A stretch of DNA of 64,000 bases from contig NW_026570238.1 in assembly GCF_019649055.1 (NCBI RefSeq), forward strand, positions 434,001 to 498,000, written 5' to 3'. Made by a program: the position numbers and the translations under genes. A model generated the notes under the pieces. It saw only the letters and a list, made by a program, of their open reading frames with translations. It did not search any database and had not been told where the DNA came from. Shown piece after piece: positions 1 through 64,000 of this stretch; the first letter of the stretch is position 1; each line of letters opens with the position of its first letter. This DNA is from Paramacrobiotus metropolitanus (taxonomy: Eukaryota; Tardigrada; Eutardigrada; Parachela; Macrobiotidae).

Positions 1-640
1 ATTCTTCAACTTACCATTAGGGGTATTACTTATGCGTATGTATATCTTTATCTATGCATATCACTCTAAAAATAGATTCATAACCTTTTTTAATTAATAA
101 CCATATTGTTTCTCGCTGCTAGAATGTAATATTTACTGCACTACAGGTTGTACTACAGGCAGTACATACAACCTGTAGTACAGCCTGTAGTACAACCTAG
201 CGTATGGCCTGTAGTTTAAGCTGTTATACTAAGTTTAGTTAGTAGAAATGCGTGTAGCACAGCCTGATGTTCAGCCTGCAGTATTACTTCCCGTACAGCC
301 TGCTGTACACCTCAGTGTACGGCCTGTAGTAAAAAGTGAAAACTTGGTTTTTTTGTGACGGAAATACATATGCTGCTTTCGTAGCCGTATAAAATGCACC
401 CATTATTTGCTTGGACAGTGTAATAGAATCTATTAGGATATAATGAACGGAGTTTTCATTCGTTTTTCAGCAAATAATGAAAATTCTGATGTTTTTCAAC
501 TTATCATTATCTATCTATCTATTTGTATATCATTACCTATGTAAATATGTATAATTATTACCTATGTATATCACTCTACAAAAAAATTCATAACTTTTTA
601 AATTAAAACGCATATTGCTTTTCGTCGCCATATCAATTAA
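1..640. repeat. Diverged direct duplication in the 5' noncoding region
   Basis: Roughly 1-130 and 485-630 are diverged copies of one AT-rich sequence. Both contain, in order, TTCAACTTA(C/T)CATTA, a TATCTATC/TATCTTTATC stretch, TATATCACTCTA, ATTCATAAC(C)TTTTT, and then CATATTG followed by C/T-rich sequence. No gene is visible in this interval. It could be two copies of a short interspersed element or a local duplication. Confidence 0.6.
141..330. repeat. CCTGTAGTAC-type inverted and tandem repeat cluster
   Basis: The motif CCTGTAGTAC and its complement GTACTACAGG recur through this stretch. A perfect 16-bp inverted pair, AGGTTGTACTACAGGC at 145-160 and its complement at 183-198, would fold into a hairpin with a 22-nt loop. 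More diverged units (CAGCCTG, GTACAGCCTG, GTACGGCCTGTAGT) continue to about 330. Function unknown. Confidence 0.65.
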
Positions 641-1372
641 TGAGAAATGCATTTGTGGCGGATATTTCATTTCGGCTAATGAAATATTAGGTTCTGATCC
701 AGAAAAAAAAAGAAGTATTTCGATTTCATTTTAGAATGTCACTGACTCAGTGCTAATAAAAGCTACTCTAGCAATCAGTAATTTGGGAGTACTGACCATC
801 TGTACGCAATTCGGATTGGTTGGGTGGTAGTGAGCCGGATTGGGTAACCGCTTTTTAGGGCGGTTTTCCTTATACCATAGAGTCTACGGTGCACTGGGTG
901 CCCAAAATTTTTGTGTCTTGTTCAAGTTTCAGCGCGTTTCAGCCGGCATGGAGCAGCAGTTACCCGGAGCGCCAGCGCTCTTCCTGTACTCGTACCAATA
1001 CTTTATAAACAGAACAAATCCGCCTGTACTTTCCTTATTTTTGCAAACTGATTACTGGTTACTAATAATATCATAAATTCATAATAAAATAAAAACGTAA
1101 GTTGGTTGCGATTTTGGTTATTCGTTATTGATGAAACATTGTATCTGCATTGAGAAAATCGGTTTATTCCAGCCACTGGTCCGCCGAGTTCTTGGGTATC
1201 TGCTCGCTCGTTGTCAGCTGTGATTGTGTGACACACTGACAACACTAGTTCGCGACTGATGCGTTCGTTTTTGTCACGAGCGGTAATTACCGTATGTGCG
1301 CCACAGCCTTTTGTTGGATATTTCTGGAAAAACTGTTCGCTGTTGGTCGAAAACAGGAGTTGTAGATTCACC
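641..1372. other. Intergenic, no gene recognised (upstream of DNA ligase I)
   Basis: No ORF here has protein-like character. The last few hundred bases should contain the ligase promoter and 5' UTR, but no core promoter element stands out. Confidence 0.5.
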
Positions 1373-4300
1373 ATGGCGCAGACTTCAATTACGTGAGTAG
1401 CATTTACCACAATCGTTTGGTTTTTTACTTTAAGTAATTTCTTGAACATAGAGCGCGCCGTAGGCGTTTGCCGCTGTACAATCCGAATTGTGTTGTACTA
1501 TTGTTATTAGGTCATTTTTCACAAAATCTTCCGATGCTGCCAAGAAATCCCCATTAAAACCAGGAGATAAATCGGAGGCTAATGCTGGCAAAACATCTGC
1601 AACGTCTGATAATCGGGAGAGCCAGTATGATCCCAGTGCGGAATCTTATGATCCCTTGACTGATGCCTGCTGGCAGAAAGGAGAGAAGTATGGCTGAAAG
1701 ACGGTTTTAAACGATCATGAATTTTGATTAAGAAAGAATTTCAATTGCAGAACACCATATATCGCTCTTGCCAAGACGTTTGACACCATTGAAAAGATAT
1801 CTTCGCGGTACTGTTAGAGTCCGATTCCTTAATACTGTGAGAAGTGCATGGATTATGGAAAATTATTGTTCACATGATTTGTTGTAGTTTGACAATTATA
1901 CGGACCATGCGGAATTTTTTTCGTTCGGTTATATTGTTGAGTCCGGATGATTTAGTGCGATGCCTGTACTTGAGTTTAAATAAAATCGCTCCATCGTGGG
2001 AAGGACTGGAATTGGGGGTGGGAGACAGCATAGTCATGAAGGCGATTGCCGATGCTACAGGTAACAATTATTATATTGATGGCATATGCTTTTTTATGGC
2101 TTTCCTTACGTATGCGATGATTTAGCATTTAGCCTTGCAGCAAGAATTACGAGTATGTAAATGTTGCGTGATTTTGGTTACCAAAACTTGATAATCGGGT
2201 TTTCGAAAAAATGGGTTTCATATTATTCTAGGGAAAACCGTGCCAGAACTTAAGAAATTGAAAGAACAAGAAGGGGATCTTGGGTCTGCGGCTGCAGTAT
2301 GTGGAAACTCGGAAACGCACTGTATGATCAGTTAATTGTGTGTGTAATCTCTCTCATTGCAGCTTTCTCGGAATACACAGCGAACGCTGGTGGCCTCGAA
2401 AAAACTCACTATAGAGAACGTTTTCCAAAAGTTTCGGGAAATCAGCAAAATATCAGGGAATGCGGTAAGAGTCGCAAGACCATAAGCTTGTGTTTCGTTT
2501 CTGATTTTCCCCGGCTTCGTTGGTGTTTGTTTAGAAGATTTTCTGGTTTTATGATCTTTTTTGCTGGCCTTTTGTAGTCTCAAAAAAGGAAAATCCAGCA
2601 CATCACGAGTATGCTTGTGGCCGGAAAGCCAGTTGAAGCGAAGTTTATTGTGCGGGCTTGTAAGGGAGGCATGCGTATTGGTCTAGCAGAGAAATCCGCT
2701 TTGATAGCCCTGGCACATGCTGCCCTTATGGTGGAACAAGGTTTGTCTGCGTGCACCGTCTGCGGGAAGGTAGGAAAATACGTAAAGGATTTTTTATTAA
2801 ATTTCCAGATGATGGAAAGAAAAAAGCCAAGGATGATAACATCAAAAAAGCTGAAGAAACCATAAAAAATGCATTTAAGTAAGTAGATTGCTAATGGTGA
2901 GGATGTATGAATCATCTTCTGTGTGAATCACATGTATAACTGTATTCAAGTTTTCACATATAGTTTTACTTATAGAGTTTCTTTATTTCAGTGAATATCC
3001 GGATTATGATTTTCTTGTGTCTGCTCTTTTGCGCGGGGGTTTGGATGAAGTTCAGCGGGTTTGCCGGATAAGAGCAGGTATGGAATCCTTTTTCAAAACA
3101 TTTCAGTGTAATTTGCTCAGACCTGAATTGGAACACTCTGTGAATGTACTAAATAAGCAGGCCTACGATTATGGCCGCTTTATAGGAATACCCGTGAAGC
3201 CGATGTTAGCTCATCCTTCGAAAGGGATCGATCTCGTTATGGCTCGATTGGGTGATTTGGAATTCGTGGTTGAATATAAATATGATGGAGAGCGCTTACA
3301 GGTTAGTGGCTGATGCTCTTTATTTCCTTGAATAATTTTAATTCTGTACGATGGAGTTGCCTTCTGAGTGCCTGAGTCGTATGTGTTTGCAGGTGCACAA
3401 ACAGGACACAGCAAAAATCACCATGTTCAGTCGTAATCAGGAAGACCACACACAAAAATTCCCGGAACTTGTCGCTAGAATTCCCACCCATTTAAAAGCT
3501 GGTGTGGAATCTTTCGTTCTGGATAGTGAAGTGGTGGCGTGGGATTTGGTTGAAAAGAAAATCCTCCCTTTTCAAGTTCTTAGTACGCGGAAACGTAAGG
3601 TACGACGTAAAACGTGGAAGCCCATACTTTTCGTGGTCTGAATTTGTGTTTATACGATTTTTATATGAATTTCCAGAATGTTTTATTACTTCATATCAAT
3701 TGCAGAACGTTGGGGAAGCAAAAGATGTGACCGTCCAGGTTTGCGTGTACGCTTTTGATCTGCTGTATTTCAACGGTGAATCATTGATCTCCACTCCTCT
3801 GCGCCGCAGACAGTAAGTTATTATCGCAATAAAAAACCGACAATTAAATTAGACCGTCAGCTAATATTTTGTAACTAATAAGCTGTGTTTCAGAGAACTT
3901 CTACGTGAAAATTTCATCGTAACACCTGGAGAATTCATGCTAGCCCAGAGTTTGGTATCCAGCGATCCGGAGGCATTGCAGATATTTATGCAGGAAGCAA
4001 TTCAGAGTATGTTCTGTTTACCGTACAGAATATTTGACGGTTTTTACCCTGATTCCATATTTCTATTCTATCATCTCGCTTTCAGACAGCTGTGAAGGCC
4101 TTATGGTTAAAGCACTGGATAAACCATATGAAATTTCGAAAAGGTCCAACAATTGGCTAAAGGTTGGTTTTTATCACTGTTCGCAATAGTGTTACATGAT
4201 GGGAGTTAATAATTTATTTTTCAATATGCGCATCAATGAGCGCCAGTCAGTATAGGGATAAGAGTTATGATGGTTTCTTGTCTCATAATTAGTTGAAAAA

Positions 4301-5287
4301 GGATTATCTGGATACCATTGGAGACACTGTCGATGTTACCGTTATTGGTGCATTTTTTGGCTCGGGAAAACGGGCTGGGACATTTGGATCGTATATTTGT
4401 GCTGTTTACGATCCCGATCGCAATGAGTACCAGACTTTATGCAAGGTATGGTAGAGATGGCGCTGTTTTATGTATTACAAAGTACTCGTATGATGGGAAC
4501 GAAATGTCTCTAACCATAAGTATAGTGGGTTAACTCAATCTTTTTTAGCTTGCCACCGGATTGTCAGACGAAAACTTGGAAACGTTTACCAAATTTTTCC
4601 AAGACAAAGTAATATCGAAACCACTGCACACCTATCGCCAGAAAATTAAACCTGATGTATGGTTTGAACCCGTGCAAGTATGGGAGATTAAGGGTGCCGA
4701 TTTGTCCGTTTCTCCAGTACATACTGCAGGCATTGGCCGAGTAAGTACTGGCTGCGTTGATGGGGCATCAGTTTTTTACCATTTAAAATTTTAGTCTTTA
4801 AAATTAATTGGAACTCAACTGAATCTTTTTGCCTTCTTTTTGTTTGTTTTGTACATTCTGTTTTTATTTATTAGGCCGATCCAGAGAAAGGAATATCTCT
4901 CCGCTTTCCGCGTTTCATAAAGATACGCAATGATAAGCAACCCGAAGACAGCACCACTGGCGATGAAGTATGTAAACTTTAAGTCTGAAAACGCCGCAGC
5001 ATAGTAATTGTGATATGTTTTGCTTTCCCGTTTGGAGTATTCCCACAATGTTTGTGCAGAATTTAAGAAAATAAGTTTTGCTTACTGCATGTGCAGTTTG
5101 AATGACGCTAAAACAGCTGAATCGCTCCCATTCAAACCTTGCAGTTGCTGTTTGGAAGACTGAAGTCGTGGATATATTTGCTAATGCTACGGTTTGTTCT
5201 CAGATTTTTGGATTATACCGGGATCAAGCGGCGCGGCAAGAAAAGAGCAAAGAAGAGGCTGTGGCTTCTGATGATGATGATGAATAA
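1373..5287 (+). CDS. LIG1: DNA ligase I (ATP-dependent), complete
   Basis: Replicative and repair nick-sealing enzyme acting through a lysyl-AMP intermediate in the nucleus. Eighteen GT-AG exons join in frame to 685 codons (684 aa): 1373-1392, 1511-1687, 1751-1807, 1888-2060, 2232-2296, 2363-2464, 2578-2740, 2809-2878, 2992-3077, 3186-3301, 3393-3599, 3706-3812, 3894-4006, 4086-4162, 4293-4445, 4549-4740, 4875-4967, 5204-5287. The start gives MAQTSITSFF, a textbook PIP box (QxxIxxFF) for PCNA; it is interrupted by intron 1, which supports the start. The N-terminal DNA-binding domain ([23 protein letters not shown]) is followed by the nucleotidyltransferase motif KYDGER (catalytic Lys about residue 336), [26 protein letters not shown], the OB-fold and an acidic C-terminus. 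Human LIG1 is 919 aa; the difference is a short linker after the PIP box. The stop codon lies inside an AATAAA signal. Converges on the SLC6 gene 133 bp away. LIG3 and LIG4 are excluded by the PIP box and by the absence of zinc-finger or BRCT domains. Confidence 0.95.
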
Positions 5288-5420
5288 ATTATTATAAACG
5301 AACAGCTTGTGCAAGGACTTTGAATTTAGCTCCCTTTTTTGTTGTGATAGCCCATTCTGCTGTTGTGTTATGGCAGATTATTACTTGTTAAAACATATCG
5401 TTAAAACATATCGTTTTGTT

Positions 5421-8400
5421 TTACAGATGCTCTGTAACTTGTACGTTTTGAACAGAATTTTCTAAATAACCATCTCGTATTGACGATGTAATAGTTAGTT
5501 CTATGGTTTCTACTGATTCCTGTGTCGTGGATTGATCAGAAGCTGTAGACAGTCCACCGGCAATAGCAGGCTTCCAGTCTGCTGTGGGCCAGCTCAAAAT
5601 CGTTATGCGCTGTAATAAAGGAACCATGAGCGAACAAAGATTTATCTTTCATTTTACTGCTTTGTAAAATATTTATTAGTAAGTACTTCGAAGATCCTTA
5701 GATGTCGGTTTTTTGTGAAGATGCTGTATAAGATGACCGCCGGGATAACGGCAATGGTTAATAAGGCAAACACCCAGCCGACAATTTCCGCCCACAAAGG
5801 AAAGGCTGGTTCAAACGGCGTGCGACTGTAGCTCGCCCAGTAGAAAACCATTACTCCCTTAAAAAACGGGATGTGTTATCATGTGTATAGCAGAAGAAGT
5901 GGCGCAGCACAAGTTATTTGCATTTTGCAGCATGTCCCGGAACATTAGAGATACTATCACAACAATAAAAACTGCAGCTATATACTGACAAATACAATTA
6001 GTGTTGTATCTTCACGGGTGACGGAGGCGACATTTTTTTCTGGTCTATATTGTCACGGTAGTCGGCGTTCTATAGCATCATTGTCTACATACGAGTATCT
6101 ATGGTACGATCAGGTGCACATACCGTTATCAGGCCAGGAATGGATATCAACCAGCAGATTTTCCAGTAGGCTGTGACTTTCCTCCAGGGATTCGGCCCGA
6201 TCTGAAAACAAATCGTATTTTTTACGCGTACTGAGTACTTGCAATTTTATACTTTACACCTTCACTAAACAACGCCGTAATTAACGCCGCGAAAATGTTT
6301 TCATGAGAAGTTACAAATGCGAAACTGCGTTACATTTGATTATAATGGCATCGTCGAAGTGTAACACCTAACAATATCGTTGTTTTATGTGAATTACGAA
6401 GGCCAAGACGAGGCGCACAGCAACATTTACAGTGGGGGGTCATGAAACAAACAGGCAGGCATTGTGCCAGACAAACCGAACTTCTGCCAAATAGTAATAT
6501 ATAGACTTCTTTTCGCAAATGGCAAAGTCTGTACTGTGACGAAGAACCAAGATGGACTTATTGGTGACCTTAATGTTTTTCGAATTCAAACGGGTTTAAC
6601 CAGCGGTTCGATAATCGTACCATAGATTCGATGTCACTGCAGAATCTGTTAATTCCATACACCTGGAGAAAAACAGCAAAATATGGTACGCATTATCGTA
6701 TACCGGCATGCCGCAGAACGTTGCAGGATCTCTTCGCTGCTGTCAATATCAAGAATACTTACAAATATTACAGCGATATCTTCCACTAAGGCTATCCAGA
6801 GTACTGTCCAACTTGCGGCATAATCCTGTTGAATCCATAAAATTTACAGTTTACGTATGCAAAGCTTCCGCGTCACCTTTACTTACTTACATTTAGTATC
6901 GTAAACCAGTACAATCCAGCCTGTAAAGGGCGTTTATAATGCATCACAGATCAAAAGGTTAAGAAGAAAACCTGATTTATCGCTATTGATAAAACTAAAT
7001 CTCTTGCGATTCACTTACGTCTGTACACAGCGGTAATGCCAGAAGGAATAAAAGGAGACTGCATCCGAGCAGAAAATACCGTTTATTTGTGCGCAAAACC
7101 GGAAACCTATCCGAAAGGGTGATGGAAACCGTTTCCAGAATAGCGATCACGGAATCGGTCCCTGCAACGCAACCTGATTACGCATCCAGTGCACAATAGA
7201 CTGTTTACCATTGTATACAGCCCGATTAACCATAAGCTGACTACGTGCCGTATGCGCAGAGTGAGCTTCGTTTTGCATTAATGACCTTTATGGGTTGTGT
7301 CAAACCAATGTTTGAGATGAATTCTAATCAGATCAACAAGCAAACTGACAAATGTGCAGCTGATCACAGAGCACGGTCGGGTATGGCAAACCGAAAAAGC
7401 TTATACTTTGAAATTTGATAGCATGACACGCTTTGCTAGTGCCGAATGAAGCCCAACAAAGTTTAGGTGGGTTTGTGTAGGGTAATAAAGGCTTGTGTAG
7501 GGTAATAAAGATGAAATTTAAACAAATGCTTGAGATGCGCACTGATTTAACAAGAAAACTACCGACCACAAGGATAATTTGGAAAATCACTACAAGAAAG
7601 CCGGTAGTGGAATCATTAGTTGCACACTTACCCAAAGTAACGAGCATGAAGAAGAACAGTACAGACCTAATGAGATACAAACATTTGGATGTACGTGGAG
7701 CCAATCCCTATGACATACATTACAAGCAAACAACTGCTGCGTATCTCGAAGGATCTGACTAACCAGAAAGCCGGTAGTGGCATTTTGACTATAACCTCTG
7801 GATAAGCCACAAAGGCTAACCCCGATCCTACGAGAAATGTGTTTGATAAAACGGATATCCGGTACTTTCGGTGGCACGCGAGGGCAAAATCAAAGCTCAC
7901 CTGCTTGGATGACATCTGTTATTGACTGTTTAGTTTCGTGTGCTAAGAAGCCAAGAATTGCGAAAATTGCGCATCCGGAAAGAAAACTTGTAAATGTATC
8001 AGCGAAAAATATCGTCACGGCATCTCTAAAATAAACAGAACAACGTCCGCATGAAAAAAATTTCACGGATTAGAAATAAGCACTGTTACAACCATCTGCA
8101 TTAACTTTCAAAGTGTAAGCTGAAGTGATAATGCGCAGTATATTTGTACTATGCAAATGCGCAAAGTAAGTCCGAAATGGTATTCACATTGTCAGTACGA
8201 CGGATAATTACTGACCGTAGGGCGTTATTGTGGAAACGGTTGTAACTGGACAGCGACATCAAGCCCCCAAATGCGATACCTGGAATACGAAAGAACATCT
8301 GCACATACGCACAGGCAAACTAAAATCTGAAATAATCTGAAAACTTGAGATGAATGAACTGCATAGTCATTAGTCACACAGTCACACTTATTAGGAAATA

Positions 8401-10351
8401 CCAAGTGAAAACAAAGCCTGTCCAGCAGCGTCAATCCAGACGTTTGGATCTGCTAAGCGTTTAAAATCGGGGATCAAATAGTATTTTATGCCGTTGAGCG
8501 CTCTGCAACGATTCAACAGATGAGACTATTTTGAAAAAGTTTTATTGTTGTTGCCTACAGATGTAATTTCTTCAGGTGTGTCTTACCCTTCTAACATCAA
8601 TCCTCGGATTAAAAATGCTAAGAGAACCAAATATGGAAATGTTGCGGTAAAGTATACAATCTGCATACGACAACATTTGTTAGAATTAAGCTGGCGATAT
8701 TTTGGCAAGATTCCGTAACTAAAATTGCGCGCCCACCTTTCCTACAAATCAAAAGGGCATTATGTCGCAAGAAAAACAATATACTCAACTATCATACACA
8801 AAGGTCGTGCGGATTTATATACCAGATGTTTTAATTCCTTTAAAAAGGCAGATAACCATCAGAGTCCAGGATGCCCCCAGACAGACTGCGTTTTCCCAGC
8901 GCAGTTCACCCCAACAGCTTATGCCATCACTTAAACCTAGCACATTATACCTAGAGATCGGAGGTCAACCATAGTTGTAACGGCATACATAAGGCATGTG
9001 CAATGCTGATGCAGTTAAAGTATTAACTCTAGGTAATGAGATGGCATACTTGAAATACTCTTCGGATGGCAATACGCGGTGTATTTGGTTAATGAGCTCT
9101 TGGGTGACATTGTGAAACAGTGCTTCCGTTTCGTTGAAGCAAGTTTGATTATAGAATAGGTTAGTTGAATTTTCCCCCGTGCAAGCATCGTCATCTTCTT
9201 TCCGGTAGCAATCTAGGTGGAGGTGGAGTATTCATGTCGAGTATTTTGTTTAAGTAGAAGTATAGATATAATAATACTTCTACATCAACTTTAACACGTG
9301 CAATAACTGAACGAGCACGTGGACATATTTACCAAGCAAGATAAAGCAAATTCTTGCAATTAGTAATCACTCGTGCAAAGGATTTCGACAAATATATATA
9401 AATTGAAACATACGCTCTGTGTTCCAAGTTGAATTGCAAAACTGAAAAGGAACTTCCGAGCGAAAGGAATCGAATAGAAAACTGAAATAATAATACAGAG
9501 AAATGGGTTTAGTTTATCACGCATCAGTGCAGGTCAAGAGCAAATATTAACAAAACTGAAATGTCATAATTTTTCGTCGGAGCATCCTTTTAACGTAATT
9601 ACACGTAATTACCAAAATTATTAGCCAGAGGGCAATGGTTTGGCAAAATTTAATTTGTTATTGTTGACTTACAATATTCCCCATCCAATGAGAACGTTGT
9701 AATACAGAGTTATCAATAACGACGCTATAACCATGGCATATCCAATACCTTCAAAGTAAAAGCACAAAAGATTTCTCTACCGATATACGGACCTCACACA
9801 TGAAACATGTTCACGACATTGGTAGGCTTGCAGTTATGTTACGAGTATAATGAACCTTCAAATATGGGGCATGCGCTCCAAATAGCAATAGAAGTCCGTC
9901 CAGAATACTGCCCAAAAGACATTTCCAGAAAAAACAGCGGCCATCCAACAAATACGAGCATTATTAAGTACGGTATAAAAAATATTGCTCCTCCGTTTTT
10001 GTAGGCCAGATATCTGGAGAAAAAGGATTGTTACATTAATAAGCTGAATGATAATTTGATTTCCAGCTGAATTTGTTAGTAAGCTAATATCGCATTTTGT
10101 CTTTGCCTGTTTTGACATTTAGGCAGTAGAATAAAATATATAAGGTGGCTTATGCCTGTAGAAGAAAGGTCAACATACGGGAAACGCCACATGTTCCCTA
10201 GGCCGACCGAATATCCAATGCAGCTAGCGAGAAAGTCAAGTTTTCCGGACCATTTTGGATTTTCTGTGGGCTCTTCTTTTTCAAAAAGTGTCAGAGATAG
10301 CGGAGAAAACTTTCGCTGAAGAACATGATGTTGATGGAAAGGAATAGGCAT
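5421..10351 (-). CDS. Sodium/chloride-dependent neurotransmitter or amino-acid transporter (SLC6 family)
   Basis: Plasma-membrane Na+/Cl- symporter of the SLC6 fold, expected 12 TM segments. Exons run right to left. 10179-10351 holds the TM1 signature ([20 protein letters not shown] then WRFPY). 9856-10013 holds TM2 ([26 protein letters not shown]). 9673-9748 is TM3. About 9060-9220 is a large extracellular loop rich in N-glycosylation sequons. About 8.9 kb has CWGELRWE and TM4-5. About 8.6 kb has [12 protein letters not shown]. About 8.3 kb has [16 protein letters not shown]. About 7.1-7.9 kb has TM7-9, and about 6.2-6.9 kb has TM10-11. 5654-5851 has [12 protein letters not shown] (TM12 region), and 5421-5627 is the C-terminus ([10 protein letters not shown]). 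The chosen start at 10349-10351 may be an internal Met of a longer first exon. The TM7-8 region resembles glycine/GABA/monoamine carriers; substrate is not assigned. Confidence 0.88.
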
Positions 10352-11617
10352 ATCTATCTGTAGCTAACAAAAAAATTATTGTGTTTTACCTTAAAGGTCG
10401 TCTCATTTAAGGAGTTTTTGGAACATACATAAAAAATTCAAAAATTCGGTGCGGAACATTTATTCACTAATTGCGCCGGCATGCCGCTCATAACGTGGAA
10501 CATGATTTACATCAAAAAGTAATAATTAATTATTGTTTATCTCATTCAATTCAGTAATCAGATGTCACTTGAATTGTGCATATTTGGCAAGACGTAACGA
10601 TGTTATAATATTTTAAATTTAATATAACGACTTAGGTCTTTTGCTAACCGACTGTAGCCAAACTTTCACACGAGCATTCTTACCACAAGTTTTTGTGAAT
10701 TTTCCTCGGGGATTTCTGCTCCCGTTTGTTGACAGCACGGACAGTCATCCACTTGTAAATCAATTTCATCTCCCATTTTTCCGACAGCTTGGAAGAATTA
10801 TTATAAAGAAAGACGACTGAGACTCCGGACAGTATGCGCCAAAAATGTGTGCTACAAGATCTAGTGGAAAATTGTAACAGGACAATTGAAATTCCGTAGA
10901 ATATCAATTTATGCATCAATATTATCTTAATTTTGCCCCAACAATCACATGATTGTTACTATATATGATCCGGACAAGAGCGTACGCGAAAGTTGCTACC
11001 TTTTTATTAGAAGCAAATTTATAAACTTCCCAATGCTGCCCTGTACTACGCCGATCGCGCGCTTGCAGGCACCGATCCTAGATTGTCTGAAAATAAGTGT
11101 GCCTAGCAAATTTAATGTAGATCTTCATGGGTTGTAACGTTAACCTGTTGATGGCACTAGAAACAAGTATTTCGGCAAGCCAGTTCAAGATCATTACGTA
11201 TTACAGAAAGTGGCACAATATAGGTCAATATGGTTTTTTAAGATTCGAGACGGATTCCCAATCAAGAAAAGAGTGACTGCGGCTTCGCTACATCAACATT
11301 TTGCATCGGAACGCATGCACCCGAAAATTTTATTTATGGTACATGCATTTAAAAATGTTACTAGCTCAGTGTTGCTTTATATGCTCCTGTTCAACAAAAA
11401 TTATGTACAGAATAAGTACAACATCCGGACATAAAAGCTATCGTGTTCTTACAAAATTAGGGGTTTGTAGAAGATAATCATCAAAACACAATAGTTCTAC
11501 TACTCAGTAGTACATCAGATAATGCAGTCGCGCAGAGCATCCGTCAATATTATGTAGCCTCATGAGGTCGAAAGTGATCGGATACCTGATTCAGCGCACG
11601 TGAGCGAGGTACATGTA
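10352..11617. other. Intergenic, no gene seen
   Basis: AT-rich sequence between the SLC6 5' end and the GPCR 3' end. Open frames are short and lack splice-supported continuity or recognisable motifs. Confidence 0.5.
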
Positions 11618-14336
11618 TCACAGGAAGAACTCGGAGCGACACCCCGATGACGATCTGGACACACATAACTGCAAGGGCGGTGACGGCGGGGCCAGATATG
11701 TCCGCGCATCTATTATCGGGTGTCCGGCGTAAGGAGAACGCGGAATTCGATTGGGGGTATGATGTTTGCGGTTACGGTTGCCGGCGGTGTAGCACTTCCA
11801 CGCCTTAGCGTAACTTTGCTTGAAATGCCGGCTGAGGACAGAGTACAGAATGGGATTTATCGCGGAATTGGCATAACACAAACACTGCAGAAACAATGCC
11901 GTGTAGATGATTTGCTGTTGGATGTTGGCTTCCCGTGTGGCATTAAGTTGACAACTTTCAAACTCGTCCACCGTGATGGGTGTGTCGTCAATTAGGAAAG
12001 TAATGTGGATCTGATAAGCCCTGGAATTAAATATGGCCGTCAGTTGTGAGATAATAATTACTACCATAATTATGCAATGCAATACGGTAGTTCAGGTTAT
12101 CATAGTTTTCGTTGGCGGCAGTACACGCCTAAATCGCTCTAGGCTTTGTTTGACGCAGCAAGATGAGTTGATCATTCTACGTTCGATCCACTGAATATTT
12201 TGCATTAAACCTTATAACATGCATACCTTATAACAGGATATTCTAAATTTCTCCTACACTGGTTTTGACAGGTAAGGTTTCTTATTAAATTCATTTTGGA
12301 ATATAAATTTTGTCATCATGATAATAAAAATATTACCAGTAAGGTGTCCAGCAAATCAGAAAGGCCAACATCAGGACCAGTATAACAGCTGACACTCGGC
12401 GAAATTTGAGCCGGCGTCGGTCGTCGGTACTCACTGAACCGCTTGGATGCTTGCGCAAACCAGCCGAATTGTCCTGTTTGATGTGCAATTTTTTTAGAAC
12501 CAGCCCGTAGAACAGGAACATGAAGATAACCGGCAAAGCAAATCCCAGAACAAAGCAGTATAATGCGAAAACTTTGGGTCCCTGAACTTCGTAAAAGTCC
12601 GGCCATACGATGTTGCAGTTGGTTTCCCCGCCGACATCATCGTCTTTAGAAATGGTTCCAGAATACAGAAAAACCGGACACACTACAAGACGACAAACGA
12701 AAACCTGTCCACACAATATTATGTCAATGCAATTTGCTGAGTTATGTCGCGATTACTTTATGTTTCTTTAAATTTATATTTATCCCGACAACATGCGGCA
12801 GGTATTGCTTACTCAATAATATTGCGAGAAACCAAACCAGGCAGCACGCTAATATTGCCTTTTTGGGGGTTCTTATCTTTCGACTAATTACCGGTTGGCT
12901 GAAAAATCAAACATTTTTAGCACAAGTATATTTAGATGTTACTGTTGCAAAATTCAGGCACCGAACTGCAACACATGACACGAAACTTTTCAGTTTTTCT
13001 TGAATTGTCACTTACCATACAGCAAAATACCTGTACGAATAAAGAAGCCAGTAATTACTCGCAGGGTTAGATTAGGGTTAGCGTAAAAGCTGGGTTTATG
13101 CTATTATTCCCGTTACTCCCGTACACTACGCGGAAATCACTTCATCTCTACGCTCATGATATTTGTTAGAACACAACAATAGAGCAGTTGGTTTTAATCT
13201 ACTGTATCTTGTAGTTATCTTCATTAAAGCAGTTGACTTTCTGACATGTAAAGGAAATAATTATGTGTTACTCTGCAGTGCTCGCTGTTCTAAAATGCAG
13301 TATAAGGAATATCAATATTGAGGCTGATTTCTAACAGTAAATTACCTGTCTGCCGACATCGTAACGAGTAGAAAACTGGACGCAAACTGATTGACCGTTG
13401 TCATTACGTAATACCTAAAATTTGACAACGCCTGTTAAATTCGGAGTAGAATTTGGGCAATTGTTACGACTTACAAGGCAAGATCCCATATTTATTAATT
13501 ATTTATAACATCTGTATATATGACTGCGCACGGTTTTTATATGTGGTCCGGCAACATTACTTTCGCTAATAAAAGAAATTTTCACAAGGCACACTATTCT
13601 GCTTCCTTATGGCTATAGTAAGATGTGGCGGCCATTTGCATAAATATAACGTTTGGATGATTTACTGAGCGTAATAAGCACGTATTTTACACATGCCACT
13701 GGATACATGAATATATGTCATGAAATCCGTACTTACTACGAATGCATTATAATTATTATGACGCACTACTGTACTTACACTTTGCAATATATATCACCAA
13801 ATATCCAGTTTTCTAACACAGCGGTCACTGTAAAAAAAGGATTGGCTGCAAGCTGCTGCTTAACATTGTCCTATGGAATATGTTTAATATGTGTACAATT
13901 GTATGTGTGGGTCAAACGATGATTGTCGAATCACAATTTTTCAGTGAATTGTTGCTCGAAAACGAAGAACCTTCACAATGAACAACTTTTCGTACCTATT
14001 AATAAAGGAACATTAACCAGGAATGCGATATCGGCTAATGACAAAGCCATAATGAAGATATTTGTGATTGTCCTCATGGATGAAAAACGGCATATCACAT
14101 AAAACTATAAAGACAAGAATATCACGGCACGGTTTTAAATTAAAACCCAAATCCTTCAGAAAATTCAAAACATCAAAAAAACACCAGTTTGAAATTACCA
14201 CCAAAATATTCCCACCGAGTCCTACTACAGAGATAATCGAATTGATAGCATTGATGAAATTAAACAAAGTAGATCCATCGCTTGTATTCCCAAACGTTGT
14301 ATTCAAGCATCCATTTTCTTTAGATATTTCTGACAT
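11618..14336 (-). CDS. Rhodopsin-family GPCR, allatostatin-C / somatostatin receptor type
   Basis: Seven-TM neuropeptide receptor split over at least six exons. The first visible exon (from 14336) has an extracellular N-terminus with N-linked sequons (NTT, NTS) and TM1 with the GN motif (GLGGNILV). About 14013-14066 is TM2 (NIFIMALSLADIAFL). About 13340-13410 is TM3 ending MSADR. About 12820-12885 is TM4 (KKAILACCLVWFLAILL), joining in phase to 12333-12694. That exon carries CPVFLYSGTISK, the CNIVWPD signature typical of AstC/somatostatin receptors, TM5, a basic third loop and TM6 with CWTPYW. From 12020 down is TM7 with NSAINPILY (NPxxY), then a cysteine-containing C-tail. The residues just after the DR of the DRY motif are not resolved: joining the two visible flanking exons loses the usual YLAVC, so a micro-exon or a lesion is possible. 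Probably acts through Gi/o in neuroendocrine signalling (family knowledge). Confidence 0.85.
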
Positions 14337-16397
14337 TTTTAAAAATTCAGATTGGAATAAAAATGCCTCTCATGACTGACTGAACCGGACAATATGACTA
14401 ATCCTCGCTTTCATGACCACGCTTAACCGCATACGCTTACGATCCTGCCATTTATTTATAAGCCCCAAGGAGCGTGATCCATGAAGCAACAGGAATCCGG
14501 ATCCGGAGTTTATAGGAAGCCGTTAGGTATAGATAAACAAGGCGTTTCGTGTTCCATTGCAGAAAATTAACGATTCCCCTGGGAAAGCACTGAAACAGAA
14601 AATTTGCCCTCCGAGTTGACATGCATGTGCAGCAAAGGTTACAAACGCACATGTCCAGATGCCTAATTCGTTTATGACTATTTAATTTGGTTTATTGATG
14701 GTGACCAATGCTTTCCGTAAATGTATCAGTCACATTACACTTAACGCTTTCAACTTTGCACCGCATTACGCCAGACATCATATCATACAAGATAAAATTT
14801 TAAACTGAACCAGATCCCACACTCCGGACATTTTTACTGTGAGGACTGGAGGTGTAAAACTGATACTTTACATCGGAACAGGGCTGCACAATCATAAAAT
14901 TAGTATGATTTTTTTGAAAGTCTTGCCAGATATTTGAAACACACTATTCGCTGTAAGTAACATCCCATCGCGGCACAGTAACCCGCGGCGGAAACTTGCA
15001 GGCGGCCTAATCGCAGAAAATTTTTAATCATGGTACAGAGATTTTTGGGAGACTAGGGTACTGTCCGGTGTGCATGCAGAATAATGTATAGGAGCTGCGG
15101 CCTATAATACCTAGGATACTTGTGTATATTACGGTGTTGATGATGATGCGGATGAATTTTTACTTGGTTTTATAACCGTACAACTGTATGCGCAGTCACT
15201 TATACCTACCAGTAGATCTCGCCAAAGACAACACGTTCCGGTTAGAGTCTAGTCTGAAATGCAAAAAAACATCTCCGTATTCTGTCGTCCCACCATTTTA
15301 GAAAGAACTTCCTATTAAGACAGCTCGCACGTACAACTTCATATCTTTATGAGTGACACAAAACTTACAAGAGACTTTATGAAAATCCCCTTGGGAACTT
15401 TAACAAGGCTTATCCAGATTGGTCCAAATGGAACCAATAATTTTAATGCATTTATCTGCATATCAAATGGAAAGCGTACATGCGATTTATTAATATTACG
15501 TAACATTTCAAACGCTACTCTACTGTTTGTATGTATATAAATTCGCAATTAGAATAACCCATATTGTGCGGCATTTTTTACTTCCTGCAACGACCATCGC
15601 TGAGCAGGGGCTACCCTTACAAGAAAAAAACTATAGTATACAACTTAATAACCAAAACTAGAACCAGTTATGGACTGTGCTTTATGCGAAAGGTTGAAAA
15701 AGTCCACAATAAACGCACTTTGCAATCTTGATATACAACTGCAGCTTGTTCTTTGTTTTAAATTAATTCAGGATGTATTTACATTTTAAAACGCGAAACA
15801 CGGCGTGCGCTGAATTAATCTTATCCAATTGCCAGTAATATAATTAATTCCCGTGTGTGCCAGATCGAAACGTCCTTCAGTATCAAATCTGAATTTTTAT
15901 TTATAAGTTCGCCTTGACCGTGTTTGGAGCTAGATTAAGTGCCTGTTAAATCATCTCGGTAACCGTCTACGCAACGGTCTGCACGGTTTTGATTATTAAT
16001 GTGCAAACTTTTACACTGTTACCAGTTCCTATGTATAAATAAATATAGATCATCATGGCTTTCGTAGTCCTCGCAACTATTAGAGCAGTGAAAATAACTA
16101 GATTAAACACCACCTGCTGGCTGTACTGTACAACGGTGTGAATGAGTAACAAGAACAAAATAAATAAATCACTATGTAAATCCAGTGTCAGGGAAAGACG
16201 CGATTACTGACGGTTTTACCGGTTTGAGGATATCACACTTACTTAAAACAGTTACGATCAAACTTTGCGCCTTTTATTTTGCAACTGCTGTAATTTGAAG
16301 CCGAAGTCTATCGATTTCAAAAGTTTTGGTAGATATCTACCACTAGGATATACATAATCATATTATACGGTCTGCAGGCTTATACGTACTTTCAGTA
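14337..16397. other. Intergenic, no gene seen
   Basis: About 2 kb without a supportable exon chain. A 15339-15548 stretch is open on both strands, but neither translation resembles a protein and I treat it as chance. Promoter regions of the divergent GPCR and ZP genes are expected here; no clear element is visible. Confidence 0.45.
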
Positions 16398-19300
16398 ATG
16401 GCGAGAGGAATTATTTCTGGAATGTGCTGGCACAACGTTATCGGAAATTCCTTAACCTATGTTTTGCTGGCTTTAATTTTTAATATATCGCATGCAGCAA
16501 AACTTTCCAATAGTAAATTATGTGAGTACCGCACGGTTTTGACCTTTGATTGTATAACATTTAGCTGCGTACCATTTTTTACAGTGCATAGATATTAATA
16601 TATATGAGTATTTGTGTAATAAGTAACAATCCGTGCACGGCTTCTTCTGGATATTTGGCATTTATAAGTGTTCAACATGAACAAATTATACATAGTATTA
16701 CTCGCTTTAGTCGCTTACAGTGCTTAACATTATTAACGTTAGTTAACTCTTTGTTCGTAGTGCCAACGGATGGAACAATGTGCGGACAAACGAAAATGGG
16801 GTTCAAATTTTCTAAATCAGAACTGATAGATAGATTTAAAGCTTTGTCCGATAACACTAAAGATCCCGTGGAAGTCGTACAGATTTATGTGACCGGTCAA
16901 AAACTGGATGCCATCTGTTTGTACGATCCGGTAATGGTGGAAGAGCGAAAGTCAATAAACGCGGCCATTACGGAATTTGAAGACGGAGAACGCGGCATTA
17001 ATATCTCTGCCAGTCCGGAAGTGATCAGCTTAGGAAGCTGGTTGCCGTATTTCGTTCGAGATAAAGCTGAAGCGTGTGTCACTTCCGTTAAAGCGGTAAC
17101 TATGTACAGTACGTATTTGAGCAAAAATTAAAATTTTTCCGAAAGGCAGCGCTACTGTAGTAATGGAACCAATAATCTATTTATAGCCATAAAAACTAAA
17201 ACAAATGGTGAAACTTTTACGCAGATTTAATTTTGCACTTAATTATATATCAGGTAAATTAAGAAAATTGCCAAAATCAGAAAATAGTGACTTCGATTTT
17301 TTGAAAAAAGAATTCGAACTAGTGCTATTAACTAGTTTGTACGTACAAACATGAGACTGAATAATAGTTAAAAGTGTTTTATAGGAAACAGAATTATTGC
17401 TCATGTTTTGTTTGGCAAAGACGTACCGGCATTCTGTTAAACAGATCAGTCAAAGTGGAATTGTAATCAAATTAACACGTAAATTCTTTTTGTAGGATAC
17501 GATGGTATATTTTCAATCAGAAATCAACATTGAGGTGATTGCGCCACTGTCTCAAGCCGGAGCAAAACTTCGTCTGAATCTGCACTGCGAAATGCCGGGA
17601 CCACAAACAATAAAAACTGATTTAAAAGTGTAAGCGGAAAAGTACAGTAAATAAAGGAACTGCTGTTGCTGTTAATCGAGATTTGGTATAGAATTACGTA
17701 TAACTGTAAAATCAAAACTTACCAGAGTTTTACTTTTCTGTATTAAATAAATCGTTTGCTATAAACATTCACAAACTATGATAGGCACCGAGTAGATCAT
17801 ATTGGATCAGCCGTTGGAGAAATCCCTTTTTCCGAACTGATCCAAATGAAGTTTGTAAATCCTTCCGATCCAACGATGGCGCTGACCGAAGTCTCACTCG
17901 ACGAGCCAGTAAGGCTGGTTTTGTGGAAAGTGCGCCAGGAAGATCGATCTACGCTGAGAACATCAGGTAACATTACTTTGGAAATGTACTTATGTAGAAA
18001 AATAAAGTTGTGCGAAGCCCACGTACATCATGGACGACGCATGTAAGTGAACTGTAAAATTGTAATTTGCAGTAATTCCAATGCATTGTGAATTACAAGG
18101 CGATCATGACAAAGCGGTGAGAGTGACCTTTGTTCAAAACAGGTACGTGGTGTATTGTTTCCATACCTCTGCAGCGATGCACGAGGTTAGTTATACGTCT
18201 GAATTTAATGGAGCATCTTTCTCAGATTAAAATCAGGTTACAACTAAATTAAATGTAAAACCGTGAACTAGTAACAAAGAGTGAAATATTATGAGCGAGT
18301 TTCTTAGGAATAAGAAGATCACTTCTTTAGTATATGCATGGCATTGACTATGTTGTTAGCATATGAATGATTAATTCACAAAGTTTGCACAGCTATTCTA
18401 ATCAAAATTGTTTTTTGACATTTGGTACGTGTACTACGAGTATCAAACTTAACCAGCAAGTTCAGTATCAGAATTATCCATCATTCATTGGTAAGTGAAT
18501 TAAAAACTAGCATGAAACTTTGAATAACACAGAAATTTCGAATGTCCTATCATCAACACAAAAATTAGTTGGCTCTTAACTATTGTAGCTGTCAAGTGAA
18601 GACACCGGCTGAAATTATTACGAATGTAATGACCAAAAAGACCGATGTTGACGGGATGGAATTTCGGGAAGTCTTCTGGACCGATTTTAAAGCCTTTCGC
18701 TTTGATGGCAGTACAGGCTTGGTGGCCAGTTGTACGATTCGCGTGTGTTCCAAAACCCATCTTGCTGATTGTCAGAACCGAATGGGACATAATGGACTGG
18801 TACGTCCTAGCAGTCTTATAATTTCTTACTGCATCGGCTTAATTAACGAAATATCAAGTTTCTGTATACATCGGAACTTCATGTACATGTGCAATAATGG
18901 CGCGGTTTCGCAAAAACGATATAAATTAATTTTTTCAACAACAAAGTAATTTATATGTGCACGATGGCAGCTGCAGCTAACACATTTAACATGTTAAATA
19001 ATTATTATTGTTATCTGTAATTTATAGCCATGTTTTGACGAAGGAAGCATCCAGGAAATGAGCGAATACCCGTCCATAACCGGCGAAAGTGCCGATTTAC
19101 CTGCAGTCGAAGGTCGTGCCATCGAGCAGCCGAACCCAGAATTAGAGCTCTTCCGTTTGGCCTATCCAAGAAAAATTATTCCAGCGCCACCGCAGCGGTC
19201 TCGACGGAGCGCTTTTGGAGGCGAAAGTGGGGAATACGTTACCATTAAGCAACGCTTAAATGTTGTACCTCATACGTCGGTGGCTTCTCAAACGCAATCC

Positions 19301-20124
19301 AAAGCCCTGGAAATATCAGGTTGGACTATCGCATTTACAGTCTGTTCCTCATGAAATGATCAAGAGCAAATAGAACATTCAACGTTTATAAACTGTTAAT
19401 TTTGCGCCTTACTGATTGTTAATGTTGTATACCCGTTCGGCTACGCAAAACAAGAAGGGGTTAATAAAATTATCCTGTAATTATTCTGTCAATCCAAAAT
19501 AACTAATCCTTTTTCTAAGCAAAATTCATCCGTATAATATCCCATAGGCTGGCATATCCGCCATTTTGAAATTATACTAGTTAATAAATAGCATAACCAC
19601 ATTATACATACGAATATTTATTATTAAACGACAAACTAATGATGAGTGTGCTGTGCCTACCTACAGCAGTTTATACACATCTAGTTTATTATGACTGTTA
19701 GGCAACCTTTTGAATTTTTTGTATTTTTACTCTTTGTGTTAGGTTTTGTATTATTATTTGTACTGCATTATATTTTTACACTGATTGCAACATATCAGCA
19801 ATATGAAATTTCACAGTTAGTCACAGTTATCTGTTTGCAGAAGCTAACCTGTTACATCAACCCACGGGAACGGCCTTCCTGCACAGCGATTCAGCAATCA
19901 GAAAGCCGGACTACATGTGTTTTCAGAGTTTCGTCATTTACACCGTAGCTGGCATTACCAGCTGGATTTTCATTTTTGTATGCATTGTGATTATAGCTTT
20001 AATACGGTATATAAGAAAACAGAGAAAATCGGATACGTTCTCTGATAAGGAATGCCAAAGGTCCGTCTCGTCCATTGATACGGCGGTCTCTTTTGCAGAC
20101 CGGCAGCCCATTCGATTTCGGTAG
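16398..20124 (+). CDS. Zona-pellucida (ZP) domain transmembrane protein
   Basis: Secreted or apical matrix protein of the ZP class (cuticlin/dumpy-like in arthropods and nematodes). Eight exons join to 544 codons (543 aa): 16398-16521, 16761-17095, 17496-17629, 17785-17966, 18073-18142, 18589-18799, 19028-19319, 19841-20124. Domains in order: a hydrophobic leader (YVLLALIFNISHAA); a cysteine-spaced ZP-N half beginning TMCGQTKMGF; a ZP-C half with the diagnostic FWTDFKAFRFDGS then CTIRVC and further paired cysteines; a basic RSRRS furin-type site at 19196-19210; one TM helix (about 19925-20010) ahead of a basic cytoplasmic tail. This order of leader, ZP, furin site and TM is the standard layout for ZP proteins that are shed and polymerise. 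The exact orthologue is not recognised. Confidence 0.85.
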
Positions 20125-20161
20125 AACTTTTAACTTTACTGCTTACACATAATTATTCGTT

Positions 20162-20497
20162 ATGGCAGTTGCGTTATTCCTTGTTTTAGTTTGTTATTTG
20201 TATTACTGTAACTTAAGACATTATTCTCATGACAGAACCGAAGTCAGTATAAATGCTTCATCAATTCAAATAAGCACGGTACATAACAGGAATACTGATA
20301 ACTCTATAGGATCTGGGGAAAAAAAGGTCAAAATTAACAAAGTGCGCATTAGAAGACAAAAACGACAAAGATCCGCTGCAGTGACCACGAACGTGAAGCT
20401 CTGTGTGCCGGTGTTTGGTCCTTCTGGTTCACGCTCTTGGGCGAGCAATCATTTCGAAATTTTGAGGACCAAGAACTGCAATTACGTACTAGTATAG
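20162..20497 (+). CDS. Small hypothetical ORF with N-terminal hydrophobic segment
   Basis: A 111-codon ATG ORF immediately after the ZP gene. It starts with a hydrophobic stretch ([12 protein letters not shown]) and continues with a basic region ([11 protein letters not shown]). It overlaps the 3' end of the P450 gene on the other strand by a few bases. No family is recognised, and it could be an unspliced 3' UTR reading frame of the ZP gene. Confidence 0.2.
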
Positions 20498-23400
20498 CGG
20501 AGGTATAGCATGGCTGTTGTTGTTAAGAAATAATGTGCGAGCTCGCACCAATGAAAAATAAAAAGGCTGTTGCCATTTAGCAAACACTAGCAGTAAAGTA
20601 CAAAAATCGATCAGAAAATTTTTCGTACTTGATGCAATCACGGGCTCCATTGAAGGTGGGTTTTCTGGATCGGGCAACAAAGTGAAGTTCTGGACTATTG
20701 CGGCAAAAAACACGAACACCTCCATTCGTGCTAATGGTTCGCCTAGGCAGGCACGCTTGCCTATGCACAAAAGAAATTTGATAATTATTGGCTTAATCAA
20801 TTTCTTTAGTCTTAACCTTAAGTCAGCCAGAATCAACTAATGATTAGATACAATTTTCAGGACATCTTTGGGCGACCTACAAGTACACCACATAATCATG
20901 CGGCTTATAGTTTAATTAACTGATAAACTCCATTGTCTGCGGCGAATAAACGCTATAAAGTGCAAGAAACAGCAGCGATCACGAAGAATGCTGCTCTACG
21001 CACCAACGGAAAACGGTTGGACTTCGTCAACCAAACTTTGGATAATTCTTTCATCGTTATCCAGGAACCGTTCCGGCATAAATTCTTCAGGCTGTTTCCA
21101 TTTTTGAGGATTGGAAAAACAATGTGTTAAAATTGGCCAGACCTCGGTATCTGTGAACAGGAATTTATATACTGCATGGTAGAAAAAATTAACTCACCAA
21201 ATGAAATCGTTATTTCGAAATCAGATTATTGTGGGTGTTCATTGACAAAGATGTCGATCGTTTATGCTTATGCCTTTTCACACAGAATTGAGTCATAAAG
21301 TTTTCCGCTAAATCTTCTGCTAGGCACATAGACTCAGTGAGTAGTCAGTTAGATTTTGCACTTAACGTTAACATCTATCATAAAAGATTTCAGTAGGGCA
21401 GCATTTTCGTAGTCAAAGGGTTTTTAAAAATAACCAGTAAAAACCTTTTCACTGACCAGCAAGATACAAAGCTACAGTATAAGCTAAAACCTACTGCACC
21501 GATTGCTGCTGCTCACAGTAGGTATTTTATCTGCTGTGCTGAACACAACAGTCAACATGCTGGGTGATCTTGTACAATACACGTACTCATTGTTAGATGC
21601 CTATATAGCTATACAGGTGTTACAAATAAGTTTTATTAAAATTCGTAAACTTACCTTTGGGAATGCAGTAGCCATCCACCTGAACGTCTTCCAAAGCGCG
21701 ATGGGGAACGCCAAAAGGAATAAAGCTGGTAAATCTAAAGATCTCGGTAATGACTGCGTCTGTATATGGGCACTTGGGTTTGTCCGTGTAATTTGGAAAC
21801 CGTTGCCCTATTGTTTTGTCAATTTCCGCCTGCACTTTACGCTGTACGTGAGGAAACTTGATCATGCAGATGATTGACCATTTCAGGAATGTCGTGGTTG
21901 TTTCAAAACCCGCTGTAAACCAAAGACATTTTGCGAAACTAAGCAATACAAACGTACCGAGCCAAGTTGTACATTTGGGATAGGGCCGGGATGCACTACT
22001 GAAAGCGAATTAATTTACACGAACACGTACCAATGTAAAGGTCACCCAGGTTTCGTACCAATTGCTCATCAGTAAAGGAAGCGCTACCACTAGCTTGCTT
22101 TGAATAAAATGCATCGATGTAATCGCGAATGTGGTTATTGTCAAAGGACTTTTTGTGGTCCAGTGCCAAATCTTTCAGTACTCCCAGTGCCTCTTTTACC
22201 TGCAATAGTATAATACGGATAGGAATCCGGATAGGCATATTCAAATAATAGCGCCATCTCACTTATCTCCTAATTCCAATAAAGTGTAACTTGCATATTT
22301 ACCCGGTCATTTACTCCTTGAAATCGCTTGGTAAAAGGAGGGATATGACGCAACCATGGGTAAACTTCAATGGCTGCCACACCAAAAACTTCGGCCAGAT
22401 TTTTATTGATATGTTCAACGAACATCTTGAAACGATTATCATTCTCTTCGAATGTATCACCGAACAACATAAATGCGATGACGTTGGAAACTGAAACAAC
22501 AAAAAGTGGGACCTCGCCGTATTGATAAAAGAAATCTAGGATTAGGCTTTTAATATCGAGTCAGTATTAAATTAGTCGATCCGAAGGATATTTTGGATCC
22601 GGATACTACAGTCCAAATGATCGCTGCACCAAATTTCTTTTGCTACCAATTTAATTCATAATGGGAACTGTTCCCGTACAATATTTTTCCGTACATATGT
22701 ATGTTAGTGCTTGGTATTGCGCGAATATTAGCTTTAAAACGAGAGATTTCGAAAACAACAATTAAATTAAAACTACTATAATAATGTTTAGGAATAAAAC
22801 TTGCACGTACAATTTTACATACCGGCATTTGCTAATGGGAATCGAGGGTTAAACGGTTGCCCAGATTGGTCTTTGAATGTCTGCAGAAGTGCAGCGGCTT
22901 CTTTTTGGATGCAGTCCTCTCCAGCTTGCTTACCGAATCCTGTTCATAAATGGTGCTTAACCGACAGATGTACCGTTATTATACAATTTATTAAGTCATA
23001 ATGACAATATCGCAGTAAAAGTTTGCCGTATTACCGTAGTTTGTATAACTATGTAACCTAAAAATACATAAAATTAATAGATCGAGCTGAAACTGTTATA
23101 CCAACCAAAGTCTCTTAGGGCAGTAAGCGAAAAGCGTCGTTGTTCTTTCCAGAGTTCTCCATCACTGAGCACAATTCCTGTAGTAAAAGTATAGATAACT
23201 GGTAATGCCTCGGACAAGTCTTTTTCTTTGCAGCACCATTTGAGCATCATCTTACGGTGTGCATTAAGTATTAGAACACAACTATTACGTATCATACGGA
23301 TGCTAAGGGAGAAAAACGGGAGAAAAACGCTCTTAAAAAAACTTAACGAGGCTACGGGAGAAAAACGCTCTTTTGAGTTTTTACTCCAGCGCCTTAGCAT

Positions 23401-24168
23401 TGAAATACAGAGGGGAAATGCTTTGTCTGTTACGTCGACCGTCCCACGTTCGGATGGTCTTAATGCTGTTTACTTTGTTTTGTAATGTTTGCGAATGTGA
23501 TGTTTAAAATTCTAGCTAATAAACAACTCAATAAAATCTGCGTATCATACTACTAGCGGGTAGTAGTATTGCAAATGTACGTCGTATAGACAAAAAATGC
23601 AGAATTAAGCTAACATGTTTATCCTTATGGTTATTTTGCTGTTTCGTATTTAAACGCCAAGTATTTGCTGCTCATGTTTTCTGTTCTACAAATACCATGT
23701 ACGATGTCAATATCCAATAAAGGAAGAAGGCCTTTCTGGCTGCGGCCACTGAGTCTGTCATCTTTTAGCAGCTTGCGAATCAGCTCCATGTCGTTAACGG
23801 CCAGACAGAATCGGTCACCAAGAAAAAATGTGACCATCGAGCCGTATTGTTTCGCCCATTTCCGAAACGTTTTGTCTGGACGCTTAGGGTCAATGGCGAT
23901 GGTACCCAAGATTGGGAATGCTGGTGGACCAGGAGGAACGGTTCCTGCAATGTCATCAACGACAAAGTCGTTACACTGACCAATTGAGTGCGGTCATTGT
24001 CCAGCAATGTGAGTCACCAGGTATTTATTAAAACACATCTTACAGTTAACAGTAAGCCTAAGCACAATACCCACCATTAAAACGGTCCCACATACGCCGA
24101 AAATAGTTTCTGCTTTGGAAGCAAAAAAGTAGCACAATTAGGATCAATAATAATACTACGACGCTCAT
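20489..24168 (-). CDS. Cytochrome P450, CYP2-clan-like
   Basis: Membrane-anchored haem monooxygenase of the ER. The N-terminal exon starts at 24168 with a hydrophobic anchor ([15 protein letters not shown]). The next exon carries the proline-rich hinge [11 protein letters not shown], then [15 protein letters not shown]. About 23085-23190 has the C-helix WKEQRRFSL and LRDFG. About 22830-22940, 22310-22490 and 22030-22200 supply the F-G region and linker. 21650-21930 carries the I-helix (AGFETTTTF) and the K-helix ExxR in ITEIFRF. About 20990-21150 has the PERF region ([10 protein letters not shown]). The haem loop is split by an intron: PFSVG joins [14 protein letters not shown] near 20747, keeping the axial Cys. 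All landmarks of an active P450 are present. The CYP2-type hinge and haem loop suggest CYP2 clan; subfamily is not assigned. The last exon runs open to 20489, so the exact C-terminus is uncertain. Confidence 0.88.
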
Positions 24169-25146
24169 TTCGATGGCTTTCTCAAACTAGCTGCTGAAAT
24201 CGGAAGTCGTGGTCGTAAGTATAATATAGAGGTTGAGTATACCGTCGATGCCGGTAACCAGTAATAATGGAAACGACAGCCTTAGTAGTTAAGGCCGGTC
24301 ACAATATTATTATTATTATTATTGATCAGGGCAGCGCCGAAATAATAGCAAATCTGAACCACTGGTACAGTACTTCTAGTCCACCTTAAAACTGTGATAT
24401 TGTAGTTCGCTAAATTAGCTGCAGTACTGAATCAAAGCCTTGAGCAACTAGAAGTTACGTACTTTGTAACATACTGCACTGGCAGTAATACCAGTACCCT
24501 GATTTGTTTGCTTGCATTATAAGTTGGAACCCTGGCGAGGAAAAGGACCATCAATCGTGTTCGAGACCGCCCCTCGAAGGTTATGTAACACAAGGTCAAA
24601 AATGATAACGCCAGCAAAATTATCAGCATTCTATGCACACTGCGTAAAAACTAACCAGTAAAAGACTAAAATGCTGTACCTGTTGTCAGCAGGCTGCTGT
24701 TAATGTACCGCTTAAAAGTAAGTAAGAGACGTGCATAGTCATACGTACCGGAAGTTCACAGCACGTATCATAGGACCTGTCTGTCGTACTCAGGTATAAT
24801 AGAATGATCTTATGTGAGTAAGAACTCGTTTTAACAAGTTCAAAGAATCGGTTTCTTGCTAGTTGCCACTTTCGCTGTCTATATCTGCGTTTGTAACGGA
24901 GTCATTCAAGCAGAGCTTAAATGACTCCCTTCACCAGATTGAATAAAACAAGATTTCTGATCCCCGTCTTTACGATCATTATGATTAAGTATTAGAATGT
25001 CCGTTGGTGCAACCATTATTGAATAACGAACTTCCACCTTTGCGTATCTTGTTAAATTTTTATTTTGTTGGGAGTACTTTTATCGACCTTATTATATGTA
25101 CAGAGTACTTTATACATCGGTGTTCGTGTTCGTATTGCAATAACTA
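24169..25146. other. Intergenic with short ATT microsatellite
   Basis: No gene is seen. A short (ATT)n run lies at about 24307-24324. This interval separates the 5' end of the P450 gene from the PARG-like sequence. Confidence 0.5.
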
Positions 25147-26359
25147 TTGGCTATTGCATGCAGTATGTGGACGATATTCACCAGTGCCGAATGGCAGAAA
25201 GTGGAAACCGCTTTCAAAGCAACAGAAATCACGTCGCTGACCGATATCAAATTCTTGATCAGAACATTAGGCAACATTCCGCAAAATGAAGACCTGTCAT
25301 CCTTAGATGCCTTAAAAAACGAAATCGATCTCGTTTTGATTTTAACCAAATCAAGGACTATGCATTAAAACTTCCATGTTTCTTTCCTTCCCTATCCATG
25401 CCATGCCTGGTCGACAAGAAAGTCCTGACGCGCTCCGAAGTGCTTTGTCTGTTGTGCCATATGACCTTATGTTCCCTAAAAAAACGACCCCAACATCCGT
25501 GGTGGATAACCTTCGAAATTTGGTTGCGTGATGGTCAGTGCTGCGCGATTGCCTATTTGCACACACTCTTCGTCTATTTTTCCAGGTCTTTTGCCGCGAA
25601 GATCCCTCTGTGTGGAGAAATAGTTTTTCAAAAAAAAGTCAGCGGTGCTTTGCCGTTGGATGTCTTAAAGCAGTGTACTTTCAGTAGCGTGGAAGTAAAA
25701 CTGGATGGAGCGATTGGCGATCTTCCGCTGCCGGAAGTTGATTTCGCTAACAAAAATATCGGCTACGGTAAAACGGGAACGCAAGAAGAAATGATTTTCG
25801 GTTCCACACCGGAACTATGTGTCGCCATGCTTTTTTGTGAAGCCATGAAGGACAACGAAGCGATCTTCATGAGCGGTGCATTTAAAGTGGCTGAGTTAAG
25901 CGGGTATGGTTTGGATGTTTCGGTTGGTTCGTTTCCCGAACACTAGGGCGGCCCCGGCATATTATCGCTATGGATGCCTTGCCACTTTTTGGTAGACCGT
26001 TCCGGAAGCAGTTCGAAGAAGACTGCCTGAATCGAGAGCTTTTAAAAGCATGGACAGGATTTTCACTGGTAAAGCCTCCGGCAACAATCTGCACTGGTCA
26101 TTGGGGCTGCGGTGCGTTTGGCGGAAACATGCAACTTAAGGCGCTTGTCCAGCTTGTCGCCGCCTCGATATGCGGTTGCAGCTTGGTGTATTACTGTTTT
26201 GGCAACGATTTGTTTGCAAAGAGTTTCATCACGTTCCTGTCGTTTCTTTCTTCCGGTGATGTGTCGCCTCATCTTTTGTGGGAACGTCTGAAACATTGCG
26301 AAGTAAAAGAAGGGGAGGATTTATTCCTACATCTTCAAACCAAAATCGAATCGGCTTGA
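25147..26359 (+). pseudogene. Poly(ADP-ribose) glycohydrolase (PARG)-like, intronless, frame-broken
   Basis: PARG removes poly(ADP-ribose) chains from proteins. Homology covers most of the catalytic region in collinear order: an accessory-domain stretch (DALKNEIDL), DYALKLPCFFP, an LTRSEV helix, LHTLFVYFSR, the signature VDFANKNIGYG then TQEEMIF and PELCVAMLFCEAM, AMDALPLF, and WGCGAFGGNMQLKAL. Unlike every neighbouring host gene it shows no introns over 1.2 kb. Two frame changes break it: one near 25330-25345 at T-rich runs, one near 25930-25945 just before the AMDAL segment. The catalytic loop, normally GGG-X6-8-QEE, reads GYG with a shortened spacer. QEE itself is kept. Best read as a decaying processed copy; an active gene with assembly errors is the alternative. 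An AATAAA lies near 26486. Confidence 0.75.
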
Positions 26360-27253
26360 TTATCGGATACGTGCGGCAAGATAGAGCACGTCGTAAGCAC
26401 GATAGTTGCTACTTCAAATGTAAATGGTGTAACAAAAGTTTTATGAAGGACAAACGTTGGTAAAGCCCAAAGAAATTCCCTCGAAACAATAAAGACTTTT
26501 GCAAACGTTTGTGATAAGTAATAAAATTAAGTCGTTTGTACGCATTACGCAAATAGAGCTTGTTGACGATTAACACTTTACGGTTTACAACTTCCAATTC
26601 ATTGCGAAATCATCTACTGTGTAATTGTAAGCTGAAGTGCTGTGACTAGGCAACACGTCAACAAGCATCGAATAATCTACGAGAATATAGTAATTGTCAA
26701 ATTGTCGTAATAAGACTTTTCATGCGTGAAAACGCCATTCGGCAACAAACGATAATTTTCGTTGTTGTACTGTACCGCTGTAAACACTCAATTTCGATTC
26801 AGGAATTCGCAACCATGGAAGCTTAGATGTCTAGTAATTCTGTCCAAAAGTTTATTGAGGTCACAACTATTTTAGAGCATTTTTTTCCTCGAGAATGTTG
26901 ATGCTTTATGCACAAGCCAGCAATGAAACCCAATGTAAGTACGGTACGAGCAGGGTCCTTTATATCGAGCGTTTTAATGAGCACCGCAAATCGTTGTGAC
27001 ATCGCGGAAAACTTCGAAACTAGTTCGAAGTTATTATTTTCCTTTAGATCTAGGAAGACTATTATTCTATATCTATGCGCGAGTTATTGGTAACGCTAAT
27101 TGCGACGGCAATGCATGGCGCGCGCAATATAAACATGCATACATAATTGTCAACATAGTAAACATATTAAGTTAATATGTTATTTTAATAAGTTATTTTA
27201 ATAAGTTATGTTATTTTATTTATTTTTATGTTAAGTTAATATGTTAGTTATTA

Positions 27254-27328
27254 TTTTTTCTAATAATCTAATTTTAGTTAATAGTTAATATTATTAACTA
27301 TTAACTAAAATTAGATTATTAGAAAAAA
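27254..27328. repeat. Perfect 37-bp inverted repeat with 1-nt loop
   Basis: 27254-27290 and 27292-27328 are exact reverse complements, leaving only base 27291 unpaired. The arms begin TTTTTTCTAATAATC and are almost entirely A/T. Such a 75-bp near-perfect palindrome could extrude as a cruciform and is hard to clone or sequence. It may be a foldback element or a hairpin-capped recombination product. Confidence 0.9.
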
Positions 27329-28095
27329 CATTTTTCATTAAGAAGAGCTAACAACGCGTATCACCTCTGGATAATTTCCTTAGAGAACCTGCATTTTGCC
27401 AAAGTTTTACAGATATTGCGCAGCCGTGCCCCTTGAATTCCTTTACCTTAATATAAATAACAGATTTTAAGGCTTGGGTTATCAGCGCAATGAACAGTCA
27501 TTAAAACAATGATGTCTTAAAATGTGCGAGCGTAATAAATTTTTCGGAATGTTCAAAACAACCATTCAAAATTATTATATAAATTTTGATACCGATACGA
27601 GCTATCACTTGATTTTCTTTATACACGTTTATATACGAGTTCTCTTCATATACTCTTTTTGTGTTTATATACGAGTGCATACTATTATTATTATTATATT
27701 GTTATTATTATATTGCACTACAGTAGCTATACTCGTACTCTATTCACTGAGATATTTACCATGCAGTCTATTGGAAGTTTTTGTTGGCATTTTAGAAAAT
27801 TTTACATTTTTTTGTTTGATTTTATGAAGTAAAAGTTACCTAAACTAGAAATCGAACCCAGGACACACAATATTTTTAAATATTAAATGTATGATTAAGA
27901 TAATAACGTGCGATAAGTAAAATTCTGTTGCAATACTGCGTATAGGTCGGCAGGTACATTCCAATTTATCCAACAGCCTCACAACCACTTCCTCGTCGAC
28001 ATCGTGTGTTCATAGAAAGGGACTACTCTCAAGGATTAACCCTGCGATTTTCCAGTGTTTTCCCCCAAGAGTTAGAAAGAAAGGCAAGATTACTT

Positions 28096-28151
28096 GTGAT
28101 ACTTAGGAAGAAAGTTAGTATTTAAAAGTAAACTTTCTTCCTAAGTATCAC
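28096..28151. repeat. Perfect 21-bp inverted repeat, 14-nt loop
   Basis: GTGATACTTAGGAAGAAAG... at 28096-28116 is repeated as its exact reverse complement at 28131-28151. The 14-nt AT-rich loop lies between. A transcript would form a fully paired stem the length of one small RNA. The perfect pairing is more like a foldback repeat than a typical animal pre-miRNA. Confidence 0.85.
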
Positions 28152-28699
28152 TTTGTTACTAGAGGAGTTTTGTTACTTCGTTTTTATGACGTCTCTTCCT
28201 TGATATGATGAAGGACAGATTCATCTTTTGTCCAATTACAAAGACGAAAAGTTTAGGCGAAATTAAACTAATAGTAAGGATACTCGTACAGAAAGGTGCA
28301 AAATTATATAACCAATGTTGTACCGTACGATTATTTATTATTAAACGATACTGTAATGTACGAAGCAGCTAGTTTGAACAACTAATTTTTTACGGTTATA
28401 CTGTACGTGTACTTAATTGAAGCGAAACGGTGCCTACGAATTTAAATCAAGATGCCACTCGTACAATTATTATGTACCGGGCTGTACAACGAGTACAATA
28501 CTCGTACTAATAAGCATGCTAACTGCTAAAGAAAACCCTTTTAATAGGTAATTTTAAGTCTGACAGCAAAGTTAGTTATGTACTGGCAATAAAATTAACG
28601 TCAGAGCGTTATATATTGCAGGTAATAATCCTGTGAGTAATAAGAAAGTGCGTGTAATTATTATTATAAACGACTAACGTCGTCTTTGATAATTTTAGA

Positions 28700-30156
28700 T
28701 GAGCAAGGAAGATTTCGAATTCGTAATACATGCATTCAACGATTTGTATGCAAGAGCAGAAAGGATCACTTTTGCAACGATACTGGAAAATGTGGCTAGT
28801 ATGTTGACTTGTCATACCATGCTACTGTGCTGTGATACACAGTTTCAGCAGGTATACTGAATACCGCAAACTGACATAATTTATATCTGTTGCTGTATTT
28901 ATTATGGATTTTAAGTCTCTTATATCAACTGCAGGTTAAAAACGTAAACTGCATTTACTTACTTTATGAAAGCGGCACTTAAAAAGTATGAATTCATTAA
29001 TATGTTTATCTACAGGCGATGCGGCAAGTACAAGTGTTCGTAGAGGAACAGAACGAACAAATGATTCGCGCTGGAGCTCTAATTACACTGCACGATCCAG
29101 CCGAAAGACATTTTCGGATGGTAGGACACCTTATACTTCAACATATAGGAGTGCGTTACATGTTTTCGTAGCACCATAATATATGTATTTGAGTACATTA
29201 ATTAAGTGAATTAATTTGCAGTTTGAAATTGAATATGACTGAAAATGTGGAGTAATATGGCTTCCATCTGTGATAGACCTATATTCCCATCTGATGACCT
29301 TTTATTGTTTTAGTGATGTCGCATTGCTGTCTGTGTATTTGCATGTGCAGTTATGACTAGATCAAGCGGATTTCAGTACTTTAATAGCGACTATAGTGAA
29401 AATTTTTGTGAACGAGTTAACTGGGTTTTGCAACTGTTTTTCTCCACTTACTCCTTAAAGCGGAACAGATGTTGCAGATCTAGATAACAATATACAATTT
29501 TAACTTCCAAGTTTGTGTGTTTAGCCAATTCCGGTATAAATAAAATGTGCTGGTACAAACTAATAAAATCATTCTGAATTTAAACCGTAAACGCAGACTG
29601 CCATTAATGGCTCCTTGGGCAGCCACTCACGCACACTAAGCAATGTTAGGACTCAACTTAGGACTCACGAGGCCAATTTTCAGGAACGAACACCTTCTCT
29701 GCCTCATGAGCAGATGAAAGCGGAAGAAGATATTCTTATGGCCCTTTTAGGTCCTTTTCCTGTGTTTTCTGCTAACCAGCCCTGCATAAGCGTGAGACAT
29801 CTCTAATGAAAGATTTCCATCAAATGTTCTAATCACAATTCATCTAATGTTTAACACCCAGTGAAACCACACCGGATGCTTTTTTTCACACGGCTGACCA
29901 TGGTGAGTGCTGTATAATTAAGCCTACTACCTGATTCTTATGACCTTACTTCTTGATTTCTATTCCAGGTATTCCTAATTCGAGGTACAGCATGTCTTCC
30001 TTTAATACTTCCCTTTCTTTCCGACCTACTAAAACAATGGATATAAGTACAGATATTTACTTAAATAATGAAGCTGAATGGGTGTCAAAGCGTCGTTCAC
30101 TTCGTGTAGAATGTATAAAATTTTATATGCTATATCACGTTAAATCACTACTCTAA
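28700..30156 (+). CDS. Unidentified multi-exon gene (low-complexity, polar C-terminus)
   Basis: No family is recognised. A candidate first exon 28700-28798, preceded by TTTTAG, starts MSKEDFEFVIHAFNDLYAR and ends at a GTATGT donor. A second exon from about 29017 joins in phase, giving a Ser/Arg/Thr-rich stretch (SVRRGTERTNDSRWSS). An alternative frame of that exon gives a helical segment (QVFVEEQNEQMI). A third exon near 29600-29750 has polar sequence with KAEEDILMALLG. A later candidate exon follows a CCAG acceptor near 29969 and continues to a stop at 30154-30156. Splice signals look real but exon joins are not certain, and upstream exons may exist. Confidence 0.4.
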
Positions 30157-32030
30157 ACAGAGTTCATTTCTCACGGATTTTCGTATTACACAGCCAGATT
30201 CTGCGAATTACGGTGGAGTGCAAAACTGTAGTATCTGGGAAAGGAATCTTTAAACTGCAATCTTACAGTTAAAACAATCATGAGTACACACAGACGACAG
30301 AATGTTCTGACCGGAAACACCGGTAGCAAAATCAACCAGTTATGCGGTGCTATCCGTCGGCGCAAATATAATACTGCAATTATTTGACTACGCTTAAGCT
30401 GAGTTTCTACTCGTTTGCACCCCTCTTGCGAGAAAAAACACCACTGCGGACTCGTAAACAGTTCTATAGTGTACGTTACTGCTTTTGGTGCTCAAAACAT
30501 TGAACTACACCGATTTAAACTCAAAATGTGCGCGAAATAACCGGCTGCTGTACTATCACCGAAAAAAGTTTAAAAACTCGGACGCGTCAAATAATTCACC
30601 TATCTATCCGACTCCGACCAAATTTACCATTATGGTAAATCTATATCTAAAGATCATTCTGAACCATTATGGTGATGATACCTTAAAAAACACAGATGCA
30701 ATGAATTTTCGAAAATTTTAAACTCTTATAACTTGGTCAATTTACATCTGACCAGCTTCAATTTTGGTTCAGAATGTGTATGAGAATTTACTCCATGTGA
30801 TGGAGCGATCGAACTTGGGGTCGGATAAAACACCGAATTATTTGCCCCACATTTGCTATTTTGAGAAAACGAATTTTTTGTGAACGGTATAGACTAGGCT
30901 GGGCAGCAAACCTATTCTTGGTGCGAGTGCTGCGCATTCTGTTGTGTCCCGGCCTCTTTGGGTCACGTATTGTTTCAGCTGAGCAGGAATGACACTCAAG
31001 CGCCGGTGGTGAATGGAGATGGAGATGAAACAGGGCAATAAATTTCATTGTTCTACCTGATCATTTATGATAGCGCGCGTATCTTCTGGTTCTTATACAA
31101 ACATTTGCTGCCGCTGATAATTTCGTGGCTTGTGGTCAGCAAACTTGCCATCCCGCCAGAACAGAGATGTCTCCTCTTCTGTGCAGTATTAAAACCTTGT
31201 AAACGGTTTCTGCTCGATCATAGTTTTTAAAATAGGTAACGGTGTACAATTTTTTCGTAAAAGCTTGATTCACATCAGTAGATAGAGAAACGAATTCTCT
31301 ATCGATTCCTGTGTAATTTAAAATGGCGTAATGTGAGTAGAAATTCACCTTAAGTACAAACACGGTGAGCTTGTACAATAATTTTTTAAGGATTATTGAT
31401 TCTCGCAAGTAAAAACTCAATGGCTTACAATAAGCCATAATACCGGCGTACGGGAAATCCTCGATCGGATGCTTTTTGGATCGGCTCACAAAATTGTTGG
31501 GTAATAACTAATACCTGTAGACAACTCGTCAGCTCTCATCGGTAAGGAAAATCCAGCTGGCTGTGCGAGAAACGTTGGGCGTTATAAATCAGAATTGTAA
31601 AACAGCCGGCTTCTCCATATGCATATCATATTCCAAGTGGTAAATGACTGACGGCAGTTTTCCGCTATCCGGTTCAGTATTGTAAAATGCATCCATACTT
31701 CTACTTTTGATATGGATTGTACAATATTATTCAAATTCGATAGACTCAATAGCGTACGACAGATTATTATTCACGACATTGTATGCAGTAAGGAAGTTCA
31801 GGAGCTCAACTTATGCTCCAGACAGTAACAAATACTAACAATATTGAACAGCTTTGTAAGCTGCGAACGAATTTTTTTCTGATATTGGTATCTTTTTGTC
31901 TAGTTTAATCCGTTTTGCTGTTGTCTGAAATCTGCAAAAAATCTGACAATTCCCCGCATATCTTTTCTGGCTATCCAGCTGATGGAACATTGGATGGGTA
32001 TGGTGGTACCAGCATTCTTATCACCACAAA
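30157..32030. other. Intergenic, no gene seen
   Basis: Scattered short frames on both strands lack continuity or motifs. This is presumably the 3' flank of the unidentified gene and the promoter side of PPIP5K. Confidence 0.45.
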
Positions 32031-35000
32031 ATGTCAGAAAAGACAGACATGAGCGAGAATACCAGGAAGGACATCCGTTCAGGATCAGGACCCGACGGAT
32101 CCCCTACATTTCGACTGGTAACCTGTTTCTTGTGATTTTTCATAAGTGCGATTTTCCTACTTATGCTTTTTTGTGTAAATTTATCGCAATTGAAATTTTT
32201 TTGTTGAAGTTAAGTTTTAAAGCATTAAAACATCATGACGCTTTATTACGTCACTACGACTGGCAGGCGCCGTCATTAAAACGTTTGCAGCTGAAATACG
32301 GCTTTATAGCTGTCTTCATTGCCGATTCGGAATGCTCCAGTGTTTTGATAATTCTTAGAATGGATCTGACGGCAAAGAACTGCATGTGGACGACGATGCG
32401 ATCGTGCCGTTGCTGGTGTCGCACAACAGCGTATCGGACGACAACAGCGCGTTGTCCGTTATTAAAAGCCACTCTGTCTCCGGAGGCCATCCTAGTAGAA
32501 AGACCCGTTTCACGGTGTCCAAAGTGGCGGAGGATGTGCTCCTGCGACGGCAGAGTGCGGACCGATCGTCCACGCTGTCCGTTAACACTGCGAATAAAAC
32601 AGGACCCAATACGGAAAGTGTTTCCGTCGTGCCCAACGGGAACACAGCCACTGTTTCTGGAGGGAATGCGTTTGCTGCGTTGCCGTTTGGAAAATCCGAC
32701 CGTGTTGAAGACAAAGAAGCAAAGGTACCGTTCGCAAAGGATTACTGCAGTGATGCAAATCATGCAATGATCGGATGCAACAGTATGTTATTTTACTTTC
32801 TAATAAGGTTTTTAAATGGTGCCATAATCTAAATAGGTAACTTTGAACTGCGTTGTTTGAGCAAAATGCTTTACGTTGAATGTCGAGAACGTCATTACCG
32901 TTTTCGGTTTAAGTTGGTAGAAATTGCTTTTTTCATAGAATGTAGTTAGTTTTCTCTAGATTCGCTGTAAAATAATTTTGCCTCAATTTTGCCTTGTTAA
33001 GTGGGTATTGATTCATTTATAGGTATCGATTGCCTTAGAAAAAACTACGGAATCTGGGATGATCCACGAGCCGTTTGTGTTTTTGGGGTATGTACGATGG
33101 TTTGTGGGTACCTTTTTTGGAATCTTTGGAATTCTTGTTTCAAGAAAACAAGCTGTTTTCGATTACAGAGTGTGCGCCATGGCGAAAAAAGCGCGATCGA
33201 AGTACATGACGGAAATCCTGTCCAGGATAACACAGGAATTCGAACAGATCAAGATGGTGATTTTCCCAGAAAATGTTATTATGAATGAACCGGTGGAAAA
33301 ATGGCCCACTTGTGATGCCTTAATTTCATTTTATTCCGGCCATTTCCCCTTGGATAAAGCGGTCCAGTATGCCAAACTTCGACAACCTTTTCTGGTTAAC
33401 GATTTGGAAATGCAGTATGCTATTCAGAACAGGTGCAGTATTTTGCCACTTTTTTGCTGTTTTATTTCGCCCTCGCATTAGTAATTTGTATGTTTGACGC
33501 GTGAAAGTTTTTTTCTTCTTCTTTATCTGCATTGTTCCGTGCTGCATGCTTCTTAGCTGTGATATTCGATAAACTGTGCTGGCTAATTTGTTCGTATTGG
33601 ATATTCTTGGTAGCGACAATAGTATCGAGTACTGGTATGATTGGAAGTCTCTCCATTTTGCTGTTTGTTGACTTTTGGGTAATTAAATTTGTTATGGTGA
33701 TATGTTCTGCAGGCAAAAAGTGTACGAAATTCTGGAAAAAGCGGGCGTGGAGGTTCCCAGATATGCTGTACTAGATCGGGACTGTGGAGACCCTAGTAAA
33801 GCACGGTTGGAAGAATTCGATGACCATATTATTGTAAACGGAGTGCAGTTTAATAAGCCGTTCGTGGAGAAGCCGGTGTGTGCAGAAGATCATAACATCT
33901 ACATTTATTATCCCACATCGGCCGGGAGTGGGAGTCAGCGTCTGTTTCGAAAGGTGAGGAAATTTTTGTGTGGTTTGCGTAGTCTTATTCGCTTCGATAT
34001 GGTACATCAGATTTGTTGTTAAAGATCGGCACAAGAAGCAGTGTGTATTCCAACGAGAGCAGAGTTAGACAGACTGGATCGTACATTTATGAGGTAATAG
34101 TATCCACGAAATAGGATTGTTCCGTTTAAATGTTCTGTCGCTCGCGTATATATTATTGCATCAGGCTGAGTTCATTATACCAGAGTCTTTATAATGAGCT
34201 GTGTAATTATAGTAACCGGTTAACTGCTTTGGAATTTTGTCTTGATATTCGTACACATCGGCAGCTCTGTTTAGGAGTTTATGCCAACCGATGGTACGGA
34301 TGTCAAAGTTTACACCGTTGGACCTGAGTAAGTTAAGTCTACTGCATAGCCTTGTTCTTAAAATTTTTTCATAGTTGTATTTTTTTAAGGTACGCTCATG
34401 CCGAAGCTAGAAAATCGCCAGCACTTGACGGTGTCGTTGAACGAGATAAAGAAGGAAAAGAGTTGAGGTTTCCCATTATTTTGAATAATGTGGAGAAGCT
34501 GATCGCTCGACGAGTCTGCATTGCCTTTCAGGTGACCTGAATTCTTTGTATTCTCAGCATTATTATTTACCTGTACTGTCTATTTTTGTTGGAATTTCCC
34601 ATACAGCTGATGTGTGGGATTTCTATGTCTTCGTATGAGTACCGCTTTCTTTTTTCATATAGCAAGCAGTCTGCGGTTTTGATCTTCTTCGGGCCAACGG
34701 TCGCTCCTATGTCTGTGATGTGAATGGATTCAGCTTTGTCAAGAATTCCATGATCTATTACAACGATTTTGCGAAAATCGGTTAGCGTATAGTTAAGAAA
34801 TAAAAATTTCTGAAATTAATGTTCAGAAATTGAAATTCTTTGTTTTGTTCTTGCAGTTGCCAATATGGTCTTACGGAAATTGGCACCTGAATTGCATATT
34901 CGATGGTCTATGCCTTATCAACTGGAAGATCCTCCTTTTGTCACAACCACGTTGGGCCAACTTATGGAATTGCGCTGTGTAGTTGCTGTTGTACGGCATG

Positions 35001-38000
35001 GAGATCGAACTCCTAAGCAAAAGTTAAAGATGGAACTTCATCATCCTAAATTCATTGATATGTTTTTGCGGTTTGGTGGAACGTTTGATGATAACGGTCG
35101 GGAGATTAAATTAAAAAGACCTTCCCAGCTGCAGGAAGTTTTGAATGTGGTACGAGATCTACTGCTCAATCACCGCAGCGAAGCCATTGTCAAGGAGCGC
35201 CGTGCGAAACTCGTTCAACTGAAATCTGTGTTAGAGATGTATGGGCATTTTAGTGGGATAAATCGAAAAGTACAGATTAAATATCTTCCACTGGATTCGC
35301 CAGATCTGCCAGGTACGAGAACACTGGAGTGTTTGCACGCATAGGGCACGCGTATGTAATTGGCCGTTTCCAAACTGGTGCGTTTATGTATAGAATCGGC
35401 TGTGCCAGCCGTGGCAGATACTGCTAGCCCTGTTACGACTGGATGCCTTCTCCTAATAATGAAGTGGGGAGGCGAGTTAACTCCGCTTGGGAAATATCAG
35501 TCGGAGCAGTTGGGGCAGATGTTCCGATGCATGTATCCAGGGTCTGGAGAAGTATGAACCACACTGCAGCTAGTATCCCATCATTAAGTAACTCATGTTC
35601 TAAATTGTCTTAGGCGTCCATGAAACGAGGACATGGGCTTCTTCGACTTCACAGCACCTTCCGCCACGATCTCAAAATTTATGCATCTGACGAAGGCAGA
35701 GTGCAAACCACAGCTGCAGCCTTTGCAAAGGTACGTATTGTCAGTGTGTATTGATGTTGCATCTGCTCTGCGTCTGCATTTTTCCTGCGTATGATTTTTG
35801 CTGGTTTTAGGGTTTGCTCGCCCTGGAAGGGGAACTGACCCCGATACTAGGTACTTTGTATATCTATTGCCATTTTTGGATCAATGTATCACAGCAGTTT
35901 TTGTTGCTGTTTTATAGTACAAATGGTTAAAAGCGCAAATACGAATGGATTGCTGGATAGCGACTTGGACGCACGAGATCACGAAAAAGCGTAAGTTTTC
36001 ACATAATTAATTTTTGGGGTCTGCACATATCGTTGACGACTGGCTAGTTTTGCATTTTTTTACAGAGTTAAAAAGACTTTGAGGGCCATAATGAAAAGGG
36101 ATAAAACCTTTTCGGATGAGGATGTGGTAGCTCTAAACCCGACTAACTCCCCGGCTATCAAAACGGCCATGGAGGCAATCAAGAATCCGGTTATGTGCTG
36201 TGGAGAAGTCCATAAATACATAACCGAGTTAAATAAAGCGATCAAGGAGAAGGCAGCAAATACCACTGTTGAACGTGAGTATCAGAATTATTATGTTATT
36301 GTACGTGCAATTGCGAAGACGAACTGGGCGGTCCATACTAAATTATAATTGGTTTCGAAAAACAACTTTCCAAAATCATATGATACTTAGTAAAGGTACT
36401 TACACGTTTACTTTCAGAGAACATTGATGCGGTAGTAGATATTTGGAAATGTGCCTGTTAAGTGTTAATGGAAGGTGATTGTGATATTTTTTTACCGTAA
36501 TACTGTAATTGAATATTTTTCAGTGCCAATGCTGTACGCCGGTGAATCATGGGAACTCCTTCAACGACGTTGGGGCAAACTTGAAAAGGACTTCCGTCTG
36601 CAGGATGGCAGTTTTGATATTACGAAAATCCCTGACATCTATGACTGTATACGTTTCGATATGCATCATAATCAGTGGATAAGTCGCCTGGGTTTTGCTA
36701 GCAAACTGTTTGCCTTGGCCAGACATTTATCCGATATCGTTGTTCCTCTTGAATACGGAATAACCGCGAATGAAAAACTGGCTATCGCTCAAGGAATTGC
36801 CACACCGCTGCTGGAAAAAATTCGTTCAGACCTGCGACAAGTTGTTTCGCAGACAGATGATGTGACATCCAAATCTAACGAAAACTCCAATAAACTGCAT
36901 CCTAGGTTAGCGTTTTATTTTACCGCAAATTTTTATTGGTGTTGTTTGAACTGGGTTATCTGTGTAGGTATACCGATTCTTCCTCCGGTCGTCTTGTCCG
37001 AAGTAGGCTGTATTTCACCAGCGAAAGCCATATTCATTCGTTAGTGAACATTTTGCGCTTTGGTGGTTTATTTGAGGCAAGTCGTTTAGGAACAATATAG
37101 AAGCGCTGTGTTCTGCTTTGTGATTTTGTTTTCTAATTAATTCCAGGAGAATGATAAACAATGGAACCGGGCATTGGAATATCTGTCAAGAGTGCCGGAA
37201 CTCAACTTCCTGACTCAAATAGTGATTATGCTGTACGAAGATTCAAATAAAACCATCGATTCGGATGATCGTTTCCACGTGGAGCTTCACTTTAGCTCGG
37301 GAATGCTCCGTCGATCTGATTACAAGGACATGCATGGTGGTAAAAATCGTAGAAATTCTATCCAGGCAAGGCATTGCGAAATTCAACGCAACAAAAAAAT
37401 TTGCCGGTACTTTATTTGAAATACGTTTTTCGTGTATTGCTAGAATGACGATTTGGAAGTTTCCACCACAGAATCAGTCAGTGATGGTGCTCCAAAATCC
37501 ACATCTTCGAAAACCATTCTCTCTGTACCTTCGAATGATGGTAAGCTAGCATATGCAGATTCTGTGGTCTGGTGGACTTTATTGTATTTCTCATCGATTT
37601 AGATTTTCACGACTAACTGAACTGCGATGTGTAATTTTACAGAAAAAGCGGACAATGGGCCGACAGCGGGATATTTTAAATCCAAAAAAGACCGCTTAAT
37701 TGCGAAAGTTCGAGAGCTCGGTATTATAAAAAACCGAATTTTCAGCACAGCAGTTATTAAAGGCTTGGATCAAAGCGCACATGCTCATGCGTCTCCGTTG
37801 GACGATGAAGACGGTACTCGTACATATTATTGCGTACGAGCACATTGATATAAATTATTTATTAGGTGACCACTCGGTTCACAGTTTTTCTGCATTAGAT
37901 TTTACTTCGTGCACTGCCTTTTGCGCACTCTACCTTGTGTACTATTCACTCCTTCACAACCTTTTCAGTTTTTCGCTTTTCACGTTCTTCCATGGGCGGA

Positions 38001-38618
38001 AGTGGGAAAGGACTTTGCGATTTATTTCAGTTTGTTTAAATTAAGTACTTAATAAGTAAAATCCGTTTCGCACTCGCGAATAAACGCTGTTAACGGATTT
38101 AAAGGCAATACCGCAAAAGGTTGTGCATGGAGGGAAGGTGATGCAAAGGTAGTGAACGGAGTGGTCACCTACTTATTAGTCAGTAATGTAATGACAATAT
38201 CTTGTTGTTTCGTGCTGTATTGTACACGATGATAGCCTGACAATAAGATTTGCGCACGCCCTTGCATATATGGTAATTATATAAACAAAAATGTTTTTCA
38301 GAAACCAATATTTTCCATGTTCCAAACGTCAAATCTTTGGAAACACTCCACAATGCCCTCTCATTCCGAGAACTGGACAGGTTTATGTTGAAAATTCTGC
38401 AAACTAGTTATCGTTATCCATCCATCACTTCGGACCATTTGCGCAATTATTCCATAGAAATTCCGGAACCGCTTGTACTAAAAAACGCTCCATTAAGTGC
38501 TGATATCCCTGACATTAGTTTCCCCACCAACTATGGAATGTTCCAGTTCCAGAATCGTTTAGCTGTGCAACATTCACAGGCTGCTTTGGCGACGGGCAAC
38601 GATGATGCCGTGTATTAA
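32031..38618 (+). CDS. PPIP5K: Diphosphoinositol pentakisphosphate kinase (PPIP5K / VIP family)
   Basis: Bifunctional enzyme making and hydrolysing inositol pyrophosphates (1-position of InsP6/5-InsP7). It combines an N-terminal ATP-grasp kinase with a histidine-phosphatase-like domain. A polar N-terminal extension (32031-32117, 32359-32782) precedes the kinase. Kinase landmarks are [11 protein letters not shown] near 33170; [48 protein letters not shown] at about 33860-33910; [14 protein letters not shown] at 34391; and [12 protein letters not shown]. The phosphatase domain opens with RHGDRTP at 34994-35014. It continues through [63 protein letters not shown] and [11 protein letters not shown] divergent tail ends at 38618. 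Exon order matches vertebrate PPIP5K throughout. The phase between the N-terminal extension and the first kinase exon (33023-33087) is not fully resolved by eye. Confidence 0.93.
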
Positions 38619-40075
38619 GTTGTCTTTCTTCCGGTTACTTTGCCGGTGCAAATTGTGTATCGAATGGTCCAAATTGTTGCTTTCCGAATTTTGTGGATCT
38701 AATCATTGTAAAGCTGTGTGAATCAGTGTGATGTATTTGTTATATGACTGCAAATTTTGATTGTTACGTTAGAAAAATTAAACGTGAATTTTTGTTGCGA
38801 AAAGCAGATAAAGTTAAAAGAAATTCTGCTGGCTTCGCCTTGCAGTGCATAAGTATGATAATAATTTACAGTAGAAGTACTAATCACACTACATACATAC
38901 AGATCGAGACCGTGACCATCCCACTTTATAATCTCCTTGCCGTTCTGGGCAGTGGGCACCAGTGCATAATAATTTAATGTATCGTATTTGAAATTTTGAA
39001 TACGTACTGTAATTGAAATTAATAAGTACTCAACTACTCATGACTTTGAGTGGAACCTCTTTCAGGATACAAAACGATTACTTGGTAGCTTTAATGCGGA
39101 ATCTGCAGATTTTGCTATCTAATAATTTATCACATTATCACATCGAATGAAAAATCTACGTAGTTTCACAAATTCTGGGTAGCCGCCAAAATTGAGCACA
39201 GTACGTAGTCAAACCAGACCACTGGCTAACACTATCCTGCAGCTCACCATACCGGCGCAGTAGGACGAACGCCCTGCCATAAAGCAAGTTTGACAAGGAA
39301 AATTCGGTCTAACATAAATCGAACTTGAGTAACTTGTTCGCTGCACAGGTTTTTTTTTAAATACACCGATACAGTTTTAGTTACCTAAATTAATCGCAAG
39401 AATGTCAGATATCCAGAATGTAAAATTGTTTTTATGAAACTGGAGAAAATTAAGCCGAGTAAGATTTGTTTCGAACTCTGAACGAATGACGAATCCTGAT
39501 TATGCTTACCTATAAGCTGGTAAAAATTTAGAAAAAAAAAGTTACTCTGCACGATCGCTGAACTTCCACTTCCTTTTAAGATCTCCTATCTCATCTGTTC
39601 GATCTCCGGTTTGTTCTGCCGTGAATGCACGATTTGTGGCATCACCTTTTGCACTGTTATATGTTACCATGTATATTCAATAGATTGGTATCATACCGGT
39701 AGGAGCTGAAGAACGGCATTGAAGGTCTTGCTGGAACGGTTGGCACTTGGATGCTCGTGTAACACTGTAACGCTGATGTTACGCACCCATTGACGCTTTC
39801 TGATCGCAGGATGTCTTTGTGATTTTTTGTTGTTCATTCTTATTGCATGCACTACGTATTTCTTGGTTACGAACTGAATTGAGATTGGAAGGATCATCTT
39901 AATTGCATGGAATGTTTATCGATATTCTGTCCCTTGCTCCAACCTTATCAGCGTTGTGTTCCATCGTTTCCATGATTAAATTCACCAAGTCCTTAAAACT
40001 GGAAGCGTGCGCGTGTCGGTGGTATTCAGACTGCATCTTGCGCTGATCGCAGTATTGCATCGGAACTTTAACAAA
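38619..40075. other. Intergenic, no gene seen
   Basis: 3' flank of PPIP5K and upstream region of the PCED1-like gene. No supportable exon or recognisable repeat. Confidence 0.45.
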
Positions 40076-43000
40076 ATGGAAGAACCTAGCAGTCACGGCA
40101 GCGAAGGCGATGTCCGTCGATTCCATCCTACAATGGCGTCTCCGGAAAAAGATCGCTCCAGTAAAGTCCGTGAGTATTGTAAAATTTCTTCCGATTCCTG
40201 ATTCCAGTTGTATCTATGGTATTGTGCAATCATTAAAGAAGTCGATCATAAAAATTGATTCACGAAGTTGTGGAATTTCTTTTATGTTTTTTTGCTGTAA
40301 ACTTCTTGAGACATTCGACGTGATTGAGGAAACATGTGGTTGATTTGTATAAATCGAATTTTAAATGGCCACAGGTGGACGTGAAAACACTCGGTTCAGA
40401 ATTCCGTCAATCGTCGTCAAAGAGACACTTCCTACGCAGACTGATGTGCTATCTCTGGCGGATCCCGTCGCTCGCAGCCTTCGTCTGGATAATAAAAAGA
40501 TGACGGGAAAGCATTTTGCGCACTTTAATACGGCGGCTACGAGAAAGCTAATCAACGGGCGCTGGGTTGTCTTTATCGGGGATTCTGGTACGGAATTATC
40601 GCAACTTTACTGTGTGCTGCAGCGAATTCGAAAGTTCTGATCGTTGCATCCTTTTTTTGCTGCTAGCATAAAAGATAATTTTTAAAATAATCCATACAGT
40701 TTAAATTATATTCCGCTGCACTAGCCATGCAAGAGAGTATGCTCTGCCGGTGCAGATTACGTACCTTCCAGACAGCTGTGATCCTATCGTGATAATTTGC
40801 TATCCTGTAGTGGTTCGAGCCATGTACAAGGATCTCGTGCACATGGTTAACAACGCCATATCCCTGGTGTATCCATACGATCTGGCTAAGAAGGGGGAAA
40901 TCTCTTTTGAGCACGACCAATTACTGCATGGCGATAAGCTGGCGAACCGGGAGCCCACTAACGGTATCGACTATGAGGAAGTGCGCGCTTTCCTTCCTCG
41001 TTGTATGGATTGTCGCGGCATGATTTCGGTATGTCGTAAGTGTTGCATAATATTGACTTTGCAATATGCGGTACGATTTGCTTTTTTTAGTTTTGCTTTA
41101 CCACGAAATTCTGGAATTCTAACCTTGAGCGTACGCTGAAATACGAATTTTTCGACTCCCGACAGCAGTTTGGCCAACCTGATGTCGTGTTCGCTAATTC
41201 ATGCCTTTGGGATCTGGCACGGTGGGCGCGCGGTGTAGGATAATGAGTAGCGTAGTTGTAGGATAATAAGTGGAATTTTTTTGCATTTTTTTATTAACGA
41301 GCTGGTTTTTTATGAGATCTATGAGAAACATTTGATTTACATATTGGAAATGCTGTATTTCTTAAATTAGGGTTTTATTGCAGATACGGAGATTTTAAGA
41401 ATGAAGAAGATATGAAAACGAGATATCGGAATAGTGTGGAAACGTTTATTGATGAATTCAAAAGAGTGAGCAACAACAAAACTCTTTTGGTGATTATGTC
41501 CACTCTTCCTGTCTCCACGCACTGTACCGGTGCATTTCTGCTGGACGAAGATAAAGACAAGAAAAGTGATTTGTGGTATGTCTGAGACTGCAAAAACGTT
41601 GATCATTGTGGATTTGCTCTGCACACCTTTGTTTAAATTAAAGTACTTGATCGCGCTTAATATGTGGATGCAAACATGCAACCGGTCGTTCTGCATTTTC
41701 ACATAAACAGTACTTTGCAGTAAAGACTGTAAAGTGAAAACGAGGTGCACAAGTGCAAACCTTTCCATGCATAAATTCTGACATCTGAAATTTAAATACC
41801 TATGTTCGATAGGTTACGCACTTTATGTTGTTTTGTAGGAAAAAGGTGAAGACGGCTAATATTATCTGCGCGAAAGTTGTGAAAGAAAAAACGGAAAGGG
41901 GATATAGTGTGGTGTATTTGGATCTGCATACATTGGCTATAAACTTGGATCTGTCACCCTGGATGGAGAACGTAAAGAACATCCTCTTCTCTTTTTTATA
42001 CGGAGATGGCATTGCTTATGGTTTTTATGTGTTACAATTTAGGATGGGACACACTGGAAACCTCCTGCCCATAGAGTGTTTTCCTATTGTATTCTCTCTT
42101 TTATGCAGTCGTTCGTGGGGATGCCTTTACCAACGGAAAATTTTGATGCATATTTGCGGGCTTGTGATGATTTATTCCGTTTGTAAGTACGAATTTATTA
42201 TTATGCTGCGAATTTGTTGAAATCCGAAATCGTTGCAACTGGCATCACCTATACATACTCGTATGGACGATACTGTATAGGTATCATCTTGCGGTATCTT
42301 GTGGTTTGTACATCACTGTTGTTCTCAGTAACCATTAGAGAAGCTAGGGATTCATATTCTTATGCTGAAATTTTTTTGCAGTAATGAGTATCGAAGATGG
42401 CTTGCGCTACGAATTATGAAAAAGACCCGCCGTAGTATGGAAGAAATCATAAGAACTATCGAGGACCGGTTTTCTAAGAAAGATGGCGATCTGGAAATTG
42501 CTTACGCCCACGATTATTCGCGACGCCCTCCTGCTCGCTCCTTCAGACCGAATGGGCATGCAAAGCAGATTGCACGGACTTCGGTAGAATATGGGTATCA
42601 ACCGCCGCCACTCCCGCTTTATCCACCAGTGCCGTCGTTAGTTCCCTTTCAGCCAGTAATGCCATTTGCGTTGCATCAAGATACGGATTTTCCGATGCAA
42701 AGCTTTTCGAACGGCTGTATTCCAAATGGAGAGCTACAACCCATGGTGCCGCCGGCACCTGTTGTGTATGAGAACATTAAAAAGCGCCATCATAACAACG
42801 ATCAGCCATCAAGCAGTGTAAAGCACAAAGCGTCCCGTTCAGATCGTCGAGGTTCCAGAACACAGGTCAAGTCAGTACGGGAGGAGGCAGTTGTGCAGCA
42901 GGAATACAGTCCCAAACTCCCCATGGCGCTGGAGGAATATAATCCTGAGTATTGCATTCATAACGAAGACGAAGATCTCGCAGCCGGTGCTGACGCGGAA

Positions 43001-44022
43001 CAGTTTTACAATAACATGTTCCGATATACGTTCCAAGAGAACAATGAAGACACGGAAGTAAGAAATCCCAACAACATCATCGTTCCAACAAAAAAGCCAT
43101 CAGAAGACGACCTGGGATCGTACTCGCCAAACGATTTAAACTTTGACGATCCGTCTGTTCCCACGGCTAAGCCAGGTCGAGAAAGTAAAGGGGTGGGAGA
43201 GCTAATGCACCGCGTTTTCCCGATGGCGACGTCGTCTAGCAACGTTCTACTGCCCACTTCTGGACTGTTGCAGACGCCGGGTTTACTTCCTGAGCCGCCC
43301 GTTAGTCAAGTTCCTTTGCCCCATATTTCCACATTGGCAGAAGTGGAATCAGTTCATGCTGGTCGTTCTGTTGTGCCTCCTGGATATCCTCCGGCGCCAC
43401 CACCCCCTCGTGCTTCCCAGAAACCACCTCCACCCCCACCGTTGGCGCAGTACCGTCCTCCACCACCGCCACGTGCAGCAGATTGGCCGCCGCCTCCACC
43501 GCCACCCCAACAGCTGCAGCCTCCTCCTCCACCAGTAATAACAACAGATTATGCAGATGACGTGTATTTGCTTAGTAATTTATCCATTCCTTTTACAGGG
43601 TCAGCCCTACCAAGATTATTCTTCCGATGTGTATTACGATACAGTGAACCAGCAGGTAACGCGAATGGTTGCTTCGACTTGCCTTTCATTTGAGATTGCA
43701 TTTAATTTGAAAAGTTTTTCGGTTGTTACACCCTTGAGTTTGTCTGTTGTGTAGTGTTCCGTATTTTCGAGACACTACTTAATCTTGAATGAGTTGCTGT
43801 GAGAAAAAATTTTTTTGGCTAAGTGAATGAAGATTTAAAGCGAGTTCTTAACCACAGTTTGTGTTATGTATGTAGGCGAGGGACTACTACCATCAACCTG
43901 AAAGGTCTGCGGGTTGGAATGGAGAAGGCACATCTGCTCCCTATGCTGGCCAAGGATCATTGTCTGCTGCCGGTCAGACTGATTATTCTGGCGATGAATA
44001 CATGGATTGGGAGTACCAGTGA
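40076..44022 (+). CDS. PC-esterase domain protein (PCED1/FAM113-like)
   Basis: GDSL/SGNH-fold esterase-like protein with a long proline-rich tail, the PCED1A/PCED1B architecture. Exon 1 (40076-40169, MEEPSSHGSEG) joins in phase to 40375-40587. That exon carries NGRWVVFIGDS, the SGNH block I, and continues at 40811 with VVRAMYKDLV and GEISFEHDQL. The next exon holds FDSRQQFGQPDVVFANSCLW. Later exons contain LLVIMSTLPV, VVYLDLHTLA, and the block V-like DGTHWKPPAHR near 42043-42075. A large exon from about 42384 to 43559 encodes a basic then acidic then Pro-rich region (poly-P near 43380-43530), typical of this family. Small exons GQPYQDYSSDVYYD (from 43600) and 43876-44022 (ending DEYMDWEYQ) finish the gene. 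Catalytic Ser, Asp and His equivalents are present. Substrate unknown. Confidence 0.88.
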
Positions 44023-44421
44023 AAGTCGTAAGCATTGTCTTCGCAGCAGACGTTCTGTATGTGTCTGGATTAATGTGATGTTTGGATCTTTTGTTCGATT
44101 GCATTTGCGGTCGACTTTGCCTTCCTGGCCGTTCCAGTATTATGCGTTGTTGTACGTCGCCAAAGGTTTTGGTTACAATACCAGAGCTGTACCTACTTGT
44201 AACTTTGTTGATATAAATTTTTTAACCCGGAAATTGTATAATAAACAGTAGCTTACCGAATTTTGTAATTCGATTTCTTTAAGGCGTCTATGATTTCTTT
44301 AATGAGAGGTTCCTTTGCTCTTTGGCTTTTTTTTCAGAAATCTAATAAAGCCGATTCTAATTAGGCACGACATTTAACTGGGAGATGCGTTGTTCTTAAA
44401 GATATCGTATTTGGTTGACCG

Positions 44422-45000
44422 TTAGTCGTTATCATCGGTGTCATTATCTCTGGATACGTGAGAAATATCGCTTTGCAAATTGTCAATACGAGCTTGATCG
44501 GCTAGCAGGTATGCCGCTAAGAATTCAACAGGATTAGCTGGTTTGCGCTTGATAATTTCCCCCAGTCCTTGAGCTAAAACCTGACCAAGTGTGCGATCGA
44601 GATACTCCACTCCGGTTAGCATGTGTCGTTCATCCGACGGAAGATCTTTTAATGGATAAAGCTTCATTTTTTCCATATCATCCAGCAGTTTCTCTCTGAT
44701 CGATCTAATCTGTCGGATATGCTCCTCGGTGACCTCGCCATCGTCACTCTGCGAGCTTAGTGATGACTCGCTGCCCGCATCGGTTTGCTCACCACTGCCA
44801 GAGCTGCGCGCTTTGATCGACTCTTCAGATGATGGCTTCTTGCTGGCAAACGAGGCGAGGAACGATTCTTGGGACTGCTCTTTCCAGTGTTCGGGCTTTC
44901 CACCCACTTCCAACTCCGTTGCGCTGTCCGAAGACGATTTTCTTGGGGATAGTGCCGTAGCAGATTGGATTTCGCTTGAGGAAATGGAGTTCATATGCAT
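44422..45000 (-). CDS. DPY30-motif protein, terminal exon
   Basis: A 192-codon exon whose C-terminal third contains a DPY30-type dimerisation helix pair (GQVLAQGLGEIIKRKPANP, then VEFLAAYLL, about residues 136-168). This motif docks onto amphipathic helices in COMPASS complexes, adenylate kinase 7/DYDC proteins and ciliary spokes. The upstream half is Ser/Glu-rich and disordered. Immediately 5', minus-strand sequence reads CATTTCCAG followed by in-frame codons, so the Met at 45000 is probably internal and an upstream exon is expected. Its position is unresolved. Tail-to-tail with the PCED1-like gene, 399 bp apart. Longer than DPY30 itself (about 100 aa). Confidence 0.7.
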   Translation of the reverse strand: MHMNSISSSEIQSATALSPRKSSSDSATELEVGGKPEHWKEQSQESFLASFASKKPSSEESIKARSSGSGEQTDAGSESSLSSQSDDGEVTEEHIRQIRSIREKLLDDMEKMKLYPLKDLPSDERHMLTGVEYLDRTLGQVLAQGLGEIIKRKPANPVEFLAAYLLADQARIDNLQSDISHVSRDNDTDDND

Positions 45001-45886
45001 GTCGATCCCGTTTGCATCTGGAAATGATCCTAATTAGTGGCTAATATTATTTTTCATGCAATCAGTTTACCCGGTTATGAGAACCAAGGTTTGTATGTGT
45101 AATACCGAACAGCAAAGAAGGGTGCATGAAGCACTTGCAATAAGTTTGAAAGCTCGTACCACGGTCTGCTGGGAAATTCATGGACGCTGAAGTTTAAGCA
45201 ATAATTTTCTCCTTTAGTGACGTTGAAATGTGCAGCATGCGGTAGAAAATTTGGAAAACCATGACCTTTCCTAATGATTTTTACATTCTCGATCAACCAA
45301 CCGAAACGGAATGCTGGTTCGTAAACCGCAGAGAGCTAATCGAGTAAGGGATTCTTAAGGATTATTCGTAGAAAGGAAAGGATAAAGTACTACATGGCAG
45401 TATCAGTTCTAGCAAAAAATTCCACTAATGTAAAAGTGTGCAACAGTACTCGTACTGTAATCATTTCCACTTCCAGTAGGGTCATGTGCGTGAAGTGTAA
45501 TAAGATGAGTTCTTGACTACAGTACATACTTGTTAAACGGAAATGCACCAACCGGTCGGGGCCTCGGGCGGTAGGGCGCAGATAGCTGGTAACTGGGGAC
45601 AAGGGTGGCTGCCGGCCGTTTACGTTAATCGCTTCCTTTGACTCGTTTGTAACTTTGTACTGTAGTGAGTGCAATTTGGTATACAAACAGCCCGTATTTT
45701 ACATGCAGTAGTAAATTTCTCCCTCGACAGTTGCATTCACATTTCCCAGCATCAGAGTATTGTTATCTTTCTTACAATAAAACTGAATCTTTGTATTATG
45801 TAAGTAGGCGGTATTCGGAACGTTTTTATCTGTTGTGTACAGTGTACACAGAATGGCCTAATCGAAATCGAACGATTGCGGGAAGA
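45001..45886. other. Region between DPY30-motif gene and aldo-keto reductase
   Basis: Expected to hold the upstream exon(s) of the DPY30-motif gene on the minus strand and the AKR promoter on the plus strand. A 73-codon minus-strand frame at 45075-45296 looks moderately protein-like but has no recognisable motif. Confidence 0.35.
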
Positions 45887-48800
45887 ATGGCCCAAAGGGT
45901 CCCTGTTATAGGCCTTGGAACCTACTTGGTGAGAAGAATGAACAGGTGTAGCGGTCTCATTAGCAGCACAGCGAAATTAGCAGCAGGCTTGTTTCCATTG
46001 GTGCTGCTAAGTTAATGGGGTTGGAATTGCTGTCAGTCACCAAGCAGCGTCCAAGTTGCAAATTAGCAACAGCAGCGCCGCCGTACCCTGCATTGTGTTT
46101 CAACTCTAATCGTATTCGCTCACTTTCATGCTTTCTGCATTAATTATAGTTTTAATTTCAAAGAATTTTTAGCGAATTATTCAAATACTCTTGTGAAATT
46201 TGAAATTCATCTTTCAAACGTTCTTTTCTGAGCTGGATGCGTCGTGCCGCAGGTGTTGTCCGTATATTATCGTGAGCCTTGGTAGGTCTCCTTTGATCTT
46301 TTCGTGACAGTGCATTATTTCTCTGCCGATTCACGAGCCTGAGCATTCAAAGTTCTTTCCACTACCATGCTTCCATGCTTCGCTACGGGCGAGCTCATTC
46401 CTTCCCTCATACTAAATAATGCCCCATGATTGCAGTGTCTGAAAGCTAGGATCGTCAAGACTGCGGAGATCTGCGGTGACGAGCAGCGGTTCCACCAACT
46501 CGTCAGGCTGTCCCCAGCTCTGTCCAGACGGATTAACGAACAGGTTTGTGCATTACGTTTCTGGATTCTATGCGCACACACAGCTGAAAACTCGTGCAAA
46601 CTGGCTATCTAAGACAATTTTTTGAGAAGGTGTTGACATATCACGGGCAAGGTGTTCTGAAGCGTGGTCGACAGCACGCCTAGCGTTGGCCCTTTAAAGA
46701 CGTGAAGAATTTTATCTGCTAAAAGAGCCTGGAGAACCGCTAACCCTGTATCATAATGGCGCTATCATCTGATCAGGTAAGAAACAGTTGCAAATTCTTC
46801 GTTATCCAGCTTTCGAAGCGCAAGTTGTTCTTTGCAGTCTAGTGGAGCGGTTGGAACTTCAGGAGATGAGTCATCAGGCGGAATCCACGAGAAGCTTGCC
46901 CTGGAAAGCGAAGAAGTTCTGAGTATGTTGCGCATCAAGCTAATGATTATGTGAAATATTGGTTGTTTGATCTCAAGATCACATTGCTAGCCTGATTCCA
47001 CCTGTTTTGTAGTAAGAGAAGCTTCGTTGCCGCTGCATAATCTCTTCAACGCTGTTAAGGGAAAGCACCGAATTCGGATTATAAATCCACTGCACTTGGA
47101 ATCTTTCAAGGAAACTTTTCGCGATAAAGCTCCGTCTTCGCAGTCCATCTTTTTAACGGGAATCATTGACGCGCAGCCCGATGGAACTTTGGACAAGGAC
47201 ATTATACAAGCAGTCAAAGAGAATCGCATTCCCGTGTATATTATTGACGGTAATGTTTGTGTCAGCCCTGGCAATAATAAAATCAGAATTCAACAATTGT
47301 TATAGGTAACCACCGTTTGCGCGCCTTGAAAGAACTTGCTGAAGAAAAGGATTCGACGTGGTCAGAACAAAGCGAAGTACTTGTGAAAGTGTACAAGCCT
47401 TTGTCAAAATATGCCGGCATGCGTCTAGCGCGGCAAAAGGCAGAATCTGTCAATAACCAGCGCCAAGAGACTATATGAGACCTCTGCCGCTTGTTTCGGG
47501 ATATTTGTTTTATGCACCAGGAAGATATTGGCGATGAATCTGTAGAAGTGAATAATGATAAATCGGTCGTCATTAACTGCAATCGAAAAATTGCTGCCGT
47601 TACGTCGATTCAGGTGAGAAAGAGATTTTCCGTTTGATCTTGGGATCAAAACGCCGTTGGCGAGTATTTATTTATCAAAATTTACCATAGTTGCATATCT
47701 GATCCTGGGATCAAACTGTATAATCGCCCGGGTTTCATCCTTTTGCAGAATGTGAGTGCATCGCATCGGTATTTCTTGGAATGGGCCAGACTTCCAGCTG
47801 ATACGTGGGCCGTTGTGGAAGAATTCATGACTGCCGTGGAAAGCGGAGACGGTTTTGCTGACGTTCCTTCTGAAACAGACAAGAGCGAAAAAGTTAAGGT
47901 CGAGGGAAAAGTACGTGAAGCTAAGCACCGTGGAATTGTTTTTAAAGATATCAAGACCGTTTTGAAAACCGACGAAGTCATTAAAAAAGTTTTGAAAGAA
48001 GCAATCGCTCAAAGGAGTTATGCCCCAGTAACGGCGTTAAAACAAGCAGGTATGAATTTCTGAATTTTGTTGCGCTGTACATGCTTAAGTACTATATTGC
48101 GTGTTCAGCCAAAGCAAAAGCTACCGCTACAAAGGCGACGACATCAACTACCGCTGAAACCAAACGGCCGGTCTCGTCTCCCTCGTCCCGAGCCAAGAAA
48201 GTCAAAACTGCTAGTGCCGATGGATCAGCTGCGCCGGTTGACGTCGTCGCAAAGATTTCTCCACCCAAGACTGACACTGTGGATTCTCGACCAGTAAGTC
48301 CTCTGAAGTTTCAAGCTTGGCACAATTGATCTTGAGATCAAATTTGATCCATAAAATAATAATATTTACTTTGCAACGTAACGTCAACATGTCTATCTGC
48401 AGAGCGACTTAGCTAAAGAACTGGAAACTGTCCGTAAAGAGAAGGAGGAAGCGCTGTCCAGTTTTGAGAAAGAACATGTACGCAATAAGCTAAAGCACCT
48501 TTTTGTTCTGGAGCTGGTGTATATGCGTGTGTTTGTAGATGTCCGCTAACAACCTCACTAAAGAACTGAAGAAAATGCGTGAGGCAATAGATGAAGCGCT
48601 TTCAAACCTACAGAAGGAGAAGGTAATTTTAAATGCGACATCTAATCTTGAGATCACAGGCAGCTTTAATGCAAAACGCCAGATGTCAAGCGTTACTCGA
48701 GCTACAAAATGTTTTTGTAGACCGCTCTTGTCACCATATCGGAAGAATTGGTGAACCTACGAAAAGAGAAAGAGGAAATGCTTGCAAAACTTCGGGCGAT

Positions 48801-51800
48801 AGAGGTACGCATTAAACCATTGTTTCACATTCAACTCTAGATTTTATAAAGTAGTTAAAATTCAGACTGCTTAAGTTTGATCTTGAGATCACAAGAAATG
48901 TTATTTGAAGGCAAGCAGCGCTGGACAAAGTTCTCCAACGCCGTCCGAGGGCAGTCGACTCCCATTCATGCGGCTCGAAAAACAGTTCGTAAGTATTTAG
49001 TCTTCAAACTTAATAAGTAATTATTATAACTGTAATTGCCATTTAGGCTCATTCAATCGTGAGTTCCGTACGGCACATGTGCTTCCTGGATGGAAAACGT
49101 ACCCTGTATCATGATGGTCAAATCGATCGCATTACACAGATGATCACCACCGATTCGTTCGGCATTTTGGAGAAAGGAAAACGAGACTACTCTAAACAGG
49201 AACGGGTTTCTCTTCACAAAAATGAGGTTTATTTTATTGATAAAACCTGGTACAAGTCCAAGTTGGGAATTGTCAGCATTGATATCGAAAAATTCAGTGA
49301 GATTCTCGAATAATGCGAGCAAATTGTTGATTTGATGCCCTGTTAGCACTTTGTTCTTTAGTTTGAATTTTATATGTATCTGCTAGACTTTCAATATTTT
49401 GTTGAGCTTTTTTATGTGAAACTTGAATGTATACTGTTGTCAGGTAAATTTTGTAGCAGCACATCCCGCTCACACTGTGCGGAATAAATCAACGATGGGT
49501 AATTACATACTGAAATCAGTTTTACGAAATGTGGTCTTTCATTGCCTGATTCTCTTTTGGGGGAAAATATCCGGTATGAAATGATGATTGAAAATCTCTG
49601 GATAGTCGTCGTTTCGTTGACAGGGACTATGACGACCACAAATGTTTCGCTCGATCGGGAGCAGGCGAAAACGATAACGCTTATTATGGAAGCTGTCAGC
49701 TTTGCCGAGGCCACAAACAAAAGCGGGCACGGAAATCAAATTGTGCTGTGCTAGATGAAAACGATAATCCGCCCAAATTTAACGATTCTGTTTATGTAAT
49801 GGCTACACCGGTTTACGGCAAAAAAGGTTTACTTGTGGGAAAGTAATTAATGCCTGAACCTATCATGATTTAAGCGCTGATTAATGATTATAAAATTAGT
49901 ATAACAAATACGCGATAAATTGTTAGCTGATTTATATTAATTTTATTATGCTTTTTAGGTGACCGCAACCGATGCGGACGAGAGGAAGAAGGGTGTAATA
50001 AGTCTCAGTGATTTTAAACCAGCCGTTAATATCAATAAACTCTTCCACCGGCGATGCGAGTTTGGCGAAGGATTTGACCGAAAAGGAGTTAACACAGGAA
50101 CTTTCGTATACTATTCGTGCGAGCGACAGTGGTAACATCAGCCTGCATTCCGACGCCGCCGTTCTCCTTCGCATCGTGGCGGATACGGTGCCACTTTTCC
50201 CGCAAAATACGTACCGCACCAGTGTATCGGAAGCCGCCGGAGTCGGGACACTGCTTCTTACTGTCAGTGCGACTTATGCCGGCTTGGTCAACATTTCCCG
50301 GGAGATCGTCTACACTATCATGGAGGGCGACCGCTTCAACAATTTTGACATTGATTTCACATCATGTATCAATATTGCCGATATGAGTAGTGAACTAACG
50401 GAAATATGATTGCGCCAGTAATTACAGGAGTGATTCGTCTGCTGGAGCCGGTTGACTTCGATTCTTCGAACTACAGAAACATTTTACGCTGTGTGTACGT
50501 GCCATGGATCCGGCCAAATGGGAAATTTTATACTCGGATATTGTCGTATTTGTTGACATTCTCGACTGACACAATGCAAAAATGAGCTATAATTAACGTG
50601 TACATTAAACATGAACCAAACAAACTTTCAGTTTCTTAATATATCTTATTAGTACAATTTACCGAATTTTTTCAATAAGAAATATTTCTCAGACATTGAA
50701 TAAATATTACAGTGCTAATGAAATAATTGGTTCTTAGATGGAGTGACCTTTCAAACAATCAAACTAGCCGAGACTACACCATGGAAAAAAGAAATCTGTC
50801 AGCCTGTGGCATCCGATGCCGATAGCGGCGAGAACGCGGAACTTCCCTTCAGTCTGCAATGTTCGGAAGACGCTGCACGTGTAACCGTAAGCCGTATTCG
50901 CAACCGGAAATCGGATGAAGATGTGTTTTTCCGATGCGGCATCAAGAAGAGCCTTAGCGGTGCGGACGAGTTCAAAGCCGGCGATTTATTTCCAGATTGG
51001 TTTCACTAGCGGCACAGTGTATCTGATTAACGAATTGGATCGCGAGATGATTGACCAACTTGACCTGACGATAATCGTATCAGATGCCGGCCATCCTCGC
51101 CGCAGCTCAGCCATGACCCTGCGCGTCGTAGTGAAAGGTGAGATACAAATGACTAAATAAACTTGTTTATCGGTAAAGAAAGTCCAACCGGCCTCTTTAC
51201 CATCGACAGACAAGGTACTAAACTCTGGCAATTAACACCATTGGCCGAAGGCATTTGTGAAAATCTAAAACTATTGTATTTAAATTTGCCTGAAGATAAC
51301 ATCATTATACTTAAATTTTTATGGTTTGCTTCGAAAATACATATATACTCGTAGATACATGCAAAAAAAGCCCATAATCTTTAGAATAAAAAACAGCATA
51401 ATGGTAACAGAGTGGTACTTTAGGAATAGTTGCGTTTTTCTCTGGAGCAACGGGTTTCCTGCGGAGTTCTGCCCAGCTGAATATTTCCGCGTCGGACGGT
51501 GTACATGTCGCGTGTACTCAAGTGAAGATTCTTCCGGTCATTTCCAATCGCCATTCACCAAAGTTTGACTGGCCATTCTATGCATTAACTACTGCTTAAA
51601 ATGCCCCACTGGGCAGTGTCATCGGTGCGGTTCGGGCCAGTGATTTAGACGCTGGACGCAATGGTCAGCTGCGATACTCCATTGTGACGATGGTTTTGTT
51701 GTTGACGCCGAGAGCCCTATCATTTCCGTGGCTGGTAATCTGGATCGTGAGCGTCAAGCTGATTACCTATTCTGGATTCAGGCGGTAGATTTGGGCGGAT

Positions 51801-54800
51801 TACGGGACTTTTGTCAAGTCAACATAACTCTCACCGGTACTTAACCGCAATATTTAAATTTATCTCTGCTAAGCTTCAACACACCCACCTCTTTCTACGT
51901 GCCCCAACAAATAACTGATTGATAAATTTGTGTTGCAGATATGAACGATGAAGCGCCAATCTTTGTAAGAAGACTTACACTGTCACTGTCTTCGATAACC
52001 TTGCTGCTGATGCAGCCATACTGAAGGGGATTGGTGAGAACGATTGCTCAAATATGACAGCGCTAAGAATTGTTTTTTTCATGAAGGTTGAGGCGACCGA
52101 TCGAGATCTTGGACAGAATGGTTCCGTTGTGTATAGCATCAGTTCAGAGAATTCCAGACATTTTAATTTATTTTACATCGACTTCCGAACTGGCATAATT
52201 AAGCTGAAGAAACCTTTTGGCACTGGTAAGGCAGACAACAGAAATTATCATATCATATATTTTTTACGAAGACAATTCAAGACATGCCGAACGAAGTGTC
52301 GGATGACTCGGATCCGTATTAACTGAATTGACAGTGTTCACGGTGACACGGTACATGTATATGCACGTGCTGCATGATTTAAAGTTTAGTCGAAGATACT
52401 AGTATAGTTATGAAATTAAACTCGCGAAAACAAAAATTTAACGTTGCATGTGTTGCACCTAATTTATTTATTGCAGAATTCACAAACGAGACGTTGTCCT
52501 CTTTCGTCGATGCATCGGATGAAGGAAGCCCTTTGCAGTGGTCCTCAGTGGCTGTCGAAATTTTCGTGGTGGATAACACAAACATTCTGCCCGAGATCGA
52601 CCAGTTGCTGTATCTTTTCAGTATCCACGAGAGCGCTCCACTGAACGCAACTCTGCTGACCGTGAAACTGAAATAACCTTAGCCAGTCATTTTTACCGTG
52701 ATACCCCCGTCGGCGTTAAACCAAACTGAACTGCCGTTTTCCATTCGCCAAGACGGCCGTCTCGTTGTGTTTAAGGAACTGGGTTTTGAAGCGCAGAACA
52801 AGTATTCGTACAGGCGACGTTCAAAGACAATCCGCTGTTGGTCAGCCATGTGGAGTTTCAGGCCCGTATTAACGATGAGAATGACAATGCGCTCGTGTTT
52901 TTCGCCGATAAGGTCACCGTCCAGACGCCGGAGAACTACACCGCTCCGGTCCGATTAATTCCAGTTTCGGCGTATGATATGGATTATGGGCAGAATGCGA
53001 TGATACGCTACGACCTTGTCAACGCGTCACAATTGCCAGTTGCGTTAGATCCAAAATCCGGATGGTTGACGCTGGAAACGACGATAGATCGAGAGATGGA
53101 CAGCAAAATTGTTGTGAAAGTTATGGAAGTGGACAGCGGCGTACCGGCTCTCATTTCGACAATGATTGTGGAAACTGATGTAAGCCTCTGCAAAGCATTT
53201 TTCGTTTTTGCCGTTACAGTCGAATCACCGTACGGTCCGTACGACAACCTGTACACCAACCACCTGTACAAAGTTCCGTGCTCAGTCATGTAAACTTATA
53301 GCGCTTCTATGATCTTTTTATACTATACAGTCATACGATGTTTCTGCCTCTTCGAAGCAAGTGCGCAATTATATAAATTCGCTTTCCAGGTTCTGGATAT
53401 TAACGACGAGGACGCTAGCTCCTGTACTCCTGTAGGAGCATTGAAATCGTCATGACCGATGTCGACGACCTGCACAACTACCTTTTGAACGTGGTCCGAA
53501 ATCCTTGAAGTGCTGAATTATGAACGGAATGCAAAAGATGACCGAGTCTTTTCGGCTGCATATGATTTATCGCACCCTGCCACAATTCTTATTCGTAAGC
53601 GTCAGTGACAGGCAGCTTATAAGTCATGACCTTTCGCCGGGTACGCAGAGTGCCACTGCCCTTTTTGGAAAGATAATTTGCAAAACTTTTGATTTACTTT
53701 ACTGTTACTTTTTCGCTGCCGCAAACGCTACTTTTACTTACTCTTTACTAATTACAAAACATTACTTAGTAAGCCAAGTACTAATAACTAAAACTTATGT
53801 TTTAGGAAGCAAATTTCGCGCGAAGCGCGAAGATGAGCAAATTACTTTATACTTACTTTTAATATTATTTTAAAAACCTTACTTACTGTTACTCTTACTT
53901 CAGATTCAAAACGTTATTGGTTACTGAACGCTTAATATTACGCTACTGTTTACTGAGTAACTTTTCCTTACTTATTGTCTACTCAGTAACCCATCACTGG
54001 TGCTGGCAAAACCGCTCAGAGCTTCGTCGTTTGAACAATCCCTAAGAGTTCGAAAATTCTCGTACTATTTGCAGTTTTGACAAATACAGAGTACTATCAT
54101 CTAAGCTGTACTCCAAATCATGTAATGTTCTGATACCCTCGCTCATATCAAGGCGTTTGTAGAACTTTTTTCTTGTGTTTTATGTCCGGATTGTTTTATT
54201 TACTTTATCCGGTACCTAAATCTAGTATGTCTAGAGGCACCTTAGTTAGAGGCACGTTAGTTAGACGCTGTATAGATTACAAGCCGTAATGATTTGCAGA
54301 TATAACAGTGCTAAACGGTAGTGCAGTGGCTTTTAATAGAAAACTGAGATTTGCAATCATTGTCTGATCTCGAGATCAAAGTCGAGTTTAAATTCTTGTC
54401 AAATTGGCACAAAAGTACCACCGCGTCTAGCGCAGATTTTAAGTAAAAGGTCATCGCAGCAAGAATGAGTGCAGCCTGAAATACCACCAAGGCAGTCTAG
54501 ACACGATCCTTTGTGATACATGTCACTTCCAGCTAAGTAGTTCTGAATCTTGTAGCAGTCTCGTTTAGTCAAGCATTCCCATTTCTCAAGGCCACTCATC
54601 CAACACCCAATGTCCTTCTCCTGACGCATCTGATACAGCTCCTGCAGCGCCGCATCCAGAATGCTTGACCCCGGACAGTGTGTCTCTTTGTAATGCTCAC
54701 CAGCAATCTTTTCTAGGAAACCAAAATACGTTTCAATTTCTAAAGTTGATGGCAAATCTTTAGGAATTACTTTCGACAGGAACCCGTTTTCTTTGAAATA

Positions 54801-57800
54801 CTGTCGCATCTTGTCGGCAAAGTCTGGTATCAGTTTTTCGATTTCCTCTTTGGTTGGAGCAGTCTGGCATACGTCATCACGCACAGAATAAGCCAAAGTC
54901 GTTGAATCCGAAATATCTACATTGCTTTGCGATTTTCTGCTAAAAAGAAGCTCTTTCCCGTTGACATACATTTCTGTGAACATTTTTGCGTTTTCAGCAG
55001 TTCTGCATGGCGGATCTCTGTCGCCGTTCCCGTAATAATCAATCCTAAACCGACCCGGGAGTGTGCGTGAAGTTTCAGTTATTCTTACGACTTTTGAACG
55101 AATCCGTGCGCTGCTCTTAGGCTTCTTTCGAAACGTCGGCTTCCAAAGAAATATGTCACCTTTTTCAATGGAGACTTTGCGAGATGCTACTGCGGGCTTG
55201 TAAACGTTGCGATAAAAACGCCGCTCCACACATTCCAGTATCGTATCTCTGACACAGGCCCGACGAAATGCAAGCGTTTCCAGCCCAGTTAAAGCATGGG
55301 AACGCACCGGCTCCGGTAGTTTTTCTAATCGGTCTAAATGGCTAGCAATATTTTCATCGCAATCCTCTTCGTACTGCTCAACTTCTTCAATGGTTTGAAA
55401 TTCTTCTTCTTCGTCAAAATTTTTTCCGGAGTGAGGTTCCGTAGCATGTCCAGTTGGTACTCGTTCGGCTCGATAGGGTCCAGTTCTAAGAGAAATAAAA
55501 ACTTTATTTGATCTTGAGATCACATGATTGCGAGTTACATCAAAGCGTTAATCAAGGGTATTGCATATTATTAATTCTTATATTCACTACGTTTACCGAT
55601 GCCAAATTCGTTTCCATCCGGTAATGAGGGATATCCTTTAAATGCTTCGAACGGTGTCATACCAATGGAATGGTGGTCAGTACAATTGAGGATCCGCTGA
55701 ACTGTTGGAAGCAAGTAAGGCCACGCGATCGCTTGTAAAGCGGCATCCGTGTTAGCCATAAGATGAGCCAAAACACGTTTCACTTTTTGATTTAGCCGTT
55801 CAACTTGTCCCTAGTAAACAAAAATGAAATGGTTGAGGAACATAGAACGCTACTACACGGCAAACCTGAGATTGTGGATGGTATGGTGCACCGTGAACAA
55901 AAACGGTTCCAGCAGGTTCTAACAACTCCTTAACGCGCTTATTGACAAACTCCTTTCCATTGTCGCTATGAAGCAGCTGTGGGCCGCCCTCATTTATAAA
56001 AAAAAGCTGCAAGGTTTTTCGCATTTCTTGGCCGGATTTAGATCGCAAAGGATACAAAAAACAGTACCGCGTTAGACATTCCGTAACAGATAACACATAA
56101 CGATACTCAGCATAGTTCAATCGCATCCCGGCATCAGAGTCCGGCGCCATGTCGATCAAATCGATTTGCAGCCTTTCCATTATTTCATGAACTCGAATTA
56201 TTTTTGGGACATACGGCAGGACGCAGGACTGGCTTAGCCTGACGAGTAATTTGACAGCCCTTGCAAATATCTTTTATAGAAGCCGCAACGGTCTTGGCGT
56301 AGGGGCAGTATATCTGTCGAAGCGACTGCTTTGCCAATAGATTTGCGCTTTTTGGCGCACATGTCAGCGATGGAGAGAGATGGTTCCTCCATACGATTTC
56401 GAAAGCCTTGCGGAAGCGGCAGAACACTCTCTCCTGACATGGCTTGGTCTTGTACAGCAAATTTCCCAGATCGTCATACCGAAACCTATAATTTTCTTCA
56501 GATAACTTTCCAAAGTAAAAAAACGTGATCGCGACCGCAGAAGATTTCGTTCCTCTAGTGAGAGTGCCTAAATTTCCAAAGTAGGTGTTAGTTTTGATCT
56601 TGAGATCACAACAAGAAATTACTGCTTACATCTTTATCTTTCAATCTTTTTGTAAGGCGCTCAATTTTTGATATTGTTGCGTCGCTGATAAAACCTCGGA
56701 CGGAAAATTTTGAAGAGTCCAACTGACCTTGGAACAGATGCGTCACAATTCCAAAGACTCGTTCTTCTATAGCAATTTAACGTGAAAATCATACTGAAAC
56801 TTTAACTTTAATTTTTTTTACCTTCTGCTGCGACGTCACCAGCAAAACCAGAGCCTAAAAAGCAACAATTAAGAAAAAAACAATGATATTAAAAAATGCA
56901 TTTTTATAGACTATAGTTGACCTTTTGGCTCCATTATGTCGGCGGTATAAGAATTCATCAATCCTTTCTTGAATAAAATCGTAGTAGATAAAGGTTTGCG
57001 TCGCTTTTCACAAGCAAAAACTTCCTCTGCTTGGTTTATGGTTTCCGGTACATCGACCACATCCTGATCATGTTCGGCAGTGCTATTTGTTGAAAGGAAG
57101 AGTGAGTGCTCTTGAAAGCGTACCATATTTGGAAAATCGCAGATGCACCACACTTCAACTTCAGTCATTTGGGATTTATCTTTTGCTTCCAAAGAATCAA
57201 GGTATTCCAAAAGAATGCCGTTAGCGAAAAGGTCGAGTCGCACGGCAGAAAAATGGTTGTTTTCCAAAAACAAACACCACGGCTTTTTTGCTTTATCGGT
57301 TCTACAGCGGACCCACACCGAATGATAGCCCTGTAAAAGATGCAATGTGAATAACAGCAACGAAATCTTGTTATTGAGTTCCGTATTTGATCTTGAGATC
57401 AAACTGACCTGCGGGCGTATGATGATAATATTATTGTCGTGCGCAACCGCAGCAGCAATTATCCACATATAGCAGGTCCAGCTACAATCCTGGGTAATTT
57501 TCACAGCATGCTCATCAAGCCACGGTACGTACATTTCCGATGGCAGGATCCAAATACAATCTTCAGAAATATTGTTTCTGCGCGTTACTGGTTCTAGAGA
57601 TTCTTTATCCACATACTTCAGGTGCAAATTTGACATATGCCGCTCGGCACAAAACTGTGCAAGAGATGCTACTAATGTCTTCTGGTGTTTCTCGAAGCGA
57701 CAACAAGAATCTTTTTGATCATTTGGGTGAATAATTAAAGCTTCTCTTTCCAAAATCAAGCAGAGAGCTGTTCTAAGCCGGTACTCAACTGCTAGTGCTT

Positions 57801-60100
57801 CTGTACCGTTCCCAAGTATCGCCAAAGCGTTGAAAAAGCAGTTTCCATCACCCGTGGTCTGGAGTGCGCGAGACGTGTCAAAGATTATAGGAACAAGAGC
57901 TCTGAGTTGCTTTGTTTCTTCAGTTGCGGTCTGTCCTGGATTCAGTTCATCCAGATAGTTCAAGGAATCAAGCGTGAAACCCCGAGAACCCAGTTCCTCC
58001 CATATTGCTGCAGCTTGAACATACAAACCGGACGAACACGTTCGAGCTGTTTCACACAAAGAACTCAAAGCAGTTTTGCAAAATATAATCCTCTCTTCCA
58101 TTGTCATGCAAAAGTTCAAATCACATTATTTTATAAATTATTTGTTTCAGCCAAGAAAATAAACAGCAATAGCAACTGCTACGCAAATATTGCGTCACTA
58201 CCCAGAATGATAGCAGCAGCAGTAAGTATCTGCAGTGCTGTTTGGATCCAGAAAGGGGCGTAGCGTAGGCGTTCCCATTGCTTTCAACAGCACCAATGAA
58301 ACTTTCCTTGCTGCTAATCTGACGGCGCTGCTAATGAGACCGCTACAACTGGGAATGAGGACGATTACAACTACAGTACAGTACTTTAGTATGTAGTTAA
58401 CGAGATTTTGTTGGCGTTATTTTAAGTACTAATTCTAGTCCACTTTTTCTGGATCTTCTGTGCACATGGTTTCAGTTTTAAATTAGGCTGAAGCAACCAA
58501 AGTGTGTGCCGCTGTCAAGTATGCCATTGATGTTGGCTATCGACATTTCGACTGTGCGTATTTGTATGGTAACGAAAAAGAGATCGGACAAGCAAATGCG
58601 GCAAAAATCTCTGAAGGCATCGTGACACGAGAGGAACTTTTTGTAACGAGTAAGGTCCGCACATGAATCTGGGATCAGTGTGTCTGTTGTAAATTTAAAC
58701 AAGTTGTACATAAAGCAGTTGGTTTTTCTGTTGTAGCTCTGGAATACGTTTCACAGTCGTGCAAAAGTTGCGGAAGGTGTTGCCATAAGCCTGAAAAGGC
58801 TCAGTTTGGACTATCTGGATTTGTTCCTCATACATTTTCCTATGGGTTATAAAGTAAGAAATTTTATTGCATTAGTAGTGTTCCCACAGCCAGGTGGAAA
58901 AAATGCCTTAAAATATACCGCTTTATCTGCTAGTGATTAATTGGCGAACAACGCATGTGATCTTGAAAATTAATTTACTTTTTAATTTGAACAATTTTGT
59001 AGTTAGTTGGCACCGATTTGTTACTAATCTGGGTAACGTTTTACGGAGGACAATGCAGCACATCTGTCGGTAGTGAGGAGGAATTATGTACCGTATTATT
59101 TCGAAATTTGTCCAGTTACCTAATCAGTTATTAATTTCGAGTTTATTGTTGTTTAATAATTTTTAATTTTGTGAGGATGTTGCCGGAACAGCGGTATAAA
59201 AGAAAATTAATATTAGTTTGATATGCATGGTTCATTGTAATAGGAGGGGAGGAGCAGTCATCCAGGATCGTACTCGGACGTCGACTACCTGGAGACTTGG
59301 AAAGTAAGGATAAACTGCGTTTGAATGCTGTGTACGCTATCCTCGCATTCGCTCTGTAATCCTTTGTGCAATCCAATACCGAATTCTGTAGGCTTTAGAA
59401 GATGTGGTTGATTCCGGGAAAGTCCGTGCCATTGGGATTTCGAACTTCAACGTACCACAGACCAAGAGGATCCTGGATCACTGCCGCATCAGACCACTGT
59501 GCAACCAGATAGAAGTCAATGTTTACCTTCAGAACCGTGCCCTTGTGGATTTTTGTGCGAAAAACCATGTGGCTGTGGTTGCTTATGCTCCTCTTGGTGG
59601 TGAATATGCTGAGGTGGGAAGCGATCTGGGATCGCCTCTTGCAGATCCTGTGGTCCACGAGACTGCCCAAAAGTACGGCAAAACACCGGCACAGGTTAGT
59701 TATAACATGGGTTGCTGTTGTTTGGATAGTCAGTAAACACTGTGTGTGGACTCAGGACTAAATTTGCCATCTGAGCGTTTTTTGCCTTAATTCCTCAACT
59801 GTGACACTTTACTGTTTTAGTGCGGCTATACGCTACATTTTCTTTGTTTCTAGATCCTTATTAAATTCCTGCTACAGCAGAACCTGATTGCTGTTCCGAA
59901 ATCTGTGACGAAATCCCGTATTAAACAGAATTTCGACGTAAGTAACTATTTAAAGATGCAGTCTGCCCTTATATTTTTAATGCTGGATTTATCAACAGGT
60001 GTTCGATTTTACACTGGAAGAACCGGACATGAGCTGTTTGAGGGCCCTGGATAAAGGGCAGATGTATCGTAGTACTGCAATGCTGAAGTGCATATTCTAA
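45887..60100 (+). CDS. Aldo-keto reductase with a 12.4-kb transposon in intron 1
   Basis: NADPH-dependent carbonyl reductase, (beta/alpha)8 barrel, cytosolic. Exons 45887-45928, 58487-58654, 58737-58853, 59244-59303, 59392-59694, 59854-59937 and 59999-60100 join in frame to 292 codons (291 aa), close to the family norm of about 300-320. Exon 1 encodes [14 protein letters not shown] and exon 2 continues [20 protein letters not shown], exactly the conserved N-terminal AKR sequence. The full tetrad is visible: Asp and Tyr in DCAYLYGNE, Lys in the TSK/LWN junction, and His in [15 protein letters not shown], an AYAPLGG strand and the cofactor-binding [14 protein letters not shown] follow. Introns 2-6 are short. 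Intron 1 is 12,558 bp, of which 12,401 bp is the element; removing it leaves about 157 bp. The gene looks intact if the large intron is spliced. Confidence 0.9.
45947..46020 (+). repeat. Left terminal inverted repeat of the element
   Basis: The outer 21 bp (45947-45967) match the right end exactly. Similarity then continues with mismatches to about 46020, including the shared blocks ATTAGCAGCA, CATTGGTGCTG and AATGGG. ATTAGCAGC occurs at 45959 and again at 45977, a subterminal repeat of the kind transposases bind. Starts 18 bp downstream of the AKR exon 1 splice donor. Confidence 0.9.
46436..46543 (+). other. Possible small exon upstream of the ParB-like gene
   Basis: Flanked by a TTGCAG acceptor and a CAG/GTTTGT donor. 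36 open codons include [20 protein letters not shown]. It may be an upstream exon of the ParB-like gene or a degenerate fragment. No homology is recognised. Confidence 0.25.
46756..49313 (+). CDS. ParB/sulfiredoxin-like domain protein with coiled coil, element-encoded
   Basis: Eleven exons join to 575 codons: 46756-46776, 46838-46922, 47013-47249, 47306-47613, 47749-48049, 48109-48293, 48403-48477, 48539-48622, 48721-48804, 48911-48988, 49047-49313. All splice phases agree. The second to fourth exons form a ParB-N/Srx-like fold segment ending in [16 protein letters not shown]; GNHRxRA corresponds to the nucleotide-binding GxxRxxA motif of bacterial ParB (family knowledge). Exons 5-6 have a helical domain ([14 protein letters not shown]) and a Lys/Ser/Thr-rich linker resembling a nuclear-localisation region. 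Exons 7-9 are three phase-0 coiled-coil units of 25, 28 and 28 residues. Exon 11 is an unrecognised compact domain ([15 protein letters not shown]). An in-frame TGA at 47476-47478 interrupts exon 4 unless a weak 72-nt intron (47449-47520) is spliced. Five introns carry the 14-bp palindrome. Role unknown. Confidence 0.72.
49314..49541. other. Spacer between ParB-like gene and cadherin remnant
   Basis: 228 bp of AT-rich sequence; probably the 3' UTR of the ParB-like gene. No palindrome copy is present. Confidence 0.4.
49542..53293 (+). pseudogene. Decayed cadherin (multi-repeat, protocadherin/Fat-like) remnant
   Basis: Fragments of several extracellular cadherin repeats lie collinear on the plus strand but in changing frames. 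SLDREQAK at about 49640; [10 protein letters not shown] at about 49756; VTATDADE after an AG acceptor near 49958; a repeat to about 50400; [18 protein letters not shown] near 51035; [20 protein letters not shown] near 51620 with LDRERQADY after it; DMNDEAPIF near 51940; [17 protein letters not shown] near 52086; INDENDNA near 52868; and [11 protein letters not shown] then [10 protein letters not shown] near 52975-53110. Calcium-binding DxNDN, DRE and DAD motifs remain. Frame changes and stops between fragments mean no continuous product. Intron-like gaps with splice-like edges remain, so this looks like a captured genomic segment, not a cDNA copy. No TM or cytoplasmic domain is visible. Confidence 0.75.
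53640..53998. repeat. TTACT/AGTAA-rich patch, possible non-autonomous element
   Basis: Dense TTACTT, GTTACT and AGTAA words over about 350 bp. It ends AGTAACCCATCACTGG, whose complement CCAGTGATGGGTTACT resembles hAT-type non-autonomous ends (from memory). It contains a small GC palindrome TTCGCGC-GAA-GCGCGAA at 53815-53831. The left boundary is not clear. Confidence 0.4.
54399..58107 (-). CDS. OTU-protease plus retroviral-type integrase (Ginger-like transposase), two frame breaks
   Basis: Transposase gene read right to left. Exon 1 (58107-57419) has an OTU cysteine-protease core, [12 protein letters not shown] (Cys about residue 90). After an 88-nt intron, exon 2 (57330-56922) has the partner His in ENNHFSAV. 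Short exons 56854-56822 and 56766-56640 follow. The next exon (from 56567) carries an H2C2-like zinc-binding segment ending YCPYAKT and CKGCQITRQ, then the integrase core. D in QIDLID, D in [10 protein letters not shown] and, after a 55-nt intron, E in GQVERLN are spaced as DD(35)E. A C-terminal exon from about 55486 to 54399 has a basic, SH3/GPY-like region (KGDIFLWKP) and Cys-rich end. Two apparent 1-nt shifts break the frame: in a T7 run at about 56515-56521, and in an A5 run at about 56201-56205. The DDE triad itself is intact. The phase into the last exon is unresolved. Confidence 0.8.
58274..58347 (-). repeat. Right terminal inverted repeat of the element
   Basis: The reverse complement of 58327-58347 equals 45947-45967. 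Weaker matching to the left end continues inward to about 58274 with one indel. The end lies 139 bp upstream of AKR exon 2, well clear of the acceptor. Confidence 0.9.
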
Positions 60101-63100
60101 TTTTTTCCGGCATTTTGAAGTAGTTAGTATAGGTGAATTTTCTGTTATCTGTAGTGTTTGCGATCACAAATACTATCCATTTCATGCTGAGTGACATGGA
60201 ACCCTTGGGATAAATTAATGACGATGGTATGCAGTGGATCTTGAAACTGAATCTGGGTTCCAGAATTGATTTACCGTCCTAAATGCTCTGAGTATGCATG
60301 TATCATTAAAATAATTTAAATATAAAAAATATATCATAACAATATGTAAATATCCTATATATAAAAATTACATCTTATACTAGTAGATACGGTTAAATTA
60401 TGGTTTTGTGCTGTACGATATCATTAATGATGATTGGCTGAATCTTTCTTGTTTTGTTAAGAGGGGAAACTTATTGGTATTTTTTAGCTCAGATTCGGAC
60501 ATTTTTTACCATAGGCGGCGCCCCTGAGTGTATTTCCTAAAAAGTGATTTGCTCATCCGGACGTTTATTTGGCTATAAGAAAGTGGCGGAGCCGGAATGC
60601 TGGTGAAGTGTGAACAATCGTGTAACTGTTTCCAGAAACTACGGTAGGCTGGCTCGCCGCACTGGGATTTGCATTATTTATACTTCCAACTGACGGATGT
60701 TGTCTGGACAAATGGCATTTTACTTATCGACCTTCTGGGAATTGCCGTATTTTTGCCTTTCTGATGTACATTAGAATTTTTATTTAATTATCGGTTTGCT
60801 GACCTATTTCGTGCAAATTGTTAACTGAAGTCTGTCTCGATAATATGGTACGGGAAAGAGGTATGTACAGATATGTACCCTAGTATAACTAATCGTAAAA
60901 AAAAATAAAAATACCCACAAAAGCAGTATGTGACCGTATGTGAAGCTTGATATTACGTTACGTCGTTAATATTATTATTAAAGAGAGCTGATTTTGGTAC
61001 TTAAATAATTGTAAGTTAATTTGATCGAATTGAATTGTAAGTTCGCTGTCATCCTTGAAGCTGTATTGTGCGTCATTGAATTTTTCTTTCTTTGTTGTTA
61101 TAACAATATTATTATAGTGACCAGAATAGTTATGGTTGATTTATAAGTTTGTATTTATAAGTTATATAACAAATGTATTTATAAGTTTTTAAATAATTTC
61201 AGTGAACTACATGACAGGGTGACCAGAGAATTCGAATATGACAAGTTCAGTTGTTCTTGAGGATTTACTCGATTTAGTCACATGTGAAGTGGTGTGGGCT
61301 GGTTCGAAGAAAATCTTAATCACTGGCTGTTCTAACTGGAATTAGCATAAATTTTTGAACGTATTAGATAACCTGGCAGTTGGCATCGGTTTTCATAATG
61401 CTCTGAGCCATTTAATGTTTACCTTGCCGCATATAAATTAATACAGATTGACACCTGAAAGGCGTTCGTTCACTTATGCGATGTGCGCATGGGTGGTGGA
61501 AAAATGGGAAAAAAGGAACTAGCAGTTGTAAAGATAAGATTATGAACCGACGCATCTTCTTTGTATAGATTACTTACGCTTAAGCGAATATAATAATAAA
61601 TAAAATTGGTGAATTACAGTTTTTTTAAAAGTGAGGAATTCATTTTTTGTGAATTGCTGTCAAACAATTTTTATCGGCTCGAATTCGAAAACAAAACGTC
61701 GGGCTAGGCAGCATGATACGGCCTCAAAAAAGTAAAACCGGAAAATGCTCCAGTACGTAGTCGTTAGTATTAAGTAATACTTTGTAGTTCATAAAAGTTC
61801 AGTGCCTGCAACTACTGTAATTCTGGGCAATGTGTGCGGGTAAGAACGGGGCAAATCTTGAAGCAAGCTACTGCATAAGATAATTTCGTCGACGTAAGAC
61901 TGCTGTAACTAATTTCCACAGGGCGGAAGTCAGTTTTTTTGAGTAATTAACCGGGCAGTTCTAGAAAACTCAGCTATAAAATTACTTTTATAAACCTCTT
62001 TGAGGTTCATCGAGGCGACACGTACACTGCATATCTGATTTTTGGAAGCGTACTGGACACTGGGCAGTCGATAATGCTTCCGGTGTAATAGGTAAAAATT
62101 CGCAGCCTTTGCCGCACAAAAAATTTTGCCAATTACGGTAGGACAAGTTTTGAGTGTGAACCTTGACATCTGTTGCGAATGCACCACTTTGTAGTCGGTC
62201 ACTTCAACTTGGTGTACATCGTAGTTAGCGTCCATAGAAGTACATACTGCGCGTCCGTACACTCTGACATCAATGCTAGAGTAGGACGAGACCATGCAGT
62301 CAATTCTGCTTGTAAGTTGCATTTGTATCAATAGTCATAATTCGCTTGAAGCATATCTGCCGCAGTTATAGAAATGCGGAATATCCAGCTCATACGCACT
62401 AGATATCCACAACAGAACTGTACAATATAGAACGGTGCAAGGTTTCTGTTTACTTTTTGCGGCCCGATAGTGTTACATATGTACTGTATGTATACCTATG
62501 ACAAGTGCAGTGCGATTAGTAATGGATCATTGCCAATGCTGAAAAAATCATTCCGTAAACGATTTTAGGTTATTTAGCTTGCCGGCGGGACGAACTTGGT
62601 CAGTTCATTTGTTGCAGACTGGACGTCATATGTACTGCGCATACTGCAATATACGGTGATTACTTACGCAGCTACTCGCAGTGATTATACCGCGCGTTGG
62701 AATTGTTACCCGTGTGCGTTTACTATGAGTCGTTCAGCTTGATTGTCGGACAGTTTTTCTACCTCCTATCATAACAAAGTCCGGCTAGTTTTTGAATCTG
62801 TATCATCTGACTTGATTTCTGGAGAGATTATTATGTAAACGTGTGGATATATACCAGCCTGGATTCTACGCATCATTAAGTGCATCTGCATCTATCAGCT
62901 GTAAAATCAGCTTGATAAGGTTTGTTCGGATGATACGCGAGAGATCTTTCCATTTTGATTAATAGCTGCTGCGATGACATTTTACTAGCAGATCAACACT
63001 TTTTGTAAATCTTTCATGCCACACATCTCCTGACGACTATCTAGATGAGCACTCTAAAACAAAATTTGAATCGGCATATTTTATTAGTTTGCTTTCTTGC

Positions 63101-63296
63101 TTACCGGCAAAAGTTGCGCACATAGACTTATTAATTGACCATTTATGCAGGCATTCATCTAGAACGTAACCGGCTATTTTTTTTACTTTTACTTATTGTC
63201 AGATGTACATGTGGTTCTTTACCGTTCACCACTTTCAATGTGGTCGTAATACTGCAGACTATAACTGTTTAATTCTTTGCAGAAAACGATTGCAGC
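60101..63296. other. Intergenic, AT-rich, no clear gene
   Basis: About 3.2 kb with AT-rich patches (60300-60400, 60890-61200). The only long frame is listed separately. 63.0-63.3 kb is presumably the 5' region of the CH-domain gene. Confidence 0.45.
61930..62331 (-). CDS. Hypothetical 130-aa ORF, doubtful
   Basis: An uninterrupted minus-strand frame; its first ATG is at 62322. It contains several cysteines (DCMV, AVCTS, KTCPT, IFCAA, ICSV) and no recognisable motif, leader or neighbouring splice evidence. It could be chance in this composition or a single-exon lineage-specific gene. Confidence 0.2.
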   Translation of the reverse strand: MIQMQLTSRIDCMVSSYSSIDVRVYGRAVCTSMDANYDVHQVEVTDYKVVHSQQMSRFTLKTCPTVIGKIFCAAKAANFYLLHRKHYRLPSVQYASKNQICSVRVASMNLKEVYKSNFIAEFSRTARLITQKN

Positions 63297-64000
63297 ATGA
63301 TTTCCGCCGGCGAAAAAATAAAAGCTTTGCAGGTTTGGTGTCAGAAAGTGACGGATGGCTACAAAGGAGTCGGTGTCACTAATTTTACAACATCATTCCG
63401 GGATGGTTTAGCATTTTGTGCCATTATTCATCGATTCCGGCCGGAATTAATGTACGTAAATTTAATACAGTCTGTTTGTTCAGTATAGATTTTTTTCCCT
63501 ACATATTGCAGTTGTTGTTACAAATTTGAATAATAAAAGTTTTTGATGTTGTTGGTAATTATAAAGCAGCGGTCTAGCCACCAGGCGACAGAACTGATGT
63601 AGATTTACACCTTTTGGTCTTGATTTTATTAAATGGAAGATGTTGTCCATTTCTAACGGCGACAATACTGCACAAGTGCGTCGGACATTACCTAAGCTTT
63701 TGGCATTGCTTTGTTCACTTTATAAGGCGGCATTACGAATTCAGCGATGTTTGCAGGGAAGCAAAATATCTTATAACGATGATTTAACATATTACCATAT
63801 TACTTACTTACCAAGTTACTATACGTATATGATTAAGGAAAGTAACAATCTAGTCAGCATAATTAAATCTGTTTGATTATTCATCAATGTCGGCTTCCTC
63901 CTCAAAAATTAGCGCTTAGAAATCGTTAGAAAACATTTTCACAAGTTTTGCATTCATGTTTTTCTAGGATAAAAATGGAACAGTGTTGCTCTGGTATTTT
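63297..64000 (+). CDS. Calponin-homology domain protein, 5' exon (gene runs off the window)
   Basis: The exon with Met at 63297 runs to a GTACGT donor after 63451, following a TTGCAG acceptor near 63282. It encodes the first half of a CH domain: [20 protein letters not shown], then [20 protein letters not shown] and FRPEL. The [14 protein letters not shown] block is typical of single-CH proteins of the EHBP1/MICAL-like/cytospin group, which link membranes or Rab effectors to actin. Which of these it is cannot be decided from half a domain. The following exon is not visible before the window end; downstream sequence to 64000 appears intronic. The Met follows an acceptor closely, so it may be an internal residue. 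Confidence 0.7.

Follow-up and report, generated by a model that had tools for sequence, protein, structure and literature searches.

We find that a transposon of 12,401 bp, inserted in an intron of an aldo-keto reductase gene, carries ten dispersed copies of a short palindrome alongside a ParB-like gene and an integrase gene, and that a sister family in the same genome carries arrays of the same palindrome altered by one symmetric base-pair change. The reading that we favor, at a probability of roughly two in three, is that this locus is one member of a Ginger-like DD35E transposon family with terminal inverted repeats (TIRs), low in copy number and recently active, whose ParB-like protein recognizes the palindromes dispersed over its own DNA. 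The window, by which we mean the whole 64-kb stretch analyzed, comprises bases 434001-498000 of contig C18 in a genome assembly of 169.8 Mb and 533 contigs; positions below are those of the window unless a contig is named.

The transposon, its copies and its genes

The element, E1, occupies positions 45947-58347 in intron 1 of a host gene whose three flanking exons, when joined, match Pfam Aldo_ket_red at 65.2 bits. An earlier note on this DNA had described a TIR-bounded unit holding a ParB-like gene, a cadherin fragment and an OTU-integrase gene, with ends defined both by a 21-bp identical inverted repeat and by the splitting of an intron. The unit is confirmed at these positions, and both definitions of its ends are borne out, as the outer 21 bp are identical between the arms and host exons flank the element. 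The arms extend over 64 nt at 80% complementarity (arm alignment 45943-46006/58288-58351), with 48 of the first 60 positions matching when counted from the termini. The earlier note included neither the target-site duplication (TSD) nor the ten dispersed palindromes. The TSD is 5 bp long and is perfect in six of the seven elements of this lineage that we found, the exception being E1, in which four of the five letters are equal between the left (ACAGG) and right (ACTGG) copies. The insertion site and ends are as follows.

45887-45928, + strand: host aldo-keto reductase exon 1, left of the insertion (from sequence; joined exons match Aldo_ket_red)
45942-45946, no strand: left target-site copy, ACAGG (flank reading)
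45947-46010, + strand: left TIR, with a TGTAG start that fits the TGTNR pattern (inverted-repeat comparison)
58284-58347, - strand: right TIR (inverted-repeat comparison)
58348-58352, no strand: right target-site copy, ACTGG (flank reading)
58487-58654, + strand: host aldo-keto reductase exon 2, right of the insertion (from sequence; joined exons match Aldo_ket_red)

A genome-wide TIR search returned at least eight matches, which pair into four elements: E1 and the three below, which were located by the same search.

E2, C18:314272-322693: 8,422 bp
E3, C9:1132368-1144763, - strand: 12,396 bp
E4, C33:877677-880492: 2,816 bp

The TSDs of E2 (GCAGT), E3 (CCAGG) and E4 (ACAGA) are all perfect. Matching blocks are 99.1-99.4% identical to E1 in E2 and 99.5-99.6% identical in E3, and we conclude that this family, referred to here as family A, is real and, given the near-identity of its copies, recently mobile. 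A search for further copies with both genes inside the same TIRs, as the earlier note had proposed, yields E2 and E3, each holding both genes between the same TIRs as in E1; thus, the ParB-like gene is neither consistently absent from other copies nor bounded by a TIR pair of its own. E4 is a gene-less TIR derivative, which shares no genes with family A and matches it by blastn at the TIRs only. The genes and the passenger sequence of E1 are listed below.

46756-49313, + strand: ParB-like gene, 11 exons with GT...AG introns (splicing compared across copies; domain profile searches)
49917-53407, + strand: fragment of a cadherin gene captured from the host, covering these positions at a minimum (four blocks 92% identical to C15; the C15 stretch compared ends at the left limit)
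49991-54018, no strand: stretch present in E1 and E3, absent from E2 (copy comparison)
54399-58101, - strand: OTU-integrase gene, taken as one gene (profile matches, copy comparison)
58101-57409 and 57330-56922, - strand: OTU exons of the OTU-integrase gene
56567-55866 and 55810-55597, - strand: zinc-finger/DDE exons, frame broken in E1
55485-54399, - strand: C-terminal exon of the OTU-integrase gene

The OTU part and the integrase appear to belong to one gene, as the exons can be spliced together in phase as far as the zinc-finger exon. The integrase core matches Pfam rve (E 2e-13 and 50.9 bits in E1; 48.3 bits in the sister family, B, described below), its closest solved structure by sequence is the foamy-virus (PFV) integrase (E 2e-12), and its catalytic spacing is DD35E, which together bear out the retroviral-type DD(35)E integrase of the earlier note. 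OTU sequence lies upstream of the integrase exons in both families; in Pfam, it scores 28.1 bits in element B2 against a cut-off of 23.3 and is below the cut-off or not found in family A. By eye, the zinc-finger region of both families shows the pattern H...C...CxxC, with the second His of an H2C2 finger not seen and no Pfam match, and the expected place of the GPY/F motif is taken by LPGRFRI in A and SSRYQV in B. The integrase frameshift of E1 is a 7-bp tandem duplication that is found in neither E2 nor E3. Other small private indels in the integrase gene, which may be assembly errors or decay, differ between the copies.

The cadherin piece is a passenger captured from the host, as it is mostly missing in E2: about 4 kb of it, including the right edge, is lacking there and present in E1 and E3. 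Its source is a host gene on C15 with 92-94% identity, and positions 52790-53293 match Pfam Cadherin at 41.1 bits. The cadherin gene and the richness of the genes in introns indicate an animal host.

Palindrome arrays in two families

E1 contains ten sites of the 14-bp quasi-palindrome TGATCTTGAGATCA, and the rest of the window contains none. At up to two mismatches, the window holds 17 strand-matches, compared with 0.70 expected, and a count of 17 was reached in 0 of 100 shuffles. The ten sites are as follows.

Site 1, 46968-46981, - strand: intron 2 of the ParB-like gene
Site 2, 47635-47648, + strand: intron 4 of the ParB-like gene
Site 3, 47700-47713, + strand: intron 4 of the ParB-like gene
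Site 4, 48327-48340, + strand: intron 6 of the ParB-like gene
Site 5, 48643-48656, + strand: intron 8 of the ParB-like gene
Site 6, 48878-48891, + strand: intron 9 of the ParB-like gene
Site 7, 54365-54378, + strand: 3′ of the integrase gene
Site 8, 55509-55522, + strand: intron of the OTU-integrase gene
Site 9, 56595-56608, + strand: intron of the OTU-integrase gene
Site 10, 57388-57401, + strand: OTU intron

Six sites thus fall in five introns of the plus-strand gene, three in introns of the minus-strand gene and one 3′ of the latter. Coding exons make up 67% of the two-gene unit, yet they contain none of the ten, and the cadherin piece is likewise free of sites. Across the 170 Mb of the genome, exact TGATCTTGAGATCA 14-mers occur 22 times (18 in E1-E3, two in E4 and two elsewhere), while the reversed pattern does not occur. 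Being nearly confined to E1-E4, the site is therefore not a widespread host motif. With the looser pattern TTTGATCNNNNGATCA, 36 of 66 genome rows fall in E1-E4 and the other 30 are scattered, compared with 8 rows for the reversed control. A count of TGATC-type sites that allows no more than one half-site mismatch gives 10 in E1, for which shuffles average 0.55 (maximum of 4 in 60 shuffles), and four in E4, for which they average 0.03. Because E4 keeps four sites yet matches family A at the TIRs only, the palindromes look like cis-elements that accompany the TIRs. Among the introns measured, those with sites (62-348 bp) mostly exceed in length those without (48-68 bp, with one of 201 bp). A role as RNA hairpins was considered and rejected, as the folding of four introns gave z-scores of 0.95, -0.67, -1.56 and 0.77, with -2.49 for the 18-mer alone, and no consistent hairpin.

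When the genome is searched with the E3 protein, three loci besides E1-E3 are found at 27-36% identity, each with two to three consecutive segments. These loci make up family B, listed below; A and B are the families found, and more may exist.

B1, contig C3: 8,161 bp, TSD ACAAG, perfect
B2, contig C2: 8,170 bp, TSD GCTGT, perfect
B3, contig C11: interrupted by about 9.8 kb close to the left end, TSD AGGCT, perfect

The TIRs of family B are related to those of A and begin TGTAGACAG; in B2, 33 of the first 40 positions from the termini match between the arms. The ParB-like frame of B2 is open for 535 aa, and its product is only 28% identical to that of A, whereas the B2 integrase core shares 49-62% identity with the A copies, and 37% in the case of one zinc-finger segment of E1. 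The next-best genome match to this core is at 32% (131 of 1069 candidates scored).

A palindrome search in B1 that made no use of the A motif ranked TGGTC-N4-GACCA first, with eight exact copies. The site type of family B, TGGTCTTAAGACCA, is the A palindrome with one symmetric base-pair change. TGGTC-type sites (at most one half-site mismatch) number 11 in B1, 11 in B2, for which the shuffle mean is 0.13, and 10 in the stretch of B3 examined. The looser pattern TGGTCNTNNGACCA places 40 of 91 genome rows in B1-B3, and since its reversed control gives 87, it is informative by clustering only. The main forms of both sites fit T-G-R-T-C-T-T-R-A-G-A-Y-C-A, and the base pair that separates the two types is A/T at all 14 A-type sites (E1, 10; E4, 4) and G/C at all 11 B1 sites. 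At the same stringency, sites of the opposite type are absent where sought, with no TGGTC-type site in E1 or E4 and no TGATC-type site in B2. B2 also has two TGCTC and one TGTTC variants (shuffle means of 0.22 and 0.30, respectively), and a third site type, TGYTC, gives two single matches and no cluster.

Several sites occupy matching positions in the two families. The ParB-like gene intron at alignment column 250, phase 0 (intron 4 in A), contains in each family a pair of sites with a spacing of 65 bp. Three minus-strand introns, matched by eye, hold one site each per family: one follows RP[QK], one precedes the zinc finger and one precedes ELDP. Site numbers are unequal in other homologous introns: the pair at columns 69 and 70, which agree in phase, has one site in A (intron 2) and zero in B (intron 3), and the column-524 introns have zero in A and two in B. 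A introns 6, 8 and 9 have no site-bearing counterpart in B, and the introns of the coiled-coil region are unmatchable. Between B1 and B3, 2 of 140 site bases differ, compared with 30 of 1013 in introns and 24 of 1606 in exons, which is compatible with constraint on the sites but, at such depth, no proof of it.

The ParB-like protein and the candidate binders of the palindromes

The protein encoded by the plus-strand gene is probably related to ParB. Its frame is open in E3 (574 aa), carries one premature stop in E1 and is lost in E2, where exon 5 lacks 4 bases and exon 6 lacks 1. By eye, the protein contains the motif DGNHRL (A) or DGQHRL (B) followed by R-x-E-T-x-x-D, and downstream of it a segment resembling the ParB helix-turn-helix (HTH), a linker rich in Lys, and a coiled coil; Pfam gives no HTH match. 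Pfam matches to the A core are all sub-threshold (ParBc_2, E 0.0082; DUF1015, 0.016; DndB, 0.07), and unrelated families appear at similar E-values (SACK1, 0.05; ATLF, 0.078). Those to the B core are likewise sub-threshold (GmrSD_N, E 0.00037; DndB, 0.0018; and the unrelated DUF5824, 0.021), and a reversed-sequence control in Pfam reached E 0.0096. ParBc_2, DUF1015, DndB and GmrSD_N are families that we take to form one superfamily. The NCBIfam family DGQHR (E 0.013 and 0.055) and the PHROG "ParB-like partition protein" (best E 0.004), the sole PHROG that the two members have in common, are again sub-threshold. In an HHalign comparison with nine bacterial ParBs, the match is weak but above its controls, with a score of 26.7 (P 0.003), compared with 14.2 for the reversed sequence and 10.6-15.1 for 15 column shuffles.

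Broader searches return no close relative. Among 5.8 billion proteins, searched with the ParB-like protein alone and then with alignment A1, no homologue passed among the 7994 candidates scored each time, chosen for the most words shared with the query. In IMG/VR, the A protein gave 16 pattern matches, A1 gave 51 and the B2 integrase exon gave 12, with 0 confirmed; tblastn in plasmids gave three records with a best E of 2; and PDB searches with the A core and A2 gave best E-values of 1.3 and 1.1, both to unrelated proteins. The profile PF02195 has no match in the element's own genome and is positive in 10 of 14 controls. A scan of the full A protein to E 5 gave no methyltransferase match, and no ParA partner ATPase is present among the open reading frames and spliced pieces scanned. 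In PADLOC, PDC-M38A (E 9e-6) and PD-Lambda-5_A (0.0031) match one of the two members, at residues 126-185 of the A core.

The palindromes could be bound by the integrase, the OTU part or a host factor, but the simplest binder would be a dimer of the ParB-like protein, because the sites accompany the TIRs, are confined to the elements, are non-coding and are symmetrically changed where this protein has diverged most. Its divergence exceeds that of the integrase core, as expected for the partner of a changed site. In the mechanism that we propose, the ParB-like protein would recognize a palindrome of 14-18 bp, TNTGATCTYRAGATCANA in family A and its counterpart in family B, and its dimers, held by the coiled coil, would load on the roughly ten sites per element. 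Loaded protein may then coat or cluster the element DNA, marking it as self, and multiple sites dispersed over 8-12 kb fit a protein that does so to its own element. The most likely use would be an accessory complex that gathers the element for transposition and/or regulates the two convergent genes, in the manner of TnpA of En/Spm. Such a complex is preferred to true partition, as no ParA was seen in the pieces scanned and the ends of cut-and-paste elements need to be brought together. More tentatively, a functional ParB-parS system may operate inside the nucleus of an animal, with specific loading of the protein on its own palindromes, spreading or clustering, and the element kept together (perhaps in an excised circular form or within a synaptic complex) or segregating; the A/B difference would then be a natural specificity switch, TGATC/TGGTC. 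Retention of an excised form would be a bolder option than the transposition or regulation complex.

If the palindromes are instead binding sites for the transposase (its integrase or zinc finger), as subterminal repeats are, the ParB-like protein would be otherwise employed, for example, as a nuclease or NTPase, both of which are included in the ParB/Srx superfamily according to the available text of PMC5512222. The retention of TIRs and sites alone in E4 is what cis-requirements for transposition would produce. We nevertheless consider this account unlikely: the sites run through the entire element and show no concentration toward its ends, the integrase core has changed far less than the ParB-like protein although the site has changed, and palindromes would suit an HTH dimer. 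Even less credible is that the palindromes are functionless, neutral leftovers of intron duplication or scars of nested insertion. The greater length of most site-bearing introns would place the sites in added sequence, and constraint within a family is not demonstrable; however, neutrality leaves unexplained the symmetric change of both half-sites in 11 of 11 B1 sites, the matching positions despite 28% protein identity between families and the four E4 sites beside sequence that has no blastn match to family A. Finally, binding of a host transcription factor to the palindromes, which would then enhance or silence the transposon genes from within introns, would agree with the intronic or 3′ location of all ten E1 sites, but it is very improbable, given two families with different sites in the same host and an exact 14-mer found only twice outside E1-E4 in 170 Mb, unlike a host regulon.

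Relation to known systems and significance

Ginger1 transposons, in the available text of Bao et al. 2010 (PMC2836005), have a Gypsy-type DDE integrase, an H2C2 zinc finger, a GPY/F motif, TGTNR ends, TIRs of about 40-270 bp, a C-terminal OTU or Ulp1 protease domain and a 4-bp TSD that is CCGG or CCGT/ACGG in 99% of cases. The elements reported here share with Ginger1 the TGTAG termini, which are found at the ends of E1-E4 and B1-B3, the TIR length range, the Gypsy-like DDE core and the presence of an OTU domain. They differ in that the TSD is 5 bp and never CCGG or CCGT in the seven elements, and in that the OTU domain precedes the integrase rather than being C-terminal. The assignment to the Ginger class in the earlier note thus stands in the sense of Ginger-like, on the integrase, ends, TIRs and OTU, and fails for Ginger1 itself on the TSD and the OTU position. 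Unlike in Ginger2/Tdd, the preferred AT-rich RTATAY target is also absent, the TSDs being GCAGT, CCAGG, ACAGA, ACAAG, GCTGT, AGGCT and the ACAGG/ACTGG of E1. The string "parb" has 0 occurrences in the main text of the Ginger1 description (PMC2836005).

A close parallel is the algal transposon Sola1-1_Ec32, which, in the available text of PMC12477816, carries an accessory ParB-like and methyltransferase gene on the strand opposite the transposase gene, with binding to the transposon's own DNA suggested by the authors. Ours is likewise a DNA transposon with an accessory ParB-like gene opposite to the transposase strand, but it is integrase-type and from an animal, and its protein has no methyltransferase match, whereas the algal element belongs to Sola1 in a brown alga and encodes the methyltransferase in the same protein. 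Candidate cognate site arrays are also identified here, unlike in the algal case. With these algal genes in print (PMC12477816, available text), eukaryotic transposons that carry a ParB-like gene have a precedent. The earlier note knew of no described family that also encodes a ParB-fold protein; in the open-licence literature searched, titles and abstract openings include no animal transposon with ParB and cognate sites. What the present analysis adds is the palindrome array of the element and the sister family with a matching symmetric change.

In bacteria, ParB-parS acts as a DNA clamp and partition system, and the specificity of parS and NBS changes by few base pairs. As in the bacterial systems (Spo0J, Noc and KorB, for which structures are solved), our elements have palindromic sites and, by eye, an HTH-like segment before an "LP" motif, with DGxHRL at the position where bacterial ParBs have GERR. 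They differ from them in being eukaryotic, in lying inside a transposon, in having no ParA among the pieces scanned and in their very low sequence similarity. The TnpA protein of En/Spm is a second transposon product that binds many short subterminal repeats; it is unrelated to the ParB-like protein, and the repeats here run throughout the element rather than lying near its ends.

Because one genome holds two families that differ in the protein and, symmetrically, in the site, specificity could be tested directly using only two small proteins and a pair of short DNAs (TTTGATCTTGAGATCAAA and TTGGTCTTAAGACCAA), and such protein-site pairs might serve for tagging or clustering chosen loci in animal cells. 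If our reading is true, a selfish element would be using the ParB-parS principle within the nucleus of a eukaryote.

Cadherin passenger and host gene

The captured fragment matches its host copy at 92% in four blocks, between which the host copy carries an additional ~156, ~182 and ~52 bp relative to the fragment.

Window 49917-53407: captured cadherin gene fragment
C15:353500-357394: host copy

A CTTACTTTT-like low-complexity stretch (window 53720-53990), located at the passenger's right edge, is missing in E2, another two-gene copy of family A.

Integrity of the copies

Small indels private to single copies are numerous in the family A elements E1, E2 and E3 and in the related family B elements B1, B2 and B3, also within genes; these may be assembly errors or decay. 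The left end of B3 is interrupted by other sequence.

C11:713242-723073: the interrupting sequence in B3, ~9.8 kb

A short element with family A ends

C33:877677-880492: E4, non-autonomous element

Its TIRs are of family A type, its TSD (ACAGA) is perfect, and its four A-type (TGATC-type) palindromes are arranged as two pairs; its interior gave no blastn match to family A. E4 may derive from a third family, now lost.
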